From: Gluconobacter cerevisiae
GTDB taxonomy: Bacteria; Pseudomonadota; Alphaproteobacteria; Acetobacterales; Acetobacteraceae
Direction of reading: 5' to 3'
Assembly: GCF_015244675.1 (NCBI RefSeq)
Contig: NZ_JABCQO010000006.1
Coordinates: 62,001-126,000 of the forward strand
DNA: 64,000 bases
The translations under genes were made by a program, and so were the position numbers. Below the pieces are notes generated by a model, which ran no database searches, had not been told where the DNA came from, and was given only the letters and a program-made list of their open reading frames with translations. Every line of letters begins with the position of its first letter. Within the stretch, counting starts at the first letter, position 1. Below, piece after piece: positions 1 to 64,000 of this stretch.

Positions 1-859
1 AATCCAGCAGACGGTCGTAATTTCCTGCCGGTTTGCCGACGAACATGTTGTGCAGCATTTCCTCCGTAACGGACGGGGAGCGGGCATAGCCGATGAAATA
101 GGTGCCGAACTCTCCCTTCCCAGCCTCGCCGAACGGCATGTTGTCGCGCAGGATATCGACCTGCTTGCCGTTGCGCGTCACGACGTTCAGAGCGTTGTGG
201 GCGTAAGCGGGCTTTGTTTTGTCATCGAGTTCGACATTGGACAGCTTTTTGCGCCCGATGATCTTTTCCTGCATCTCGACGGGTAGGGTGTTCCAGGCGT
301 CGAGGTCGTGGAAATATTTCTGTGTAATGACGTAGCTTCCGCCTTTGAAAACCGCGTCTTCGTCGCCGATGATGGCGGCCTCGCAGGCTGCGGCATTTTC
401 AGGGTTTTCCGTGCCGTCCACGAAGCCGATCAGGTCCCGGTCGTCGAAATATTTGAAGCCATGAACCTCATCCACAACCGTACAGACGGCACGCAGGCGC
501 TCCATGACCAGCTTGGCCATTTCGAAGCACATGTCCATGCGGGTGGCACGGATATGGAACAGCATGTCACCGGGTGTGGAGACGGCGTGATGGACGCCTT
601 TGATTTCCTGAAACGGGTGCAGCTCCTGTGGACGCGGGCCAGGAAAAAGGCGGTCCCATGCGCTCGATCCGAAACCCAGAACACAGGAAAGCTGACCGTT
701 CAGATCCCGGAAGCCGACCGTGCGGCGCAGGCCTGAAAGATCCGCACAGAGGCTGCGAATGGTGTTTTCCGCATCCGTGCCGGGATTGATGTTCAGGACA
801 AGGAAAATGGCGGCGCGTGTCAGGGGGGCGGCAACGGGCTGGGGCGTAGCGTCGGACAT
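1..859 (-). CDS. DyP-type heme peroxidase (YfeX-like), 3' end outside window
   Basis: Dye-decolourising peroxidase; the family uses heme and H2O2 to oxidise dyes, phenols or porphyrinogens, usually in the cytoplasm when no signal peptide is present, as here. 286 residues are visible from ATG at 859; E. coli YfeX has about 299, so only a few C-terminal residues are missing. The GxxDG heme-pocket motif is GFVDG at 145-149 (Asp148), the proximal His is about His221, and the distal Arg about Arg238 lies 17 residues later, as in YfeX. The family signature around residues 252-284 (GTYFIGYAR, then NMFVG and NYDRLLD) is intact. It is divergent from the yjdM-like gene. The physiological substrate is unknown. 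Confidence 0.93.
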
Positions 860-1012
860 GAAAGCAGTCTTTTCATCAGCGGAGAAGAAATGGTGCCCTC
901 GTTGATAGCGTGCCCGGCGTCTGGAGAACAGGTTACGAAAACAGGTAAAGCCCGTTTTGAAATACAGTTCGCGTGCAGTAATGTCCCCGGCCACAAACGG
1001 AAAAAGGTCATC

Positions 1013-1363
1013 ATGGACAGCAATTTGAAATGCCCGGTCTGCGGGTGCGAACATGTTTATCCGGACGGTGCGCTGTGGATGTGCCCGGAATGTGCGCATG
1101 AGTGGAACCCGGCCGAAACGGCAGCAGAAAATGCCGGTGCGCCTGGCGAGATCCGCGACGCCAACGGCAATGTTCTGGCGGATGGTGATACGGTTACGGT
1201 CATCAAGGATCTGAAGATCAAGGGCTCGTCCATGGTCGTCAAGGGCGGGACCAAGGTGAAGAACATCCGCCTGTCGGACGGCGGAGACGGGCATGATATC
1301 GCCTGCAAGATTGCCGGAATCGGGGCGATGAACCTGAAATCCGAGTTCGTCAGGAAGGCCTGA
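1013..1363 (+). CDS. yjdM: YjdM/PhnA-family zinc-ribbon protein
   Basis: Small cytoplasmic protein of 116 residues, the usual family size. An N-terminal zinc ribbon has Cys7, Cys10, Cys24 and Cys27; a PhnA-type beta domain follows (residues about 45-116, with [14 protein letters not shown] and a conserved KNIRL segment). The name PhnA is historical: E. coli YjdM is not needed for phosphonate use and its role is unclear. I chose ATG 1013 because the zinc ribbon starts right there; a longer reading from 890 adds an implausible extension. Its last 14 bases overlap the end of the convergent SulP gene. Confidence 0.9.
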
Positions 1364-3029
1364 CGGACGGCGCCGGGCCGTCCAGAATATCGTGGGCGGC
1401 TTTGAGCGCCGTATGTAGCTCGGGATAGATATTCCCTGCCCCGAGGGCAGGTGTGATGTGATGGCGATCTATGTCTAAGCGCAGATAGACGTTCACCCGT
1501 CCGAAAATCAGTGTAATCCCGCGTTGTTGGAGTTGTGCGATCAGGTCTCGCAGGTCGGCGGCGGCGGAATAGTCGATGTCCGTGACGGGGCTTGCGTCGA
1601 GGACAACACAGCGGACCGGGTGCGGCGCATGGTCCACCAGAGTCAGAAGGTCCTGACGAAAGCGCGTCGAGTTGGCATAGAACAGATCCGCGCAGAACCG
1701 GAAGACGATAAGTCCCGGGACGGTTTCCAGCCCGTTCTTCGCAGGCAGGGCTTCCAGAATTCCTGTGCCTGCGGCCTGCTGCAGGACCATCGTATGCGGC
1801 TCGTAGCTGTGCCGGACATGGCGAAACAGCGAGAGCGCGATAGCGAGGAAAATGCCTTCCTCGACACCCACCCCTACGACAACGGCGGCGGTCGTCATGG
1901 CCAGCCAGAACTCGCCCGGACTTTCCTGTCGGATCGCGCGCAGGCTTTTCAGGTCGATCATCCCGATGGCGACGGTAAAAACGATCCCGGCCAGAACGCA
2001 GCGGGGCAGAGCCTCCAGCGGGTGCGTCAGAAACAGCAGAACCGTGAGCGTCACGCAGGCAAACGTCACCTGTGCAACCTGACTGCGCGCACCGGAACGC
2101 ACCGCCATGGCGGTCTGGGTGGGGCTGCCATTGACGGTGAAGGTACCGCTCAGACCGGCGACAATATTTGCGGCGGAAAGCCCCAGAAGGTCGCGGTTCT
2201 CATCGACGGTTTCATGAAACCGCTCCCCGAAGACCCGGGACGTGGCGGCACTCTGCGCGATGATGACGAACACGCAGGACGCCGCCACGGGCAGGAGGGC
2301 CAAAAGTTCGTTCCATGAGACATCCGGCAGACCGAAATGCGGCAACCCGCCCGCAACATGGCCGAGGGTGGGAACGCCATGATGCGGAAGGTTCAGTCCC
2401 ATGCTCAGCGCGATGCTCCCGATGACGACACAGAGCCCCGTTGGCAGATGCGGCGCAAGGCGCTGTCCGGTCATGAGAATGCCAACCGTGAAAGCGGAAA
2501 GAGCGGCGACCATAAGGTTGGCCTGCGGGATCTGACGAAGCGTGTCGTAAGCCTGCACCAGCGGGTTATGTGTAAGGACCGTCACCCCCAGCATATCGTG
2601 CAGCATGGCGATGCAGACCTGCACGCCCACACCTGCCAGAAAGCCGGTGAGAACGGTACGGGACAGGAAATCCGCCAGAAATCCTAACCGGAAGACCCGC
2701 GCCACAAGCAGGAGAGCTGCGCAGAGCAGTGCCGTCATGCTGACGAGCGCCATGTAATGCGGGCTGCCCTGCGGCGCCATCTTACCGATGGCGCTTGAGA
2801 AAATAGCCGCCGTTGCGGAATCGGCTGCGACAACCAGATGTCGGGAGGACCCAAAGGCTGCGAACGCCACAAGCGGCAGCAGGACCGTATAAAGCCCTGT
2901 AACGGCGGGCATGGCCGCGATGCGCGTATAACCCAGAACCTGCGGAATATTCACCGAAGCAAGGGAAAGTCCCGCGATAATATCCGTCCATTTTCGGCGT
3001 GGCGCTGTGGGTTGGGGCTGTGCTGACAT
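1350..3029 (-). CDS. SulP-family anion transporter with C-terminal STAS domain
   Basis: Inner-membrane transporter of the SulP (SLC26) family, which moves sulfate, bicarbonate or other anions. From ATG 3029 it is 559 residues. The N-terminal signature ([23 protein letters not shown], given here only as its key start DIIAGL) is followed by roughly ten to twelve hydrophobic segments up to about residue 410. A cytoplasmic STAS domain then runs to about 550, with [14 protein letters not shown] as its core. A longer start at 3110 is possible but adds a basic, non-conserved leader. No cognate carbonic anhydrase or cys gene lies nearby, so the substrate cannot be told. Confidence 0.88.
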
Positions 3030-3164
3030 GAGGCGTGTTTTAGGCCTGTGGTCCGGATCTGTCTTCACAATGTTCCGGGGAAGGTTGGGTCGCGCTCGAA
3101 AATGGCCCATGATCTGTCAGAATGAGGATGGATTTTTCGTCCATCAGGCAAAAGGAACAGGATC

Positions 3165-3896
3165 ATGACCCAGAGAGTAGCGCTCGTTACAGGTGGATCA
3201 CGTGGCATCGGTGCGGCCATTGCGCTGAAGCTGGCGCAGGATGGCTTCGATATTGCCATTACTTATGCCCGCAATGAAAAGGCCGCGCAGAAAGTTGTCG
3301 GCGAAGTCGAAGCGCTGGGACGTCGCGCCGTTGCAGTGCAGGCCGATGGTGGCAGCGCGGACGGCAATATCGCAGCGATTACGAAGACGCATGAGGCGTT
3401 CGGGCGTCTGGACACGCTGGTGTGCAATGCGGGCATCTATCCCTATGGCCCGATCGCCCAGATGAGCGTGTCGCAGATCGAGGATGTCCTGAACCTCAAC
3501 CTGCGTGCGGCAATGATCGAGACGGTTGAAGCTCTCAAATACATGAAGGCGGGTGGTCGCCTGATCTATATCGGCTCGGCCTTTGGCGAGCGCGCACCGT
3601 TTCAGGGCATTTCACTTTATGCCGCGACGAAAGCTGGTCTGATCGGGTTTGCAAAGGGCGTGGCGCGGGATCTCGGACCGCAAGGCATTACGGCGAATGT
3701 CGTCGAACCCGGCCCGATCGCAACGGATCTCAACCCCGAAGACGGTCAGGGTGCCGCTGTCATCCGCAGCTTCACGGCTACGGAGTCCTACGGCAAGGTC
3801 AACGACATTGCCCGCACGGTGTCCTTCCTTGCCAGCCCCGATGCCTCTTACATCACCGGCGCATCCATTCTGGTGGATGGCGGCCTCGTCGCCTGA
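3165..3896 (+). CDS. SDR-family oxidoreductase (3-oxoacyl-reductase-like)
   Basis: Short-chain dehydrogenase of 243 residues, classical type. The Rossmann motif TGGSRGIG is at 9-16, NAG at 88-90, and the catalytic triad Ser138, Tyr152, Lys156 (YAATK) is intact. The C-terminal substrate loop and ITGASILVDGG end are typical of FabG-like enzymes that use NAD(P)H. The gene starts at ATG 3165 after an AGGAACAGGATC Shine-Dalgarno region. It is followed after 17 bases by the ArsC-like gene, so the two are probably co-transcribed. Acetic acid bacteria hold many such ketoreductases; the substrate is not predictable here. Confidence 0.92.
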   Translation: MTQRVALVTGGSRGIGAAIALKLAQDGFDIAITYARNEKAAQKVVGEVEALGRRAVAVQADGGSADGNIAAITKTHEAFGRLDTLVCNAGIYPYGPIAQMSVSQIEDVLNLNLRAAMIETVEALKYMKAGGRLIYIGSAFGERAPFQGISLYAATKAGLIGFAKGVARDLGPQGITANVVEPGPIATDLNPEDGQGAAVIRSFTATESYGKVNDIARTVSFLASPDASYITGASILVDGGLVA

Positions 3897-3913
3897 GACC
3901 GGAGACAGATTTC

Positions 3914-4288
3914 ATGTCCGTCACGATCTACGGAATCCCCAACTGCGATACGATGCGCAAGGCCCGCTCATGGCTGGCCGAGCACGGTGTTGCGGCTACC
4001 TTCCATGACTATCGCAAAAACGGTGTTCCGCAGGCGCGGCTGGAAGGCTGGGTTGCGAAACTGGGTTGGGAAAAGCTTCTGAACCGTTCGGGAACGACGT
4101 TTCGCAAGCTGCCGCCCGAGCTTCGGGAATCTCTGGATACGGACCGGGCTCTGGCGCTCATGCTGGAACATCCTGCCATGATCCGGCGTCCCGTACTGGA
4201 GGGGCCGAATGTGCTGCTGGTCGGGTTCCGCCCCGACGACTACACAAAGGCCCTGTCCGCTCCTAGTGATCCAGACCAAGCGCCCTGA
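3914..4288 (+). CDS. ArsC/Spx-superfamily protein (YffB-like)
   Basis: Thioredoxin-fold protein of 124 residues in the ArsC/Spx superfamily. The N-terminus has the single active-site-type Cys11 in GIPNCDTMRKA, typical of the YffB branch rather than of true arsenate reductase (no ars genes nearby). C-terminal RRPVLE and VGFRPDDY also match the family. YffB proteins are thought to be glutathione-dependent thiol reductases; function remains inferred. The gene sits just behind an SDR gene. Its final 26 bases overlap the 3' end of the convergent GAF/Fis regulator gene. Confidence 0.87.
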   Translation: MSVTIYGIPNCDTMRKARSWLAEHGVAATFHDYRKNGVPQARLEGWVAKLGWEKLLNRSGTTFRKLPPELRESLDTDRALALMLEHPAMIRRPVLEGPNVLLVGFRPDDYTKALSAPSDPDQAP

Positions 4289-5168
4289 TCTTGCGGTGCA
4301 GTGTGGCGCGGCTCACGCCTAAAAGACGTGCGGCCGCGCTCACATTTCCACGAACCGTTCCAAGGGCGGCGCGGATAACCTGCGCTTCCGCCCGTCGAAA
4401 ATTCGGCTCTTCCTGACTGTCGAGCAGAGGCAGGAGCGCCGGAAGGCCGGATAGTTCGCCTTTCGGCCAGTTCATATGCTGGCGGCTGGCATGGGTGGCC
4501 CCACGGATATGACCGTCCCGATCCAGCGCAATCAGCATTGTCGAGGACGAAGTTGATGGTCCGAGAGTCAGGATCATGTCCTCCCGGAAGCGGTCGTGAA
4601 ACAGTTTCTCCTCCACGCGCCGGGCCGTTGTCTGGAGCGCATCCATCAGAAGCGGTGCAGCAGGCAGCACGTTCTCGGCCACGAAAGAACTGATGTCGAT
4701 GGCCCCGGCGAGATCCCCAATGGAATTGTAAACTGGTACCGCCATGCCGGTCAGCTTGCGGAAGCACAGACGCCAATGCTGGTCGTGAACGACCATGACC
4801 GGGCGTTCCTCACGCAGGCAGGTGCCGATCGCATTCGTTCCGGCGTTGGCCTCATTCCAGACTGCACCTGCCTGAAAACGCCATCGCCGACAGCCGCTCA
4901 GATTGCTGCGCTGGGTGTGACGCGAGAGAACGACGCCGGTGGGGTCAGCCAGCATGACCGTGAAATCCAGAGGGTCCACCAGCGTATGCAGACGCTGCAT
5001 TTCGGGGAGTGCGCTTTGGATCAGGCGCTGCGTGCGGCCGCTGACAAAGCGCAGTTCAGGCTGACTGAGGACCTGTGTTTCCCAGCGTTCGGACGGATCC
5101 AGATTGTAGTTCGTGGAGCATCTCGTCCAGGAATCCGACAGGCATGTCCGGGCTGTGGCCGTGGTCAT
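4263..5168 (-). CDS. GAF-domain transcriptional regulator with Fis-type HTH (AcoR-like, no AAA+ domain)
   Basis: 301 residues. The N-terminal half resembles the sensor half of AcoR-type regulators (GAF fold about 60-190, with the typical GTNAIGTCL segment). A poorly conserved linker (about 200-250) and a Fis-family helix-turn-helix at the C-terminus (GNVSAAARLLGVSRATLHRKI) follow. The sigma-54-contacting AAA+ domain that normally lies between them is absent: no Walker A, no GAFTGA. It should therefore act with ordinary sigma-70 polymerase or as a repressor. A 10-bp-arm palindrome 42 bp upstream is a likely own operator. The gene is divergent from the quinoprotein dehydrogenase gene and so is a candidate regulator of it. 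Confidence 0.85.
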   Translation of the reverse strand: MTTATARTCLSDSWTRCSTNYNLDPSERWETQVLSQPELRFVSGRTQRLIQSALPEMQRLHTLVDPLDFTVMLADPTGVVLSRHTQRSNLSGCRRWRFQAGAVWNEANAGTNAIGTCLREERPVMVVHDQHWRLCFRKLTGMAVPVYNSIGDLAGAIDISSFVAENVLPAAPLLMDALQTTARRVEEKLFHDRFREDMILTLGPSTSSSTMLIALDRDGHIRGATHASRQHMNWPKGELSGLPALLPLLDSQEEPNFRRAEAQVIRAALGTVRGNVSAAARLLGVSRATLHRKIRALGLDH

Positions 5169-5209
5169 CGTGCCGCCCGCGCGGTGGGATAAGACACCCG
5201 ATGCCGAAA

Positions 5210-5233
5210 ACCTGTCGCAATTCTGCGACAGGT
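5210..5233. promoter_or_regulatory. Inverted-repeat operator candidate for the GAF/Fis regulator
   Basis: Perfect inverted repeat with 10-bp arms (ACCTGTCGCA and TGCGACAGGT) around a 4-base spacer ATTC. TGTCGCA/TGCGACA palindromes are the kind of site bound by Fis-HTH regulators of the AcoR group. A partial extra copy (GTCGCAGACAG) follows at about 5235-5246. It lies between the divergent regulator and dehydrogenase genes, 42 bp from the regulator start and about 365 bp from the dehydrogenase start. Binding is inferred. Confidence 0.6.
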
Positions 5234-5597
5234 GCGTCGCAGACAGTCACAATCGGGTGAGGGTGCAACCATACGGGATAGCCTGTTGAGGAGACATTCA
5301 GGAATGACGGCTTCTGGAAAAGGCGAAGCGTTGCGTATCGGGTGTGTTTCTTCGCAGGCCATCGGTAACGCAACACTCCTTTCTTTTCCGGTTCAGTGCT
5401 GTGGGTCGGATGGGACACAGGCATGAAAGCCGGAGCTTTTGCAAGCGCCGGTTATTGCCGCTCCTGACGTACGAACAGAGCTGTCCCGTCCGTCACAGCC
5501 ATGACGGAGCGCCAACGATATCGCGTTCCGCCGATGATCAGGAAAGACAAATCATTTCAGAGAGAATGGTTTTCGTTTTTCGCAAGAACGAGGTGTC
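5234..5597. other. Long upstream region of the quinoprotein dehydrogenase gene
   Basis: About 360 bases without a supported gene. Beyond the half-site next to the operator I see no clear promoter hexamers or riboswitch fold. The end holds a good ribosome binding site (GAGG, 6 bases before the ATG at 5598). Readable stretches on both strands here have no family features. Confidence 0.5.
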
Positions 5598-8069
5598 ATG
5601 TCTGCTTCACTCCAGAGGGTAATGTCTCCATTAACCTCTATCCTGCTCGCAGTTGTCGGGCTTTTCCTGCTGGGAGGGGGAGGATATCTCCTCGTTCTCG
5701 GTGGTTCGTGGTTCTATGCCCTTATGGGGCTCGTGATGCTTGCTGCGGCGGGTGTCAGCTTCCGCAATCCGCTGCTGGGTGCGCGTCTGTACGCTGTGCT
5801 CCTGCTGGTGGCGACCATCTGGTCCGTGTTTGAAGTCGGGTTCGACATCTGGGGTCTGGAAGTCCGTCTCTTCACGCTCGTCGGTATCGCGGCCTGGATG
5901 CTGCTGCCATGGGTGTGGCGGACCGGTCAGACCTGGGTTTCGGACAAGCGCGAGCTTCTCGGCTCGGCCGTTATTGCGATGGTTGCGATTATCGCAAGCT
6001 GCTTCACGTCCTACTCCATCAACGGTACGCTCCCGGCCGACCGTATGGCCGCGACCAACCAGTCCGACCTGACGGCAAAGGATACGCCCGATGCCGACTG
6101 GCCGGCCTATGGCCGTACGGTGGGTGGAGACCGCTACAGCCCGCTGGCTCAGATCACGCCTGCGAATGTCAGCAACCTCAAGCGCGCCTGGGTGACCCGC
6201 ACAGGTGACGTTCAGAAGGCGGATGAAGGTGTTGTCGCCGGACCGGATCAGGGCCACGAGTTCAACCTTGAAGTCACCCCCATCAAGGTCGATGACACGC
6301 TCTATCTCTGCACGCCGCATAACTGGGTCATGGCTCTTGATGCCAAGACCGGTAAGGTGAAGTGGAAGTTCGATCCCAAGCCTGCTGCCGAGGATCTGGC
6401 TGCCAACGTCTATCTAGCCTGCCGTGGCGTGTCTTACTACAAGGCGCCGGACGACTATACGGCTCCGGACGGTTCCAAGGCCTGCCAGAAGCGCATTTTC
6501 TCCCCGGTCGGCGACGTGCGCCTGCTGGCTGTTGATGCTGAAACCGGCAAGCCCTGCGAAGATTTCGGCGAGCATGGTTTTATTTCCCTGCGCCAGTATC
6601 TCGGCCATGTGCCGCATGGCTTCCACTTCGTGACGTCTCCGCCGCTGGTGGTGAAGGATCGCGTGGTTCTTGGCGGCTGGATTTTCGACAACCAGGCGAA
6701 TTTCGAGCCCTCCGGCGCAATCCGTGCGTTCAATCCGATCAATGGTGAGATCGAATGGGCCTGGGATGCCGGTCACAATCCGGAAAACTGGAAGCCCGGC
6801 CCGAACGACGAGCTGACGCGTGACACCCCGAACGCATGGGGCGTTTACACGGCTGACCCGGAACTTGGCCTGCTGTACCTGCCGATGGGCAATGCGCCGC
6901 CGGACAACTGGGGTGGTTCGCGCCGTTCGTTCGACGACGCCACGTCCAGCGCCACGATTGCTCTTGATATCGAGACGGGTGAACGCCGCTGGACCTTCCA
7001 GACCGTGCATCACGATCTGTGGGATATGGATCTGGCTATCGGACCGTCCATGGTCGATCTGCCCGGCCCGAATGGTGAAAACATTCCTGCTCTGATCCAG
7101 AGCACGAAGCGCGGTGAGTTCTTCGTTCTGGACCGTCGCACCGGTAAGCCGGTTCCGGGCTATCCGGTCGAGGAACGCCCTGTTCCGACCGCGGGGGTTG
7201 CAGCGGATGACCATGTCTCTCCGACGCAGCCTTTCGCTGTCGGTCTGCCGTCCCTGACGCCGCCTGACCTCAAGGAAAGCGACATGTGGGGCGCGACGCT
7301 GCTGGATCAGATGATCTGCCGCATCCAGTTCCGCCAGTCCGCTTACGAAGGTCAGTTCACGCCGCCGCATGTCGGCAAGACGACGATCGTCTACCCCGCA
7401 TTCTATGGTGTGGTGGACTGGCAGGGCGCATCCATCGATCCGCAGCGTAAACTGCTGATCGCCAATGCGAGCTACCTGCCGTTCCGGATCCGTCTGGAAA
7501 AGCGTCAGAAGGCCGAAAACGCTGGCATCCTGCCGAAGTGGAACGGTCAGGGCGACAAGCCGGAAGCCAAGGGCGACGCGCTGAGCGTGTCTCCGGATTA
7601 CGGTACGCCGTACATCGCCTATACCAGCCCGTGGCTGAACCCGCTTCAGATCCCCTGCAAGGGACCGGTCTGGGGCAAGATCACAGCCATCGATCTGGTG
7701 ACGAAGAAAATCGTCTGGCAGCACCCCGTCGGCACCACGCGCGACACGGGTCCTTTCCGGACGCATAACAACCTTCCGCTTCCGACCGGTATGTACAACA
7801 TCGGCGGCAGCGTCCTGACCAAGGGCGGCGTCTCCTTCATGGGAGCGACAGCCGACGATTACCTGCGCGGTTTCGACATGTCGAACGGCAAGGTCATCTG
7901 GCAGGACCGTCTGCCTGCAGGCGGACAGGCAACACCGATGTCCTATCAAATTGATGGGAAGCAGTATGTTGTGATCGCCGCAGGTGGTCATGGGGGCCTT
8001 GGCACCCGCAGCGGTGATTATATCATCGCCTACAGCCTGAACGGAGACCAGAGCGCAGCCGCGCACTGA
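5598..8069 (+). CDS. Membrane-bound PQQ-dependent dehydrogenase, glucose-dehydrogenase (Gcd/mGDH) type
   Basis: Quinoprotein of 823 residues. Five N-terminal membrane spans lie at about 11-35, 38-55, 62-80, 90-108 and 121-138, then an eight-bladed PQQ propeller domain faces the periplasm and passes electrons to ubiquinone. Propeller hallmarks are present: DWPAYGR near 167, EVTPIKVDDTLYLCT, TVHHDLWDMD, DMWGATLLDQ, the PQQ-contacting lysine region (PPHVGK), and the C-terminal AGGHG with His798. At the segment that reads TCRGVSYH in glucose dehydrogenases this protein reads ACRGVSYY (Tyr281 for His), so glucose may not be its substrate; an inositol- or other polyol-type enzyme is possible. Start supported by GAGG. 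Followed by an outer-membrane protein gene. Confidence 0.9.
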   Translation: MSASLQRVMSPLTSILLAVVGLFLLGGGGYLLVLGGSWFYALMGLVMLAAAGVSFRNPLLGARLYAVLLLVATIWSVFEVGFDIWGLEVRLFTLVGIAAWMLLPWVWRTGQTWVSDKRELLGSAVIAMVAIIASCFTSYSINGTLPADRMAATNQSDLTAKDTPDADWPAYGRTVGGDRYSPLAQITPANVSNLKRAWVTRTGDVQKADEGVVAGPDQGHEFNLEVTPIKVDDTLYLCTPHNWVMALDAKTGKVKWKFDPKPAAEDLAANVYLACRGVSYYKAPDDYTAPDGSKACQKRIFSPVGDVRLLAVDAETGKPCEDFGEHGFISLRQYLGHVPHGFHFVTSPPLVVKDRVVLGGWIFDNQANFEPSGAIRAFNPINGEIEWAWDAGHNPENWKPGPNDELTRDTPNAWGVYTADPELGLLYLPMGNAPPDNWGGSRRSFDDATSSATIALDIETGERRWTFQTVHHDLWDMDLAIGPSMVDLPGPNGENIPALIQSTKRGEFFVLDRRTGKPVPGYPVEERPVPTAGVAADDHVSPTQPFAVGLPSLTPPDLKESDMWGATLLDQMICRIQFRQSAYEGQFTPPHVGKTTIVYPAFYGVVDWQGASIDPQRKLLIANASYLPFRIRLEKRQKAENAGILPKWNGQGDKPEAKGDALSVSPDYGTPYIAYTSPWLNPLQIPCKGPVWGKITAIDLVTKKIVWQHPVGTTRDTGPFRTHNNLPLPTGMYNIGGSVLTKGGVSFMGATADDYLRGFDMSNGKVIWQDRLPAGGQATPMSYQIDGKQYVVIAAGGHGGLGTRSGDYIIAYSLNGDQSAAAH

Positions 8070-8084
8070 TCTTTCGGTCAAGGA

Positions 8085-8114
8085 TGGAGCGTGTCCCTGT
8101 GAGGACACGCTCCA
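8085..8114 (+). terminator. Stem-loop between dehydrogenase and outer-membrane protein genes
   Basis: Perfect 12-bp inverted repeat (TGGAGCGTGTCC / GGACACGCTCCA) with a 6-base loop, 15 bases after the dehydrogenase stop. There is no T-run after it, so it may act as a partial terminator or 3'-end stabiliser that sets the ratio of the two gene products rather than a full stop. Confidence 0.6.
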
Positions 8115-8147
8115 CACTCCCGCTCAATCTCTATGGAAATTCATGTC

Positions 8148-9038
8148 ATGCGTCGCAAATTCACGCTCGGAGTGCGCCTTGGTGCCCTGACAGCCTGGTT
8201 GCCTGCTGTTGCTCTCGTTCCGGGCTTTGCCGCTTATGGCGCGGATATTCCCCTGGCCATCATCGGGCCGCACGAATACGACCTGCCGGTGGATTTCAAG
8301 CCGTTCAACGTCGTCGTGCAGTATGGCGACGGCAATGCTGCCGGTTCGGTCTATGACAGCGGCGGTCAGCGCCGGGCGCATGGCGGCAGCCATACCTGGA
8401 GCGGTATGACGAAATATGTGCATTTCCGCAGTTTCGACGCCATTCCCCATGTCAGCTTCGCCTTCGAGTTGATCCAGTCCGAGGCCTATACGCTGGCCAA
8501 CGGACAGAACTGGGGCGGTCTGGGTACGACGATCGTCGGCCCGGCGGCGTGGTTCAAGCCGAATAAACACAGCACGCTCGGCATCCAGACCTTTATGGAA
8601 ACTCCGTCAGGGACGCGGGATGCCACGGCAATGCATTACTGGGCGAACCTATCGAGTATCATTTTCGATTACGAATGGAAGCATTTCAGCTTCGATGGCG
8701 ATCTGGGCAGCGTCGTGAGTTCGACCAAACACCGCAACGGCGAACATAGCTATTCGCCCGGCAACGTGTATTACACGAACCTGCGTTTCAGCTGGAAAGC
8801 CACGTCACGTTTCGAGCCGTTCTTTTCGCTCGACTGGCAAAACAGCGGCGGTATGCACGACAACACATCCAACCTCTGGGTCGCCAATTCGAGCAGCCGC
8901 GAAACGGCATTAGGCGTTGGTGCAATGTTCTATATCACCAAACGCCTGTCATTCACGCCCCGCTATTCCCATTCGGTCGAAGGACGGAACGTGCCGGAAA
9001 CGAACGCCTATTATATGAAGATCGCCTATCTCTTCTGA
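8148..9038 (+). CDS. Outer-membrane beta-barrel protein
   Basis: 296 residues from ATG 8148, starting MRRKFTLGVRLG with a signal peptide that likely ends after about residue 32 (PGFAAYGA). A further ATG at 8133 is in frame. The mature part is rich in alternating aromatic strands (for example FEPFFSLDWQNSG, LSFTPRYSHS) and ends with the outer-membrane signature ending in Phe (YYMKIAYLF). This fits a 12-strand-type barrel such as the nucleoside-channel or SphA/phenol-MetA families; I cannot assign one. It follows the quinoprotein dehydrogenase directly and may let its substrate through the outer membrane or anchor the product flow; this is inferred from position only. Confidence 0.75.
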   Translation: MRRKFTLGVRLGALTAWLPAVALVPGFAAYGADIPLAIIGPHEYDLPVDFKPFNVVVQYGDGNAAGSVYDSGGQRRAHGGSHTWSGMTKYVHFRSFDAIPHVSFAFELIQSEAYTLANGQNWGGLGTTIVGPAAWFKPNKHSTLGIQTFMETPSGTRDATAMHYWANLSSIIFDYEWKHFSFDGDLGSVVSSTKHRNGEHSYSPGNVYYTNLRFSWKATSRFEPFFSLDWQNSGGMHDNTSNLWVANSSSRETALGVGAMFYITKRLSFTPRYSHSVEGRNVPETNAYYMKIAYLF

Positions 9039-9041
9039 TCC

Positions 9042-10517
9042 TCAGGCCGCCGCCTTCGGACGAAAGCGCGCCGTAGTGATGTCGCAGTCATACTGTGCGG
9101 CGGTTTCGCAGGGATTGCTGGCGAGTTCGTTGACAGCCTCCAGAATGCGCTCAACCTTGGCGTCATCCATCAACACGCTGAAATTCAGGCGTGTCCAGCC
9201 CGGCTTTTCGATTTCCTGACCGGACAGGATGGCGCCACGGATCTGGTCCGATTCAGTCTCGTCGATCCCCAGAAGACGGTGCGCATAAGGCCCCGCACAT
9301 GCACAACCGCCCCGGACCTGAATGCCGTAACGGTCCGACAGCATGCGTGTGAAAAGCTGCTGATGGATGAACACGTTGTTTTTCACATCGCGGATACGGA
9401 ACGAAAAGATCGGAAGCGCGGCAGCGGTCGGGTGCCCCAGGATTTCGATGGAGGGATTGCCGGTCCAGGCCTTCATGGCCCGGGCGCGCAGTTCCTCATT
9501 GCGCTGCGCCATGTAGGCGTCCCCAATGACATCTTTGACGATGAAGGCGAGCGCAGCGCGGATATCCCCGATCACGTTCGGTGTGCCACTTTCCTCACGG
9601 GACGCAAGATTGGCGGAATAGTCGTGGTTCCACGGTGAGACGAACCGTACGGTGCCGCCGCCCGGAAGAACCGGCAATGTGCGCGAGATCGCGGCGTTGC
9701 GTACGATCAGAATGCCTGATGCTGCCGGGCCGCCGATGAATTTGTGACAGGAAACGACAACCGCATCTTTCTCGAACGGCGTTCCGGGCTGCATGTCGAT
9801 CGGGCAGTACGGTCCGGCTCCGGCATAGTCCCAGATCGACAGGGCGTTATTTTGTTTGAGCAGGGCCGTGACAGCGTTCACATCCGTCAGAATACCCGTG
9901 ACGTTGGAGGCGGCTGAAAAGGAACCAATTTTCAGACGGTCTGCCGGGCAGGATTTCAGTGCCCGTTCCAGAACATGCAGGTCGGGGCCACCTTCGGCCG
10001 CTTCGGGAATTTCGACGATCTCCGCACCGCTCTCGCGCCATGGCAGGATGTTGGAATGATGTTCGTAAGGGCCGATGAAAACGATCGGCTGCTTTCCCGC
10101 ATCACACAGAGCCGGGATCTCCAGCAGATGCACCAGACGGTTCAGTCCTGCTGTCGCGCCATTCCCCATGAAAATGGTCGTGAAATCGGAGGAGGGGGCG
10201 TGGCACAGTCGCGAGATGGTCGCACGGGCACTGCTGCGCAGGCGCGTCATGTAGGCGCCGCAGAAGGAGGCTTCGGTGTGGCTGTTGGCATAGAACGGCA
10301 GGATTTCGTCCATGATGAACGTCTCGACCTGCTTCAGCGCACGTCCTGAGGCAACATAATCGGCGTAAAGAAGGGACTGTGTGCCGAACGGCGTCGAGAA
10401 CTTCGCACCCTCACCGATTACGCCCTTGGCGAGCGCTGCCAGCCCGTTGCTGCGCAGGGACTGCCCGAACTGTTCGAGAATGGCAGTGCTGTTGTCGAGA
10501 TTGCCGATCGTTTCCAT
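9042..10517 (-). CDS. Class V aminotransferase family PLP enzyme (cysteine-desulfurase-like)
   Basis: 491-residue PLP enzyme of fold type I, class V. The Schiff-base lysine is Lys259 in VVVSCHKFIGGP, preceded by His258 as in desulfurases; the PLP-pairing Asp is about Asp230 (IWDYAGAG). The substrate loop YANSHTEASFCGAYMTRLR is near residues 76-94. A Cys-rich loop (RGGCACAG) occurs near residue 410 where desulfurases keep the catalytic Cys, but family members of this length are often lyases or epimerases, so the reaction is open. It is divergent from an Lrp-type regulator gene, with a permease gene beyond; together they look like an amino acid use module. Confidence 0.85.
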   Translation of the reverse strand: METIGNLDNSTAILEQFGQSLRSNGLAALAKGVIGEGAKFSTPFGTQSLLYADYVASGRALKQVETFIMDEILPFYANSHTEASFCGAYMTRLRSSARATISRLCHAPSSDFTTIFMGNGATAGLNRLVHLLEIPALCDAGKQPIVFIGPYEHHSNILPWRESGAEIVEIPEAAEGGPDLHVLERALKSCPADRLKIGSFSAASNVTGILTDVNAVTALLKQNNALSIWDYAGAGPYCPIDMQPGTPFEKDAVVVSCHKFIGGPAASGILIVRNAAISRTLPVLPGGGTVRFVSPWNHDYSANLASREESGTPNVIGDIRAALAFIVKDVIGDAYMAQRNEELRARAMKAWTGNPSIEILGHPTAAALPIFSFRIRDVKNNVFIHQQLFTRMLSDRYGIQVRGGCACAGPYAHRLLGIDETESDQIRGAILSGQEIEKPGWTRLNFSVLMDDAKVERILEAVNELASNPCETAAQYDCDITTARFRPKAAA

Positions 10518-10596
10518 AGCGCGATGTTCTTCCCCTGCGTGATGAAGGAACGATAGACCGATGGAATGCGCGAAAACCGCCTCTTTTTTGAGGATG

Positions 10597-10609
10597 AAAA
10601 ATCATTTTT
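10597..10609. promoter_or_regulatory. Small AT-rich palindrome, candidate Lrp-type site
   Basis: AAAAAT-C-ATTTTT, 19 bases before the Lrp-family gene start and 80 bases from the divergent PLP-enzyme start. Lrp/AsnC proteins bind degenerate AT-rich palindromes of this sort, usually in divergent gaps next to their own gene. Site assignment is by position and symmetry only. Confidence 0.4.
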
Positions 10610-10627
10610 GTGGTCATATGATGCGAT

Positions 10628-11089
10628 ATGGCCAGAAAAATCGATCAGACGGACAGGGCGATCCTGAGAATCCTCCAGAAACAGGGTACGCCCTCGCAGC
10701 GTGAGCTCGCCGAGAAGGTTGGGTTATCGCAGAATGCCTGCTGGCGGCGCCTGAATGCCCTGCGCGAGGATGGCGTGATCACTCACGATACGGTCCGTCT
10801 GAATGCAGCCGCGCTGGGCCTGACATTGACGGTGTTCGTGTTGATGCGGACGCGCCATCATTCGCGCGAATGGTTTGAGACATTCCGCAAGGTTGTCGGT
10901 TCGATCCCGAACATAGTTGATTTTTATCGGATCGCGGGCGAATACGATTATCTTCTGAAGGTGGTGGCCTGTGACATGAACGATTTCGATCGTGTGTATC
11001 AGCAGATCATCAGCAAGGTGGAACTCGATGCCATCACGTCATATATGACCATGGAAACCCTGGCGGACAACAGGGATCTTCCGGTCTGA
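10628..11089 (+). CDS. Lrp/AsnC-family transcriptional regulator
   Basis: 153 residues. N-terminal winged helix (about 5-55, with DRAILRILQ, QRELAEKVGLSQNACWRRLNAL) and C-terminal RAM ligand-binding domain (about 68-145, ending with the family pattern SYMTMETLADN). The conserved effector-loop segment IAGEYDYLLKVVACDMNDF is intact. It lies between a divergent PLP enzyme and a downstream APC permease, so it probably senses an amino acid that the permease imports and the enzyme degrades. Gap to the permease is 32 bases, consistent with one transcript. Confidence 0.94.
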   Translation: MARKIDQTDRAILRILQKQGTPSQRELAEKVGLSQNACWRRLNALREDGVITHDTVRLNAAALGLTLTVFVLMRTRHHSREWFETFRKVVGSIPNIVDFYRIAGEYDYLLKVVACDMNDFDRVYQQIISKVELDAITSYMTMETLADNRDLPV

Positions 11090-11121
11090 AACGTCTCTCC
11101 CGTCCACAGCAGGAAGTCTTT

Positions 11122-12426
11122 TTGTCCATGAGTCAGCCCGACCAGCTCGCCCACAGTCTGCGTACGCGCCATGTCGTCATGATCGCCCTTGGTGGTGTGA
11201 TCGGTGCAGGATATTTTATTGGGGCGTCCGCAGCGCTCTCGCTGGGTGGTCCTGCGGTCCTGCTCTCTTATGCGCTGGCCGGAACTCTGGTGTTTCTGGT
11301 CAATCTGATGATGCGCGATCTGGCGCTGAAAGTGCCGGGACGGGCCTCATTTCTGGGACAAATCCAGTATGCGCTAGGAGAGCGGGCAGCCTTTGTCGCG
11401 GGCTGGGCGTACTGGCTGACATGGATCATCGCGATTGCAGTGGAAGTCATCGCGGTTGCGACAATGCTCGCTCCTTATATTCCGCTGCCTTATGCCGTCA
11501 TTGAGGTGCTCATCATGGCCCTGATGACAGGCGTGAACCTCATGTCCGTCAAAGGGTACGGAGAATTCGAATACTGGTTCTCGGCCATCAAGGTTCTGGC
11601 GATTGTCTGCTTCATCGGGATCGGCGCCTGGGCGCTGCTGAGCCGCCCTGTTCCGGTGCATGGAAACCTGTTTGCACATGGCGGTCTGCTACCGCATGGC
11701 TGGCTGGCGCTTCTGGCGGTTATACCCACCATCCTGTTCTCCATGGGCGGCAGCGAGATTTCTACAGTTGCGGCTGTTGAATCCGACAATACGGAACAGA
11801 ACATCGTCCGCGCCACGCGCTCCATCGCGCTGCGGATCGGTGGGTTTTACATCGTCTCAATCGCGCTGGTCCTCTGTCTGGTGCCGTGGAGCGATGTCGT
11901 GCCGGGCTATTCGCCGTTCCTTCTGGTGCTGCACCGTCTGCATGTGCCGTTCGCTGATGTGGCTCTTGCGATCGTGGTGATGACGGCGGCGCTGTCCAGC
12001 CTCAATTCCGGGATCTATGTGACGTCGCGCATTCTGTACGAACTGGCGGAATCCGGGTCTGCACCAGGGCTGTTCCTGACGGTCGATACCTCCACAAAAC
12101 TCCCCCGTCGGGCCATTCTGGTGAGTGCGCTGGCCTCCATTCTCGTCGCAGCCGTGGCCGTGCTGTCGCCGACGCTGATCTTTGGACTGCTCGTCAGTCT
12201 GACGGGCGGCTTCATGGTGTTTAACAATACCATGATCGTGGCCGGCCGTCTGAAACTGGTGCGGGAGTCTGCCTGGAAGGCCTACGCGGCTCTGGTGCTG
12301 ATTGCCTGCACCCTGATCGCCATGCTGATTCAGCCCGAAACGCGCTCACAGATCATTCTCGGGGCCGGCGCGCTCCTGCTGATCTTCGCCGCAGAACGCT
12401 TTGTTCCGCGGCGCCAGCCGGACTGA
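11122..12426 (+). CDS. APC-family amino acid permease
   Basis: Inner-membrane amino acid transporter of 434 residues with about 12 hydrophobic segments. The first helix carries the APC signature IALGGVIGAGYFIGAS; ISTVAAVESDN after helix 6 fits the GABA/AAT-type permeases (AnsP, CycA, GabP group). The start is taken as TTG 11122 because AGGA lies 7 bases ahead; ATG 11128 is 2 codons inside and equally workable for the protein. It follows the Lrp-type gene and probably imports the inducing amino acid, judging from context only. Confidence 0.9.
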   Translation: MSMSQPDQLAHSLRTRHVVMIALGGVIGAGYFIGASAALSLGGPAVLLSYALAGTLVFLVNLMMRDLALKVPGRASFLGQIQYALGERAAFVAGWAYWLTWIIAIAVEVIAVATMLAPYIPLPYAVIEVLIMALMTGVNLMSVKGYGEFEYWFSAIKVLAIVCFIGIGAWALLSRPVPVHGNLFAHGGLLPHGWLALLAVIPTILFSMGGSEISTVAAVESDNTEQNIVRATRSIALRIGGFYIVSIALVLCLVPWSDVVPGYSPFLLVLHRLHVPFADVALAIVVMTAALSSLNSGIYVTSRILYELAESGSAPGLFLTVDTSTKLPRRAILVSALASILVAAVAVLSPTLIFGLLVSLTGGFMVFNNTMIVAGRLKLVRESAWKAYAALVLIACTLIAMLIQPETRSQIILGAGALLLIFAAERFVPRRQPD

Positions 12427-12430
12427 TGAC

Positions 12431-13534
12431 TTAGTAAGGCACCGCCAGATCCCGGTCGTTGATTTTTTCAAAGACCGGTTTTGGCGTGTCGTGAAACGTC
12501 TGGAGTGAGAATTTTCGGTAACTGATATCCTTATATCCTCGGACGAACATCACTCCGTCGCTCAGGTCGGAGAGGGCTGTCCAGACGGTATATTCAGAGA
12601 CCGTTTTTCCGGATTCCTTCTGTGTCTCGCCGCCAAGCGTATCGGTGGTAATGTTTTTCATGCGATCAAACCGGTTCATGATATGCGCCAGAATGTTGAT
12701 CGCATCTCCTGATGACTGGGCCACGGGTGCATAGCTGGTGTAGTAAACGCCGCGAATGAAACGTCCGACAGAAGTGTCTGAGGATGGCAGATCCGAAGCC
12801 ACAATCCCGCTATCCGGCTGGACGACTTTCATGCTTCCCAGAGTAGCCGCAGATCTGTCCTGATTGGTCAGCTGCGTATAATTGTTCAGGTTCTGGAGAT
12901 GCCACGGAAAATCCGGTCCGTTCGTCATGACCTTCGTCGGGTTGTCATAGACATGGAATTTTCCATTGAGCGTCTCGACGACGATGCTTCCGCCGTTTTT
13001 ATCGTAAAACCCAAAATGAAAAGGCGATTTCACACCACCCAGTCTGGTCAGAACGGGGGACCAGAAATGCCCATTGTCAACGGCCTTCCGGACTTCATCC
13101 ACGGTGGCGAAACTGGCCAGTGCCCACTCCCCCAGCGATGTCACAGGAATGGATTCCCGGTAGTCTGATTCCGCAAGTGGAGTGAGCGTGGCGTCTGGCA
13201 CCATATTGGCGCTGAAAGACAGGCCCGCCCCATTCATACCCTCAAGCATGTTGTGGTCGTCACCATCATCATAGACGGGCGTGGTAATCGCCAGAATGGG
13301 ATAGAGAGACTTGTAATGCGCTCCGGCAGTGCCGTTCGGCGCTTTTTTCTGGAACGCGGTCTGTGCGGGATAAAAAGTCACCCATGACGGCAGACCTTCA
13401 GGAAGCTCCAATGTGCGTCCATGAAAAACATGGCCCTTGTTATCCGTAATCGCCAGACTTGAGCAGGCCTGCCCGATGGTAGGGAATAAAAGGACAGAGG
13501 ACAGCATCATACTGGAAAGAGGCGTTATTTTCAT
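12431..13534 (-). CDS. Exported choloylglycine hydrolase / penicillin V acylase family Ntn hydrolase
   Basis: 367 residues from ATG 13534, which has AGGA 10 bases upstream. A signal peptide (MKITPL, hydrophobic core LSSVLLFPTI) ends at GQA, which leaves Cys24 (CSSLAI) as the likely first residue of the mature protein: in Ntn hydrolases a free N-terminal Cys is the nucleophile. Further family features are HGRTLELP, the MEGMNGAGLS-like loop (LEGMNGAGLSFSANM) and a late Asn/Arg-containing region. Substrate could be a linear amide such as N-acyl homoserine lactone, penicillin V or a bile-salt-like amide. It is convergent with the permease gene. Confidence 0.85.
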   Translation of the reverse strand: MKITPLSSMMLSSVLLFPTIGQACSSLAITDNKGHVFHGRTLELPEGLPSWVTFYPAQTAFQKKAPNGTAGAHYKSLYPILAITTPVYDDGDDHNMLEGMNGAGLSFSANMVPDATLTPLAESDYRESIPVTSLGEWALASFATVDEVRKAVDNGHFWSPVLTRLGGVKSPFHFGFYDKNGGSIVVETLNGKFHVYDNPTKVMTNGPDFPWHLQNLNNYTQLTNQDRSAATLGSMKVVQPDSGIVASDLPSSDTSVGRFIRGVYYTSYAPVAQSSGDAINILAHIMNRFDRMKNITTDTLGGETQKESGKTVSEYTVWTALSDLSDGVMFVRGYKDISYRKFSLQTFHDTPKPVFEKINDRDLAVPY

Positions 13535-13674
13535 TGGGTTAGTCCTGAAAATCGTATTTGACAATTTTTTGCGTGGATAATTCAGAATTTTTTATCTTCA
13601 TTAAAGACGAAATATTTATCAGGAAGTTTCTTAACTTGGAGTAAAGTCACACTATGAGCCATGGGATGGGACTT

Positions 13675-14073
13675 CTAGAATAACGCTCCCTGTGCCGGGC
13701 TTCCGGGGATGCTCGCTCCAAAATCCCGCTCGATCCAACATCGGAGCACGAGTAGGATCTGTTCCTGCTGCTCGGGCGTCAGGGGTTTGCCCGGCCCCAT
13801 GCCGTGCCATTTCGACAGACAACTGCGGCAACAGGCTCCCGTAGCATGTTGGGCAATGAAGACTGGATGACCGCGCATGGGGGTCTGCTTCCCATCGCGT
13901 GGCGGGTGTGCTGGGGCGAGGCGTTCGGCGATGAAGGCCGCTCCATGACCCATGACAGCATCAAGGCCCCGGCTTTCCAGATAGAGTCGGGCCTGATCGT
14001 CCAGATGAAAGCGTGAGCGGAAACGGGATTGGGCGAGGCGTTTGAAGAGATCTTCGGGGTCAAAACGGCTCAC
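13675..14073 (-). CDS. DUF4186 family protein
   Basis: 132 residues matching the DUF4186 pattern throughout: FRSRFHLDDQARLYLESRGL near 19-38, then RLAPAHPPRDGKQTPMRGHPVFIAQHATGACCRSCLSKWHG to about 90. The His, Arg and CC-x-x-C residues in the last part suggest a metal site. The function of the family is unknown. It is transcribed divergently from the XseA-like gene with a 93-base gap. Confidence 0.88.
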   Translation of the reverse strand: MSRFDPEDLFKRLAQSRFRSRFHLDDQARLYLESRGLDAVMGHGAAFIAERLAPAHPPRDGKQTPMRGHPVFIAQHATGACCRSCLSKWHGMGPGKPLTPEQQEQILLVLRCWIERDFGASIPGSPAQGALF

Positions 14074-14166
14074 TGATCCACAACCTTCTGAAAAACAGGC
14101 AAAAAATCGCGTGAGAGGGCGCCAGCCCCCTGTAAGAACATTTGTTCTTTCTCCATATGGTGACGG

Positions 14167-15201
14167 ATGGACGCTTTTCCGAGACGCTCCCGCTCATCGT
14201 CCGGGGCAGGAGACACCACAACACTGACGGTTCTCTCTCCGCTACAGGTGCAGGACTTGTTCTCCGTGCGACTGGAGGAAATCTGTGCGGCTTTCGACGA
14301 GTGGGGCTTTCCACTGATCGTGGCTGGACAGCTTGGCGATGCTGCGCCCAATTCCTACCCGAAATATTACCAGCTTCCGCTCACCGATCCGCAGTTCGGG
14401 ACCACCCTGTCGCTGGAAGTGCAGAAATCCGTTCTGGTACGGGCCGGTGTCGGTCCTGGCGATCATGTCCATGTGACCGGGATGCTGCGGGCGCGGCAAT
14501 ATCGCGGGCAGGTCGTCCTGCGTTTTGAGGCAGTGGCCGTTGAACTTCACGACCCAGCCCGCCAGAAGGTCGAGCGTGTTGAGCGATCCATACTCGATGT
14601 TCTGCGCGGACTGCCCTGCGCCTCTCACTCTTATCCAACCCGCCCTGAGGCGCGACTGCTGCTGATCCACTCGGCAGCATCCAGTGCACTGGTGGCCGAG
14701 GATTTTCTTCAGGCGCTGGGCGGAGCGTGGCGCCCGGAGCGTGTGAGAAGTCTGCCCACACCCATGAACGATCCCGGCCGTCTGGCGGAGGCGATCGGCA
14801 CCTGTCGTGAAGAGATCGTTGTTCTGATCCGCGGAGGCGGGGATGCTTCGGATTTCGTCGTGTTTGAAAACCCGCAAGTGATGGAAGCGCTGGCCGTCTG
14901 TCCGGCGCATCGGGTTCTGGGGCTGGGACATACAGCCAATCGCACTCTGGCTGAACGTGTCGTAGACCATGCAGCCACCACGCCCGCCGATGCCGGACAC
15001 TATATCCGGCGTATGAGCGGCCGGATATGGCAGGAACAGGAAGAAGCCCGTGCGCAGCAGGAAGAAATGGCCGCACTTCGGGACAGCGTGGCGCTGAATG
15101 TCGTGCCGGAACGGGCACCCATCGCAGCGCGCCTGCGTAGTGGGCTGATATTGCTTGCGATTGGCTTGGCGCTGGGTCTGCTACTGACCCGGCTACTCTG
15201 A
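14167..15201 (+). CDS. Exonuclease VII large subunit (XseA)-like protein with C-terminal membrane anchor
   Basis: 344 residues. An OB-fold part (about 22-130; LIVAGQLGD, VHVTGMLRARQYRGQVVLRFEAVAV) precedes an XseA-type core with RGGGDASDFVVFENPQVMEALA (about 218-239), GLGHTANRTLAERVVDHAATTPADAGHYI (about 258-286). In real XseA (about 400-450 residues) the core is followed by a long coiled coil that binds XseB. Here only a short charged coil (about 293-320) remains, then a single hydrophobic helix (LILLAIGLALGLLL) at the C-terminus. It is therefore probably a membrane-attached XseA paralogue rather than the housekeeping subunit. No xseB lies beside it. Confidence 0.72.
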   Translation: MDAFPRRSRSSSGAGDTTTLTVLSPLQVQDLFSVRLEEICAAFDEWGFPLIVAGQLGDAAPNSYPKYYQLPLTDPQFGTTLSLEVQKSVLVRAGVGPGDHVHVTGMLRARQYRGQVVLRFEAVAVELHDPARQKVERVERSILDVLRGLPCASHSYPTRPEARLLLIHSAASSALVAEDFLQALGGAWRPERVRSLPTPMNDPGRLAEAIGTCREEIVVLIRGGGDASDFVVFENPQVMEALAVCPAHRVLGLGHTANRTLAERVVDHAATTPADAGHYIRRMSGRIWQEQEEARAQQEEMAALRDSVALNVVPERAPIAARLRSGLILLAIGLALGLLLTRLL

Positions 15202-15488
15202 TCTGTCAGGCTGTTGTAGGTTTTGTTTTAACGACAAAATACATTGCCGACATACGCATACGTAAAATACATGTCGAAATGGTTTGCTCGTGGAGCGGGT
15301 ATTTCTGTAATAAAGACTGTTTCAACAAACGTAAAAGCAGTGTTGGACAATGCGATGACGGCTTTTGAGAAAAATTCCGGCCGCCACGAATTATGCCATT
15401 TGAAATAACGATACTGTCGAAAATGCATCGCTATTTCAGTCAGGTTTTTAAGGCACTAACTCGTGGCGTGTTCTTTCTCTCGCTATCC

Positions 15489-15983
15489 TCAGCGCACGTC
15501 CACGCGGACGAAGGGTTTTGTGGCCGAAGGGTCAGTCATGGCGTGCATTTCGATCTGGATGGACTGAGCTCCTGCCTTTTCGATATGCGCTGCTACACCC
15601 GCCGCCAGATGGTCGGTCACGTCCGTCAGAGCCTGTGCCTGTGCGTCCGGCGTCGGCTGGGACGGGGCGAAAGCTTGCACGACAAACAGGACGTTCGCCT
15701 TGCGGGACAGGGCGGCTTTCGCAGCACGTTCGACGATGGGGCCGTATTCGGATTCCGGCGTTCCTTCTGAAATCGACAGGAATGGAGCATGCGGCGGGGG
15801 CGCTGGTGGTGCAGGCGGGATATAAGGGTGAGGAGGTCTGCCCGCGTTCGGATTGAATGTACGCTGATCCAGCAGTTTGCACCCCGACAGCAAAGGCGCA
15901 GCCAGAAGCAGCCCTCCCATCAGGAGTGCAGAATGCGGAACAAAACCCCGCTGCGAACGGAAATGTCGGACGAATGGTGCCAT
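15489..15983 (-). CDS. Proline-rich lipoprotein of unknown function
   Basis: 164 residues from ATG 15983. A basic N-terminus and hydrophobic core lead to the lipobox LLSGC, so it should be a lipoprotein anchored in the outer membrane or inner-membrane face. A proline-rich linker (PPHPYIPPAPPAPPPHAP) follows; then comes a folded domain of about 95 residues (YGPIVERAAKAAL..., VDVR at the end) that vaguely resembles OmpA/BON-type periplasmic domains. I do not recognise the family. A longer frame up to 16256 exists but begins inside the gap region and lacks the signal. Confidence 0.7.
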   Translation of the reverse strand: MAPFVRHFRSQRGFVPHSALLMGGLLLAAPLLSGCKLLDQRTFNPNAGRPPHPYIPPAPPAPPPHAPFLSISEGTPESEYGPIVERAAKAALSRKANVLFVVQAFAPSQPTPDAQAQALTDVTDHLAAGVAAHIEKAGAQSIQIEMHAMTDPSATKPFVRVDVR

Positions 15984-16128
15984 ATCGCGCGGAACCGTCG
16001 CAGGAACGGAGGGTTTGAGCAAGATTATAGAGTCAACTTCATGAAAAACTGTTGATGCCCCCTGTCGCTCTGCTGTGGCGGTGCTATGGAATATGTCCGA
16101 GTTTTCAAAGAGCGGAGTAGGGCAGGTC

Positions 16129-17151
16129 ATGGCTGTAAAAATCGCGATCAACGGCTTCGGACGGATCGGACGGCTGGTGCTGCGTGGCATCATCGAGAGC
16201 GGGCGCACGGATGTCGAAGTGGTCGCCATCAACGATCTGGGGTCTGTCGAGGCCAATGCACATCTGCTGGCCTATGACAGCACGCATGGCCGCCTTCCGG
16301 GCACGGTCCGCGCCGAAGGCAACAGCCTGATCATCGAAGCAAATGGCCGCACCTATGGTCCGATCACGGTGTCTGCCGAGCGTAACCCGGCACAGGTTCC
16401 GTTCCAGGGCGTCGATGTGGCGATGGAATGTACGGGTCTGTTCACGTCCCGCGAAAAGGCTGCCGCCCTGCTGGAAGCTGGTGCAAAGCGCGTCGTCATT
16501 TCCGCTCCGGCTACGGATGTCGATGCGACGATCGTGTTTGGTGTGAACAACGACGTCCTGACACCGGACATGAAGATCATCTCCAATGCGTCCTGCACCA
16601 CGAACTGCCTCGCGCCCGTGGCCTCCGTTCTGGACAAGGCCTTTGGGATCGAATGTGGTTACATGGTCACGATCCATTCTTACACGGGCGACCAGCGCAC
16701 GGTGGACACCCTGCACAAGGACCCGCGCCGCGCCCGCGCCGCCGCCCTGAACATGATCCCGACCTCCACGGGTGCTGCAAAGGCTGTCGGTCTGGTGCTG
16801 CCGCATCTGAAGGGCAAGCTGGACGGAACCTCCATGCGTGTTCCGACGCCGAATGTCTCGGTTGTCTCGCTGGATTTCGTCCCGACACGCGCTCCGGCTT
16901 CTGCCGAGGCCGTCAACGAAGCCATTCGTGCCGCTTCGCTCGAAGGCTCCCTGAAGGGTATCCTCGAATACAACACGGCACCGCTCGTTAGCTCCGACTT
17001 CAACCATGACAAGGCGTCCTCGATCTTCGATGCGACGCAGACGGTCCTTGTCGATGGCGGCAAGATGGTGCGTGTCTGCTCCTGGTACGACAACGAGTGG
17101 GGCTTCTCCAACCGTATGGCTGACACGGCCGCCCTGTTCGGGAGCCTTTGA
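16129..17151 (+). CDS. gap: Glyceraldehyde-3-phosphate dehydrogenase
   Basis: Glycolytic enzyme (type I), 340 residues from ATG 16129. Catalytic Cys156 sits in SNASCTTNCLAPVA, with the catalytic His region SYTGDQRTVD and the NAD-binding KIAINGFGRIGRL at the start. INDL near 34-37 fits NAD preference. An upstream in-frame ATG at 16075 would add an unusual 18-residue leader. A purine-rich region GGAGTAGGGCAGG precedes the chosen start. pgk follows immediately (stop TGA then GTG-ATG), so gap-pgk form one transcript. As in other Gluconobacter-like bacteria this pair probably serves the lower glycolytic half; the upper half usually runs through the pentose phosphate and Entner-Doudoroff paths. Confidence 0.97.
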   Translation: MAVKIAINGFGRIGRLVLRGIIESGRTDVEVVAINDLGSVEANAHLLAYDSTHGRLPGTVRAEGNSLIIEANGRTYGPITVSAERNPAQVPFQGVDVAMECTGLFTSREKAAALLEAGAKRVVISAPATDVDATIVFGVNNDVLTPDMKIISNASCTTNCLAPVASVLDKAFGIECGYMVTIHSYTGDQRTVDTLHKDPRRARAAALNMIPTSTGAAKAVGLVLPHLKGKLDGTSMRVPTPNVSVVSLDFVPTRAPASAEAVNEAIRAASLEGSLKGILEYNTAPLVSSDFNHDKASSIFDATQTVLVDGGKMVRVCSWYDNEWGFSNRMADTAALFGSL

Positions 17152-17154
17152 GTG

Positions 17155-18369
17155 ATGGCCTTCCGCACCCTTGATGGTGTGGACGCACGCGGCAAGCGCG
17201 TGCTGGTCCGCGCCGACCTCAACGTTCCGATGCATGACGGCGTCATCACCGATGACACCCGCCTGCAACGGGTTGCGCCCACGATCCGCGAACTGGCCGA
17301 CAAAGGCGCGCGCGTCGTGGTGTTCAGCCATTTCGACCGTCCGAAAGGACAGGTCGTGCCGGCTCTGTCACTGCGGCCGATCGCGCTGAAACTAGGTCAG
17401 ATTCTCGGCCAGCCGGTTGGCTTCGTCGCCGAATGCGTCGGTCCGACCGTGGAAGCTGCAGTCGGCGCGATGGTGGACGGAGATATCATCGTTCTCGAAA
17501 ACACGCGCTTTCATGCGGGTGAAGAAGCCAATGACCCGGCCTTCGCCAAGGCTTTGGCACAGAACGGGGACATTTTCGTCAATGATGCGTTCTCGGCGGC
17601 TCATCGTGCTCATGCCTCAACTGAAGGCGTGGCTCACGACCTGCCGTCTTTTGCCGGGCGCCTGATGCAGGCTGAACTGGGCGCGCTGTCGGCCGCTCTG
17701 GAAAATCCGGAGCGGCCCGTCGGTGCGATCATCGGTGGCTCCAAGATTTCGACGAAGCTTGAGTTGATCGGGAACGTCATCGAGAAGGTGGACACGTTGT
17801 TCATCACGGGCGCGATGGCCAACACGTTCCTTGCGGCTGAAGGCATGAATGTGGGCAAGTCCCTGCAGGAAGCCGACATGCACGAGACGGCGCGTAAAAT
17901 CGCGCATCTCGCGCAGGAAAAGGGTTGCGAGATCATCCTGCCCGTCGATGCAGTTGTGGCGCGCGAGTTCAAGGCCAATGTCCCGACCGAGATCTGCCTT
18001 ATCGGTGAAGTTCCGGACGATGCGATGATCCTTGATGCCGGTCCACGTACGGTCGCGCTGATCCGCGAACGTCTGGACACGCTCAAGACGCTGGTCTGGA
18101 ATGGTCCGCTCGGTGCATTCGAGATCGCGCCTTTCGACAAGGCAACCGTCGATGTTGCACAGTATGCCGCGCAGCTTACGGAAGAGGGCAAGCTCAAGAC
18201 GATCGCCGGTGGCGGTGATACGGTCTCGGCTCTGCGTCATGCCGGTGTCGTGGACAAGATGACCTATGTCTCCACGGCTGGCGGGGCTTTTCTTGAGTGG
18301 CTGGAAGGCAAAATCCTGCCGGGGATCGAAGTTCTGCGCTCTGCGGGCCACGATCTGGGGCTCACCTGA
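17155..18369 (+). CDS. pgk: Phosphoglycerate kinase
   Basis: 404-residue kinase making ATP and 3-phosphoglycerate from 1,3-bisphosphoglycerate. The N-terminal domain carries [13 protein letters not shown] and the substrate loop SHFDRPKG (canonical HxGRPKG; here H-F-D-R-P-K). The nucleotide domain has [12 protein letters not shown] and the C-terminal GGGDTVSAL and [14 protein letters not shown]. Start chosen at ATG 17155; a GTG at 17152 directly abutting the gap stop is also in frame. The gene ends before a strong terminator. Confidence 0.97.
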
Positions 18370-18371
18370 AC

Positions 18372-18406
18372 AAAAAGCCGGGGAGGGTAACCTTCCCGGC
18401 TTTTTT
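18372..18406 (+). terminator. Rho-independent terminator after gap-pgk
   Basis: Stem AAAAGCCGGG / CCGGCTTTT with an inner GAGGGTAACCTTC part, followed by a run of six T. It lies just after the pgk stop codon. The small lipoprotein gene begins 15 bases further on, so it may depend on readthrough. Confidence 0.85.
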
Positions 18407-18421
18407 ATGGAAATAAAGGCG

Positions 18422-18598
18422 ATGTCGAAAAGAGCGCTGTCAGTCAGTCTTCTCTTATGCGCTCTCGCAGGCTGTCAGGCTTACGATCAGCCCCCGACAG
18501 CGCCCGCACCGCCGTCTACAGGAGAATCTATCCGCAGCGGGCGTCCAGCGGGGATGCTTCTGTCACCCTCAAAGCCTGACCAGACCCCCTATTTCTGA
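18422..18598 (+). CDS. Small lipoprotein
   Basis: 58 residues from ATG 18422, with AAGG just ahead. The N-terminal signal MSKRALSVSLLLCALAGC has a classic lipobox (LAGC), and the mature part is a 40-residue proline/serine-rich tail (PPTAPAPPSTG), too short for a folded domain. Similar small entericidin- or lysis-like lipoproteins occur widely; no specific family recognised. It sits between the gap-pgk terminator and a bidirectional terminator. Confidence 0.65.
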   Translation: MSKRALSVSLLLCALAGCQAYDQPPTAPAPPSTGESIRSGRPAGMLLSPSKPDQTPYF

Positions 18599-18643
18599 AA
18601 TTTTGGACTGGTGTCGGACAGGCATGGATTAATCAGTCTTTCA

Positions 18644-18685
18644 CAAAAAAAAGCCCGTCAGGATATCCTGACGGGCTTTTTTTGT
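18644..18685. terminator. Bidirectional rho-independent terminator between the small lipoprotein gene and rpoH
   Basis: Long perfect palindrome: AGCCCGTCAGGA / TCCTGACGGGCT flanked by A-run on the left and T-run on the right. As both sides carry the A/T tracts it can stop transcription from the lipoprotein side and from rpoH on the minus strand. Confidence 0.9.
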
Positions 18686-18696
18686 GGTGTGTGCCT

Positions 18697-19590
18697 TCAG
18701 GCTTGGAGGCCGTTTTCGCGGCGGCGCAGTTCCACTTCCGCAGCCATGGCTTTCTGGAGCTTTTCCATGGCACGGGCTTCGATCTGACGGATACGCTCGC
18801 GTGAGACGTTGTAGTGATGGGATAGCTCTTCCAAGGTGGAAGGTTCTTCCTTCAGACGACGTTCGCTCAGGATATGACGCTCACGCTCGTTCAGAGTCAT
18901 CATGGCCTGATCCAGAAGCGCCTTACGACCAGTGAACTCTTCAGATGCGGCGTAGGTCTGTTCCTGATTCTCGTGATCGTCCACGAGCCAGTCCTGCCAT
19001 TCGCCTTCGCCATCAATGCGCAGCGGTGCGTTCAGACTGTGGTCCGGTGCGGCCAGACGCTGGTTCATGGACATGACGTCCTGTTCCGGCACACCCAGAG
19101 TGGTCGCGATGGAGTTAACCTGCTCCGGCTTCAGATCGCCGTCATCGATCGCCTGCATCTGTCCTTTCAGACGACGCAGATTGAAGAACAGCTTCTTCTG
19201 TGAAGCGGTCGTGCCGATTTTCACCAGAGACCAGCTATGCAGAATGTATTCCTGCATAGCGGCGCGGATCCACCACATGGCATAAGTGGCAAGGCGGAAG
19301 CCACGTTCCGGATCAAACCGGCGCACAGCCTGCATCATGCCGATATTGCCCTCGCTGATGAGTTCGTTCACCGGAAGGCCATAGCCACGATAGCCCATGG
19401 CAATTTTGGCTACGAGGCGCAGATGGGACGTGACAAGGCGGTGTGCCGCGCTCGTGTCCTCGTTTTTGCGCCACTGGCGGGAGAGATCGAGTTCTTCCTG
19501 CTGGGTCAGCAGAGGGAACTTGCGGATTTCCTGAAGATAGCGGGTGAGATTGTTCTCTGGACCCACTGAAATGACGGCTGGGGATGCCAT
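18697..19590 (-). CDS. rpoH: RNA polymerase heat-shock sigma factor sigma-32
   Basis: 297-residue sigma factor. Region 2 has ISEGNIGMMQAVRRFDPERGFRLATYAMWWIRAAMQEYIL; the RpoH box QKKLFFNLRRLK after region 2.4 identifies it as sigma-32 rather than housekeeping sigma-70. Region 4 holds the HTH LEELSHHYNVSRERIRQIEARAMEKLQ. The N-terminus is short (no region 1.1). The ATG 19590 has AAAGGAG ahead on the minus strand. The gene appears alone, with its own promoter about 200 bases upstream and a long leader. Confidence 0.97.
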   Translation of the reverse strand: MASPAVISVGPENNLTRYLQEIRKFPLLTQQEELDLSRQWRKNEDTSAAHRLVTSHLRLVAKIAMGYRGYGLPVNELISEGNIGMMQAVRRFDPERGFRLATYAMWWIRAAMQEYILHSWSLVKIGTTASQKKLFFNLRRLKGQMQAIDDGDLKPEQVNSIATTLGVPEQDVMSMNQRLAAPDHSLNAPLRIDGEGEWQDWLVDDHENQEQTYAASEEFTGRKALLDQAMMTLNERERHILSERRLKEEPSTLEELSHHYNVSRERIRQIEARAMEKLQKAMAAEVELRRRENGLQA

Positions 19591-19791
19591 GGTCTTCGAC
19601 TCCTTTCGCCCGGGGCTTAACCCGCATCCGGATGAGATGGAGACTCATACGGACCGGCGACGGGATAGTTCCGTCTGACCCAGGTGACGCATTGGGAAGG
19701 ACTTTCACGTCCCCGACCGTCAGCCCCCGGACTGGGCGACCTCTGGTGGTACGATCCGTTCCGGCGGCGCGTCAGCTCGTCGGATAAGCAG

Positions 19792-19820
19792 TTTATGACA
19801 GGCTCAGCCAAAAAAGTCAA
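19792..19820 (-). promoter_or_regulatory. Sigma-70 type promoter of rpoH
   Basis: On the minus strand: -35 TTGACT (19815-19820), 17-base spacer, -10 CATAAA (19792-19797). It gives a leader of roughly 195 bases before the rpoH start, GC-rich and able to pair with itself. I found no clear heat-shock-type promoter. Confidence 0.5.
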
Positions 19821-19834
19821 TGGGCTTTTAAGGT

Positions 19835-20803
19835 TTAGCCGATCAGTCGTTTTTTCAAGGCCTGGAAGTCTTCAGGGGGCGCAGTTTCGAACGAAAGCTG
19901 CTTTTTCGTCCGCGGATGGATAAATCCGAGTCGGGTCGCATGGAGCGCCTGACGGGGAAAATCGAGTGCCGCTTCTTTCGCATCCTGCGACAGACCACGG
20001 GACGCTGCAGGAATCCGGCGCAGATAGACCGGGTCGCCGAGCAGGGGGTGGCCTGCGTTCGAAAGATGAACACGGATCTGATGGGTGCGTCCAGTGGCAA
20101 GACGACATTCAATCAGGGAGACTGCAGCCTGATAGGGTTCGATCAGTTTGAACCGTGTGAGAGCCACTTTGCCGCCACTGCCCACGACCGCCATGCGTTT
20201 GCGATCCCGTTTGTCCCGACCGATATTCCCGTCGAATTCGCCTTCAAGCGGCAGAAGCCCCCAGGAAAGTGCCAGATAGGCGCGGTCGATGTCGCGGGCG
20301 GCGAAGGCTTCGGACAGGGCGTTATGAACCATGGCCGTCTTGGCTACGACCATTAGGCCGGAGGTGTCCTTGTCCAGACGATGGACGATGCCGGGGCGCT
20401 TCTCCCCTCCGATTCCTTCGAAACCTTCTCCACAGTGGCCAAGCAGAGCGTTGACCAGCGTGCCCGTCTCGTTTCCGGGAGCAGGATGCGTGACGAGCCC
20501 CGCCTGTTTGTCGAGCACGATCAGGTCGTCGTCCTCGTACAGGATGTTGAGCGGGATGTGCTCGGCGATGGGACGAGCCGGGGTCGGGGCCGGGAATGTC
20601 AGCAGCAGTTCCATGCCGTCACGCAGCGTTTCCGCCGGTTCGCAGATCGTCTTTCCATTGATGGAAAGATTGTCACTTTCAATCAGGGCCTTGACCCGGG
20701 AGCGTGAAACCGTGCCGATGGCGTCCGCCAGCGCGCGGTCGGCCCTCTGGCCAGCCGTGGACGCATCGACAACAAGACGGAATGGGGAAGCCGGATCAGA
20801 CAT
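19835..20803 (-). CDS. RluA-family 23S rRNA pseudouridine synthase (RluC/RluD type)
   Basis: 322 residues. The N-terminal S4 RNA-binding domain covers about 18-80 (RADRALADAIG, SRSRVKALIESDNLSING), then the catalytic domain has GIVHRLDKDTSGLMVVAKT with Asp144 as the nucleophile of HRLD. RLATGRTHQIRVHLSNAGHPLLGDPVY completes the family pattern. Layout and length fit RluD (positions 1911/1915/1917) best, but RluC is not excluded. The start codon overlaps by two bases the start codon of the divergent membrane-protein gene. Confidence 0.92.
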   Translation of the reverse strand: MSDPASPFRLVVDASTAGQRADRALADAIGTVSRSRVKALIESDNLSINGKTICEPAETLRDGMELLLTFPAPTPARPIAEHIPLNILYEDDDLIVLDKQAGLVTHPAPGNETGTLVNALLGHCGEGFEGIGGEKRPGIVHRLDKDTSGLMVVAKTAMVHNALSEAFAARDIDRAYLALSWGLLPLEGEFDGNIGRDKRDRKRMAVVGSGGKVALTRFKLIEPYQAAVSLIECRLATGRTHQIRVHLSNAGHPLLGDPVYLRRIPAASRGLSQDAKEAALDFPRQALHATRLGFIHPRTKKQLSFETAPPEDFQALKKRLIG

Positions 20804-21176
20804 GACACAGGGTGTAGCCGAGGAAATGGCGAACAGCGAGTCGCAGACACCAAAAGCGCTTCTGGCCGCTGTAATTTTGATGGGCGTGCTGATTATCGCG
20901 GCCGTTTTCGGATTGATTGGCGTGATTGCCTACCGCTTCCTGCATCCGCGTCCGAGCATCACGGCAACTGTGCCGTTGGCTGAAGGAGGCTTTTCCCGTC
21001 TGGCGCTTCCGCTCGGTGCGGGCGAGCGCATTGCGGCCGTTACGGCGCGTCCTGACGGTCTGATGGCGGTGACACTGAGCGGCGCCGGAAGCGATCGGGT
21101 GCTGTTGTGGAACCCCGAGGCTGGAAAAATCGCCGCCGAGCTGGATTTCGGAACCCCTGCACCGTCTGCACCCTGA
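20802..21176 (+). CDS. Small single-span membrane protein (DUF6476-like)
   Basis: 124 residues from ATG 20802. A polar N-terminus is followed by one membrane helix (about 25-47, ALLAAVILMGVLIIAAVFGLIGVIAYRF). The remaining about 70-residue periplasmic domain (LPLGAGERIAAVTARPDGLMAVTLSGAGSDRVLLWN) resembles one beta-propeller-like repeat seen in short alphaproteobacterial DUF6476 proteins. An inner ATG at 20826 is possible. The start overlaps that of the divergent RluA-family gene. Role unknown. Confidence 0.7.
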   Translation: MTQGVAEEMANSESQTPKALLAAVILMGVLIIAAVFGLIGVIAYRFLHPRPSITATVPLAEGGFSRLALPLGAGERIAAVTARPDGLMAVTLSGAGSDRVLLWNPEAGKIAAELDFGTPAPSAP

Positions 21177-21240
21177 CCGGTCTGAACCTGCCACCATGTT
21201 CCGACGTTAAGGCGACAGGATTTATGAAGGATCACGGATA

Positions 21241-21717
21241 ATGGGACGTCTGATTGATGCGGCCTTGGCCGTCGGTACGGTTTTTGGAGTGCAGTACGCC
21301 TCGCGCGAAATCAGCCCGGCGGACGATCCGTCCACGCGCCGATGGTACGATCGGCTGAACAAGCCGCATTTCAATCCGCCCGGCCCGGTTTACGGCGTCG
21401 TCTGGACGATTCTGGACGGGCTTCTGGCTTGGTCTGGATATCGGCTTCTGCGCGCTGAAAAATCCTGTTGCCGGACGGTAGCGCTGATTCTCTGGGCCCT
21501 GTGCGTTGCCGGTGTGGCAGGCTTTCCGTTCTTCGTGTTCCGCAAACGTCAGCTTGGAACGGGTCTTGCAATCTGCGTCGGCCTGATCATGACGTCAGGT
21601 GCTTCGATCTGCGCGGCGCACAAAGTGGACTGCAAAGCTGCCTCGATGCAGGTACCGTTTTTTGCATGGCTGATCTTCGCGACCTGCATTCACGAAGAGA
21701 TCTGGCGTACGAACTGA
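21241..21717 (+). CDS. TspO/MBR family tryptophan-rich sensory protein
   Basis: 158-residue membrane protein of the translocator-protein family, which binds porphyrins and cholesterol-like ligands. The signature WYDRLNKPHFNPPGPVYGVVWTILDGLLAWSGYRLLR (about 37-70) matches TspO; four to five hydrophobic helices are readable in 158 residues, the usual size. It is preceded by GAAGGATCACGGATA. The C-terminal third is less conserved than usual (few Trp), so it is a divergent member. Confidence 0.82.
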   Translation: MGRLIDAALAVGTVFGVQYASREISPADDPSTRRWYDRLNKPHFNPPGPVYGVVWTILDGLLAWSGYRLLRAEKSCCRTVALILWALCVAGVAGFPFFVFRKRQLGTGLAICVGLIMTSGASICAAHKVDCKAASMQVPFFAWLIFATCIHEEIWRTN

Positions 21718-21724
21718 AAATATT

Positions 21725-22024
21725 TCAGGACGCGTTCAGAATGGCTGCCATAAGCCCGGGAAACCGTGCGTCAAGCTCCGCCAACCGCAAGGAATTGCGG
21801 TGCTGGACGCCTTCGATCCGTGTCCGCAAAACGCCGCTCTCACGCAGGACCTGAAAATGATGCGACATGCTGGATTTAGGCCGTGTTCCAATCAGCGTGG
21901 CGCAGTTGGCTTCCCCAACACGGCCCAGATGCCGCACGATCTCCAGACGCGCAGGATCAGCCAGTGCGCGCAGCACCGGAATGAGTTCGAATGTCGCGGA
22001 GTCAGGATGGTCATAGACAGCCAT
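21725..22024 (-). CDS. ArsR-family winged-helix transcriptional regulator
   Basis: 99 residues with the ArsR/SmtB fold: LRALADPARLEIVRHLG (about 19-35), recognition region RPKSSMSHHFQVLRESGVLRTRIEGVQHRNSLR (about 48-80). No metal-binding Cys cluster (ELCVCDL type) is present, so it is not a classic metal sensor; one Cys (Cys41) remains as a possible redox switch. It is divergent from the old-yellow-enzyme gene with an inverted repeat in the gap, so it most likely represses that gene. Confidence 0.9.
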   Translation of the reverse strand: MAVYDHPDSATFELIPVLRALADPARLEIVRHLGRVGEANCATLIGTRPKSSMSHHFQVLRESGVLRTRIEGVQHRNSLRLAELDARFPGLMAAILNAS

Positions 22025-22067
22025 AGAGGTCTTATCCCTTTCCTGAAGTTTTATCGCAACACTTGCT

Positions 22068-22089
22068 TTGTTCGAATTTTATCGAACAA
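22068..22089. promoter_or_regulatory. Inverted-repeat operator between the ArsR-type and old-yellow-enzyme genes
   Basis: TTGTTCGA and TCGAACAA, perfect 8-bp arms with a 6-base spacer. It lies 44 bases from the regulator start and 33 bases from the oxidoreductase start, ideal for an ArsR-family repressor controlling both. Confidence 0.65.
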
Positions 22090-22121
22090 TATGGTGATCA
22101 GTCCATTGAAGGAGAAACAGG

Positions 22122-23207
22122 ATGCCAACGCTGTTCGATTCGATTGATTTCGGTCCCATTCACGCGAAGAACCGGATTCTGATGTCCCCCCTGACGCGCG
22201 CGCGCGCCGACAGGAACGCTGTTCCGACTCCGATCATGGCGGAATACTATGCCCAACGCAGCAGCGCCGGGCTGATCATTAGTGAAGCCACAGGCATTTC
22301 CCGAGAAGGTTTGGGCTGGCCGTTTGCTCCCGGGATCTGGTCGGATGAGCAGGTGGAAGCCTGGAAGCCGATTGTGGCCGCGGTTCATGCCAAGGGCGGC
22401 AAGATCGTCTGCCAGCTCTGGCACATGGGACGGATGGTCCATTCTTCCGTCACGGGCACGCAGCCTGTTTCGTCTTCTGCGACGACTGCTCCGAATGAAG
22501 TTCATACCTATGAAGGCAAAAAGCCTTACGAACAGGCGCGCGCAATTGATGCCGCCGATATCAGCCGTATTCTGAACGATTACGAGAACGCGGCGCGCAA
22601 CGCCATCCGTGCGGGTTTCGACGGGGTGCAGATCCATGCAGCCAATGGGTACCTCATCGACGAATTCCTGCGAGATGGGACGAACCTTCGCACTGATGAA
22701 TATGGTGGTTCTCCGGAAAACCGTATCCGTTTCCTGCGTGAAGTGACAGAGCGCGTTATTGGCGCGATTGGCGCGGAACGCACAGCCGTTCGTTTGTCTC
22801 CGAATGGTGATACGCAGGGTTGCATCGACAGCGCGCCGGAAACGGTTTTCGTGCCGGCCGCCAAAATGCTTCAGGATCTGGGTGTGGCTTGGCTCGAACT
22901 GCGCGAACCAGGGCCGGACGGGACTTTCGGAAAGACAGAACAGCCCAAACTGTCCCCGCAGATCCGCAAGGTCTTTACTCGCCCGCTGGTCCTCAATCAG
23001 GACTATACGTTCGAGCTGGCCCAGGAAGCACTGGCAGAAGGGCACGCCGATGCGATCGCCTTTGGTCGTAAGTTCATCTCGAACCCCGACCTGCCGGAGC
23101 GTTTCGAGCGGGGTATCGCCCTTGAGTCTGACAATATGAAAACATGGTACAGTCAGGGGCCGGAAGGATATATTGACTATCCGTCCGCGACCTCAGGCCC
23201 CAACTGA
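22122..23207 (+). CDS. Old yellow enzyme family NADH:flavin oxidoreductase (NemA-like)
   Basis: 361-residue FMN-dependent ene-reductase. The barrel starts with FGPIHAKNRILMSPLTRARAD (about 8-28). The substrate-binding pair is in GVQIHAANGYLIDEFL (His/Asn type), followed by RTDEYGGSPENRIRFLREV, the strongest family signature. C-terminal DAIAFGRKFISNPDLPERF fits NemA/OYE. NAD(P)H reduces activated C=C or nitro groups. It is probably repressed by the divergent ArsR-type protein through the inverted repeat and induced by electrophiles; this is inferred from the layout. Confidence 0.93.
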   Translation: MPTLFDSIDFGPIHAKNRILMSPLTRARADRNAVPTPIMAEYYAQRSSAGLIISEATGISREGLGWPFAPGIWSDEQVEAWKPIVAAVHAKGGKIVCQLWHMGRMVHSSVTGTQPVSSSATTAPNEVHTYEGKKPYEQARAIDAADISRILNDYENAARNAIRAGFDGVQIHAANGYLIDEFLRDGTNLRTDEYGGSPENRIRFLREVTERVIGAIGAERTAVRLSPNGDTQGCIDSAPETVFVPAAKMLQDLGVAWLELREPGPDGTFGKTEQPKLSPQIRKVFTRPLVLNQDYTFELAQEALAEGHADAIAFGRKFISNPDLPERFERGIALESDNMKTWYSQGPEGYIDYPSATSGPN

Positions 23208-23252
23208 GCTTTGAGGCAATCCGGGAGCCGTTGGTCGCTCCCGGATTTTCAG

Positions 23253-24101
23253 TTAGACGGGCCGGACGAGTTCGTACAGCGCGACGGCCGCAGCATTGGA
23301 GACGTTCAGGCTCTCCATGTCGCCGGGCATATAAACGCTGGCGATCTCGTCGCAGGTTTCGCGCGTCAGGCGGCGCAATCCAGCCCCTTCGGCTCCCAGA
23401 ACCAGCGCCACACGGCGCCCGATAAACCCTTTTCCATCCAGCCGTGTGCCACCGGCATCCAGACCGACAACCCAGAAATTTTCCGCCTGAAGCACTTGAA
23501 GGGCCCGAGAAAGGTTGACTTCACGCAGGATGGGAACGACGTCGAGCGCGCCTGATGCCGCCTTCGCCATGGCACCGCTTTCCTGCGGGGCATTGCGATC
23601 CTGCACCAGAAGCGCTGCCGCTCCGAACGCCGCAGCCGATCTGAGAATGGCGCCGATATTGCGCGGGTCCGTTACCTGATCCAGCACCAGAACCGGGCCG
23701 GTGCGTTCAACGATATCGAGGATGGCGAGCGTTTCCAGCGGCTCAACCCGCAGACAAACACCCTGGTGCACGGCGTCACGCTCACAGAGTTTATCGAGGC
23801 GCTCACGGTCCACGATCTGCGGCTTGTGTGATGCGCCTTCGAAAGAGGCCGCAGCTTCGCGCGTCGCCAGAAAATCATGAATCACACGCTCTGGATTGGC
23901 GAGCGCTGCCTGCACCGCATGGTGCCCATAAATCCAGTAGCCGGAACCGGAGTTGCTGGCATGCCCGCGACCGGAACGGCCACTACGCCCGCCAGAGCGC
24001 TCACCGGAGGAGCGGGAGAGCTGGTCAGCGGGCGCGGAGGGAGGGGAGGACCGATCCGTGGAACGGTCGGGAGCGGAACGGGAGGGAGATCTTCTGGCCA
24101 T
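23253..24101 (-). CDS. rlmB: 23S rRNA (guanosine-2251-2'-O)-methyltransferase RlmB / TrmH-family
   Basis: SpoU/TrmH-class methyltransferase, 282 residues from ATG 24101. A basic Ser/Arg/Gly-rich N-terminal tail (about 1-50) is followed by the RNA-binding domain (WIYGHHAVQAALANPERVIHDFLATREAA). The knotted catalytic domain has DPRNIGAILRSAAAFGA, VLGAEGAGLRRLTRETCDEIASVYMPGDMESLNVSNAAAVALYEL. The last two are motifs 2 and 3 that bind S-adenosylmethionine. It methylates the ribose of G2251 in helix 92 region of 23S rRNA in the known family member. The tail is longer than usual. It lies beside tRNA-Tyr, transcribed in the opposite direction. Confidence 0.9.
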   Translation of the reverse strand: MARRSPSRSAPDRSTDRSSPPSAPADQLSRSSGERSGGRSGRSGRGHASNSGSGYWIYGHHAVQAALANPERVIHDFLATREAAASFEGASHKPQIVDRERLDKLCERDAVHQGVCLRVEPLETLAILDIVERTGPVLVLDQVTDPRNIGAILRSAAAFGAAALLVQDRNAPQESGAMAKAASGALDVVPILREVNLSRALQVLQAENFWVVGLDAGGTRLDGKGFIGRRVALVLGAEGAGLRRLTRETCDEIASVYMPGDMESLNVSNAAAVALYELVRPV

Positions 24102-24128
24102 AAAAAGCATATAATCGACAACAGGCGA

Positions 24129-24157
24129 TTGACATAGCCGTCAATCCGCCATATCTG
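24129..24157 (+). promoter_or_regulatory. Promoter of tRNA-Tyr
   Basis: Perfect -35 TTGACA (24129-24134), 17-base spacer, -10 TATCTG (24152-24157); the tRNA begins 13 bases later, which leaves a very short leader as usual for tRNA genes. Confidence 0.75.
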
Positions 24158-24169
24158 AACCGCCGACCC

Positions 24170-24255
24170 GGAGAGGTGCCCGAGTGGCTAAAGGGGGCGG
24201 ACTGTAAATCCGCTGGCGTACGCCTACGTTGGTTCGAATCCAACTCTCTCCACCA
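24170..24255 (+). tRNA. tRNA-Tyr (anticodon GTA)
   Basis: 86 bases including encoded CCA. The acceptor GGAGAGG pairs with the 3' CTCTCC region, the D arm holds GAGTGGCTAAAGGGG, and the anticodon loop is CTGTAAA with anticodon GTA. A class II long variable arm (TGGCGTACGCCTACG) and the T arm TTGGTTCGAATCCAA follow. The long arm with GTA identifies tyrosine. Its 3' end is the insertion site of the integrated element; a 21-bp copy of the end (TCCAACTC through CAGGTC) recurs at 30500-30520. Confidence 0.97.
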
Positions 24256-24259
24256 GGTC
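24239..24259. repeat. Left attachment site (attL) in tRNA-Tyr 3' end
   Basis: 21 bp beginning TCCAACTCTC and ending CACCAGGTC, exactly repeated at 30500-30520 (attR). It spans the end of the T arm and acceptor stem plus CCA and four flanking bases, the usual tRNA target for tyrosine integrases. The tRNA stays intact on this side. Confidence 0.9.
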
Positions 24260-24341
24260 CCCTCCATCTAACTGATTGTTTTGACTGTTTTTTCCCTAAC
24301 GGGTCAGTTTGTGCTCATTGTAGCACAGGGCTGTAGCACCG

Positions 24342-26174
24342 ATGGGCATTGGCAGCTTTGTCTATCGTCGCGGTGATACCTATTCGTTCAGGTGTCGCGT
24401 GCCAGCGCATTTGCGCGCTAAGACCAGAAAGCAAGAGCTTGTTTTTGCGGTCGGAACCCGAGATCGTGATGTTGCACGGGTCTTGTGTGCCGCCATCGGC
24501 TGGCGGGTCAAACGGCTGTGGGTGGAGTTGGCGCACGTGGCGAGCTTTGAAGACGTTGATCGGCTCATTCGGGAATGGTTTGATTCTGCCGTTCAACGTG
24601 CTTGGACCGATAATTTTCGTGACCCAGCTCGGGATGAGCTTGTCGCTGAGCGAAAGGCCTCTCTGGAAAAAGAGGTGCCCGGCGTAAAGGTCGATTTTAA
24701 GCAAGAGCGGGACAAGTTTGCCGCTGATTATGCCGAGCATATATTGCGGCAAATTGAGGAGGGCGCGGTTGACGTGTCATCCTTTCGAGATGTGGCTCTC
24801 AAGATCGCAGCCTCTACGTCACCGGCTATTTCTCCAGACGATAGGAGGGTCGAGGTGATTGCGGGGCAAGTCTTAGCTGGTGAAGCAGAGGTCGCGGAGA
24901 CTGTCCTCGAATGGGCTAATGGAAGGACGGACTTTCAGCCTGCCTGGAAGCCATCTCTGCCGAAAGACCTTTTCCAGCCCACTGTTAAGAAGGAAGAGCC
25001 GTCAAAAACGAAAAGAGCGTGCTCTTCGTCAGCAAAAACCGGCGAGCTTACAATTTCTCAAGCGCTTCAGAGATATGTTGATGAGCGCAAACCGGAGACT
25101 GCTACGGTCGCAAGCTTCCAAACGTCTATCCGGCGGTTTGTCGAATTGTTTGGGGATCTGGATGTCTCGCAGATTACGAAACGGCAAGTTGCCGAATTCA
25201 AAGATGTATTGTTGAAAATCCCGGCGAGGCTCAAGCCGTCGGAGCGTTTGTTGACGGTTCAGGAAGTGCTCAAACTGTATGAAGACAGGGAAGATGTTCC
25301 CAAGCTGTCGGCAGCTACGATCAATAACAAGCATCTTGCTGCCTTGTCGGTGGCTCTTAGGTGGGCTTCGGATAATGGTTATATTGATCAGGTCGTGTCG
25401 CGCGAAGTTCGTGCAAAAGCTGGGGCAAAAACGGCAAAGGCACCGAGGCTGCCTTATACGCTAGAGGATCTGAAGGCAATTTTTGCGCTGCCTATGTTCG
25501 TGAATGGCGAGCGGTCGGCAGCTGGTGCGGGTGAGGCGGCTGTCTGGCTGCCGATCTTAGCTTTGTATTCTGGCGCACGCCTGAATGAACTTGGAACATT
25601 GAAAATTACAGATGTGACGCGGGAAGGGGGCGTGGACACGCTCCGTATTCGGGCTGGAAAGACGGTTAACGCTGTCCGGCGCATCCCTATTCATGATGAA
25701 GTGAAGCGTCTCGGATTCCTGCGCTACGTCGAGGAAAGGCGTTTATCTGATAAAGGTCTAGACGGACTTCTCTTTCCTATGATCCGTGCCGAGACGTCTA
25801 AAGGGAAAAAACCCACCAGTCCTTTTTCGAACTGGTGGGGACGTGAAGCCCGAAAGGCAGTTCCGGCGCTTAACAAATCTTTCCACTCTTTCCGGCATAC
25901 GGCGAAGCGTGCTCTCCGTAACGCTCGTGTGGATAAGACACTGCGCGATGCTGTCATGGGGCACGAAGCGGGTGATGTGGCAGAGGCCTATGGTCTGGAT
26001 GAAACTGGTAGCGGCTTTGAGTTGGCAGTTTTGAACAAAGCGATTCAGGCAATTCAGTATCCGGGATTAGAAATTAAGCTGGCACCTGCGAAAAAAATGA
26101 GCATGCGGGGCGTTAGAAAGGTGCGCCTTGATCCTAAGAACCCTCACAAGCGTTCTGTTCTGACAAAAAGTTGA
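24342..26174 (+). CDS. Tyrosine site-specific recombinase (integrase) of the tRNA-Tyr element
   Basis: 610 residues. The N-terminus (FVYRRGDTYSFRCRVPAHLRAKTRKQ) matches the DUF6538-type arm-binding region of proteobacterial integrases; a SAM-like core-binding domain starts around residue 235 (ISQALQRYVDERKPETATVASFQTSIRRFVELFGD). The catalytic domain has Arg in YSGARLNELGTLK, HSFRHTAKRAL (H-x-x-R) and the nucleophile Tyr in GDVAEAYGLDE. It reads away from the tRNA into the element, immediately after attL, the standard place for an integrase acting on its own attachment site. Longer than typical (about 400) because of an extended linker between N-terminal and core domains. Confidence 0.93.
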   Translation: MGIGSFVYRRGDTYSFRCRVPAHLRAKTRKQELVFAVGTRDRDVARVLCAAIGWRVKRLWVELAHVASFEDVDRLIREWFDSAVQRAWTDNFRDPARDELVAERKASLEKEVPGVKVDFKQERDKFAADYAEHILRQIEEGAVDVSSFRDVALKIAASTSPAISPDDRRVEVIAGQVLAGEAEVAETVLEWANGRTDFQPAWKPSLPKDLFQPTVKKEEPSKTKRACSSSAKTGELTISQALQRYVDERKPETATVASFQTSIRRFVELFGDLDVSQITKRQVAEFKDVLLKIPARLKPSERLLTVQEVLKLYEDREDVPKLSAATINNKHLAALSVALRWASDNGYIDQVVSREVRAKAGAKTAKAPRLPYTLEDLKAIFALPMFVNGERSAAGAGEAAVWLPILALYSGARLNELGTLKITDVTREGGVDTLRIRAGKTVNAVRRIPIHDEVKRLGFLRYVEERRLSDKGLDGLLFPMIRAETSKGKKPTSPFSNWWGREARKAVPALNKSFHSFRHTAKRALRNARVDKTLRDAVMGHEAGDVAEAYGLDETGSGFELAVLNKAIQAIQYPGLEIKLAPAKKMSMRGVRKVRLDPKNPHKRSVLTKS

Positions 26175-26194
26175 TAGGGACCAGAGAGTTTTTA

Positions 26195-27697
26195 TCACGG
26201 TCGTAAGCCTGAGCTAGCAAGGCATTTTCGCCTTCCGCGTTCTGCCTTGGAGAGCCACCCGGCATCTTCGGCGTTATGGAGCGTCAGCCCTTGAGCTTCG
26301 AGGCTTTTCCAGTCCAAGTCCCGAGAGAAGCGCAGACGTCGCGTAATGCTCATGTCGGAGACTTGAGGTTGATAGGCGCGAAGATCCTGAGAGGCGATCA
26401 GGTGCCCATCCTCGTCCTTCTCAGGGCGGATCTGTGCTAGGGTAGAGCTTTGGCCTCCTATCGTAGCGCAAACGCTCTGAGCGGCACTCTTGCAGAAATA
26501 GGCGGCGGTTCCCCAGCGGCGGTCCGAGGACATAAAGCGGCTGGCAGAATGCCGAATGAATGACGCTTCCCCGCGAAGATCGAACGGCAGCTTGTGCGTG
26601 CTGATAGCCTTATCAAGCTTGCCGGGATCTTGACGATAATCGGCAAGAAGCTGTTCCCCTCCGTCAAACAGGCGAGAAACGGCACGCAAGACGATTTCTG
26701 CGGCAGCTTGGTTGGGAAGGTGACAAAGAATATGGGCGTGGATGCCTGCGCCGCCAGCCTGAGGACATTCCAGCACCTTAATGAAGGACAAGGGGCTGCC
26801 CAGCGGCCGTGCAAGGTTATTTAGAGTGTGAGCAAGGGCTTTTGCTGAGGCTTTGCGTGCCTGATCTCGTGCGGCGTGTTCTGCTTTCGTCCGCGGCTCT
26901 CGCTGGGCAGAACCGTCCCAGTGCTCACGATATTCGGTGCTTAGATCCAGCCGGACCAAGATCGCCGCATTTAAAGGTTTGCCTTTCTGTTCGGCTCCCA
27001 TCATCGCAAGCTGGACATGAGCAACATCATGCGCCGTCAGATCCGATGTTTTTCGCCGCTTATGGCTAGCGTTGAGGTTCGTCGTGTTTGCAAAGGAAAC
27101 ATTAATAGGGGGCTCTGGGCGTTCTAGCTCATCTAACAACCTTAGATCATGTTCGGAAAGGGAACCTGTCTCTGAGTTTGGATCCCAATCTGGGCTGTAG
27201 TCTCTGTACTCACTGAATGAAAGAGAAGGGTATGGAAATACCCCCCAGCGCGCAGACGCAGGTGAAGCAACGGATTCGACTGTGGATTCTATCCCGGAAA
27301 ACTCTGTTTTTTGGACCTTTGGGGCTGGCGGCATAAGGGCTGGGGTTAATTCATTCAGATTTTTCGTGGAGGTATCGCTCTTTGAGTAAATTTCCCCCTT
27401 TGACCCAGCCTCAGTCGGTTTGAAGGGACTAAGCGTGACTTCATGCCTGCGGGCACGCTTTAAGACATCTAGAGCCACTTCTGAAGCGTCCACCGGATGT
27501 CCAAGGCGGTGATGGAACCCCAACCCCATGCCCTGTATCAGACGGTCTTCAGCCGTCAGGCCCTTCTTGCAGTTCTCTTCAAGCGCCAGCCGAACGGCGG
27601 ATAGCGTTCCGTCCTGTCGAGAAGATGCTTGTGTTAGGAGATGCGCTTCAAGGCTGTGAAGGGCCGAACTGACGTCTGTAGGAAGAGCTGCTGGCAT
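26195..27697 (-). CDS. HUH-superfamily Rep-like protein (probable rolling-circle replication initiator or relaxase)
   Basis: 500 residues. The key part is about 245-405: a strand with NAAILVRLDL, the HUH motif His320-Ala-His322 in GAGIHAHILCHLP, and a putative nucleophile Tyr400 with Lys403 (AAYFCKSA, Y-x-x-K). The preceding segment SFIKVLECPQAGGAG fits the strand before the HUH motif in rolling-circle Rep proteins. The first about 220 residues are low-complexity or variable and not recognised. It is convergent with the integrase. In a plasmid-like element this protein would nick an origin; no partner relaxase-accessory gene is seen. Alternative: a mobilisation (Mob) relaxase. Confidence 0.72.
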   Translation of the reverse strand: MPAALPTDVSSALHSLEAHLLTQASSRQDGTLSAVRLALEENCKKGLTAEDRLIQGMGLGFHHRLGHPVDASEVALDVLKRARRHEVTLSPFKPTEAGSKGEIYSKSDTSTKNLNELTPALMPPAPKVQKTEFSGIESTVESVASPASARWGVFPYPSLSFSEYRDYSPDWDPNSETGSLSEHDLRLLDELERPEPPINVSFANTTNLNASHKRRKTSDLTAHDVAHVQLAMMGAEQKGKPLNAAILVRLDLSTEYREHWDGSAQREPRTKAEHAARDQARKASAKALAHTLNNLARPLGSPLSFIKVLECPQAGGAGIHAHILCHLPNQAAAEIVLRAVSRLFDGGEQLLADYRQDPGKLDKAISTHKLPFDLRGEASFIRHSASRFMSSDRRWGTAAYFCKSAAQSVCATIGGQSSTLAQIRPEKDEDGHLIASQDLRAYQPQVSDMSITRRLRFSRDLDWKSLEAQGLTLHNAEDAGWLSKAERGRRKCLASSGLRP

Positions 27698-27777
27698 CTT
27701 TTGCGCTTTTGGAATTCTCTGTCTGTAGAGAAGGGGACGGATAGGGCCGATTTCAAGGGTTTTCTAAGACTTCGACT

Positions 27778-28371
27778 TTATTCATTTTCGACGATAACGT
27801 CGTGGCATTCCGCTTCCTCGGGCGCTTCCAATGAGAACATGTCTTCAACGGCAGCAAGAGGGTCTTCCCGGTGATGTTGGTTTCTGATCGCTGTGACCTC
27901 TTCAGGAGTTAGTTCCCGGATGATTAATTCCGGCAGGACTTCATCAGCGGCGTGATGATCAACTTCCAGAATGTTGCGACCAATCGCAATCAGGATCTTC
28001 AAGGCGTCTGCTCCGGCACTCAGGGCGCGGATCGCGCGAGCGTCAGGAGCAGGCGCAGCAATCTCTTCTCTGAGACGCGTCTGAAGCGTCTGACTGTCAG
28101 CCCATGCCGCTTGCCGCCAGTGTCGGGTCGCCTCTTCGCGATCTGCCACGTCCGGAATAGAAGTCGCTACCAAGGAAGGCTCCGCGCTCGTGGTGGAGGG
28201 AGCTAAGGCAACGCGGCGGCGTTCTAGAGCGGCAGGAAGATGGGTGGCGACGGTTCGCATGCTCACGCCCCAACGATCAGCGAGAACGTTGTAGTCGTCG
28301 CCTCGGCTGTGCTCTTCTGCGGCTTGATCCCATTCTGCCGCTGTTAAAACCTTGTACCGCCGCCGTGCCAT
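27778..28371 (-). CDS. Putative DNA-binding HTH protein of the element
   Basis: 197 residues from ATG 28371. The N-terminal part reads like a helix-turn-helix (AAEEHSRGDDYNVLADRWGVSMRTVATHLPAALERRR, about 14-52). The rest is alpha-helical, acidic and not recognised (LREEIAAPAPDARAIRALSAGADALKILIAIGRNILEVD, about 105-145). The tail is Glu-rich. It could be a regulator of the element or a terminase-small-subunit-like HTH protein, but I cannot confirm either. It lies between the Rep-like gene and the serine recombinase, all on the minus strand. A frame longer at the N-terminus up to 28548 exists but overlaps the recombinase. Confidence 0.6.
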   Translation of the reverse strand: MARRRYKVLTAAEWDQAAEEHSRGDDYNVLADRWGVSMRTVATHLPAALERRRVALAPSTTSAEPSLVATSIPDVADREEATRHWRQAAWADSQTLQTRLREEIAAPAPDARAIRALSAGADALKILIAIGRNILEVDHHAADEVLPELIIRELTPEEVTAIRNQHHREDPLAAVEDMFSLEAPEEAECHDVIVENE

Positions 28372-28516
28372 CTCGTTCCACTCCACGCAATCTTCCGTGT
28401 TTGTCGATGAACAATTATACCACAAAACATAGTGATTTGCAGATTGCATTTTTGGAAGGCGGCAAGGATGCAAAGACTGTCGCCGGGCACGAAGCCTGAA
28501 CCGAGATGGAAAGATA

Positions 28517-29083
28517 CTATTTAGCCGCCGGAAAAGCTTCTTTCGCAATGCGGTGAACGGTCATGCGGGTGATGCCCAGCGCTGTGGCAATGCTGCTCTT
28601 GCCTTCACCGGCAGTCAGGCGGCGTATGACCTCTTCCCGATCTACAGAAGCCTTGCGGCCTTTATAAACGCCCTTTGCTTTCGCAGCAGCGATACCTTCC
28701 AACTGACGTTCTTTGCGGAGGTTGGTCTCGAATTCTGCGAAAACACCCAACATGTCTAAAAATGCTTTACCTGCTGCTGTGCTGGTGTCGATCGGCTGTT
28801 CTGTGCAGCGTAATGCGATACCTGCCTGTCTCAGACGGCTGATGATGGTTTGCAGGTCTGCAACGGAGCGGGCAAGGCGGTCAATGCGCGTGACCGTCAG
28901 CGTATCCCCCTCGCGGGCATACGTTAGCGCCTCTTCCAATGCGGAGCGCCCGGCGGTCGATGTGCCGCTCTTCTTTTCGGTGAAGATCTGTGTGCAGCCA
29001 GCGGCGGTGAGTGCCGCTGTTTGAATTTCAAGAGATTGGACAACGGACGAAACGCGGGCATAACCGATGATAGTCGCTGGCAT
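28517..29083 (-). CDS. Serine recombinase (Tn3 resolvase / DNA invertase family)
   Basis: 188 residues, the standard small size. IIGYARVSS places the catalytic serine at Ser12; RSALEEALTYAREGDTLTVTRIDRLARSVADLQTI is the conserved dimer and active-site region with its Arg residues; a C-terminal HTH (EGKSSIATALGITRMTVHRIAKEAF) binds the site. ATG has AAGG 8 bases upstream. A repeat-rich stretch in front of it (29101-29220) is a likely res/binding site, so it probably resolves dimers of the element or inverts something. No invertible segment is visible. Confidence 0.93.
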   Translation of the reverse strand: MPATIIGYARVSSVVQSLEIQTAALTAAGCTQIFTEKKSGTSTAGRSALEEALTYAREGDTLTVTRIDRLARSVADLQTIISRLRQAGIALRCTEQPIDTSTAAGKAFLDMLGVFAEFETNLRKERQLEGIAAAKAKGVYKGRKASVDREEVIRRLTAGEGKSSIATALGITRMTVHRIAKEAFPAAK

Positions 29084-29101
29084 GGGAATGGCCTTATGAG
29101 T

Positions 29102-29220
29102 GTAACTTTTGACTCTAGACCATTCTCATATGAAGTAACTTAATTGGATTCTCAACCCTAAAGTTACGGATAGCACTACCTTTTCCGGCAGGGTATGTTA
29201 CGTAACTTTAGGGTATACCC
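29102..29220. repeat. Res-like repeat region in front of the serine recombinase
   Basis: The stretch carries GTAACTT at about 29102, 29135 and 29202 and its inverse AAGTTAC at 29161. Two of these form a 12-bp inverted repeat: CCCTAAAGTTAC at 29156-29167 and GTAACTTTAGGG at 29202-29213. Small palindromes GTTACGTAAC (29197-29206) and GGGTATACCC (29211-29220) follow. Repeated half-sites spaced over about 120 bases directly upstream of a resolvase gene resemble a res site with several subsites. Confidence 0.55.
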
Positions 29221-29519
29221 TATTTATTGCATTTATATCGCAGGGTTCCTGTGTGTTCTAAACACAATCCAAAGATATCTTTTGAGCGACATTTTATCTC
29301 TTCTTCAGAAAACGAAGCGCTTGTAAAGCCGCGTAACTTACATTCGTGATCTGCGTTGCGTTGTGATGTTTCTTTGTCCACCTGCGGGTCTATAAACCAT
29401 ATATATCCGTATTTTGTGGATACATCTGATGGTTGTTTTGAGTTGTTGTTTAGCTCTGGACTGACATTCATAGCGCATCCAGAAAGTATGAGAGAGAAAA
29501 AAATAATAGATCTGTTCAA
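29220..29519 (-). CDS. Small lipoprotein of the element
   Basis: 99 residues from TTG 29519 (AAGG upstream), giving MNRSIIFFSLILSGC with a clear lipobox. An ATG at 29573 in frame gives a longer, unsuited leader and would overlap the HNH gene by 41 bases. The mature part has six Cys (for example HECKLRGF, IKCRSKDIFGLCLEH, LRYKCNK) and may be disulfide-stabilised. No family recognised. It sits between the res-like stretch and the HNH gene in a low-GC segment typical of recently acquired DNA. A surface or periplasmic role (such as exclusion of a competitor) is only a guess. Confidence 0.6.
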   Translation of the reverse strand: MNRSIIFFSLILSGCAMNVSPELNNNSKQPSDVSTKYGYIWFIDPQVDKETSQRNADHECKLRGFTSASFSEEEIKCRSKDIFGLCLEHTGTLRYKCNK

Positions 29520-29532
29520 GGGTGTTGCCTTT

Positions 29533-30282
29533 TTATTTTTCGTTAGCTGAAACGAGAAGAACGCGAAGCTCATCCAGACTCAACCAAGGACGCTTCGCAT
29601 GAATCATCCTGTGGCAATTTGCACAAAGGAGCGCCAAATCGGCTAACTGCGTATTTCCTGCTCCGGCCAAGTCTGCCAGCGGCTTTATATGGTGGCATTC
29701 TATAAATCCATCTCCGCGAGCGCCGTATCGTTCGGCGAAATCAAAGCTACAAGCCTCGCAGGTCAGGCGACCCATCTTATTCAAGGCATCCTGCTTCTTT
29801 GCCTTAACGATCTTTTGCGACCGCTCCCGGCGATGGTGCATGACTGTCAGAAGCCGTCCTTCTGGAGCTTCCGCCTCATTTGGGTCGTGAATCTCATCAC
29901 TTTCGACCTCAATGTGGATGGCCTTTCTCGATACAATTGCTCGCCGAATTGCATCAGCAGTCTCTTGAAGATGTCGAGGATCATCTTCGAAGTCGGCCCA
30001 TACCTCACGCTCTATATGATTTCCTGCTTTCAGGCCTGCCTTGTCGGGGTATGCGGGATCATGAGCGCGAAGGTTCATGAGTTTCATTTTCACGCCATTA
30101 GTATTGCGCAGTGTCGCTCCTTCATGGCCCCGGGCATGCCAGAAGCTATTAAGGGTATCGCTAAGCGCTGCGACGCGAGAGTCACTTTCTCGGGGCCAAG
30201 CTCCTTGAACTTGGCGATAGAGATCCAACGCCAAAATGATCTCGTCACGAGTCCAAGGTGGGTTCCGCTTCTTTTTCGCCAT
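29533..30282 (-). CDS. HNH endonuclease
   Basis: 249 residues. The C-terminal half carries a complete HNH motif with a zinc-type arrangement: CEACSFDFAERYG, then ECHHIKPL and a later CANCHRMIHAKRP. The N-terminal part has WTRDEIILALDLYRQV, a short alpha-helical domain of the kind seen in front of HNH nucleases of type IV restriction (McrA/ScoMcrA-like), followed by a conserved-looking linker. It is the last gene before attR and so belongs to the element. It could be a defence nuclease that cuts incoming modified DNA, or a homing-type nuclease; it carries no methyltransferase partner. Confidence 0.85.
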   Translation of the reverse strand: MAKKKRNPPWTRDEIILALDLYRQVQGAWPRESDSRVAALSDTLNSFWHARGHEGATLRNTNGVKMKLMNLRAHDPAYPDKAGLKAGNHIEREVWADFEDDPRHLQETADAIRRAIVSRKAIHIEVESDEIHDPNEAEAPEGRLLTVMHHRRERSQKIVKAKKQDALNKMGRLTCEACSFDFAERYGARGDGFIECHHIKPLADLAGAGNTQLADLALLCANCHRMIHAKRPWLSLDELRVLLVSANEK

Positions 30283-30638
30283 TATTCAGTTAGCCGTACA
30301 TTATCCTTAAAGATGTCCCATGATACGTTCTGAGGAGGCAGAAAACTATTCCGCAGATTGATATTTCGTCTCTATTACGGGATCGTCTGTGACGGCTGAT
30401 ATGCCGCTCGCCGGGCTGTAGCACATGAGAGTCAGTCTTTAGATTTTTCGGATGATAACTATATGTTTTTACGGTGCTTTATGATGAATGAGAGCTGTCT
30501 CCAACTCTCTCCACCAGGTCTTCTCATAAATTTTGAGCTGCTACGGTAAGGTAGAAGTATTAGGCTCCCTTACCGATTAGAGGGCTTCTTTCGTCCAGAT
30601 GCTCTTGGTGACAGACGACCCGTATTTGGGAGGCTCGT
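30283..30638. other. Right end of the tRNA-Tyr element and flanking gap
   Basis: No gene supported. The stretch is AT-rich to about 30490, then holds attR (30500-30520); beyond it the host-type GC content returns. The part left of attR belongs to the element. Confidence 0.6.
30500..30520. repeat. Right attachment site (attR)
   Basis: Identical to the 21 bp at 24239-24259 (start TCCAACTCTC, end CAGGTC). The bases on both outer sides differ from attL, so it is an isolated repeat rather than a second tRNA. Confidence 0.9.
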
Positions 30639-30929
30639 ATGACACAGCGATTTTTTATCGTGATGTCTCTGGCAGCAGGGCTGGGCGGGTGTTCTCATCC
30701 CTCTTCGCAGGCCACTGATGCGCGCTCGGCGCTTCTCAAGCCCTTTCCCATGACCGGCTCCGATAATCAGGAAAGCCCGATACAGTCGGACCACAGGATT
30801 CATGGAGCAGTCAGTGTCGGTACAGGCATTGGAGGCCGAAGGAATTATGATCCGGGATCGCTTTCTCAGCCAGAAGGCCTCACGGGAGCAGGTTCTGGTG
30901 GAAGAGGGCTTGTGCCGGAGAGCTGGTGA
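30639..30929 (+). CDS. Small lipoprotein
   Basis: 96 residues. MTQRFFIVMSLAAGLGGC has a lipobox (LGGC) and the ATG has GGAGG 6 bases ahead. The mature part is Ser/Gly-rich and disordered in appearance (SSQATDARS, GTGIGGRRNYDPGSLSQ). No family recognised. It is the first gene after the element's right end, so it is host rather than element DNA, judging by base composition. Confidence 0.65.
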   Translation: MTQRFFIVMSLAAGLGGCSHPSSQATDARSALLKPFPMTGSDNQESPIQSDHRIHGAVSVGTGIGGRRNYDPGSLSQPEGLTGAGSGGRGLVPESW

Positions 30930-30952
30930 CTGCTCTCCGGCAAGGCATCTCT

Positions 30953-32077
30953 TCAGTCCAGTGGCGCAATCTTCACGACAATATACGGCATTACCTCAAG
31001 GTCTTTGCCGTTATGGAAAACGGGCAGGCGGGCCCATTGACCGACCGTACCGTAAAGCGCGCCATTAGCGTAGGTCAGGCCATCGGGCTCAGTCAGGCGC
31101 GGATCATGCGCAACGACGGAGATCTTGCCATCCGGCCGGTGTCGCAGGATTGCGTGGCGCTCATCATCCGTGATGTAGAGCGATCCGTCGGGGCCAGTTG
31201 CCATGCCATCGCCCACTCCGGTTTCTCCTTCATCCTTCACAACCTTTTCCAGATTGGCTTCGCTGGTGTTCGGATCGGACAGGACGGCGGTCGGCGCGGA
31301 ATAGAGGCGACGACTGCTTTGCGGCTGCCAGTATAGCGTCTGCTGATCGGGACTGATGGCAATCCCGTTTACGCCACCCTGAGGAATCGTGGCATGTGCC
31401 GGATCGTAGCGTCCTGCTACGCCGTCCATCACGGCGACAAAGCCCTGAACCGGCATGACAGAGACCGTGTCTGCGAGAATGCGGCGTTGATGTCCCGTGG
31501 CCAGATCGACAACGATCAGTGCGGGATGCACATCGACGGATGTGTCGGTAATGAAAGCGGTTCCCGCCTTGCCATGGGTCAGGTCGATGCGGACGTCATT
31601 GACGTGGCTGTCCGGCAGAAGGGCTGGAGCGCTGAGGGAAATGACCTGCGCGATTTTTCCGCTCGCGGGATCAATCCGGAAAAGCTTCTGAGCACCCGCC
31701 ACCGTTCCCGTGCCAGCGATCATGCCTTCATCCAGAACCCAGAGCTGTCCTTTGGCATCAACCGTCATGCCGAGCGGCGAAACGAACTGCTCCTGTGAGG
31801 CGGCATCGGGGAAGGGGGTCAGTTTGCCTTTCGCATACAGTCCCAGTCTCGGGCCGGAATGCTCGTGGGCGCTGCGGGGGAAGCCGAGCACCAGGCGCCC
31901 ATCAGGCAGAACGGCAATGCCGGAAGGCTGGGCGTTGGAAAAACGCCCGATGATCTGCACATTGCCGGACGGAAGCGTGCCCTTGTCGACGGTTTCGGCG
32001 GCGAGGACAGGCGATGCGGTAGTAAGTGCTGCAATACCGACGCTGAAAGCGAGGGCCAGAAATGTCTGACGAGCCAT
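30953..32077 (-). CDS. Exported MRJP/Yellow-family beta-propeller protein (SMP-30/gluconolactonase-like)
   Basis: 374 residues from ATG 32077 (GGAG ahead). Signal peptide MARQTFLALAFSVGIAALTTASPVLAAE ends near residue 28. The propeller reads like the major royal jelly protein/Yellow family: HVNDVRIDLTHGKAGTAFITDTS (about 170-192), ALIVVDLATGHQRRIL, GVNGIAISPDQQTLYWQPQSSRRLYSAPTAVLSD, and the late DGMATGPDGSLYITDDERHAI. Bacterial members may be lactonases or dopachrome-tautomerase-like enzymes. In an acetic acid bacterium a periplasmic lactonase that opens sugar-acid lactones would make sense, but that is inference. Confidence 0.8.
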   Translation of the reverse strand: MARQTFLALAFSVGIAALTTASPVLAAETVDKGTLPSGNVQIIGRFSNAQPSGIAVLPDGRLVLGFPRSAHEHSGPRLGLYAKGKLTPFPDAASQEQFVSPLGMTVDAKGQLWVLDEGMIAGTGTVAGAQKLFRIDPASGKIAQVISLSAPALLPDSHVNDVRIDLTHGKAGTAFITDTSVDVHPALIVVDLATGHQRRILADTVSVMPVQGFVAVMDGVAGRYDPAHATIPQGGVNGIAISPDQQTLYWQPQSSRRLYSAPTAVLSDPNTSEANLEKVVKDEGETGVGDGMATGPDGSLYITDDERHAILRHRPDGKISVVAHDPRLTEPDGLTYANGALYGTVGQWARLPVFHNGKDLEVMPYIVVKIAPLD

Positions 32078-32153
32078 GGTTGAAATCTCCTTTACCGCGA
32101 AAGAACCAGAGTCGCTAAGGTCTGACAACCCACGCCCACGTGAGTGCAGCAGA

Positions 32154-33353
32154 TCAGTGCTGCAGGAGACGGGCGCGCAGGGCACAGTCGTGGGCATACA
32201 GGAACAGCCCATGGATGCCGCGCGTGAGGATGACGTTCAGAGCGTTGAGAATAACGCGCTTTTTCGCCTCTTCGGGAGCAATGATCCCATCACGTCCCTG
32301 AAAGGCCGCGCTATCTTCGTAGCTTTCCGGCCTCACGCCGATCCGGTCATGTTCCGCATCATAAAACAGTGACGGCCCTAGAATGACACCAGCATAATTC
32401 AGGTCGAACCCCTGAATCGTATAGACGGACCCTACTTCGTCGATCGTATCCGGGCGCTCGGCCCAGGGGAGTTTTTCGCTCGGCAGGGAGCGGTCCCATC
32501 GTAGATGGAAGTCGCCCTCGGTGATGAAATGGTCTTCGCCATTGAGCGTATAAGGATAATCATAGGTCGAAAGCAGACGGCAGAGCCCGTATTTTGCATT
32601 GCAGGCATACAGATCTGCATACAGTTTTGCGCAGTCATCATAGATCCGCAGATCGAAGCGCGGATCTTTTGGCCGGGGCAGGATCGTGCCCTGTCCCAAA
32701 GCCTCGATCCACGAACAGGTGGCTGCACTGGCCGCGACACGGAACTGTGTTTCGAGATGGAAAATTTCCGAAGGACGGTCTTTGCGGAAGCTCTCCAGAA
32801 GGTCGGTAGACCAGTGGCTCTTGAATTTCAGGATCTGCAACGGATCGAACACGACCACCACGATCCGCGCCCAGCGCAGGATTTCTTCCAGATGGTTCTG
32901 CTGGGAAAAATGATTGTACCGGTCAGGACGTGTCAGCAGCAGATGGGCCTCGTCCACCAGAACGATATCCGTGCGTTTTCCAGTCTTTGCGGATTTATTG
33001 ATGAAGGTCGTGGGGCGTTCGTAATCGCTCTTGCGCAGGTTGGGCATGGCGGCCGCGATGTTGCGATAGAGCTTGAGCATCTCCGGGTGATTGACGATCA
33101 GCATGTTCCGCAGACCCTTCAACGGGTCGGCGGGTGAACCATTCCGAGCCCGGGTCTGGAGCGTGTTGAAGATTGCGTTCAGGACGACGCTTTTTCCTGT
33201 CCCCGCTGCGCCCTCAATAATGAAAAGGGCACTGTCGACCTGTCGGTGGCATTCGCAGAATGAAACCACGCGCTGCAACAGGTCCATCTGCGGCCCAGAC
33301 AGGGCAAGCTCTGGGGAAAGCTTGCCCGTTGCGGCATTCCCGGAAATGCTCAC
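32154..33353 (-). CDS. DUF2075-family P-loop NTPase (helicase-like)
   Basis: 399 residues. Walker A GAAGTGKS at 48-55, Walker B VLVDEAHLLL with DEAH at 134-137, then QFRVAASAATCSWIEAL (motif IV/V-like), TIQGFDLNYAGVILG (motif V) and NALNVILTRGIHGLFLYAHD (motif VI region). This is the superfamily 1-type DUF2075/Schlafen-like group. It looks complete. No restriction or nuclease partner lies beside it; the neighbour on the right is ybaK-like. Role unknown; such proteins often work in defence or repair islands. Confidence 0.82.
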   Translation of the reverse strand: MSISGNAATGKLSPELALSGPQMDLLQRVVSFCECHRQVDSALFIIEGAAGTGKSVVLNAIFNTLQTRARNGSPADPLKGLRNMLIVNHPEMLKLYRNIAAAMPNLRKSDYERPTTFINKSAKTGKRTDIVLVDEAHLLLTRPDRYNHFSQQNHLEEILRWARIVVVVFDPLQILKFKSHWSTDLLESFRKDRPSEIFHLETQFRVAASAATCSWIEALGQGTILPRPKDPRFDLRIYDDCAKLYADLYACNAKYGLCRLLSTYDYPYTLNGEDHFITEGDFHLRWDRSLPSEKLPWAERPDTIDEVGSVYTIQGFDLNYAGVILGPSLFYDAEHDRIGVRPESYEDSAAFQGRDGIIAPEEAKKRVILNALNVILTRGIHGLFLYAHDCALRARLLQH

Positions 33354-33358
33354 GACAG

Positions 33359-33838
33359 TCAGTCTGCCGTGATATCGGCAACTTTGGCATCTGTGGCCCG
33401 CTGGGCATCGGCGGGTGTCATCCGCACGACCAGCCCCTGACCACCCGCATTGATATAGACATGCGCGCGCGGCATCGCGTCCTGTGACAGGACAACCGGG
33501 ATCGGGGTTTTCGATCCGAACGGGCTGGTTCCGCCAGACTCGAAGCCTGTTAGCTCGTGAGCCTTTTCGGGACTCATCATGCGGGCATTCCGCCCGTCGA
33601 ACAAAGCTGCCACCTTCTTGAGATTCATACGCTGATGCACAGGGGCGACGACACAGACCGCCTGCTTTTTGTCCACTTCGACAACCAGCGTTTTAAGCAC
33701 GTCTTCCGGTGCCACTCCGATGGCGTCTGCCGCCTGCATCCCGATCAGGCCGCCATTGGGGGCATACTCATAATCATGAACGCTGAAGGGAATGTTCCGG
33801 GCCGTCAGAAAGGCGGTTGCGGCTGTTTCTCGGGTCAT
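33359..33838 (-). CDS. ybaK: YbaK/EbsC-family aminoacyl-tRNA deacylase
   Basis: 159 residues from ATG 33838 (GGAG ahead). The YbaK/prolyl-tRNA deacylase fold is seen in TLVVEVDKKQAVCVVAPVHQRMNLKKVAALF and TGFESGGTSPFGSKTPIPVVLSQD (about 95-150), with the catalytic Lys in ALKTLV-type segment (DVLKTLVVEV). Members clear Cys-tRNA(Pro) or similar mischarged tRNA. The gene starts 5 bases before the end of the DUF2075 gene in transcript order and the two may be co-transcribed. Confidence 0.9.
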   Translation of the reverse strand: MTRETAATAFLTARNIPFSVHDYEYAPNGGLIGMQAADAIGVAPEDVLKTLVVEVDKKQAVCVVAPVHQRMNLKKVAALFDGRNARMMSPEKAHELTGFESGGTSPFGSKTPIPVVLSQDAMPRAHVYINAGGQGLVVRMTPADAQRATDAKVADITAD

Positions 33839-34143
33839 GTGCGTGCTCCGTTTCCAGAAGCAGGCCGTCATATGCCGGACGACTGAATTCCAGTGAAAAT
33901 CAGCGGGGATCGCCCCGGGCGGGACCTGCAATATCGTGTTGTCTGTATGGGCGCGCAGGATCGGGTTGGCAACATGAAGGACGCGCTGGGCTGTTGCCAC
34001 GACCTGCGGGATGTATCGTTATTCATGAGACGCATGACGTTTTTTCTGTTATTGTTTAACGCTAAAGAGATTGCTGGCCGGTCTGGAGCCGGGAGAATCG
34101 TCGTGACGATCCAGCAAGTTGGAAAGCTGTTGGGAGAGGCATC
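33839..34143. other. Gap upstream of the triose-phosphate-isomerase-like gene
   Basis: About 300 bases between divergent genes. I see TTTAACGCTAAA (34055-34066), a near-perfect small palindrome 78 bases before the gene start and the only visible candidate for a DeoR-type operator. No small gene or RNA is supported here. Confidence 0.35.
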
Positions 34144-34932
34144 GTGAATCAGAAAAGCATCTGGATCGGGACGAACTGGAAAATGAACAAGGGGCCGTCC
34201 GAAGCCATTGCGGATGCGCGCGCCCTGGCGTCTTTTCGCCCTCCTGAAGGTATCCGGTGTTTTCTGGCCCCGCCCGCCACGTCGTTGCGGGATGTGGGGA
34301 CGGTTCTTCAGGATAGCCCCCTGATGGTCGGCGCGCAGAATATGTACTGGGAAGACAATGGCGCGTGGACGGGTGAAATTTCCGCGCCGATGATTGCCGA
34401 ATGCGGTGCTTCCATTGTCGTTCTGGGGCATTCGGAACGTCGGCAGCATTTCGGGGAAACGGACTGGACGGTCAATCTGAAGGTCCGCGCGGCGCTCCGG
34501 CATGGTCTACGTCCCCTGATCTGTATTGGTGATACGCTCGACGAATATGAGTTCGGTGTCTCGCAGGAGACTCTGGCGCGGCAGACGAAAATTGCCTTGC
34601 ACGGAGTTTCGCAGGAAGACCTTGAGCGGGTTCTGGTGGTCTATGAGCCTGTCTGGGCTATAGGGGCGGCGGGCCGTCCGGCCGAACCGGCCTTCGTTTC
34701 GCAGATCCATACGACGCTGCGCACCGTTGTGCAGGAGATCGCAGGGCAGGGGAGTTCCGTGCGGATTCCACTGCTTTATGGCGGTAGCGTTTCGCGGAGC
34801 AATATCCGGGATTATGTGGCCCTTCCGGATGTGGGTGGGGTGCTGATCGGTCGGGCAGGATGGGACCCTGCGGATTTCATGGATCTGGTCGAGAGTGTGC
34901 GTGACGTGGTCTCTTTGAAGGTTCCTGCATGA
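34144..34932 (+). CDS. Triose-phosphate isomerase family protein (possibly TpiA2/tetrulose-phosphate type)
   Basis: 262 residues from GTG 34144 (GGGAGAGG ahead). TIM-barrel features are intact: NWKMNK (Lys13), GHSERR with His96, YEPVWAIG with Glu168. But loop 6 reads WAIGAAGRPA instead of the canonical WAIGTGKTA, and the last phosphate-binding strand reads GRAGW instead of GGASL. Such changes occur in TpiA2/EryH-type isomerases acting on tetrulose phosphates. The stop overlaps the start of a DeoR-family gene (ATGA), so the two are coupled. It may serve erythrulose or dihydroxyacetone-type sugar use rather than glycolysis; a canonical tpiA would then sit elsewhere. Confidence 0.82.
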   Translation: MNQKSIWIGTNWKMNKGPSEAIADARALASFRPPEGIRCFLAPPATSLRDVGTVLQDSPLMVGAQNMYWEDNGAWTGEISAPMIAECGASIVVLGHSERRQHFGETDWTVNLKVRAALRHGLRPLICIGDTLDEYEFGVSQETLARQTKIALHGVSQEDLERVLVVYEPVWAIGAAGRPAEPAFVSQIHTTLRTVVQEIAGQGSSVRIPLLYGGSVSRSNIRDYVALPDVGGVLIGRAGWDPADFMDLVESVRDVVSLKVPA

Positions 34933-35750
34933 TGAATGCCCTGCTTACGGAAGGGCAGGCATTGTCTGGCCGTCGGCGCGGGATCCTTGATTATGTCACC
35001 GAACATGGCGTGGTGCCGGTCGCGGACCTGCTGAAGCGTTTTTCGCTCAGTCGGGCATCGATTAACCGAGACCTGCTGGTGCTTTGCGCACAGGGTCTGG
35101 TCCGGCGGATCGGAACGGACATCACGACGCTTCCGAACGTCAGTGCAGCGGCAAGCGTGATGTATCGCAGGGCGCAAGCCGTTGCTGAAAAACAGGCGAT
35201 TGCGACGCTGGCCGCTTCCATGGTGAGTCAGGGCGACACAGTGGCACTTGATGATTCCACAACCGCAGGGGCGATGGCGGACAGGCTGTCCAAAATCGCC
35301 CAGTTGACGGTCGTGACGAACAGTCTGGGGCTCGTCAGTCGTCTGGGGCCTTGCGAAACGGTTGGACTGATCGGTTTGGGAGGGCGTTACAGTCCGACGT
35401 TTGACGCCTTTGTGGGAAGGATCTGCGAGCAGGGTGTGCTGTCCATGCGGATCAACATGGCATTCGTGTCGGCGGCCGCAATATCTGGCGGGGCGGCCTA
35501 TCATCAGGTCGAGGACATCCTTCAGGCCAAGCGTGCCCTGATGGACGTGGCGGATTGCCGCATTCTTCTGGCAGACAGTCGGAAGTTCGATACTTCGGCC
35601 ATGAACCGATTGGCCCTCCTGTCCGAATTCGACGTGGTGATTACGGATGACGGGATTGATCCCGCCTGCGCCGGGCTGCTGCGGGACGCAGGCATATCGC
35701 TGCGAATTGCCCGTGTCCCACGCCCCGCTTCTGGGCTCACTGCGGACTGA
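34929..35750 (+). CDS. DeoR-family transcriptional regulator
   Basis: 273 residues. N-terminal DeoR winged helix (about 14-62; RRRGILDYVTEHGVVPVADLLKRFSLSRASINRDLLVLCAQGLVRRIG) followed by the sugar-phosphate-binding domain with the family signature GDTVALDDSTTAGAMADRL and a later ADSRKFD segment. The start ATG 34929 overlaps the isomerase stop. It probably senses the sugar phosphate that the coupled isomerase handles and controls this operon. Confidence 0.92.
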   Translation: MMNALLTEGQALSGRRRGILDYVTEHGVVPVADLLKRFSLSRASINRDLLVLCAQGLVRRIGTDITTLPNVSAAASVMYRRAQAVAEKQAIATLAASMVSQGDTVALDDSTTAGAMADRLSKIAQLTVVTNSLGLVSRLGPCETVGLIGLGGRYSPTFDAFVGRICEQGVLSMRINMAFVSAAAISGGAAYHQVEDILQAKRALMDVADCRILLADSRKFDTSAMNRLALLSEFDVVITDDGIDPACAGLLRDAGISLRIARVPRPASGLTAD

Positions 35751-36771
35751 CAGCCGTCTGTTGCGTCATGACCGGAGTGAGCGGCCAGAATGTGACAGAA
35801 ACTTCCGCCTGCAATGCTGCAAGTTCGTCCTGAATATAAGTCATGTATTCGTGCAGTCCGCGGGAAATGATGTCCTCGGCCGTCTGGTCTTCAAGTGTGG
35901 CCCTCAGATTGATGATGCGCTCCTGTAGCGGCCCGCATTGGTGGCGGAGATTGTAGTGCGTGGACAGGGCATTGAGCGTGCTCTCCACCTGTCGCAGGTT
36001 GAGCATCAGGGAGCGCGGAAAACCTTCGTTTTTGAGCAGAAACCCTACGACATTGGCCGGTGTGGTCGTCACCGGCTGGAGGCGGCGGAAGGCATGATAG
36101 GCCGCAGCAGAACGCAGGACGGACCCCCATTGCGTCAGGTCCATTTGCGACCCCGAAATTTCGCCGTCTGGAAGCAGCGTGCGATAGCGGATGTCGATCA
36201 GGCGCGTGATTTGGTCGGAACGTTCCAGATATTTTCCCAGCAAATAGAACAGCCACGCCTGATCGCGATACAGCGTACCTTCGGTGACGCCGAAATGCGT
36301 CTGGCAGTCCTGTTTGATGCGGTTGCACAGCCCGGACAGACCGTCGCGGCGGATGTCAGGCGTGGAAAGCTCCAACATGCTCTGGGTAAAGATGTTGAGC
36401 TGCATCCACATTTCGGTAGAAATCAGCGGACGCGCCGAACGGGCGTTTTCGCGGGCCATATGCGCCATGGCGCGGATGGACGTCGGGTTCGTGCTTTCCG
36501 TGATGTAGAAGGCGAGAATGTTCTCTTCCGTTGCAGGGAGCGTATAAAGGGCGGCGTAACGCTCCTCGTCCGAATTAATCTGAAGAATGGACTCCCATCC
36601 CGGACTGCCGTCGGGGTTGCGGACGAAGGCTTCCGTCACTTCCAGAATGCGGGCGAGATTCTCAATCCGCTCCATATAACGGGCGAGCCACATCATGCTT
36701 TCGCCATAGCGCGACAGCAACGTGTTGAGATTGGCGAGCATAGCGGGAAAACGTGTGCCGGTCTGTGTCAT
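35737..36771 (-). CDS. Alpha-E domain protein (DUF403)
   Basis: 344 residues, all-helical alpha-E family. The N-terminal signature LSRYGESMMWLARYMERIENLARILEV (about 13-38) is typical, then ESILQINSDEERYAAL and a conserved SMLELSTPDI region follow. Alpha-E proteins form a predicted peptide-synthesising or amide-ligase complex with the circularly permuted ATP-grasp protein encoded next. The start codon overlaps the stop of the ATP-grasp gene (ATGA). The 3' end meets the convergent DeoR gene, overlapping by 14 bases. Confidence 0.92.
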   Translation of the reverse strand: MTQTGTRFPAMLANLNTLLSRYGESMMWLARYMERIENLARILEVTEAFVRNPDGSPGWESILQINSDEERYAALYTLPATEENILAFYITESTNPTSIRAMAHMARENARSARPLISTEMWMQLNIFTQSMLELSTPDIRRDGLSGLCNRIKQDCQTHFGVTEGTLYRDQAWLFYLLGKYLERSDQITRLIDIRYRTLLPDGEISGSQMDLTQWGSVLRSAAAYHAFRRLQPVTTTPANVVGFLLKNEGFPRSLMLNLRQVESTLNALSTHYNLRHQCGPLQERIINLRATLEDQTAEDIISRGLHEYMTYIQDELAALQAEVSVTFWPLTPVMTQQTAVSPQ

Positions 36772-38279
36772 CGGGCCATCACCCAGGTGTCCTTCGAGCC
36801 GCCGCCCTGTGAGGAATTAACGACCAGCGAGCCTTTGCGAAGGGCCACACGAGACAGACCGCCGGGGAGGACCCATGTGTTTTTCCCGGTGAGGGCGAAG
36901 GGCCGAAGATCCACATGCCGCGCCTCTACACCGCTGGGACAGAGTGTGGGGGAAACCGAGAGGTCGATGATGGGCTGGCTGATGTAGTTGGACGGATCTT
37001 CGAGCAGCTTTGCGCGGAATTCGTCCAGTTCGGTCTGGGTGGCCTGCGAGCCTATCAACAGGCCGTAGCCGCCGGACGCGCCGACGGGTTTGATGACCAG
37101 CTTGTCCATATTGGCCAGCGTGTAGGCCAGCCCCTCCGGTTCGGCGCAGATATGGGTCTGGACGCTGTCAAGGATTGGGTCTTCGCTAAGGTAATAGCGG
37201 ATGAGACGGGGCACATAGGCATAGACGGCCTTGTCGTCCGCCACGCCCGTTCCCAGAGCGTTCGCCAGCGTGACGTTGCCCCGGCGATACGCTTCCACAA
37301 GGCCGGGTACGCCGAGCATGCTGTCCGGATTGAAGGCCAGAGGGTCCAGATATTCGTCGTTGAGGCGGCGATAGATCGAATGAACGGGACGTAGCCCCGC
37401 GACGGTGCGCATGTAAACGCGGTGGTTCTCGACGATCAGATCCCGCCCTTCGACAAGAGGCACGCCCATCTCGCGCGCCAGAAAGACGTGCTCGAAATAG
37501 GCAGAATTGTAGATGCCGGGCGAGAACAGCACGACCTGCGGATCGGTCACACCCTCGGGCGCGACCTCGCACAGGGTCTGGTGCAGCTTGAGGCCGTATT
37601 CTTCTACCGAACGCAGCGGCATGCCCGAGGCAAGGTCGGGCATCAGCCGCAGCATCATGTGCCGGTTCTCAATGACGTAGGAGACGCCCGACGGCGTGCG
37701 GGCATTGTCTTCAAGGACCATGAAACGGCCGCTGCTGTCACGGATCAGGTCGGTCCCGTTGATATGGACATAGACGTCACCGGGGACACGAACCCCGACC
37801 ATGGCCTCGCAGTAATTGGGATTACCGAGCACCAGACTGGCAGGGATGATGCCATCCCGCAGGACGTGACGCTCATGGTAGATGTCCCGCAGGAACAGGT
37901 TAAGCGCCCGGACGCGTTGCTGCACGCCGCGGTCGATATGCTCCCATTCCGGGGCCGTGAGAACGCGTGGGATCATGTCGAAGGGGAGAATGCGGTCGAT
38001 CGCTTCGCGGTCGGAATAGACAGTGAAGGTAATGCCCAGCCGATAGAGTTGTGTTTCGGCTGTGCTGGTGCGGTGCCGCAATTCCGAAAGATCGAACCCG
38101 GCCAGACGGTCCCGCACTGTTCTGAGCAGCGGCGGCATGTCCTCTGTCCGGCGCATGAGTTCGCAGAAAAAATCCGGCGTGTCATAGGCGGCGAAAATGC
38201 CTGCCGCAGCTTTTAAAGGCGGCAGTGTGGAGACGCTGCTCAGGGAGGGATCAGGAGACTGCAAAACCGGCTTGTTCAT
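36768..38279 (-). CDS. Circularly permuted ATP-grasp protein (DUF404/DUF407)
   Basis: 503 residues from ATG 38279 (GAGG 6 bases ahead). Family signatures: FAAYDTPDFFCELM (N-terminal, DUF404), NPNYCEAMVGVRVPGDVYVHINGTDLIRDSSGRFMVLEDNARTPSGVSYVIENR (about 160-213) and VIKPVGASGGYGLLIG (about 400-415), the ATP-binding Lys segment. Known partners are alpha-E and transglutaminase proteins; all are here (alpha-E overlapping, transglutaminase divergent). Predicted role: amide-bond (peptide) ligation on an unknown substrate. A longer reading to 38393 lacks these features. Confidence 0.9.
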   Translation of the reverse strand: MNKPVLQSPDPSLSSVSTLPPLKAAAGIFAAYDTPDFFCELMRRTEDMPPLLRTVRDRLAGFDLSELRHRTSTAETQLYRLGITFTVYSDREAIDRILPFDMIPRVLTAPEWEHIDRGVQQRVRALNLFLRDIYHERHVLRDGIIPASLVLGNPNYCEAMVGVRVPGDVYVHINGTDLIRDSSGRFMVLEDNARTPSGVSYVIENRHMMLRLMPDLASGMPLRSVEEYGLKLHQTLCEVAPEGVTDPQVVLFSPGIYNSAYFEHVFLAREMGVPLVEGRDLIVENHRVYMRTVAGLRPVHSIYRRLNDEYLDPLAFNPDSMLGVPGLVEAYRRGNVTLANALGTGVADDKAVYAYVPRLIRYYLSEDPILDSVQTHICAEPEGLAYTLANMDKLVIKPVGASGGYGLLIGSQATQTELDEFRAKLLEDPSNYISQPIIDLSVSPTLCPSGVEARHVDLRPFALTGKNTWVLPGGLSRVALRKGSLVVNSSQGGGSKDTWVMAR

Positions 38280-38579
38280 TCTCTGCCTCACACCGTGTTT
38301 GTCCCCGATCCCTGTGCTGAGGAAAAATCCGATCAGCCATGCCGGTTCGTTACGATCTTTTATTAACGGAGCAAGATTCCGGCCCTTTGCCAAGCGTGAA
38401 ATTTAACGTTTGGATAGATAGCGGAAAGTATGGTGGAAATTGTTGCGGTTCCCGACAAGGCTGATAGGGTAACGTTCTGAACTGCTATCAGATCCGGTAG
38501 GTTGTCGGAGCGTGCTGGCCCGAAAAACCTGTGTCTGGAGTGTATTTCTGAATCTGATTGTCCTCAGGGCCTGTCGAGC

Positions 38580-39458
38580 ATGAACTCCCGCGTCGTCCTG
38601 CGCCATCATACCCGATACCAGTATGACCGGCCTGTCTTTCTGGGGCGTCAGACCGTGCGTCTGTGTCCGGTTCCGCGCGTGGCCTCCGCCATCCGGAATT
38701 ATGCGCTCGACGTGTCGCCGGGCACTGCGGATGTGCTCTGGAGGCACGATGCTTACGGCAACCGTGTGGCGGAAGTCTGGGTTCCGGAGCGTGTTACGGC
38801 GTTTGATGTCTCGGTCAGCATGGAGGTAGATCTGGGTAGCCAGCCGGGGGAGGCAGGAGAAGCAGAAACACCGGTCTGTGCTGCCTACCGGGATGTCGAT
38901 ACGGCTGGGGCGCAGGTGTCCCGCTTTGTCGAAGCCTGGCGGGTCGCGGGTGAGCAGAGGATTCCGTCCGTGGTAGCAGATCTCAACCGGGCCGTTGCAA
39001 AGTGTCTGACCTATCAGCGCAGATTTGAACCGGGCGTGTGGGCGCCTGAAGAGACGTTGCAGCGGGAAAGCGGTTCATGTCGTGACAGCGCATGGCTTCT
39101 GGTGACGGTCCTGCGGCATCTGGGATTTTCGGCACGGTTCGTGTCCGGCTATCTGATCCAGCCGGATGACGTCGAGGGCCTGAACTGTGATCTGCATGCC
39201 TGGGCGGAAGCGTGGATTCCGGAAAGTGGTTGGATTGGTTTTGATACGACATCCGGTCTGATGGTGGCGCAGCATCACATTCCGCTGGTGGTTGCCGGAC
39301 GACCCGAAGAAACCGCGCCCATTTCAGGACTGCTGGACCGATGCAAGGCTACGTTTGAGGTCACAATGTGTGCCATTCCTCTCTCAGCCGGGAACATTGC
39401 CCCGGAACTGGCTATGATCGGGAAAGCCGGTGTAATGCATTCCCATGAAGCTCTTTGA
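38580..39458 (+). CDS. Transglutaminase-like cysteine protease family protein
   Basis: 292 residues from ATG 38580. The N-terminal beta domain (RVVLRHHTRYQYDRPVFLGRQTVRLCPVPR) is typical of bacterial transglutaminase-core proteins. The catalytic triad Cys167 (SGSCRDSAWLLVTVLRHLGF), His206 (CDLHAWAEAW) and Asp222 (GFDTTSG) is complete. Such proteins accompany the ATP-grasp/alpha-E pair and may remove or exchange the ligated peptide. It is divergent from the ATP-grasp gene (300 bases between starts), and the zinc peptidase gene overlaps its end by 14 bases. Confidence 0.9.
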   Translation: MNSRVVLRHHTRYQYDRPVFLGRQTVRLCPVPRVASAIRNYALDVSPGTADVLWRHDAYGNRVAEVWVPERVTAFDVSVSMEVDLGSQPGEAGEAETPVCAAYRDVDTAGAQVSRFVEAWRVAGEQRIPSVVADLNRAVAKCLTYQRRFEPGVWAPEETLQRESGSCRDSAWLLVTVLRHLGFSARFVSGYLIQPDDVEGLNCDLHAWAEAWIPESGWIGFDTTSGLMVAQHHIPLVVAGRPEETAPISGLLDRCKATFEVTMCAIPLSAGNIAPELAMIGKAGVMHSHEAL

Positions 39459-40521
39459 GTGCCAGTCCTGCGGACAGATCCTCTTTTTTGAAAATACGGT
39501 TTGCGAGAACTGCCGTCGTTCCGTCGGGTATCTGCCGGAACAGTCGCTGCTGACCGCGCTGGACCCGGCGGGAGAGCGGCTGTGGGACCCACTTGAGCCT
39601 TCGGCGCGACATAAAAGACTGCTCTACTGCTCCAATCATGATTACGACGTCTGCAACTGGCTGACCAAACCTGCCCCGCACAGTGACAGACCGTTCTGCT
39701 TTGCCTGCCGCTTCAACCGTACGATTCCAAACCTCGACATTTCTGGAAATCTGGAGCGCTGGCGCAAGATTGAGGTTGCCAAGCACCGGCTTTTCTACAC
39801 GCTTTTGCGACTCAGGCTGCCAATCCGGGACAGGCGTCAGGACCCTGAAAACGGGCTTGTGTTCGACTTTCTTGATGACGCGCCGGATGGATCGTCGTCT
39901 GTCATGACTGGGCATTCCAACGGCGTTATTACCATCGCGATGCGGGAAGCCGATGATGCGACCCGCGAGCGGATGCGCATTGAGATGGGAGAGTATTACC
40001 GTACGCTTTTGGGACACTTCCGGCACGAGATCGGGCATTATTACTGGAACCTGCTGGTACGCGACGCTGGGCGGCTGGAAGAGTGTCGCGCTGTCTTCGG
40101 TGATGATTGCGCAGATTATCAGCAGGCACTTCAGGTCTATTATGACAGCCCTCCGCCGCCCAAATGGCAGGACAATCATGTCAGCGTCTATGCGACATCC
40201 CATCCTTGGGAGGATTTTGCGGAAACCTGGGCGCATTATCTGCATATCGTCTCAACGCTTGAAACCGCCTGTGCTTTCGGTGTCAGTGTTAATCCGCGCC
40301 TTGAGAGGATCGGTCATACCTCGGGGCGGACGCTTGAAGATCCGTATACGCAGGCATCTTTCGAAGACATCATGCAGGCTTGGTTGCCTCTGACCTATGC
40401 CGTGAACAGTCTGAACCGCTCTATGGGGCTGGCGGATTTTTACCCTTTCGTGTTGACGGCAGGTGTCATGCACAAACTCGCCTTCATTCACCGCCTGATC
40501 CGCGAAAGCCAGAGCGTGTGA
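39445..40521 (+). CDS. Putative zinc-binding metallopeptidase with N-terminal zinc ribbon
   Basis: 358 residues. The N-terminal zinc ribbon has Cys6, Cys9, Cys20, Cys23 and a second pair CFAC near 85-88. The peptidase motif is HEIGH at 194-198, followed by a third-ligand candidate in EDFAETWAHYLHI (about 268). The family is the 'putative zinc-binding peptidase' group seen next to transglutaminase-like genes. Overlap with the transglutaminase gene suggests translational coupling. No signal peptide, so cytoplasmic. Confidence 0.9.
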   Translation: MKLFECQSCGQILFFENTVCENCRRSVGYLPEQSLLTALDPAGERLWDPLEPSARHKRLLYCSNHDYDVCNWLTKPAPHSDRPFCFACRFNRTIPNLDISGNLERWRKIEVAKHRLFYTLLRLRLPIRDRRQDPENGLVFDFLDDAPDGSSSVMTGHSNGVITIAMREADDATRERMRIEMGEYYRTLLGHFRHEIGHYYWNLLVRDAGRLEECRAVFGDDCADYQQALQVYYDSPPPPKWQDNHVSVYATSHPWEDFAETWAHYLHIVSTLETACAFGVSVNPRLERIGHTSGRTLEDPYTQASFEDIMQAWLPLTYAVNSLNRSMGLADFYPFVLTAGVMHKLAFIHRLIRESQSV

Positions 40522-40585
40522 AGCGAGAGTTCAGGGACAAATCTCTGAGACGTTTTCCGCCCGAATTATCGGAGCCTGATTCCCT

Positions 40586-41878
40586 TCAGTCCAGTCGAAC
40601 TGAAGGGCGCACAAAGGTTTCCACCCAGTCCGAGTAACAGGACATCAGGCCACGATAATAGCCGAAGAGTTCCATCTGGTGCTGGCGATACAGCATCAGA
40701 TGTGCCAGTCGCGCCGAAAAGCCGTGGGAGATGCCTCCGCCCCAGACGGTGCCCCCAGGAAGGGCTGCCCAGCCATTATATTTTCCAAGGGCCACGATCG
40801 CGCCCTTGTTATGGAAGACGCAGCCCGGGACTTTCCGACCGTGTTCGATCCACGCAGGAAGATATCGGGCCAGATGTTTGGCCTGCTGTCCCGCGACCTG
40901 TGCTGTGGCGGGCAGGGGGTCATCCTGAATGAAAGAGCAGTCTCCGAGTGCGAAAATACGTTCGTCGTCAATGGAGGAGAGGTTTGGATTGACGAGGATC
41001 TGGCCGGTCCGGTTGATGGTCAGGTCGCCATAGGCGGTGGTGACTTCGGGGGCTTTAACGCCTGCGGCCCAGACACGCAGTTTGGCTGGAATATAAGATC
41101 CATCTTTCAGGATGAAACCATGCGCATCCGCACCTGCAACGCGGGCATTGGTTTGAACAGTCACGCCGATATGTTCTAGCTCTTTCTGGGCGGCCGCAGA
41201 AACAGACTCCGGAAAGGCGGGGAGGATACGCGCGCCTGACTGAAGAAGCGTGACATGTAGTTTGGGCGGAGCCTTGCCGAAGGCGTGCAGGTTATACGGG
41301 CCGACGATTTCCAGAGCCTTGTGTAGTTCGGCGGCAAGCTGAACGCCGGTGGCACCGCCACCAACAATAGCGATGTCCAGTTCGGAAGTATTGGCGAACG
41401 CGCGAAGCAGTTCCATACGGAATTTCTCGTTGAAAGCATTGGCCTCTACGAGGTTGTCGATGGACATACAGTGTTCTTTGACACCGGGCGTGCCGAAATC
41501 ATTGGCGCAACTGCCGATCGCAATGACGATCGTGTCATATTTCATGCGGCGGCTTTCCAGAACGACGGTGCCGTCAGCTTCCAGCAATGGGCTAAGGATG
41601 ACTTCGCGATTTTCGCGATCAATGGAGGCGACTTCACCGGGCCAGAATTCGAAATGATGACCGCTGGCCTGAGTGATAAAGTTCACTTTGTCGTTTTCGT
41701 TGCTGAGCGTGCCAGAGGCGAAGCAGTGCAACATCGGCTTCCAGACATGGGAAAAGCTCTTATCAATCAGCGTGATGCGCGCTTTTCCGGGTTTCCCCAT
41801 CGATTTTCCGAGGCGCGTTGCGAGAGACAGGCCAGCGACGCCACCTCCGACAATCAGAATTTCAGGTCGAGACAGCAT
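40586..41878 (-). CDS. ndh: Type II NADH:quinone oxidoreductase (NDH-2)
   Basis: 430-residue FAD flavoprotein. The FAD-binding GGGVAGLSLATRLG (about 11-24) and NAD-binding IVGGGATGVQLAAELHKAL (about 169-187) are present. Also present are RRMKYDTIVIAIGS and FALGDCSFIQDDPLPATAQVAGQQAKHLAR (FAD-contacting, family signature). The C-terminus (AHLMLYRQHQMELFGYYRG) should be amphipathic and attach the protein to the inner face of the membrane. It passes NADH electrons to ubiquinone without pumping protons. ATG 41878 has GGAGG 11 bases ahead. Confidence 0.92.
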   Translation of the reverse strand: MLSRPEILIVGGGVAGLSLATRLGKSMGKPGKARITLIDKSFSHVWKPMLHCFASGTLSNENDKVNFITQASGHHFEFWPGEVASIDRENREVILSPLLEADGTVVLESRRMKYDTIVIAIGSCANDFGTPGVKEHCMSIDNLVEANAFNEKFRMELLRAFANTSELDIAIVGGGATGVQLAAELHKALEIVGPYNLHAFGKAPPKLHVTLLQSGARILPAFPESVSAAAQKELEHIGVTVQTNARVAGADAHGFILKDGSYIPAKLRVWAAGVKAPEVTTAYGDLTINRTGQILVNPNLSSIDDERIFALGDCSFIQDDPLPATAQVAGQQAKHLARYLPAWIEHGRKVPGCVFHNKGAIVALGKYNGWAALPGGTVWGGGISHGFSARLAHLMLYRQHQMELFGYYRGLMSCYSDWVETFVRPSVRLD

Positions 41879-42435
41879 CGGTTTTCATGCCTCCGTTAAG
41901 GGGATGGGCAGCAAAAAAAGATACACAGAAAGAGATGTTTACGCCTCGCCACAGCAGTAAACAGTGAGGATCGGAAGAGACTATTATGAGCATTCCGGAT
42001 ATGACGAAAATCATATTCAGGTGACTGTAATAAAGTTCGGTGAGCACTTTTCTGAAATAGGCGCGTGCTCACGGAACTTTATAATGTGATTTTGTTTTTG
42101 AGCTAAATCCTGGAATTCTCAAAGATTTTTTAGAAATTTATGGTGAATGTTTCGGCGCAGTATGAGGCTTTATCACAGATGTGTGGATCAGGGCCTTTGC
42201 TACAGGCGGCACTGCGTTCCTAATCTCTGGTTGGGGAATATTAGGAATATCTTCTAAAACAGCTCTATCATTACCTGAAACGGTTATCTTAAACTCAAAC
42301 ATCAAACGAAAACGGCTGTGATGTTACTGAAGGCGAACCTCAATAACATCACAGCCGCTTATAATTCTGGATGACAGGTCAGCACTCTGAACCGTTCATC
42401 CTCAACTCAATCTGATGAATTGTGGGATCGGGTAC
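41879..42435. other. Gap between ndh and the MesD gene with terminator hairpin
   Basis: About 560 bases. No gene is firmly supported. A 54-codon frame on the minus strand (42138-42302, starting MFEFKITVSGND) has a mildly coding look but no ribosome binding site and no known relatives. The left 200 bases hold only the promoter side of ndh and AT-rich sequence. Confidence 0.5.
42313..42357 (-). terminator. Terminator hairpin after mesX-mesD
   Basis: 14-bp perfect inverted repeat (CGGCTGTGATGTTA / TAACATCACAGCCG) with a 17-base loop. On the minus strand the stem is followed by TTTTCGTTT, and the mesD stop lies 79 bases upstream. Confidence 0.65.
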
Positions 42436-43464
42436 TTAGGCCGAAAGTTCTTTCCGAACGATTGCTGCACCTGCACTCAGTGCATTGAGCTTGCCCGTGG
42501 CGACCTGCCGGGACAGCGGTGTCATTCCACAATTGGTCGAAGGATACAGCTTGTCCGCATCGACGAACTGAAGAGCTTTTCGCAGCGTGTTGGCAACGTC
42601 TTCTGGTGTTTCAACGGTGCTGGTCGCCACGTCGATGGCGCCGACCATCACTTTTTTGCCGCGGATAAGTTCGATAAGATCCATTGGAACGCGCGAGTTC
42701 TGGCATTCCAGCGAGATCAGGTCGATGTTTGACCGCTGTAGCTTGGGGAAAATTTCCTCATACTGTCTCCACTCCGAGCCCAGAGTGTTCTTCCAGTCGA
42801 TATTCGCCTTGATGCCGTAACCGTAGCAGATATGAACGGCCGTTTCGCATTTCAGGCCTTCAATCGCCTTTTCCAGCGTCGCAATGCCCCAGTCATTCAC
42901 TTCATCGAAGAAAACGTTGAAGGCAGGTTCGTCGAACTGAATAATATCGACGCCAGCCGCTTCAAGTTCGCGAGCTTCCTGGTTCAGGATACGGGCAAAT
43001 TCCCAAGCCAGTTTTTCACGGCTCTTGTAATGTGCGTCATGCAGCGTATCGATCATGGTCATGGGGCCGGGGAGAGCCCATTTGATCGGCTTCTTCGTAA
43101 GGCTGCGCAGGAACTTGGCATCTTCGACAAAGACGGGCTTTTCGCGCGACACTGAGCCCACGACGGAAGGAACGCTTGCGTCGTAGCGATTGCGGATTTT
43201 GACGGTCTGGCGGTTCTCGAAATCGACGCCACTCAGATGCTCGATGAACGTCGTGACGAAATGCTGACGTGTCTGTTCGCCGTCGCTGACGATATCGATG
43301 CCGGCACGGTCTTGATTGTCCAGCGTCAGGCGCAGGGCATCCTGCTTGCCTTCGACCAGTTCTTCACCCTCCAGTTTCCAGGGAGACCAGAGGGTTTCCG
43401 GTTTTGCGAGCCATGAAGGCTTCGGCAGGCTGCCGGCGGTCGAGGTCGGGAGAAGTGTTTTCAT
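42436..43464 (-). CDS. mesD: Core-MetE methionine synthase (MesD)
   Basis: 342 residues, about the size of the C-terminal catalytic half of MetE alone. The four zinc-binding residues are present: His211 and Cys213 (AVHICYG), Glu253 (SLECQ), Cys312 (STNCGM). The substrate region LPGPMTMID and FDEPAFN also match. Core-MetE proteins of this group next to DUF1852 are the folate-independent, oxygen-requiring MesD enzymes. Its partner MesX gene lies 30 bases upstream in the same transcript. The methyl donor is not methyltetrahydrofolate in this group and is not yet clear. No metE or metH is in this window. Confidence 0.9.
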   Translation of the reverse strand: MKTLLPTSTAGSLPKPSWLAKPETLWSPWKLEGEELVEGKQDALRLTLDNQDRAGIDIVSDGEQTRQHFVTTFIEHLSGVDFENRQTVKIRNRYDASVPSVVGSVSREKPVFVEDAKFLRSLTKKPIKWALPGPMTMIDTLHDAHYKSREKLAWEFARILNQEARELEAAGVDIIQFDEPAFNVFFDEVNDWGIATLEKAIEGLKCETAVHICYGYGIKANIDWKNTLGSEWRQYEEIFPKLQRSNIDLISLECQNSRVPMDLIELIRGKKVMVGAIDVATSTVETPEDVANTLRKALQFVDADKLYPSTNCGMTPLSRQVATGKLNALSAGAAIVRKELSA

Positions 43465-43494
43465 GATGATTTCGGCCTTGGTGTTTTTAATGGA

Positions 43495-44478
43495 TCAGAC
43501 GGGGGCTTGAGCAGACCACTGCTCAAGCAGATCATGATACGGCTTGATGAAGCGTTCTTCTGTGAACTTGCCCTGTTCAACGGCCAGCCTGCTGCGTTCC
43601 TCACGATCGTAAACGATGCGGGTCAGTGAATAATCCTGATGCTTCAGGCTCGGCTGATAGAAGTCAGGCGCCGGAGAATTGGCATTGTAGATTTCGGGCC
43701 GGTAAACGCGTTGAAAAGATTCCATCGTACTGATCGTGCTGATCAGTTCCAGATTGGAGTAGTCTGAAAGAAGATCCCCGGTGAAATAGAAGGCTAACGG
43801 GGCAGTTGCATTGGAAGGCATGAAATACCGCACCTTCATGCCCATTTTCCCAAAATACTGATCGGTCAGAGAAAATTCCCGCTGCTCATATTCGGTTCCC
43901 AGAACCGGATGATGATTTGCAGTTTTATGATAGGTCCGGTTGCTGGAAACGCTCAGGCAGATGACGGGCATTTTGCCATTCAGCGCCTTGTAAGCCGCCG
44001 AATGGATCGCTGATTTGAACAGATTGCCATGAAGATCCCCGTAATGATCGGGAACCTGAAACTCTGAACGGCCCTGATTGTGATCCAGAAGCAGAACGCT
44101 GAAATCATAATCGCGAACATAGGAAGAAAAACTGTTTCCGGAGAGGCCCGGGATTCGCTCGTTTTTAATTTTATCAACAATAGTCGTGTTGAGAATTTCT
44201 ATGAGGGGAAAGACGTCCTGCTTCGTACCGGCATTGATATTCATTTCGATGGAAATGATATCGAGCTCGACAGAATAGCGGTCCGCTTTCGGATTGTCCC
44301 AGTGTGCGAGGGAATTGAAACGGTTATCGATCATCTGCAGGACTTTCTGCAGATTTTCCCGCCGGTGCTCACCTCTGGCGAGATTAGCAAAATTGGTTGT
44401 TAGGCGCGTGTCGTCCGAAGGTGTGTAGTCTTCATCAAACCGGGTTTTCTTGATAGAGAACGTAAATTCGGCAGACAT
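43495..44478 (-). CDS. mesX: DUF1852 protein MesX, partner of MesD
   Basis: 327 residues belonging to DUF1852 from end to end: FTFSIKKTRFDEDYTPSDDTRLTTNFANLARG (about 4-36), ALAHWDN-type NSLAHWDNPKADRYSVELDIISIEMN, VICLSVSSNRTYHKTANHHPVLGTEY, and RYFMPSNATAPLAFYFTGDLLSDYSNLELISTI. MesX is known to be needed for MesD activity; its chemical role is unclear. The start has an AACAGGA ribosome binding site. Upstream it has an AT-rich gap without a recognised riboswitch. Confidence 0.92.
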   Translation of the reverse strand: MSAEFTFSIKKTRFDEDYTPSDDTRLTTNFANLARGEHRRENLQKVLQMIDNRFNSLAHWDNPKADRYSVELDIISIEMNINAGTKQDVFPLIEILNTTIVDKIKNERIPGLSGNSFSSYVRDYDFSVLLLDHNQGRSEFQVPDHYGDLHGNLFKSAIHSAAYKALNGKMPVICLSVSSNRTYHKTANHHPVLGTEYEQREFSLTDQYFGKMGMKVRYFMPSNATAPLAFYFTGDLLSDYSNLELISTISTMESFQRVYRPEIYNANSPAPDFYQPSLKHQDYSLTRIVYDREERSRLAVEQGKFTEERFIKPYHDLLEQWSAQAPV

Positions 44479-45022
44479 TCCTGTTTCCCCTCGCTTGGGC
44501 AGAATCCTCCAGATTATTATTTAAATCTGTTGAGAATTTTATTTGTTCACATCTTTGATTAAGCAGTTTTTATACTGATTGAATTGAGACGCGTTGGAAG
44601 ACGTTATGCCTGAGAGAGAGTGTGAAAAAAAATGATTTTATTTCATTGATCCATGAAATTTATTCATGTGATGAGTATCTCACTGCATGATGGTCCCACC
44701 TAGAAGTGAGAAATGCTTCACAAAATTAAGGTGTCGGGTATATTTTTTAAATCCGCAAACTCAGACAGGGTCGTTTATGAGTACTGTCAGAATTGATCAA
44801 AAATTGAGTCTATGATTTGCCTCGCCGTAACAGTCCTGCATTCACGATGAATTTTCATGAATTGTAGTGGCATTTAATCTTCATGAAATGAACGCATCTC
44901 TCTGGACATCGATCCAGATACACGTTCTCCTGCCTGAACGACGCGCCCGGATAGGGCGTTCATGCGTTATGGCCGTCAACAAACGGCAATGTCTCAACGT
45001 GGATGCAAGGATCTCTGAAGCT
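44479..45022. other. Divergent gap between mesX and pgm
   Basis: About 540 bases, AT-rich, with no gene supported apart from a possible N-terminal extension of pgm starting at 44969 or 44867. No SAM-type riboswitch pattern was seen on the mesX side. Confidence 0.45.
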
Positions 45023-46669
45023 ATGGCCCATCTCAGTCCTCTGGCAGGAAAAACACTTTCCGCTTCCCAGCTCACCGATATCCCCGCTCTGATCGCAGCC
45101 TATTATGATCGCAAACCCGATCCGGCCGTCTCCACGCAGCGTGTATCGTTCGGAACATCGGGCCATCGCGGTTCCTCGCTCCATACCAGTTTCAACGAGA
45201 ACCATATCCTCGCCATCTGCGAGGCCATCTGTCGGCATCGCAAAGCCGAAGGAATTGATGGGCCGCTCTTTATTGGTATGGACAGCCACGCGCTCTCTGG
45301 CCCGGCTCAGAAATCTGCCATCGAAGTGTTTGCGGCTTACGGCATTGACGTGCGGATTGACGAAAATGGCGGCTACACGCCAACCCCGGTCATTTCTCAT
45401 GCTATTCTGACCTACAACAAGGGCCGCACCACGGGTCTGGCCGACGGCGTCGTCATCACGCCGTCGCACAATCCTCCGGCAGATGGCGGGTTCAAGTACA
45501 ACCCGACCAATGGCGGTCCGGCCGATACCTCCATCACCAAAGCCATTCAGGACATGGCTAACGACTTCCTCGCCAACGGCCTGAAAGACGTCAAACGCCT
45601 GCCTTATGAACAGGCCCAGCAGGAAGCCTGCATCAAGGGCTACGACTTCATCACGCCTTACGTGAATGATCTGGATTCCGTCATCGACATGAAGGCTATT
45701 CGGGACGCAGGTGTGAAGATCGGCATCGATCCTCTGGGGGGAGCAGCCGTCGCATACTGGAAACCCATCATCGACCGATACGGCCTTAACGCTACCGTCG
45801 TCAGCGATGTAGTGGACCCAACATTCTCCTTCATGACGGCCGATTGGGACGGGCAGATCCGCATGGACTGTTCTTCCCCCTATGCCATGGCACGCCTGAT
45901 TGAAATGGGAGACCGCTTCGACGTTGCCTTCGCCAATGATACGGACGCGGATCGCCACGGCATCGTCGCCATGCCCGATGGCCTGATGAACCCCAATCAT
46001 TATCTTGCCGTGGCGATTTCCTACCTGTTCCAGAACCGCCCGGACTGGAGCCCGGAACTTGGCATTGGCAAGACGCTCGTCAGCAGTGGCCTGATCGACC
46101 GCGTGGCAGCCGAGATGAGGCGCAAACTGGTTGAAGTACCGGTCGGCCTGAAGTGGTTTGTACCCGGTCTGATGGATGGATCGCTGGGTTTCGGTGGTGA
46201 GGAAAGCGCAGGCGCCACGTTCCTACGCCGCGATGGCTCGGTCTGGACCACGGATAAGGATGGCCTCATTCTGGGTCTGCTGGCCGCTGAAATTACAGCC
46301 AAGACCGGCAAGAACCCCAGCGCTCATTATCACGAGATCATCGATCGCCTGGGCACGCCCTATTATGAGCGCATCGATGCTCCTGCAAATCCAGAGCAGA
46401 AAGCAAAGCTCAGTAAACTCACACCCGAACAGTTCCCGTTGGAAACACTGGCCGGTGACAAGATCATTAGTAAACTGACCCGCGCGCCGGGTAATGATGC
46501 GCCGATCGGCGGACTGAAAGTCGTCACCGAAAACGGCTGGTTCGCCGCACGCCCGTCCGGTACGGAAGATGTTTACAAGATCTACGCGGAAAGCTTCGTC
46601 AGCCCTGATCACCTGCGGGCCATTCAGCAGGAAGCACAGGACGCCATTTCAAAAGTATTCGCTGCCTGA
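45023..46669 (+). CDS. pgm: Phosphoglucomutase (alpha-D-glucose-specific)
   Basis: 548 residues from ATG 45023, matching E. coli Pgm in length (546) and layout. [19 protein letters not shown] (about 36-54) is the family start. The phosphoserine loop is [19 protein letters not shown], the metal loop [12 protein letters not shown], sugar-binding GGEESAG, and phosphate-binding [14 protein letters not shown] at the C-terminus. It interconverts glucose-1- and glucose-6-phosphate for polysaccharide and sugar-nucleotide synthesis. Alternative in-frame starts at 44969 and 44867 are possible; I prefer 45023 because family members begin there. Confidence 0.93.
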
Positions 46670-46670
46670 A

Positions 46671-46710
46671 ATGAGATTACCCCCGGAGTGCACTCCGGGG
46701 GTAATCTCAT
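46671..46710. terminator. 40-bp perfect palindrome after pgm
   Basis: Arms of 20 bases (beginning ATGAGATTAC and CACTCCGGGG) without any unpaired loop, 2 bases after the pgm stop codon. It lacks a T-run on the plus side. Most likely a transcription-stop or mRNA-protecting structure; with no loop it could also form a DNA cruciform. Confidence 0.65.
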
Positions 46711-46726
46711 TACTGTGCAAAATCAT

Positions 46727-46756
46727 GTCGTCAGGAAATATTTTATCTCCTGACGA
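46727..46756 (-). terminator. Terminator hairpin after the TonB-receptor gene
   Basis: 10-bp stem GTCGTCAGGA / TCCTGACGAC with an 11-base A/T-rich loop, 13 bases past the receptor stop. On the minus strand the stem is followed by ATGATTTTGC, a weak T-tract. Confidence 0.6.
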
Positions 46757-46768
46757 CGTGGCTTTCTG

Positions 46769-49648
46769 TTAATTATAGACCAGCTCAAAATAGATGCTGC
46801 GGCCATAATTCTCTTTTGCTTCCAGACGGTTAAGGTTCTGGCCGTAATACATCCGGGTATGTGAGCCTGCGAGATTGTACACTTCGTATTTCAGGCGAAG
46901 ATCGTCTGTAATGTCGTTCCAGGCTCCAATATCAAGACTTGGCTGAGACCCGTAACCGTACATCTGCGTCGGATCGTCATTCAGGCCTTCAAGATACTTC
47001 GCGGAGTACGAAAAGGACGCTTTGACTGCACCGCGGATCTGCGGGATGTGCCATGTCACGCTGCCGTTGAAAACATATGAAGGCTGTTCGGTCAGTTGCT
47101 TCAGCTTGTAAGAGACATTGACGCCTTGATACGTCATCCGACCACGCATCCACGTGCCACTGGCATTGATATCAAAAGACTGTCTCCAGGGCCCCTTGAT
47201 ACTGCGATCGACCACCGACACTTCAACACCCATCAGGGATGAGTTGTTGGCATTCCGCGGCTGTGTGACATAGGTGAGTTCATCATTGATGATCTGAGTA
47301 GATCTTGTCGTGTAAATATCGTGTTTGATCATCTTATCGAAGTAAGCGACGCTAAAGACGCCTTTTCCGCGATCAAAGAATTTATCAAGAGAAATATCGA
47401 AGTTCTGTGCTTTACGAGGCATCAGGTTAGGGTTGCCGCGTGACAGTGAACAATTGATATCTCCGGGCTGAGTATTCTGAGAGTCGCCACAGCTATATTG
47501 TGCTGCGCGTGCCAGGTCCGTGGGCTGAGGGCGTCCAACAGATTGGCTGTAGACAGCATGAAGTATCAGGTTCTTAGGAAACTCATGCACGAATGTTACT
47601 GAAGGGAGTGGGTTGATATAACCACCCCGGTTCTTCTCAATTTTCCCTGTCGGGTTCGATGAGCTGTCAGTTCCTGGAATAAATGAATTGAAATTTACCG
47701 AGTCAGCTCGAACGCCAGCTATGAGCTGTGAGTTCCGCCACTTGTAGTGCAGCGAGACATAGCCATCAAATAGCTGTTCCTGATACCGGAAATACGCCAA
47801 CTGTGTGTAATTATTGGATTTGGCCGTATCAAGCGTCTGTTTATCCCATGGGAAATTGGCGAGATCGAAAAACGGTCCGTTCGGGTTCCGCATGTTCGGA
47901 ATAAACATACTGGAGGCCGCGTTTCCACCGGGTTTGTACCAGAGCTGATCTGACGAGTTCGTGGCATTAAGGCTACGCCATTCAAAACCGCTCGCAAATC
48001 CAAATCCATGGGAATCCGGGTTAAGATTACGGGTGTAATCAAGGCGAACGTTTGTGACGCCCTCATGATCACGGTCGTATTCCTGCTGAACTGTCTGGAA
48101 TGCGTAACCGCTATTGAGGAGCTTGTTCATATCAATGATATTGACAAGATCGGCGACATTATTTTTGTCTATAGTATAATCGGCATATACAGCGCCTTTT
48201 GCTGTCTCCTTGGGGTAAGCTCTGGCGGTTACATAGGGTTCGTGATCATAATAATCTTCCCATGTGTATCCGGCGCGTAATTTCAGCGTTGAGATATTAT
48301 CGTGCCAGCTTAAATTGCCAAGAACACCATTGGTATTCATCTGCCAGTTATCTTTTCGGCCGATCGTACGGGCACGATAGATGTATTCACGTCCAGAAGT
48401 GGGAGTCTGGTTCCAGATGCCAGAATCGTCAAGCAGGTATTCGTTATGCTCCATGAAGGAGTTTTCCCACCTCTCGTAAGCATAACCCATAACAGATGCA
48501 CTGAATCCGCTATTTTCGGGATGCCATTCGAGACGTGTAGCTCCACCCAAAGAATTTAGATCATTGGAATAACTTCCGCCGTCAACGTAGCGGGGGGCAG
48601 TCATGCCGTTCCACCCGGGTGTGCTCGGATCGTTCGGGCTTAGGATTTTACCTTTGGTGTTATAATAATTGTAGCTGTCTTCCTGCCACTTCTTGGTCGT
48701 GTTCCGGGTGCGTTTTTGGTACCGGAACGACGATATGATGCCGAATTCTTTATGCTTTCCAAACCGATCGGAAAAAACAGCCTTGGCGCCCTGTCCCAGA
48801 TGTGGCGACATGCCGGGTATCCTGTTGGCGCCGGCTGACCCTTTTTCGGTTCCATAAATGCCGTAGGCGTTGACGTATTTGTAAAGTCCCTCATGATCAA
48901 ACGCACTGCGAGGGTTCATGTTAATGACCGCGCCGATGGCACCGCCATCCTGTTCTGCAGTAAAAGTCTTGTAAATATCGTCTTCTCCGGTCATTTCAGC
49001 CGGGATATTTTGCATATTGACGCGCCGACGAATGCTGCCGCCGTCGCTGATGCTCGCTAACGTCATGCCATCCAAGGTTGTTTGATTGAGATCCGCCGAA
49101 ACGCCGCGTACACTGATATAGCGCGGTTCGTCACCATTACGAATGCCCGTGACACCTGGAAGCTGAGTCAGTAACTGGGCGATGGACGTGGCCCCACCAA
49201 GGTTGGAGGTGTCATCATAGGTAATGGAGTCAACAACACCCGCAAAATTACGTTTTGTCCGAAGCTCGTGTCGGCTTCCTTTTACAGTCAGGTTATCCAC
49301 CATGTCGGCTTCAGCGTCAGCCGATTTCTTGGAAGAGGCCGTACGTAGCGTAATATGTTTCGGATTTGATGCATTAACTTTTAAAGCATTCTTTCCGAGT
49401 AATTTGCGAAGGGCCTTCAGGTTGTCCATCTTGCCATAGAGCGGAGAAGATCGCAGGCTATTCGTCACATTGGCGTCGAATGCAACAGAGACCCCGGTCT
49501 GTCTGCTAAAAGCTGTCAGGGCAGACGTCAGAGACTGTGCAGGAAGAGAAAAAACGTTCTGGGAATCTTGGGCGGAAGCAAAACTGGGCACAAGACATGG
49601 AACGGAAACCGAAAGCGCAAGCGCGAAAGACCGACTTGAGAAAGACAT
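46769..49648 (-). CDS. TonB-dependent outer-membrane receptor with STN domain
   Basis: 959 residues. Signal peptide (1-27, ending SFASAQ), STN/secretin-like signalling domain (about 32-105), TonB-box-like DNLTVKG at 119-125, plug domain about 130-270 (DTSNLGGATSIAQLLTQLPGV, RYISVRGVSADLNQTTLDGM) and a 22-strand barrel ending YFELVYN. The STN domain suggests control through an anti-sigma factor as in FecA, but no fecI/fecR pair is beside it. Length and the barrel sequence (PQPTDLARAAQYSCGDS, ISLDKFFDRGKGVFSVAYFDK) fit the carbohydrate/siderophore-type TonB receptors with long loops; ligand unknown. It has a single gene layout. Confidence 0.92.
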   Translation of the reverse strand: MSFSSRSFALALSVSVPCLVPSFASAQDSQNVFSLPAQSLTSALTAFSRQTGVSVAFDANVTNSLRSSPLYGKMDNLKALRKLLGKNALKVNASNPKHITLRTASSKKSADAEADMVDNLTVKGSRHELRTKRNFAGVVDSITYDDTSNLGGATSIAQLLTQLPGVTGIRNGDEPRYISVRGVSADLNQTTLDGMTLASISDGGSIRRRVNMQNIPAEMTGEDDIYKTFTAEQDGGAIGAVINMNPRSAFDHEGLYKYVNAYGIYGTEKGSAGANRIPGMSPHLGQGAKAVFSDRFGKHKEFGIISSFRYQKRTRNTTKKWQEDSYNYYNTKGKILSPNDPSTPGWNGMTAPRYVDGGSYSNDLNSLGGATRLEWHPENSGFSASVMGYAYERWENSFMEHNEYLLDDSGIWNQTPTSGREYIYRARTIGRKDNWQMNTNGVLGNLSWHDNISTLKLRAGYTWEDYYDHEPYVTARAYPKETAKGAVYADYTIDKNNVADLVNIIDMNKLLNSGYAFQTVQQEYDRDHEGVTNVRLDYTRNLNPDSHGFGFASGFEWRSLNATNSSDQLWYKPGGNAASSMFIPNMRNPNGPFFDLANFPWDKQTLDTAKSNNYTQLAYFRYQEQLFDGYVSLHYKWRNSQLIAGVRADSVNFNSFIPGTDSSSNPTGKIEKNRGGYINPLPSVTFVHEFPKNLILHAVYSQSVGRPQPTDLARAAQYSCGDSQNTQPGDINCSLSRGNPNLMPRKAQNFDISLDKFFDRGKGVFSVAYFDKMIKHDIYTTRSTQIINDELTYVTQPRNANNSSLMGVEVSVVDRSIKGPWRQSFDINASGTWMRGRMTYQGVNVSYKLKQLTEQPSYVFNGSVTWHIPQIRGAVKASFSYSAKYLEGLNDDPTQMYGYGSQPSLDIGAWNDITDDLRLKYEVYNLAGSHTRMYYGQNLNRLEAKENYGRSIYFELVYN

Positions 49649-50327
49649 TCGTAAAGCCTTGAATTGGAATAAACAGAGATCTGCTCTCGCTGCGCGGGAC
49701 GTTTACTGGTTTCTGAGTATTTCTCTTGTTAATGTTTTGTTTCATTTAACGTTTTGTGATGATATTTTGCGTTAATTTGGTACTCTTCACGATATTTGAT
49801 GGTGTAGAGTGTTCAAATCGATTTTGAATATTCTGATAAATTGAAAATATACGATCAATTATTATCAAAATATTTTTGTTAAATATTTGATAGATATTAA
49901 AAAATATAAATTATTATAAATATAATTTTTGAGAAAATTATTGTGTATTTCAATATATAAAATAATTATCAATAATCTATTTTATATATTATTGGCGATA
50001 TGATGAAGTTTGTGCTGGTATTTTTCTGAAAAACCTTGATTCCCTATTGTCGATACTTCTGATTGGTTTCTCAGTTTTTTGTTGATTATTTATTGTGTCT
50101 GACGAATGGCCGTGTGTTTCGCTGGTTTAACCCGATGGTGCAATACTTTGTATTTGAAGGATTGGTCGGCCGAGGGTGCAACTATCCAGACGCTGTCATC
50201 AAACGACGGCCATGAAATCACTGAATACGCCTCAATGGCTTCGTGGCCGTCTTACATCTCTGGATAACGGCTAAGGACTCTGAACAGGATCGCGACATAC
50301 CAATATGTAGGTCTGCACAATCTGGAT
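49649..50327. other. Extremely AT-rich gap upstream of the TonB-receptor gene
   Basis: About 680 bases. The part 49750-50030 is visibly above 75 % A+T with phased A and T runs, unlike anything else in the window; the right 230 bases return to normal composition. No gene is supported; short frames here (for example one ending MASWPSYISG) have no recognised family. The AT-rich part likely holds the receptor promoter and may be bound by a nucleoid protein. Confidence 0.55.
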
Positions 50328-50675
50328 TTAGACGCCTAGAAAGGTGCCGCCGAAGAGGTGGACGTGGAAATGAGGAACTTCCTGTCCGGAATTGGGGCCT
50401 GAATTGCTGATGAGGCGAAAGCCATCGTGGGTCAGACCCTGTTCCTCTGCGATTTTCGAAACAGCCCGCCAGAAACAGGTGATTTCTTCGGGAGAAGCTG
50501 TTTCTCCGAAATCAGCGATGGAGATGTAAGGGCCTTTTGGGATGACCAGAACATGGATCGGCGCCTTGGGAGCGATATCGTGGAAGGCGAGGGCAAAGTC
50601 GTCTTCATAGACCGTGCGCGCGGGGATTTCCTTACGCAGGATGCGGGCAAAGATGTTGTTAGGATCGTAGGCCAT
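50328..50675 (-). CDS. HIT-family (histidine triad) hydrolase
   Basis: 115-residue HinT-like protein. The triad is HFHVHLF near the C-terminus; FARILRKEIPARTVYEDD and AFHDIAPKAPIHVLVIPK are also family-typical. Such enzymes hydrolyse adenosine phosphoramidates and related nucleotides. It ends the minus-strand histidine gene run (14 bases after hisE), a conserved neighbour of his genes in alphaproteobacteria. Confidence 0.95.
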   Translation of the reverse strand: MAYDPNNIFARILRKEIPARTVYEDDFALAFHDIAPKAPIHVLVIPKGPYISIADFGETASPEEITCFWRAVSKIAEEQGLTHDGFRLISNSGPNSGQEVPHFHVHLFGGTFLGV

Positions 50676-50689
50676 GTGCGGGCTCCTGT

Positions 50690-51091
50690 TCAGCCGAGCT
50701 TTTCTTTGGGTCGGGCTGCCTTCTCGGCGATGCCACTCGTGCCTTCGCGGCGCTTGAGCTCCGTCCAGACGTCTTCAGGGGAGACGCCGGCGTCCACCCA
50801 CATGACGATCAGATGATACAGAACGTCTGCGCTTTCGCCGATCAGTTCTTTGCGATTACCGTTGACGGCTTCGATCAGACATTCGACCGCTTCCTCACCG
50901 AATTTCTGGGCGATTTTGTTGCGGCCGCGGGACATCAGGCGTGCGGAATGGCTGAGGGACGGGTCGGTGCCGCGACGGGACTGAACCGTGTCATACAGGC
51001 GCTGGAGAATCTGTTCCTGCAGGAGGTCAGACTTCTTGTCGTCCTGCTGCTTTGAAGGCTTCGGAGCCGGTTTGGTAGCGGGTTTTCCCAT
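50690..51091 (-). CDS. hisE: Phosphoribosyl-ATP diphosphatase
   Basis: 133 residues from ATG 51091 (GGAG 9 bases ahead), second step of histidine synthesis. The helical MazG-like core shows [70 protein letters not shown] (about 27-96), with the metal-binding Glu/Asp residues of EEAVE and ESADVLYH. The Lys/Pro-rich first 25 residues are variable. hisF lies 4 bases upstream. Confidence 0.95.
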
Positions 51092-51095
51092 GATC

Positions 51096-51857
51096 TTATT
51101 CTCCAAGCCTGACCGGCAAACCGGCCTTGTTCAGCGCATTCTTGACTTCATCAATGCGGAATTGGCCGAAGTGGAACACACTTGCCGCCAGAAGGCCACT
51201 TGCGCCGACTTCAGCGCCCTCCACGAAATGCTGCAATTCGCCCACACCACCGGAGGCAACGACTGGAACGGTTACGGCGTTGCAGACTGCGCGCAGCAGA
51301 TCGAGGTCAAATCCTGCGCGGGTGCCGTCACGGTCCATACTGGTGAGCAGGATTTCGCCCGCACCCAGATCCTGCATTTTCCGCGCCCATTCCACGACGT
51401 CCAGACCTGTGGGTTCGCGGCCGCCTTTGGCGTAGACTTCCCATCCACCTTGGCCATTGGAGCGCGCGTCGATGGCAACGACGATGCACTGGCTGCCGAA
51501 GCGTTCGGAGGCCTCATGGATTAGGTCCGGGTTTTTGATGGCAGCTGAGTTGACGGCGCATTTGTCAGCACCGGCGAGCAGCAGTCGACGCATGTCTTCG
51601 CAGGTGCGGACACCACCGCCCACGGTCAAGGGCAGACAGATGGCTTCGGCCGTGCGGCGAACGACGTCGAGAATGGTATCCCGGTTTTCAACGCTGGCAG
51701 TGATGTCCAGAAAGGTGAGTTCGTCGGCACCAGCAGCGTCGTAGAGTTTGGCCTGTTCGACCGGATCGCCCGCGTCGCGCAGGGAGACGAAGTTCACGCC
51801 TTTGACGACGCGACCGTCCTTGACGTCCAGGCAGGGGATGACGCGGAGTTTCAGCAT
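51096..51857 (-). CDS. hisF: Imidazole glycerol phosphate synthase, cyclase subunit
   Basis: 253 residues, standard length. TIM barrel beginning [19 protein letters not shown] with the catalytic Asp of [64 protein letters not shown], and the second catalytic Asp in [15 protein letters not shown], followed by [35 protein letters not shown]. It pairs with HisH to form IGP from PRFAR and glutamine-derived ammonia. It overlaps the GNAT-hisA gene by 7 bases. Confidence 0.97.
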
Positions 51858-53209
51858 GATCCGAGGACGTCCAGTGCATCTTTGAGCGCGATGCGACCGT
51901 CATAGAGCGCGCGTCCGACGATCGCGCCGGAAATGCCCGGAACGTCGCGGGCAACATCGCGCAGCGCTTTGAGATGCTCCAGAGTTCCGACACCGCCGCT
52001 GGCGATGACTGGAATGGACAGGCGGCGCGCCATGTCTGCGGTCTGTTCGAGGTCGAGCCCTGCCAGCATTCCGTCGCGGGTGATTTCGGTGAAGATCACG
52101 GCGGCGACACCAGCGTCTTCCATGCGCAGGGCCAGATCGTTGGCTTCCAGTTCCGACACTTCGGCCCAGCCTTCGGTAGCGACCCGGCCCTGTCGGGCAT
52201 CGATGCCAGCAACGATACGGCCCGGGAAGGCACGGGCAGCCTGACGAACCAGTTCAGGGTCCTTGACGGCCACGGAGCCGAGAATGACGCGGGAGACGCC
52301 CGCTTCGAGCCAGCGTTCAATCGCAGCCATATCCCGGATGCCACCGCCGAGCTGTACGGGAAGGCTTGTGGCCTTCACGATGGATTCAATGGCCGGAATA
52401 TTGGTGGAGCGGCCAGCGAAGGCACCGTTCAGATCCACGACATGGATGTGACGGCATCCGGCTTCGGCGAACATGCGAGCCTGAGCACCAGGATCGTCGG
52501 AATAATGGGTTGCATCTTCCATTTCGCCGCGTCGCAGTCGGACGCAGGCACCGTCCTTGAGGTCGATGGCGGGGTAAAGCGTCAGACCGTGTGTCGCAGT
52601 CGGAGTTTCCGGTTCGGATGCCGAACTGGAGGCGGAACTGCTGGCGTCAGGCATGGCGATGCTGGACTGCCAGCGGGCGGCCTCGTTCTCGTTTGCCAGA
52701 AGTTTTGAGAGAAAAAGTCCGCGCACCGTCTGCCCTCCGATCCGTGCATAATAAGGATGCGTGCCCCAGTGTTCGAACTCGAATGACCGGAACAGCCCGA
52801 TAGCGGCGACATGCGTTTCGCGGATGTCGCAGTTTACAACCTTGCAGCCAATGGCTTTTGCGCCTTTGAGCATGGTTTCCAGAAGTACGCGTCCCAGACC
52901 GCGCCCGCGGGCGTAGGGTGCCACGAAAAAGCCGGTCAGGTTGGCGGTTGCCGCGTGAGCTTCATAGCTTGCAGGCGGACGGACAAGCTGCCCCGCACCG
53001 CAGATCGTGCCATTATCACGCACGACATACAGGCTGCGCTCCGGCACAAGCAGCAGACCTTCGAAATAGCGCGCCAGTGCCTGATGGCCGGGAGGCTGAA
53101 GCCAGCCGAAACCGCCCCCGTCCAGAATACCCGCCGATGTGGCCTCGATCAGGGCGTCCAGATCTTCGGGCGACAGTGACGAGACGACCCGTTCACAGGT
53201 AATCGTCAT
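51851..53209 (-). CDS. hisA: GNAT N-acetyltransferase - HisA (ProFAR isomerase) fusion protein
   Basis: 452 residues from ATG 53209, which overlaps the hisH stop (ATGA). Residues about 1-170 form a GNAT domain, with the acetyl-CoA loop [15 protein letters not shown] (97-110, R-x-x-G-x-G type at 101-106). A Ser/Ala/Pro-rich linker (about 185-207, [19 protein letters not shown]) follows. A complete HisA barrel then begins [15 protein letters not shown] (Asp216) and continues with [54 protein letters not shown], and [11 protein letters not shown]. Normal HisA has about 245 residues. I know of no standard reason for the acetyltransferase part. hisF follows with a 7-base overlap. Confidence 0.88.
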
Positions 53210-53844
53210 GAAGTCCACCGCAGGAAGTTGCCGAGGATGGTCAGGCCGACATCCTGGCTTTTTTCGACGTGGAACTGCGTGCCGCAGCGGTTTCCACGGG
53301 CCACGATGGCCGGAACCTGCGTGCCGTACTGCGCGGTGGCGACCAGATCGCTCTCCGCGCCGTCATGCAGGGCATAGGAGTGAACAAAATAGCCGTGATT
53401 GCCGGGCGTGAGACCGTCCGTTAGCAGATGCGCGCCGGGTGTGAAATCCAGTGTGTTCCAGCCCATGTGGGGCAGACGCAGACCGGCACTGGCAGCTTCA
53501 TCCATGCGGCGAATATTGCCGGAAATCCAGCCCAGCCCCTCGGTCCGGCCATGTTCGAGACCATAGTCGCTCATGAGCTGCATGCCGACACAGATGCCGA
53601 GAAACGGCGTGCCATTGGCGGTTGCAGTTTCAAGCATGGAGCGCAGTTCTGATCCGAGACCCTGCGCGCAGTCCGCGAATGCGCCCTGACCGGGGAGGAT
53701 CAGGCGGTCTGCGGTGAGGATGTCATCTGCGTCGCGGGAGATGACGACGTTGGCCTCTATGCCCTTGCGTGTCGCGGCCTTGCGGGCTGCCTGTGCGGCC
53801 GAGGCGAGATTTCCGCCATTGTAGTCAATTACGACGACGCGCAT
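53206..53844 (-). CDS. hisH: Imidazole glycerol phosphate synthase, glutamine amidotransferase subunit
   Basis: 212 residues from ATG 53844 (CGGAG ahead). Class I amidotransferase: nucleophile Cys in LGICVGMQLM (about residue 86), catalytic His in CGTQFHVEKSQD with Glu three residues later. The N-terminus RVVVIDYNGGNLAS is typical. It feeds ammonia to HisF. Its start lies within the final codons of the DUF2628 gene (16-base overlap), and its stop overlaps the start of the GNAT-hisA gene. Confidence 0.96.
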   Translation of the reverse strand: MRVVVIDYNGGNLASAAQAARKAATRKGIEANVVISRDADDILTADRLILPGQGAFADCAQGLGSELRSMLETATANGTPFLGICVGMQLMSDYGLEHGRTEGLGWISGNIRRMDEAASAGLRLPHMGWNTLDFTPGAHLLTDGLTPGNHGYFVHSYALHDGAESDLVATAQYGTQVPAIVARGNRCGTQFHVEKSQDVGLTILGNFLRWTS

Positions 53845-54230
53845 GGAAACTCCGGGGATGTGCCGTAGGAAGGGGCGTATTGCTGCTGGTCCATCCAGCG
53901 CAGGAGCGCGATGTCCCGGCTGGGTGCGGCGATGGGCGTGCCGGGAACGCGGCCGTTCAGGCGCTGTTCCCACAGACGGATCTCAGCCGTGAAGCTGGCG
54001 AGTACGGCGTGAATGGCTACGATCAGATCAAGCCGTGGCCAGAATCCTTTTAAGATATGCAGCGTGATCATGGTGACGGCTGCGGTCAGAAGGGCAGAAA
54101 TCCACGCGCCATAGGTCAGCAGACCAAACCAGCCGAAAAACAGGACGCGCCATGAAAAACCGTCCTGCACCATTACGGGCATCTGCGGGCCGGGAGCTTC
54201 AGGCTTCGTGCAGGGAATATAGAGCTTCAC
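53829..54230 (-). CDS. DUF2628 membrane protein
   Basis: 133 residues. MKLYIPCTKPEAPG then VQDGFSWRVLFFGWFGLLTYGAWISALLTAAVTMITLHIL, with two to three hydrophobic helices, matches DUF2628; this protein family occurs within alphaproteobacterial his gene runs between hisB and hisH. It overlaps hisB (its start 54230 against hisB end 54227) and hisH at its end. The tail (about 95-133, WMDQQQYAPSYG) is polar. Function unknown. Confidence 0.85.
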   Translation of the reverse strand: MKLYIPCTKPEAPGPQMPVMVQDGFSWRVLFFGWFGLLTYGAWISALLTAAVTMITLHILKGFWPRLDLIVAIHAVLASFTAEIRLWEQRLNGRVPGTPIAAPSRDIALLRWMDQQQYAPSYGTSPEFPCASS

Positions 54231-54823
54231 AGCACGCCTTTGGTGGAGGGAATAGCGCCTGCCAAGCGCGGATCATGCGAAACGGCAACTTTCAACGCGC
54301 GGGCAACGGCCTTGAAGCCGCTTTCGGCAATATGATGCGCATTGGTGCCGGCCTTGCAGGTGATGTGCAGGGCAATATGGGCGGACATGGCGAAGGCGCG
54401 GAAAAACTCTTCAAACAGTTCCGTGTCCATCGTCCCGATCTTCTCCCGAAGGAAGACGACATTCCACGCGAGATAGGGGCGGCCGGAAATATCTACCACG
54501 GCTTCGCACAGGGCTTCGTCCAGCGGCACGAGCGCATGGCCGAAACGTTCGATACCGCGCTTGTCTCCGATGGCCTGACGAAAGGCCTGTCCGAAAACAA
54601 TGCCGACATCCTCGACAGTATGATGCCCGTCGATATGCAGGTCTCCCTTGGCCTTCAGATCAAGGTTGAAGCTGCCATGTTTGGCCAACGCCGTCAGCAT
54701 GTGATCGAAAAAGCCGATGCCACTGTCCACGTTGGAACGGCCTTCGCCGTCGAGCGTGAGGGCAAGGGTGATATCGGTTTCGCTGGTGGCCCGATGCAGG
54801 CTGGCATGGCGGATGTCGTTCAT
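54227..54823 (-). CDS. hisB: Imidazoleglycerol-phosphate dehydratase
   Basis: 198 residues from ATG 54823, the normal length of the single-function HisB. Metal-binding histidine pairs: GFFDHMLTALAKHG, DGHHTVEDVG, ITCKAGTNAHHIAESGFKAVARAL; all glutamates in place. Dehydrates IGP to imidazole acetol phosphate. It is the first gene of the minus-strand his run. A longer reading to 55024 would need an unusual leader. The nitroreductase gene is divergent with a 212-base gap. Confidence 0.96.
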   Translation of the reverse strand: MNDIRHASLHRATSETDITLALTLDGEGRSNVDSGIGFFDHMLTALAKHGSFNLDLKAKGDLHIDGHHTVEDVGIVFGQAFRQAIGDKRGIERFGHALVPLDEALCEAVVDISGRPYLAWNVVFLREKIGTMDTELFEEFFRAFAMSAHIALHITCKAGTNAHHIAESGFKAVARALKVAVSHDPRLAGAIPSTKGVL

Positions 54824-55035
54824 GACATCTCTGCTACACCAGCATGGCACGGATTTCCACGCTATCCGGCCAATATGCTTGTGAAATCCACAATGCCCCC
54901 AGGCCGAAAAAGTCTGAGCGGGGAAAGTGTGTTCCCGCAGGAGCCAGTGTGAAAGGGTGTCACGTTTCCTTGAAGTGAGCAGTGTCAGGAAAATAACCTT
55001 GGCGAGAAGGGGAGATAGGCCCATATTTCTGGATT

Positions 55036-55638
55036 ATGGCACATCATCATTCCCCCCTCGACGTCCTTCTCTCCCGCGCCTCGACGGACCATCTCGTCGA
55101 GCCTCCGCCGAAGGGGGATGACCTCCGCACCATTCTCTCCGCCGGCCTCCGGGCCCCGGATCACGGGAAGATGCGCCCCTGGCGCTATACGGTGATCAAA
55201 GGCAAGCACCGCGAGGCTTTCGCTGATCTCGTGGTGGAGGCGATGGGGCGGCAGGAGTCCGATGCGCCTGAGGCCAAGAAGACCAAGCGCCATCACCGCT
55301 TTTCCAATATGCCGATGATCATTGCACTGGGCATGCATCTTAAGCCAGACGGGAAAATTCCCGTCATCGAGCAGGAAATGGCCGTGGCTGCAGGGGCAAT
55401 GAACGTTCTGAACGCGCTTCACTCATCCGGATTCGGCGGAATGTGGGTGACGGGTCCGTTCTGCGAAGACCGAATTCTGCTGACAGCTCTTGGGCTGCCC
55501 GAGCCACATCGTCTTGCGGGCTTCCTGTTCGTAGGAACGCCCGCGAAGCATTCCGATGAGCGCAAGCGTCCCGAAATCGACGATTACATGGCGGTCTGGA
55601 AGGGCGATGCCATCAAGTTCGCCGCGGATGCCGGCTGA
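55036..55638 (+). CDS. Nitroreductase family protein (YdjA-like)
   Basis: 200 residues. SAGLRAPDHGKMRPWRYTVIKG (about 35-56) is the FMN-binding pattern of the YdjA branch; AAGAMNVLNALHSSGFGGMWVTG and GLPEPHRLAGFLFVGTPA are also conserved. The small FMN enzyme reduces nitroaromatics or quinones with NAD(P)H. ATG 55036 begins a His-rich MAHHHSP, which is natural. The next gene starts within 5 bases after its stop. Confidence 0.9.
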   Translation: MAHHHSPLDVLLSRASTDHLVEPPPKGDDLRTILSAGLRAPDHGKMRPWRYTVIKGKHREAFADLVVEAMGRQESDAPEAKKTKRHHRFSNMPMIIALGMHLKPDGKIPVIEQEMAVAAGAMNVLNALHSSGFGGMWVTGPFCEDRILLTALGLPEPHRLAGFLFVGTPAKHSDERKRPEIDDYMAVWKGDAIKFAADAG

Positions 55639-55642
55639 ACAG

Positions 55643-56827
55643 ATGCGTTACGACGTTATTATCGCGGGTGGTGGTCCGGTCGGGCTGGCTGCTGCAATTT
55701 CGTTTGCGCGGGACGGACGCAAGGTCTGCCTTGTCGAGCGGTCATCTGCGGATGTGCTGGCTGATCCGCCTTTTGACGGGCGGGAAATCGCACTGACCCA
55801 TCATGCGTCGGAATGGCTGAAGGCGGTCGGTGCGTGGGATGAGATTCCTGCTGGCAGCATCTGTCCGATGTATACGGCCCGAATTGAAACCGGAAAGACC
55901 GGAAATCCGCCCCTTCTGTTCGATGCGCCCGCTAATGGCCCCGATGCGCTGGGGCATATGGTGGCGAACCATCTGATCCGGCGGGCGCTGTATCGCGTGG
56001 TTTCGAGGACGCCGGGTGTGGACATCAAGGCCGGAGAGGGCATTGCCAGCTCATGGCACGATACGCGGTCGGCAGGCGTCGTTCTGGCTAATGGCGAGCG
56101 TCTTGAGGCTGATCTGCTGATTGCGGCGGACGGACGTTTTTCGCGCCTGCGGACTGAAGCCGGAATCGGTGCCATCGTGCACGATTTCCAGCGCAACATC
56201 ATGGTTTGCCGGATGCGGCACCCCGAACCGCATGCCAATACGGCGCTTCAGTGGTTCGATGAAGGACAGACGATCGCTCTTCTGCCGGTCGCAGCAGATG
56301 AGCGGCCGGGGTCCTGTTCATCGCTGGTTCTGACGCTGGAACCGGACGAGATTGCGCGTCTCAAGACACTCGACGGCAAGGCCTTCAGCGAGGACATCAC
56401 CGCCCGCACGCAGGGGCGCATGGGCCCAATGACGCTGGAGAGCGCGCGTTGTGTCTATCCACTCAAGGCCGTGTATGCGCATCGCTTTCAAGCGCCGCGT
56501 CTGGCGCTGATCGGGGATGCAGCTGTGGGAATGCACCCGATTACGGCGCATGGATTCAATCTGGGCCTCAAGGGACAGGAAGTTCTGGCTCGGGCGATTG
56601 CGGACGGGCCGGGCGATGCGGGTGATCCGTCCGTTCTGGCGCGTTTCGAACGTACGCATCGTCTGGCGACCGCGCCGCTCTTTGCGGCCACCAATGCCAT
56701 TGCGACCGTTTATACCCGTGATGAGGCACCGTTCCTGATGGCGCGTCGGGCAGGGTTGGCTGTGGCCAATCGGCTCCTGCCCTTCAAAGCGGCTGTAACG
56801 AACATGCTGATGGATCGTCAGGGCTAA
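55643..56827 (+). CDS. UbiM-like FAD-dependent ubiquinone-biosynthesis hydroxylase (UbiH/UbiF family)
   Basis: 394 residues from ATG 55643 (ATG 55628 also in frame). FAD Rossmann motif VIIAGGGPVGLAAAISFARDGRKVCLVER (about 4-32), conserved middle DLLIAADGRFSRLR, and RLALIGDAAVGMHPITAHGFNLGLKGQEVLARAI (about 287-320), whose GDAAVGMHP-TAHGFN form is closest to UbiM in my memory. Hydroxylates the ring of the polyprenyl intermediate in ubiquinone synthesis, needed for the quinone pool used by the PQQ dehydrogenase and NDH-2. It follows the nitroreductase gene closely. Confidence 0.8.
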   Translation: MRYDVIIAGGGPVGLAAAISFARDGRKVCLVERSSADVLADPPFDGREIALTHHASEWLKAVGAWDEIPAGSICPMYTARIETGKTGNPPLLFDAPANGPDALGHMVANHLIRRALYRVVSRTPGVDIKAGEGIASSWHDTRSAGVVLANGERLEADLLIAADGRFSRLRTEAGIGAIVHDFQRNIMVCRMRHPEPHANTALQWFDEGQTIALLPVAADERPGSCSSLVLTLEPDEIARLKTLDGKAFSEDITARTQGRMGPMTLESARCVYPLKAVYAHRFQAPRLALIGDAAVGMHPITAHGFNLGLKGQEVLARAIADGPGDAGDPSVLARFERTHRLATAPLFAATNAIATVYTRDEAPFLMARRAGLAVANRLLPFKAAVTNMLMDRQG

Positions 56828-56868
56828 GGCATCTGACGGTTCGGTTTCCGGATTGAAAGGGAATTACC

Positions 56869-57882
56869 GTGAAGGCTTTCGGACATCGACGCGGGACCCG
56901 CATGGACGAAGCTGACGCTCTGGTCGAGCTGGATATTCCGACGCCTGTTCCGGGGCCTCGGGATGTGATCGTGGAGATCCGTGCGGTTTCGGTCAATCCC
57001 GTTGATACAAAGCTGCGTTCGATGGACGCGCCGGATGGCGAGCCGCGCGTGTTGGGATACGATGCAGTCGGTACGATCGTTGCGACGGGCGGTCAGGTGC
57101 GCGGCTTTCGGGCGGGAGACCGGGTATTCTATGCGGGAAGCGCGCAGCGGCAGGGAAGTGATGCACGGTTTCAGGCCGTCGATGAACGTCTGATTGCGCT
57201 GGCTCCGAAAACGCTTTCGGATGTCGAAGCCGCAGCACTCCCTCTGACGGCCCTGACGGCTTGGGAACTGTTGTTTGACCGACTGGGTGTGCGATTGGGT
57301 GAGATGGATAATCCCGACGCGCTTTTGATCGTTGGCGGAGCGGGAGGTGTGGGATCGATCCTGACGCAGATCGCGCGCCGTCTGACGGGACTGATGGTTA
57401 TTGCCACAGCCTCGCGCCCCGAAACCACGGATTGGTGCCATGAGATGGGCGCCCATCATGTTATCGATCATCGCAGGCCGCTCGATCAGGAACTGGCGCG
57501 GATCGGAATCCCTCAGGTGCGTTATGTTGCGGGGCTTACGGCCTCGGGGGAGCACCGGGATGCGATTGTGCGCTCTCTCGCTCCGCAGGGCGCATTGGCG
57601 CTAATCGACGATCCGGGCGAATTTGACATCATGCCTTTCAAGCGCAAATCTCTTTCGGTGCATTGGGAATATATGTTTGCCCGCCCGATGTTCGAGACGC
57701 CGGATATGGCTGTTCAGGGGCGCATTCTGGGACAGATTGCTTCGCTTGTGGAAGCTGGCCTTCTGAAAACCACGCTGCATGAGGTGCTGGAACCGATTGG
57801 CATTGCCAATCTGCGGAAAGCTCATGAACTGCTTGAAAGCGGTAAGGGTATTGGAAAAGTCGTGCTTTGCGGCTTTGAATAA
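56869..57882 (+). CDS. Zinc-binding alcohol dehydrogenase family protein (quinone-oxidoreductase type)
   Basis: 337 residues of the medium-chain dehydrogenase/reductase superfamily from GTG 56869. N-terminal GroES part (VNPVDTKLR, VLGYDAVGTIVATGG) and Rossmann part (LLIVGGAGGVGSILTQIARRLTGLMVIATASRPE) are typical for the TIGR02817-type group. The catalytic-zinc Cys and His ligands are not evident, so it is probably a NADPH quinone or enone reductase rather than a true alcohol dehydrogenase. It is separated by 41 bases from the UbiM-like gene on the same strand. Confidence 0.87.
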   Translation: MKAFGHRRGTRMDEADALVELDIPTPVPGPRDVIVEIRAVSVNPVDTKLRSMDAPDGEPRVLGYDAVGTIVATGGQVRGFRAGDRVFYAGSAQRQGSDARFQAVDERLIALAPKTLSDVEAAALPLTALTAWELLFDRLGVRLGEMDNPDALLIVGGAGGVGSILTQIARRLTGLMVIATASRPETTDWCHEMGAHHVIDHRRPLDQELARIGIPQVRYVAGLTASGEHRDAIVRSLAPQGALALIDDPGEFDIMPFKRKSLSVHWEYMFARPMFETPDMAVQGRILGQIASLVEAGLLKTTLHEVLEPIGIANLRKAHELLESGKGIGKVVLCGFE

Positions 57883-57886
57883 TCCG

Positions 57887-58372
57887 TTAGTTAAAATGCG
57901 CCCGTAGTAGCGGTGTTGACGAAATACAGAGCATGATCAGCCCGAATAGCGCCATCACCTTGATGACAAAAAAGCAGGCGTGATGGCGGGCATCCGCGCC
58001 GGTTGCCAGCATCATGAAGGGGTCCGGGTCAGGGAAACCGGTTTTGCTGCCGACCTGTATCAGTTCCAGCGCGCGCTGACGGTTAGCGGCCGCCTGCGCA
58101 CGAGGGCGTGTCATTTCCGTTCCAGAAATGTCAGCTTTCTCGTATAGTGCGATGAGATAGAGTTCCAGATCTTCGCGACGATATGCGATCTTCTTATCTG
58201 GAGTTTGGGTCCGTGCCGGTCCTGTGCCGAGGAGGGTCAGCAGCTTCATTCTGCGTTCCGGCAGCCCCAGATGGACTGCGGCTTCTGCTATAGAGAGGGT
58301 TTTGGAGCGTACGGGCAGGTGGAGAACCTGACCGATTGTTGTCTGGCCGGAAAGATGTGTCGGGGATGGCAT
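57887..58372 (-). CDS. Unknown protein with N-terminal helix-turn-helix and C-terminal membrane helix
   Basis: 161 residues. The first half contains LSIAEAAVHLGLPERRMKLLTLLG (about 26-49), which reads like an excisionase/MerR-type HTH, followed by KIAYRREDLELYLIALYEKAD, the wing-like segment. The last 30 residues include one hydrophobic stretch (FFVIKVMALFGLIMLCISSTPLLRA). A DNA-binding domain tied to a membrane helix would be unusual. It is convergent with the quinone-reductase gene. I cannot assign a family; the membrane helix may also be a cleavage artefact of low-complexity sequence. Confidence 0.55.
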   Translation of the reverse strand: MPSPTHLSGQTTIGQVLHLPVRSKTLSIAEAAVHLGLPERRMKLLTLLGTGPARTQTPDKKIAYRREDLELYLIALYEKADISGTEMTRPRAQAAANRQRALELIQVGSKTGFPDPDPFMMLATGADARHHACFFVIKVMALFGLIMLCISSTPLLRAHFN

Positions 58373-58466
58373 CGGTCTGGATCCTGTCCTTGCGGAACGG
58401 TCTTGACCTTAAGAGCAGGGCCTCCGGAAATCGAGCATTTCGCGGAGTCCTGCGGTATATTTTTAA

Positions 58467-60902
58467 TCAGGCTGTCGTGATGGCGATGCCTTCGGAACGG
58501 AACCGGCGGAAGACGTCGAAAAGAATGGCATCCTGCACGCTGCTGGCGTCCCGGGCGGAGGTGAGGGCAACACTCAGGGTCACAATCAGACTGTCTGCCG
58601 TAATGGCACTGACCCGGACTTTGGGTGCAGGTGTTGCGAGGACTTCATCGCGATGTGCTGCAACTTCGAGCAACATGGATTTCGCTTTTTCCGGATGCGT
58701 CGCCACCGGAACCTGAAATGTCAGGTTGAGAGTTCCCGTCGCCCCACTCAGCGTGGCGTTTTTGACGCTCGTCGTGATGAACTGGGAGTTCGGAACAATC
58801 ATGGTCGAACCGTCGCTCAGCCCAATATCGGTCGCGCGGATGCTGATGCGTTTGATATCCCCCCGCGTCCCGGCGATCTCGACCATGTCTCCAACGCGCA
58901 CCGGTCGCTCAGCCATGAGAATAACGCCGGAGACGAAGTTCTGCACGATGGATTGCAGACCAAAACCGATACCGACCGAGAGGGCGCTGACCACCCAGGT
59001 CAGGTTTTGTACGGATACCCCGGAGATGGACAGGATTCCGAGACCGACGAGAATCCACGAGCAATAGGTGAAGATGCTGAGGATCGACGTACGACTGCCG
59101 ATGTCGAGACGGGTGGTGGGGAAAAACCGGTCTCTGATCCACATCCGGGTCTGACGGATAGCGTAATAGGCGACTACGGCCAGCACGATGACCAGAACGA
59201 CTGTGTCGAGCGAGATCTTTACGCCGTGGATGGTATTACCGACGAACAGCAGCCAGAAGCGACTGGTGATGTCTGTCACGCTGAAGTTGCCATCCGTTTG
59301 GGCGATGGAAAACAGCAACAAAAGCAGCAGGATGTTTCCAAGCCCGGAAAGGATGACCCCGATCTGGGACAGGCGGCGTTGCGGCAGCCCAAGCTGAATC
59401 AGGCGCCGACTGAAGAAGCCCCCTTCTGAAAACAACCGTTCCAGCACGTCGCGCCAGCATAACCCCAGGAGCGCCACAATGGCTACGCCCGTTCCCAACG
59501 ACAGCAACCAGCCGTTGAGCGTGAAGGCAAAGGCCACATAGCCCAGCAGGATGGAAATAACCGTTATGGCCAGAATCAGACTGGACACACCCAATGCAGA
59601 TGGGGCGAAGCCGCGTGTATCGTTCTGGTTTCCCAGCCTGCGGAATGTATCTACAGCGCACAGACCGATGGCAATTGAGAACGCGATTTCCAACAGAAGC
59701 TGAAGTGTCTGACCGAAAGCATCCTGAGCCTGAAAGGCGCGCAACAGATCCAGCAGAAGAATGCTGATGGCCAGAATCCAGTCCACCCCCCGAAGTGCCT
59801 TACGCTCGCCGGGGTTGCCTTGTGCCAGAACGCCGCTGCGTCCGAAAACCGGCAGTCCGGCGCCGATGATGAAGCCGCAGACGGGGATAGTCTCGCCAAT
59901 GACGGAACCGATGGGACCGCCGCCATCAGGCAGTACTGCCGCAGCCCAGATGAACCATGTCAGCGTGGCGATCAGGGCTTCCAGCGCGCCATTAAGCGTG
60001 ATGGCAATGATGCTGGCAGAGAGAGCCTCCTTGACGCTGTCCTCGGTAGCGGGACGGAAATGGGCGCCACAGCGTTTGAGCAGACGCAGCATCAGCGGCG
60101 AACTGAAACCAATGGTTACGAACGTGACGGCGCAGCCGATCAGGAGATAGAGCCAGTCTGCCAGAACGCCGCCCGCATGAAGCGAAAAACGGTTCTCGGC
60201 ACGCTCGGTCAGGAGCGTGTTCCAAAAGCGTGGAGCCAATGGAGAAACCGTGTGTTCAGACAATGCCGCCTGTTGCAGTCGTGAGCGGCGGGTATTGATG
60301 GCCGTGTTAAGTTGCTGTGCCTGAAGATTATAGAGCTTGGCCCGTATCAGGGCTGATTTCACAGACCGGGCATTCTGCTGCATCTGCTGGCGCTGTGCAG
60401 TGACGGAGGCGTCTTCGTTTTCCACGGCATTTGGACCGAGGATCTTCAGGAAAGACTCAATGATGTTGTCATAGGACTGGATTTGCGTGACCGCGTCCTG
60501 AGTGCTCTGCTGGACTTTCTGGATTCGGGACGACAGGCTTTCGAGCTCGCTATTTCCCGTATTGCCGTCTTTACGGTTCAGAGTAGCAAAGACCTGTTGC
60601 AGGGCCGTGACGTTATCGTCGAGTTGACGCCCGATAGCGGCAGAGACCGCAGTCCAGCCAAGGCCGGAACTTGCGGGGTCACGCGGCGAATCTTTCCCTG
60701 TGTCTTTCGGCGCAGGTTTGGAAGAGACGGTACTTGTCTGGGGCGCGACGGCTTGTGGAGCAGCGAACGCCCCCGGGGGTACCAATCCTGCGAATACCAG
60801 CCCAACGGAAAGCATAAAAACACTCAGGCCATGCCTACAAACGGCTCCGGAACGCTGTCTGTTTAAAGATCTAGAGGCGCGCGCGGCAGGCCGTTTGGTC
60901 AT
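58467..60902 (-). CDS. MscS-family mechanosensitive channel (large, DUF3772 type)
   Basis: 811 residues from ATG 60902. Signal-like N-terminus, then a periplasmic coiled domain (about 80-230; QLDDNVTALQQVFATL, SLSSRIQKVQQSTQDAVTQIQSY). About eight to ten membrane helices follow in 240-630. The MscS core is about 620-810 with the pore region VSALSVGIGFGLQSIVQNFVSGVILMAERPVRVGDMVEIAGTRGDIKRISIRATDI. This layout matches DUF3772-type MscS homologues, which protect against osmotic downshock. A longer reading to 60980 exists. Between it and pyrD lies a terminator that serves pyrD, so the channel gene is probably independent. Confidence 0.92.
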   Translation of the reverse strand: MTKRPAARASRSLNRQRSGAVCRHGLSVFMLSVGLVFAGLVPPGAFAAPQAVAPQTSTVSSKPAPKDTGKDSPRDPASSGLGWTAVSAAIGRQLDDNVTALQQVFATLNRKDGNTGNSELESLSSRIQKVQQSTQDAVTQIQSYDNIIESFLKILGPNAVENEDASVTAQRQQMQQNARSVKSALIRAKLYNLQAQQLNTAINTRRSRLQQAALSEHTVSPLAPRFWNTLLTERAENRFSLHAGGVLADWLYLLIGCAVTFVTIGFSSPLMLRLLKRCGAHFRPATEDSVKEALSASIIAITLNGALEALIATLTWFIWAAAVLPDGGGPIGSVIGETIPVCGFIIGAGLPVFGRSGVLAQGNPGERKALRGVDWILAISILLLDLLRAFQAQDAFGQTLQLLLEIAFSIAIGLCAVDTFRRLGNQNDTRGFAPSALGVSSLILAITVISILLGYVAFAFTLNGWLLSLGTGVAIVALLGLCWRDVLERLFSEGGFFSRRLIQLGLPQRRLSQIGVILSGLGNILLLLLLFSIAQTDGNFSVTDITSRFWLLFVGNTIHGVKISLDTVVLVIVLAVVAYYAIRQTRMWIRDRFFPTTRLDIGSRTSILSIFTYCSWILVGLGILSISGVSVQNLTWVVSALSVGIGFGLQSIVQNFVSGVILMAERPVRVGDMVEIAGTRGDIKRISIRATDIGLSDGSTMIVPNSQFITTSVKNATLSGATGTLNLTFQVPVATHPEKAKSMLLEVAAHRDEVLATPAPKVRVSAITADSLIVTLSVALTSARDASSVQDAILFDVFRRFRSEGIAITTA

Positions 60903-60992
60903 GCGGTGTGTATTCCGTTCAGTGTCTTGGTGGGTTTTCAACGGTTTGCAGGGACAAGGGTTCGATTGGCACGGAAGCACGGATACGAAAAA

Positions 60993-61021
60993 GGCATCTT
61001 TTCCAAAACTGAAAAGATGCC
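60993..61021 (-). terminator. Rho-independent terminator after pyrD
   Basis: 11-bp stem GGCATCTTTTC / GAAAAGATGCC with a 7-base loop; on the minus strand followed by TTTTTCG. It lies 40 bases past the pyrD stop. Confidence 0.85.
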
Positions 61022-61061
61022 CTGAACTCCGAAAAGTACTCCGTGTAATCCTGCTGGCAGA

Positions 61062-62135
61062 TTAGTCCTGCCAGTCAACGCCATGAGCGTCTGCAATCGA
61101 CTCAAAGCCGTCGCGACGCATGGCTTCGAGCAGTTCCTGTTTCAGGCGGCTCAGGATGCCAGGCCCCTGCAGCACGAAAGACGAATAGATCTGCACCATG
61201 TCTGCGCCCATGCGGATGCGGGCAAGAATGTCCTCGCCAGTTTCAATGCCGCCGCAGGAAATCAGCGCCAGTCGACCCTTGTTCAGCCTCGAGACAATCC
61301 GCAGCACGTCCCGCGAACGGGCTGCCAGAGGCCGTCCGGACAGGCCGCCGGTTTCGCGGGCTGCCGGATCACGCAGGGTGGCTGGGCGGGCTATGGTCGT
61401 GTTGGTCAGGATCAGGCCCTGCGCACCTCCGTCGATGGCAGCCTCAAGGATCGGCTCGTAGGAACTGTCATCCAGATCCGGTGCGAGCTTGATCAGCAGG
61501 GGTGGCCGTTCGGGATTGCGCGTGTTGATGGCCGTGAGAAGTTCTTTCAGCATGGCTGCCGACTGAAGATCGCGCAGGCCCGGCGTGTTGGGCGACGACA
61601 GGTTCATTGTAATGTAGTCGGCATACGGCCGCACGCGAGCCACGAGTTCCGGATAATCCCGTAATGGGTCGGAGCCGGTCTTGTTGATGCCGATATTTAC
61701 ACCCAGCGGAACGGTCGGGCCGCGCATCCTGCCATTGGGCATCGGGCGGTGCAGACGGGCGAGGCGTCTGCAGAAGCGGTTTACGCCGCAGCCATTGAAA
61801 CCCATGCGATTGATGATCGCACCGTCCTCAACCAGCCGGAACAGGCGCGGACCCGGATTGCCGGGCTGGGGGCGAGGTGTCACGGTCCCGGCCTCGATAT
61901 GCCCGAAGCCCAGCTTTGCGAGCGGGCGAATGGCGCGGGCATCTTTGTCGAACCCGGCAGCCAGGCCGATCGGGTTGGGAAAGCGCAGGCCGAGTGCGCG
62001 GGTCGAGAGAGCCGGCACATCTTTCGGGGCCTGACCACCGAGGCCAAGAGCGAGAGAGTGAATGGCGAGTTCATGTGCCGTTTCGGTGTCGAAGCGGTGC
62101 AGAAGCGGGGTGACGAGCGTTCCGAGATCGATCAT
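61062..62135 (-). CDS. pyrD: Dihydroorotate dehydrogenase (quinone), class 2
   Basis: 357 residues; class 2 because of the N-terminal membrane-associating helices (DLGTLVTPLLHRFDTETAHELAI) and the catalytic Ser in NLSSPNTPGLRDLQ (Cys in class 1). NPIGLAAGFDKDARAI, GFGHIEAGTVTPRPQPGNPGPRLFRL and GLSGRPLAARS are also diagnostic. It oxidises dihydroorotate to orotate with electrons going to ubiquinone, the fourth step of pyrimidine synthesis. A strong terminator follows. Confidence 0.97.
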   Translation of the reverse strand: MIDLGTLVTPLLHRFDTETAHELAIHSLALGLGGQAPKDVPALSTRALGLRFPNPIGLAAGFDKDARAIRPLAKLGFGHIEAGTVTPRPQPGNPGPRLFRLVEDGAIINRMGFNGCGVNRFCRRLARLHRPMPNGRMRGPTVPLGVNIGINKTGSDPLRDYPELVARVRPYADYITMNLSSPNTPGLRDLQSAAMLKELLTAINTRNPERPPLLIKLAPDLDDSSYEPILEAAIDGGAQGLILTNTTIARPATLRDPAARETGGLSGRPLAARSRDVLRIVSRLNKGRLALISCGGIETGEDILARIRMGADMVQIYSSFVLQGPGILSRLKQELLEAMRRDGFESIADAHGVDWQD

Positions 62136-62248
62136 GAGTCGTTTCCATAGCCTAATCCGTGCTGTGAAGCATCCACCTCACGGCTTTGGGTGATGTCTGG
62201 TGGCGTTTTATCTTGGCGGTAACGCAGGGACACGATAGACGCGAACTC

Positions 62249-62488
62249 ATGTCCGGTGCCCCTGCTGCTGAATCTTATGACGAGCCTTATCTGGAGACGT
62301 GCTGTCGCTCGACGTTGCACCGGCTTCTGCTGTGTGCCGCGACGGGCCGCCCGACAGGTCTGAAAGATCAGCCTTGTCTGGAGCGGCTGCAAAGACTGGG
62401 ACTGTCCCAACTGCGCGATGACGGGCGTTTCGTAATCACACAAGATGGTTTGAAGCGGCACAGTGAAGAAATCGGCCCAACGGGCTGA
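62249..62488 (+). CDS. Small protein of unknown function
   Basis: 79 residues from ATG 62249 (an earlier frame start at 62186 lacks a good site). TLHRLLLCAATGRPTGLKDQPCLERLQRLGLSQLRDDGRFVITQDGLKRHSEEI looks like a compact winged-helix or three-helix domain: helix, turn, second helix, then a beta hairpin, as in small DNA-binding proteins. Two Cys pairs are absent. It lies between the divergent pyrD gene and the convergent hydrolase gene. Not recognised. Confidence 0.55.
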   Translation: MSGAPAAESYDEPYLETCCRSTLHRLLLCAATGRPTGLKDQPCLERLQRLGLSQLRDDGRFVITQDGLKRHSEEIGPTG

Positions 62489-62490
62489 GG

Positions 62491-63300
62491 TCAGGTTTTC
62501 AGAAACTCCAGAACGGCACGGTTGAACTTTTCAGTTTCGTCCAGAAAAACCATGTGAGCACTGTCTTCGAAGTCCATGCCCGTGCAGTTGGGCATGTTCT
62601 GTGCGACCCAGGCAGGGCCTTCGGGGTTCAGTATCGTGTCTTTTCGGGCCACCATCATCAGGGCTGGGAGCGTGAAGCGCGGCAGGATATCGCGCCAGTC
62701 CTGCGTGGTATGATCGGCCATCATGGAGCTGCGGGCGTGAGAGGGGCTCTGCGCCATTTCCCGAAGTAGGAAGGCCTTTTCCTCTTCCGCAAGCGGATGA
62801 CAGATACAGTTTTCCAGATTGGTCCGGTCGAAATCTTCCGGGGTAAGGGTCAGTTGCTGCTGCACGGCCGTCAGACCGGCCTGATCGTAACAGTCAGAGT
62901 GACCGAGCTTCCAGTCGGAAGAATAATACTGTTTCGGGGTCTGTTGAACGAAAATGGCATTGCGGATGCGCTCAGTCCCGAACAGTTCCAGATACGACCA
63001 GATGACCGGACAGCCGATCGACCACCCCAGAACCGTGACATCCCGGAGGTTCAGCGCCACCAGCAGGTCCCGCAGATCGGCGGCCAGACGCGCGATCCTG
63101 TAACCGTGTGACGGTTTTTCTGAACGTCCATGACCGCGTAAATCTATGGTGATGACGCGGGCCTGCTCGGAGATCGGGCCGACGTTACGATGAAAGAAGC
63201 GTCCCGAGAACGTCCAGCCATGAATCATGACGAGGGGCCGGCCGTGCCCCTGCTCCTCGTAATGGATAAGGATTCCGTCACTGGTCGTGATATGCGGCAT
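62491..63300 (-). CDS. Alpha/beta-hydrolase
   Basis: 269 residues from ATG 63300 (GGGGAAG ahead). The oxyanion region VMIHGWTFSGRFF (about 24-36), VITIDLRGHGRSEKP, then the nucleophile Ser in LGWSIGCPVIW (G-W-S-x-G) and catalytic Asp/His (ARKDTILNPEG; DSAHMVFLDE) form a complete triad. Closest in look to esterase or epoxide-hydrolase-like/haloperoxidase-type hydrolases. A longer frame to 63498 extends over the start of the divergent dus gene and is unlikely. Substrate unknown. Confidence 0.9.
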   Translation of the reverse strand: MPHITTSDGILIHYEEQGHGRPLVMIHGWTFSGRFFHRNVGPISEQARVITIDLRGHGRSEKPSHGYRIARLAADLRDLLVALNLRDVTVLGWSIGCPVIWSYLELFGTERIRNAIFVQQTPKQYYSSDWKLGHSDCYDQAGLTAVQQQLTLTPEDFDRTNLENCICHPLAEEEKAFLLREMAQSPSHARSSMMADHTTQDWRDILPRFTLPALMMVARKDTILNPEGPAWVAQNMPNCTGMDFEDSAHMVFLDETEKFNRAVLEFLKT

Positions 63301-63433
63301 GGTCTTCCCCATGAAAGCGTTGGGCGGGTAGGGTGCAGAAACTGTCACAGAACATAGCGCGCGGACCGTAGGGCGGGTTGCGTTCAAAGGAGCGTTTGCG
63401 CTTGCGAGAGTGGGGCGGTAAATTGACTGGGCC

Positions 63434-64000
63434 ATGACTGCTTCCCCTTCTTCTGATCCATCTGAAACCGCCGCTCCGAACCGTGTTCTGAAACCCATTG
63501 ATCTGGGGCAGGGCGTGGTGATCGAGGATCCGGTGATCCTTGCCCCGCTTTCGGGTGTTACGGATCTGCCGTTCCGTCAGCTTGCGCGCGATCTGGGAGC
63601 AGGGCTGGTGGTGTCGGAAATGATCGCCTCCTGGGCGATGATCCGCGAGAACGAGAACACCATGCGTATGGCCCGTATGGCCGAACGCGGTCCCAATGCG
63701 GTCCAGCTTGCGGGTTGCGACCCCGAGGCTATGGCGCAGGCGGCAAAGATTTCAGTCGATGGAGGCGCGAACCTTATCGACATCAATTTCGGCTGCCCGG
63801 TGAAGAAAGTCGCAATCGGGCAGATGGCTGGCTCCGCGCTGATGCGGGACGAGGTTCTGGCCGGAAAGCTGCTGGAAGCAACGGCACGGGCCGTGAATGT
63901 ACCGGTCACGCTCAAAATGCGCATGGGCTGGGATCACAACTCCCTCAATGCGCCGCGTCTGGCGAAAATCGCGGAAGAGAGCGGCATCCGGCTTGTGACC
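63434..64000 (+). CDS. dusB: tRNA-dihydrouridine synthase (DusB-like), 3' end outside window
   Basis: First 189 residues. FMN-binding barrel with LAPLSGVTDLPFRQLARDLGAGLVVSEMIAS (about 36-66), QLAGCDPEAMAQAAKI, and NFGCPVKKV with the catalytic Cys (INFGCP). Then MAGSALMRD and VTLKMRMGWD. Reduces uridine to dihydrouridine in the tRNA D-loop using NADPH. Of the Dus groups, DusB fits best, but the C-terminal domain is outside the window. Divergent from the alpha/beta-hydrolase gene. Confidence 0.92.
   Translation, partial: MTASPSSDPSETAAPNRVLKPIDLGQGVVIEDPVILAPLSGVTDLPFRQLARDLGAGLVVSEMIASWAMIRENENTMRMARMAERGPNAVQLAGCDPEAMAQAAKISVDGGANLIDINFGCPVKKVAIGQMAGSALMRDEVLAGKLLEATARAVNVPVTLKMRMGWDHNSLNAPRLAKIAEESGIRLVT

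Follow-up and report, generated by a model that had tools for sequence, protein, structure and literature searches.

Several described kinds of element come close to the locus analysed here, a small integrative element within a 64,000-nucleotide stretch of DNA (the window) from Gluconobacter cerevisiae. First, AICEs (actinomycete integrative and conjugative elements), for example pSAM2, resemble it in having a tyrosine integrase at the 3′ end of a tRNA gene, and in those of the RepSA type the excised form is replicated by a rolling-circle Rep (PMC3218068). AICEs are found in a phylum other than that of the host of the window element, and they encode an FtsK-type Tra protein for transfer, whereas no such match exists among the six proteins of the window element. 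As far as Pfam, PHROGs and NCBIfam tell, their Rep families also differ from its HUH protein. Second, those streptococcal integrative and mobilizable elements (IMEs) whose relaxases resemble initiators of rolling-circle replication (RCR) combine a tyrosine integrase with an HUH protein of Rep descent and have no T4SS of their own, as is the case in the window element (PMC5357655). A survey counts such relaxases in 118 of 144 streptococcal IMEs, in every case with a tyrosine integrase; 83 of the 118 also carry the coupling protein TcpA, the rest having none of that kind (PMC5357655). These relaxases are assigned there to Rep_trans, Rep_2, Viral_Rep or PHA00330 and mostly accompany TcpA (PMC5357655); the window element differs in its HUH protein, which falls below the Pfam cut-offs, and in having a small serine recombinase and no match to a coupling protein.

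Third, IME-like elements exist in the genus itself, at tRNA-Leu and tRNA-Gln genes (L113-L118). They share with the window element a DUF6538 tyrosine integrase, an HUH Rep, small serine recombinases (resolvase) and the tRNA 3′ end as the target. However, they encode a true, Pfam-recognised Rep (REP_ORF2-G2P/GPA), MobC and a MobA/VirD2 relaxase, and neither MobC nor a relaxase was matched in the window element. Between its integrase and three integrases of the L113-L118 type, identity is 21-23% to two, and the third did not align at E 1e-3. Finally, SGI1-type mobilizable islands are larger, are mobilised by IncA/IncC plasmids and have different integrase and replication genes. They resemble the window element in being integrative and in having a multimer resolution system (PMC12217951), a putative one in the window element.

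The sequence-only reading of this locus knew of no named family that matches the layout exactly. Our literature search agrees with this, but AICEs and IMEs with RCR-initiator-like relaxases form a known kind to which the layout belongs. We think it probable that the locus is an integrative rolling-circle replicon of Gluconobacter, a variant of the IME/AICE type with an unusual HUH protein, for which we infer excision, replication, resolution, defence and transfer.

Ends, target and empty site

A real 6.3-kb integrative element resides in the tRNA-Tyr gene of this acetic acid bacterium, and its ends and target were observed directly. The tRNA-Tyr gene (GTA; 24170..24255, plus strand), read as intact beside the element by ARAGORN and Rfam RF00005, is the sole tRNA gene that ARAGORN found in the window. 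The 21-bp direct repeat TCCAACTCTCTCCACCAGGTC occurs in exact plus-strand copies at 24239-24259 (attL core) and 30500-30520 (attR core), spaced by 6,261 bp, as in the earlier description of a tRNA-Tyr 3′-end repeat bounding about 6.26 kb. Since 24239-24255 is the 3′ end of the tRNA gene, 17 nt of the core lie within the tRNA and four (GGTC) past it. No stretch of tRNA-Tyr longer than this 17-nt tail recurs exactly elsewhere on the plus strand of the window, and the runner-up has 11 nt. The integrase gene (24342-26174, plus strand) adjoins attL, again as first described. The locus thus displays what identifies a tRNA integrative element, namely two directly repeated copies of the tRNA 3′ end, one at each end, and an adjoining integrase. 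GC content is 52.4% in the element versus 58.8% and 56.4% in the two flanks, and the whole source genome holds a single copy.

Two candidate integrase arm sites, TGTAGCAC, were found at 24319 and 24332 (24319..24339, plus strand), and a third, CTGTAGCAC, at 30416..30424 (plus strand). The exact arm-site 8-mer occurs three times on both strands of the 64 kb, each time at most about 85 bp from a core, and the candidate sites have equivalent positions in the window element and in two sister elements of G. morbifer and G. potus. When up to one mismatch is allowed, CTGTAGCAC was seen 7 times against 7.8 expected, which is not above chance, so that the evidence for arm sites consists of position and conservation. 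The tyrosine integrase would recombine the 21-bp core at the 3′ end of tRNA-Tyr, leaving the tRNA intact, and presumably excises the element as a circle. No excised-circle (attP) junction was seen among 26 genus assemblies with up to three mismatches allowed, and the element yielded no excisionase, replication origin or res site.

Gluconobacter morbifer G707 and G. potus R-71646 have elements of 9,462 and 9,827 bp, respectively, whose genes follow the same order and which occupy the same tRNA-Tyr gene with identical 21-bp cores. The HUH protein is encoded in three of 26 genus genomes, its own included, and the identical three hold a close integrase. The shared ends of the three elements (attL with the integrase, HNH with attR) have 74-91% DNA identity, the HNH end being kept at 88-91%. 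In the middle, the order of the HUH, HTH and serine recombinase genes is constant, their sequences are divergent, and the cargo varies: the HTH gene has syntenic homologues in both sister elements, and the slot of a YecR-like lipoprotein is occupied there by other genes.

A clean empty site, taken as one match across the joined flanks, was found in only one of the 26 genus genomes (G009), with a single 21-bp core and no match to the element. The joined-flank match extends over 1,458 of 1,460 nt at 86%; the left flank is 93% identical over 1,000 bp and the right flank 85% over 1,827 bp, and they overlap by exactly the 21-bp core. By left flank, the nearest genomes are G004 (94%) and G002 (91%). 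Their right flank restarts at query position 1051-1052, and thus these sites are neither clean nor hold the window element. Recurrence and empty site are direct observations, and both had been proposed as checks: the block was found with its repeats at the same tRNA in two sister species, and G009 has an empty tRNA-Tyr site with a single core. Genes without repeats or at other places, or a lack of any empty site, by which the sequence-only reading was to fall, are not what the sister genomes showed.

Genes of the element and the HUH protein

The four core genes first listed, for the integrase, an HUH-like protein, a serine recombinase and an HNH nuclease, are all present, but genes for an HTH protein and a lipoprotein had been omitted. 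When the proteins were scanned against Pfam, PHROGs and NCBIfam, the integrase (610 aa) showed a DUF6538 N-terminal domain (PF20172, E 7e-12) and PF00589 (E 1.7e-7). The remaining genes are on the minus strand. They encode the HUH endonuclease-like, Rep-type protein (26195..27697, 500 aa), an HTH DNA-binding protein (27778..28371, 197 aa with the ATG at 28371 chosen as start; phrog_867, E 1.1e-7), a small serine recombinase of the resolvase/invertase type (28517..29083, 188 aa; PF00239, E 4.5e-41; PF02796, E 5.3e-7), the YecR-like lipoprotein (29220..29573; PF13992, E 1.2e-9) and an HNH nuclease with restriction-enzyme-like relatives (29533..30282, 249 aa; PF01844, E 5.2e-9). Among the six proteins there was no family match to a relaxase, MobC, coupling protein, T4SS or FtsK/SpoIIIE-type Tra, nor to terminase, capsid, capsid-hijack/packaging or satellite-regulator families, in line with the absence of capsid, terminase and type IV secretion genes that had been claimed.

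By the order of its motifs, the HUH protein is an HUH endonuclease of the Rep type with a candidate single catalytic Tyr. This assignment is based on a sub-threshold Pfam match and on motifs conserved across four homologues. Against REP_ORF2-G2P (PF23343), the window protein scores 14.5 bits (E 0.044; cut-off 27.8), and the three Gluconobacter HUH proteins score 14.4-17.1 bits, none reaching the curated cut-off of 27.8 bits. The homologue in a more distant element (G271) has zero Pfam matches, and in a genome-wide PF23343 search the HUH genes of G010, G012 and G271 were absent from the matches. The order E-x9-HxH followed by Y-x-C-K is kept in all four homologues; in the window protein HxH is at residues 320-322, with Y400 and K403. 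HUH before the Tyr is the order of Reps, unlike that of canonical MOB relaxases. The fuller pattern, which was composed post hoc from the family, picks out one of 495 local ORFs, the HUH gene, and HxH followed by YxxK alone picks out four. A profile of the HUH protein aligns HUH onto HUH with the true Reps of the genus, but weakly (E 0.068 and 0.26, probability 0.8% and 0.2%). The structure modelled for the HUH domain, on an alignment of three rows, has a pLDDT of 40, and weak PDB matches, to antibody light chains, were discarded as noise. As to the proposed role in rolling-circle replication or mobilisation, the Rep-type motif order would fit the former, and for the latter no canonical relaxase was matched. 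Presumably, the protein initiates rolling-circle replication by nicking the circle.

The serine recombinase, presumed to resolve multimers, had been proposed together with res-like repeats; the recombinase itself is well matched, and the repeats come down to one candidate, an inverted repeat upstream of the gene with perfect 14-bp arms (29155-29168 and 29201-29214) around a 32-nt spacer. This repeat (29155..29214) is an unproven, putative operator or recombination site. Its reading as a canonical res was dropped because the 32-nt spacing is at odds with a canonical res sub-site, and dimer resolution at res-like repeats is a guess. The best inverted pair upstream of the G. potus recombinase gene has arms of 8 nt separated by 40 nt, and G. 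morbifer has no inverted pair there with arms of at least 7 nt.

The HNH protein presumably is restriction-type defence cargo. It matches the PADLOC models HNH (E 1.1e-8), mREase_IV (E 1e-5) and type II HNH (E 9.7e-5), and McrA (PDB 6ghc, E 1.5e-4) in the HNH part only. The McrA-like match is partial (residues 168-238 for 6ghc, 169-232 for mREase_IV), and the N-terminal part matches the PADLOC HNH model. Identity to the HNH proteins of the sister elements is 88-89% at the amino acid level. Low pairwise dN/dS was directly found for HNH (0.09-0.17) and for the integrase (0.09-0.14). That of the serine recombinase is 0.10 between the two sister elements and 0.36 and 0.55 against the window copy (dS 1.4-2.0), and that of the HUH protein is 0.37 between the sister elements.

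The last value, above that of the integrase, is among the observations that could be expected of a dead genomic island, a remnant past excision and replication and kept, if at all, for its HNH gene. Such a remnant would also agree with the conservation of the HNH end, with the attP junction not seen in the 26 assemblies, and with an HNH relative that adjoins tRNA-Tyr in another genus with no integrase or HUH gene nearby. We regard it as very improbable: none of the six ORFs is interrupted, the integrase, recombinase, HNH and HUH proteins show catalytic motifs on inspection by eye, the integrase has its low dN/dS, and the three elements all retain intact cores and arm sites.

Distant relatives and routes of movement

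In genome, viral, plasmid and phage collections, the only relatives of the HUH protein were those of G. morbifer and G. potus already known. The element DNA matched 594 plasmid records, and the 20 matches listed all concern the recombinase gene, 4% of the query. Outside the genus, the sole distant relative is G271, a 20-kb element at tRNA-Ser with an 18-nt repeat; its HUH protein as the query (E limit 10) gave zero phage matches and two plasmid matches that were dismissed as noise (E 2 and 4). Within the genus, a 5.5-kb contig (G022) bears a relative of the integrase with a broken reading frame and 62% identity over the C-terminal part, together with a short fragment resembling the HUH C-terminus (E 1.7e-4 in a search of a tiny set, E 0.04 by profile). 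It was judged a degraded relative and excluded from the element count.

The earlier proposal of an integrative rolling-circle plasmid or satellite holds for an integrative element at tRNA-Tyr whose Rep-type motif order would fit the plasmid half. For a phage satellite, a helper phage would package the excised, replicated DNA, and HNH would hinder rival phages. Size and tRNA site are compatible with this, the G271 element bears head-scaffold-like and tape-measure proteins between its integrase and HUH genes, and in one viral contig there is a protein related to part of HNH (47%, residues 3-97). However, the families of a satellite are unmatched in the window element, and the HUH and HTH proteins have zero tblastn matches in 50,697 phage records, where the integrase has four weak ones (27-30%), including the unannotated record MT838812. 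In IMG/VR, degenerate patterns for the HUH protein and the integrase picked up no relatives, and both att-arm patterns are absent. The G271 element also looks degraded, with its recombinase gene cut to 105 codons and the start of its HUH gene overlapped by a transposase gene, and its phage genes may thus be unrelated insertions. A satellite is therefore improbable in our judgement.

Because no transfer gene was recognised, movement of the element between cells would need help, either mobilisation by a helper apparatus, with the HUH protein possibly doubling as a relaxase, or passive transfer. Another explanation makes the first route central: in an IME, the HUH protein as a non-canonical relaxase would nick an oriT on the excised circle, a single strand would exit through a co-resident conjugative apparatus, and replication would be secondary. 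The streptococcal IMEs, with RCR-initiator-related relaxases and tyrosine integrases in 118 of 144 (PMC5357655), and the IME-like elements of the genus with MobC and relaxase argue for it. So does a VirB4-family gene matched in all three carriers of the tRNA-Tyr element (strongly in G012, in G000 and G010 with weak matches at E about 2e-6) and in neither G009 nor G002, but this association is 3/3 versus 0/2, and VirB4 is also present in G022 and G271. No MobC, coupling protein or oriT was found in the window element, and HUH before the Tyr is the order of Reps. This explanation seems to us rather unlikely, and an integrative rolling-circle replicon of the IME/AICE type is preferred. It is slightly more doubtful still that the elements form a new minimal lineage of such replicons in acetic acid bacteria, with an HUH initiator below every cut-off tested, fixed ends (attL-integrase and HNH-attR), an exchanged replication module and cargo, and one HUH protein for both replication and transfer.

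Small integrated elements with a replication initiator and no recognisable transfer genes are easily overlooked in annotation. Here, the constancy of the ends against a variable middle suggests an exchange of replication modules among elements that use one attachment site. One industrially used genus offers three copies that diverged naturally, an empty site and IME-like elements with relaxases, so that one can test whether a Rep-type HUH protein is enough to carry an integrative element by itself, and by what means such elements spread.

An integrative element at tRNA-Tyr

The 21-bp core TCCAACTCTCTCCACCAGGTC is present at 24239-24259 and 30500-30520, and its first 17 nt are supplied by the 3′ end of a tRNA-Tyr gene (24170-24255); other matches to this gene elsewhere in the window are 11 nt or shorter (plus strand). 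Six genes lie between the two cores. Adjoining attL is a plus-strand gene for a tyrosine integrase of the DUF6538 type. The other five genes, all on the minus strand, encode, in order from there, an HUH-like protein, an HTH protein, a serine recombinase, a YecR-like lipoprotein and an HNH nuclease, the last of which adjoins attR. The sequence-only reading described the element as lacking capsid, terminase and type IV secretion genes. Indeed, none of the six proteins matched such a family, or a relaxase family, in Pfam, PHROGs or NCBIfam. The element is present as a single copy in its own genome.

The same reading called for an empty tRNA-Tyr site in related strains and for recurrence of the genes as a block at tRNA-Tyr with the repeats, and both were found. 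The tRNA-Tyr gene was read at all 26 loci of the genus, and the joined flanks of the element are matched at least partly by all 26 Gluconobacter genomes. The empty site is in G009, the only genome with a single match across both flanks (1,458/1,460 nt, 86%). Taken one at a time, its left and right flanks match at 93% identity over 1,000 bp and 85% over 1,827 bp, respectively, and what these matches have in common is precisely the 21-bp core, of which there is one copy. No match to the element was found within the 16 kb of G009 compared. The nearest genomes by left flank, G004 (94%) and G002 (91%), were ruled out as clean empty sites, because their right flank restarts only at query position 1051-1052. 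The block recurs in G. morbifer G707 (locus L006) and G. potus R-71646 (L007), whose sister elements occupy the same tRNA-Tyr gene and have the identical core at both ends, spaced 9,462 and 9,827 bp apart, respectively. Three of the 26 genomes, own included, encode the HUH protein, and close integrase relatives (~75% identity) were found in these same three. Judged from these genome comparisons, the element has integrated at this tRNA-Tyr site.

Two of the remaining 23 loci have an additional, perfect copy of the final 12 nt of tRNA-Tyr, at 7.0 kb in G007 and at 18.5 kb in G017, and these copies belong to other elements. None was seen in the downstream stretches (0.75 to 19 kb) of the other 21, where distant copies could escape the short stretches, chiefly those of G001 (0.75 kb) and G015 (4.7 kb). 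In G007 (L051, about 8150-15170) the same tRNA-Tyr attachment site is occupied by another element, of 7.0 kb, which encodes a distant integrase, a CAP12/Pycsar TIR effector, an HNH_3 protein, a serine recombinase and a protein of 467 aa that has no Pfam match. The 18.5-kb insertion in G017 (L047) is bounded by a second tRNA-Tyr and holds a serine recombinase relative (39% identity).

Fixed ends and a changing middle

Among the three elements, DNA identity is 74-86% in the left 1.98 kb (tRNA, attL and integrase) and 88-91% in the right 0.98 kb (HNH and attR). The middle of the window element has only short DNA matches to the sister elements (a piece of 34 nt with one sister, pieces of 117 and 287 nt with the other), and the sister middles are 82% identical to each other over most of their replication genes. 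At the protein level, the gene order HUH, HTH, serine recombinase is kept in all three middles, with identities between window and sisters of 46, 38-58 and 37-38%, respectively. The slot that separates the serine recombinase gene from the HNH gene is filled differently in each element: by the lipoprotein gene in the window, in G. morbifer by a gene for an HNH_2 protein of 401 aa, and in G. potus by one for a DUF5677-like protein (a match below cut-off). The G. potus element also encodes a 313-aa cargo protein (L007:6885-7826) that matches nothing in Pfam or PADLOC and whose YRG-containing stretch may be reminiscent of ADP-ribosyltransferases.

In pairwise comparisons, dN/dS ranges over 0.09-0.14 among the integrases and 0.09-0.17 among the HNH proteins. 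The sister pair gives 0.10 for the serine recombinase and 0.37 for the HUH protein; in comparisons with the window protein, the values are 0.36 and 0.55, at high dS, for the recombinase and 0.24 or saturated for the HUH protein. All HTH pairs are saturated. The 64-kb window contains three copies of the octamer TGTAGCAC, two next to attL and the third next to attR, and both sister elements have it at the corresponding positions; it is a candidate arm site of the integrase. Nonamers of arm-site type, with one mismatch allowed, are not commoner than chance in the window.

The HUH and HNH proteins

The window and sister HUH proteins match Pfam REP_ORF2-G2P below its cut-off (14.4-17.1 bits vs 27.8). 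A fourth, distant relative (24-28% identity), itself with no Pfam match, is encoded in G271, from another genus of the family. All four homologues have Glu nine residues ahead of HxH, and Y-x-C-K with its Tyr 71-80 residues past the second His. His ahead of Tyr is the order of replication initiators, unlike that of canonical conjugative relaxases. The fuller pattern, composed after the family was seen, was run on 495 ORFs (150 aa or longer) of the window plus 25 sister loci and matched only the window HUH protein itself; HxH then YxxK alone matched four of the 495. In a profile comparison with true Reps of the same genus, HUH aligned on HUH, though not significantly, and the structure model failed. 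On balance the protein is probably a Rep-type HUH protein, with moderate confidence. It is rare, being found in 2/397 genomes of a family draw (own included; the two sister species are outside the draw), in 1/385 of a class draw (its own), and in none of 72,556 plasmid and 50,697 phage records at E 1e-5.

The HNH part of the HNH protein resembles McrA (PDB 6ghc, E 1.5e-4; PADLOC mREase_IV, E 1e-5), and general HNH and type II HNH models of PADLOC also match, so that more than one class is possible. Relatives occur in 4/249 family genomes at E 1e-20, own included. The other three adjoin tRNA-Tyr, tRNA-Ser and tRNA-Glu (about 0.1, 0.5 and 0.9 kb), and the other five element proteins were not found in the stretches around them. 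In G097, a genome of another genus, an HNH relative (64% identity; L098:9683-10608) adjoins tRNA-Tyr, and a search of 19.5 kb there turned up neither an integrase nor an HUH relative; this locus is perhaps a remnant of such an element. Relatives were found in 200 plasmid records, all below 60% identity and nine of them over at least 80% of the length. The one on a Psychrobacter plasmid lies beside a restriction-modification pair. A partial relative is on one viral contig. The HNH protein may have a role in defence.

Transfer and relation to known elements

Going by protein family, the integrase would excise the element, the HUH protein would drive rolling-circle replication, and the serine recombinase would resolve multimers. 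An inverted repeat ahead of the serine recombinase gene may be a recombinase site or an operator. Helper-mediated mobilisation is plausible, since VirB4-family genes occur in all three host genomes (weakly matched in two); they were also found in G022 and G271, and not in G009 and G002. It is possible that the element is instead a satellite, to which the sole positive hints are phage-like genes in the G271 element, but that element is distant and looks degraded. It spans 20 kb at tRNA-Ser (L066:15565 to L008:17610) with an 18-nt repeat, and contains related integrase, HUH and HTH genes together with a scaffold-like protein, a tape-measure protein and a transposase (rve + HTH_38), presumably IS30-like; one of its recombinase genes is truncated and another is whole.

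A search of eight genomes with PF23343, a family that likewise passes its threshold in two of the 14 control genomes, yielded six Reps scoring above the cut-off, spread over four Gluconobacter genomes; the genome that contains the window (G000) has two of the six. They belong to elements that encode a DUF6538-type integrase and lie at tRNA-Leu or tRNA-Gln (L113-L118: G000:C22, G000:C17, G010:C16, G022:C182, G022:C155 and G002:C5). This family of elements combines the integrase with a REP_ORF2-G2P/GPA Rep, MobC, a MobA/VirD2 relaxase and small serine recombinases; its cargo varies, UvrD-like helicases being one example. The full set is Pfam-confirmed only in L118 (integrase, MobC, MobA/VirD2 relaxase and two small serine recombinases); MobC is confirmed in L117, and other loci have similar-looking ORFs. 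One G. morbifer element is delimited by 24-bp tRNA-tail repeats 14.2 kb apart. The window's own genome has parts of two such elements, on contigs that both stop about 0.3 kb past a MobC-like ORF with no relaxase seen, and the one on C22 lies after a first 5.1-kb insertion at tRNA-Leu. These Rep-bearing elements are IME-like, and the window element looks like their stripped-down counterpart with a different HUH protein. However, the integrases of the two kinds share only a distant relationship, so that descent from them is at most a possibility.

No published account of the window element was among the literature matches listed, in a search that most subscription papers fall outside. Of the kinds already described, AICEs (PMC3218068) and those streptococcal IMEs that have RCR-initiator-like relaxases (PMC5357655) come nearest, and PMC12324425 deals with a different, oceanic element. 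The window element is a real, recurrent integrative element, a variant of an already described kind and itself new, and its points of interest are the HUH family and the build of fixed ends with a changing middle.
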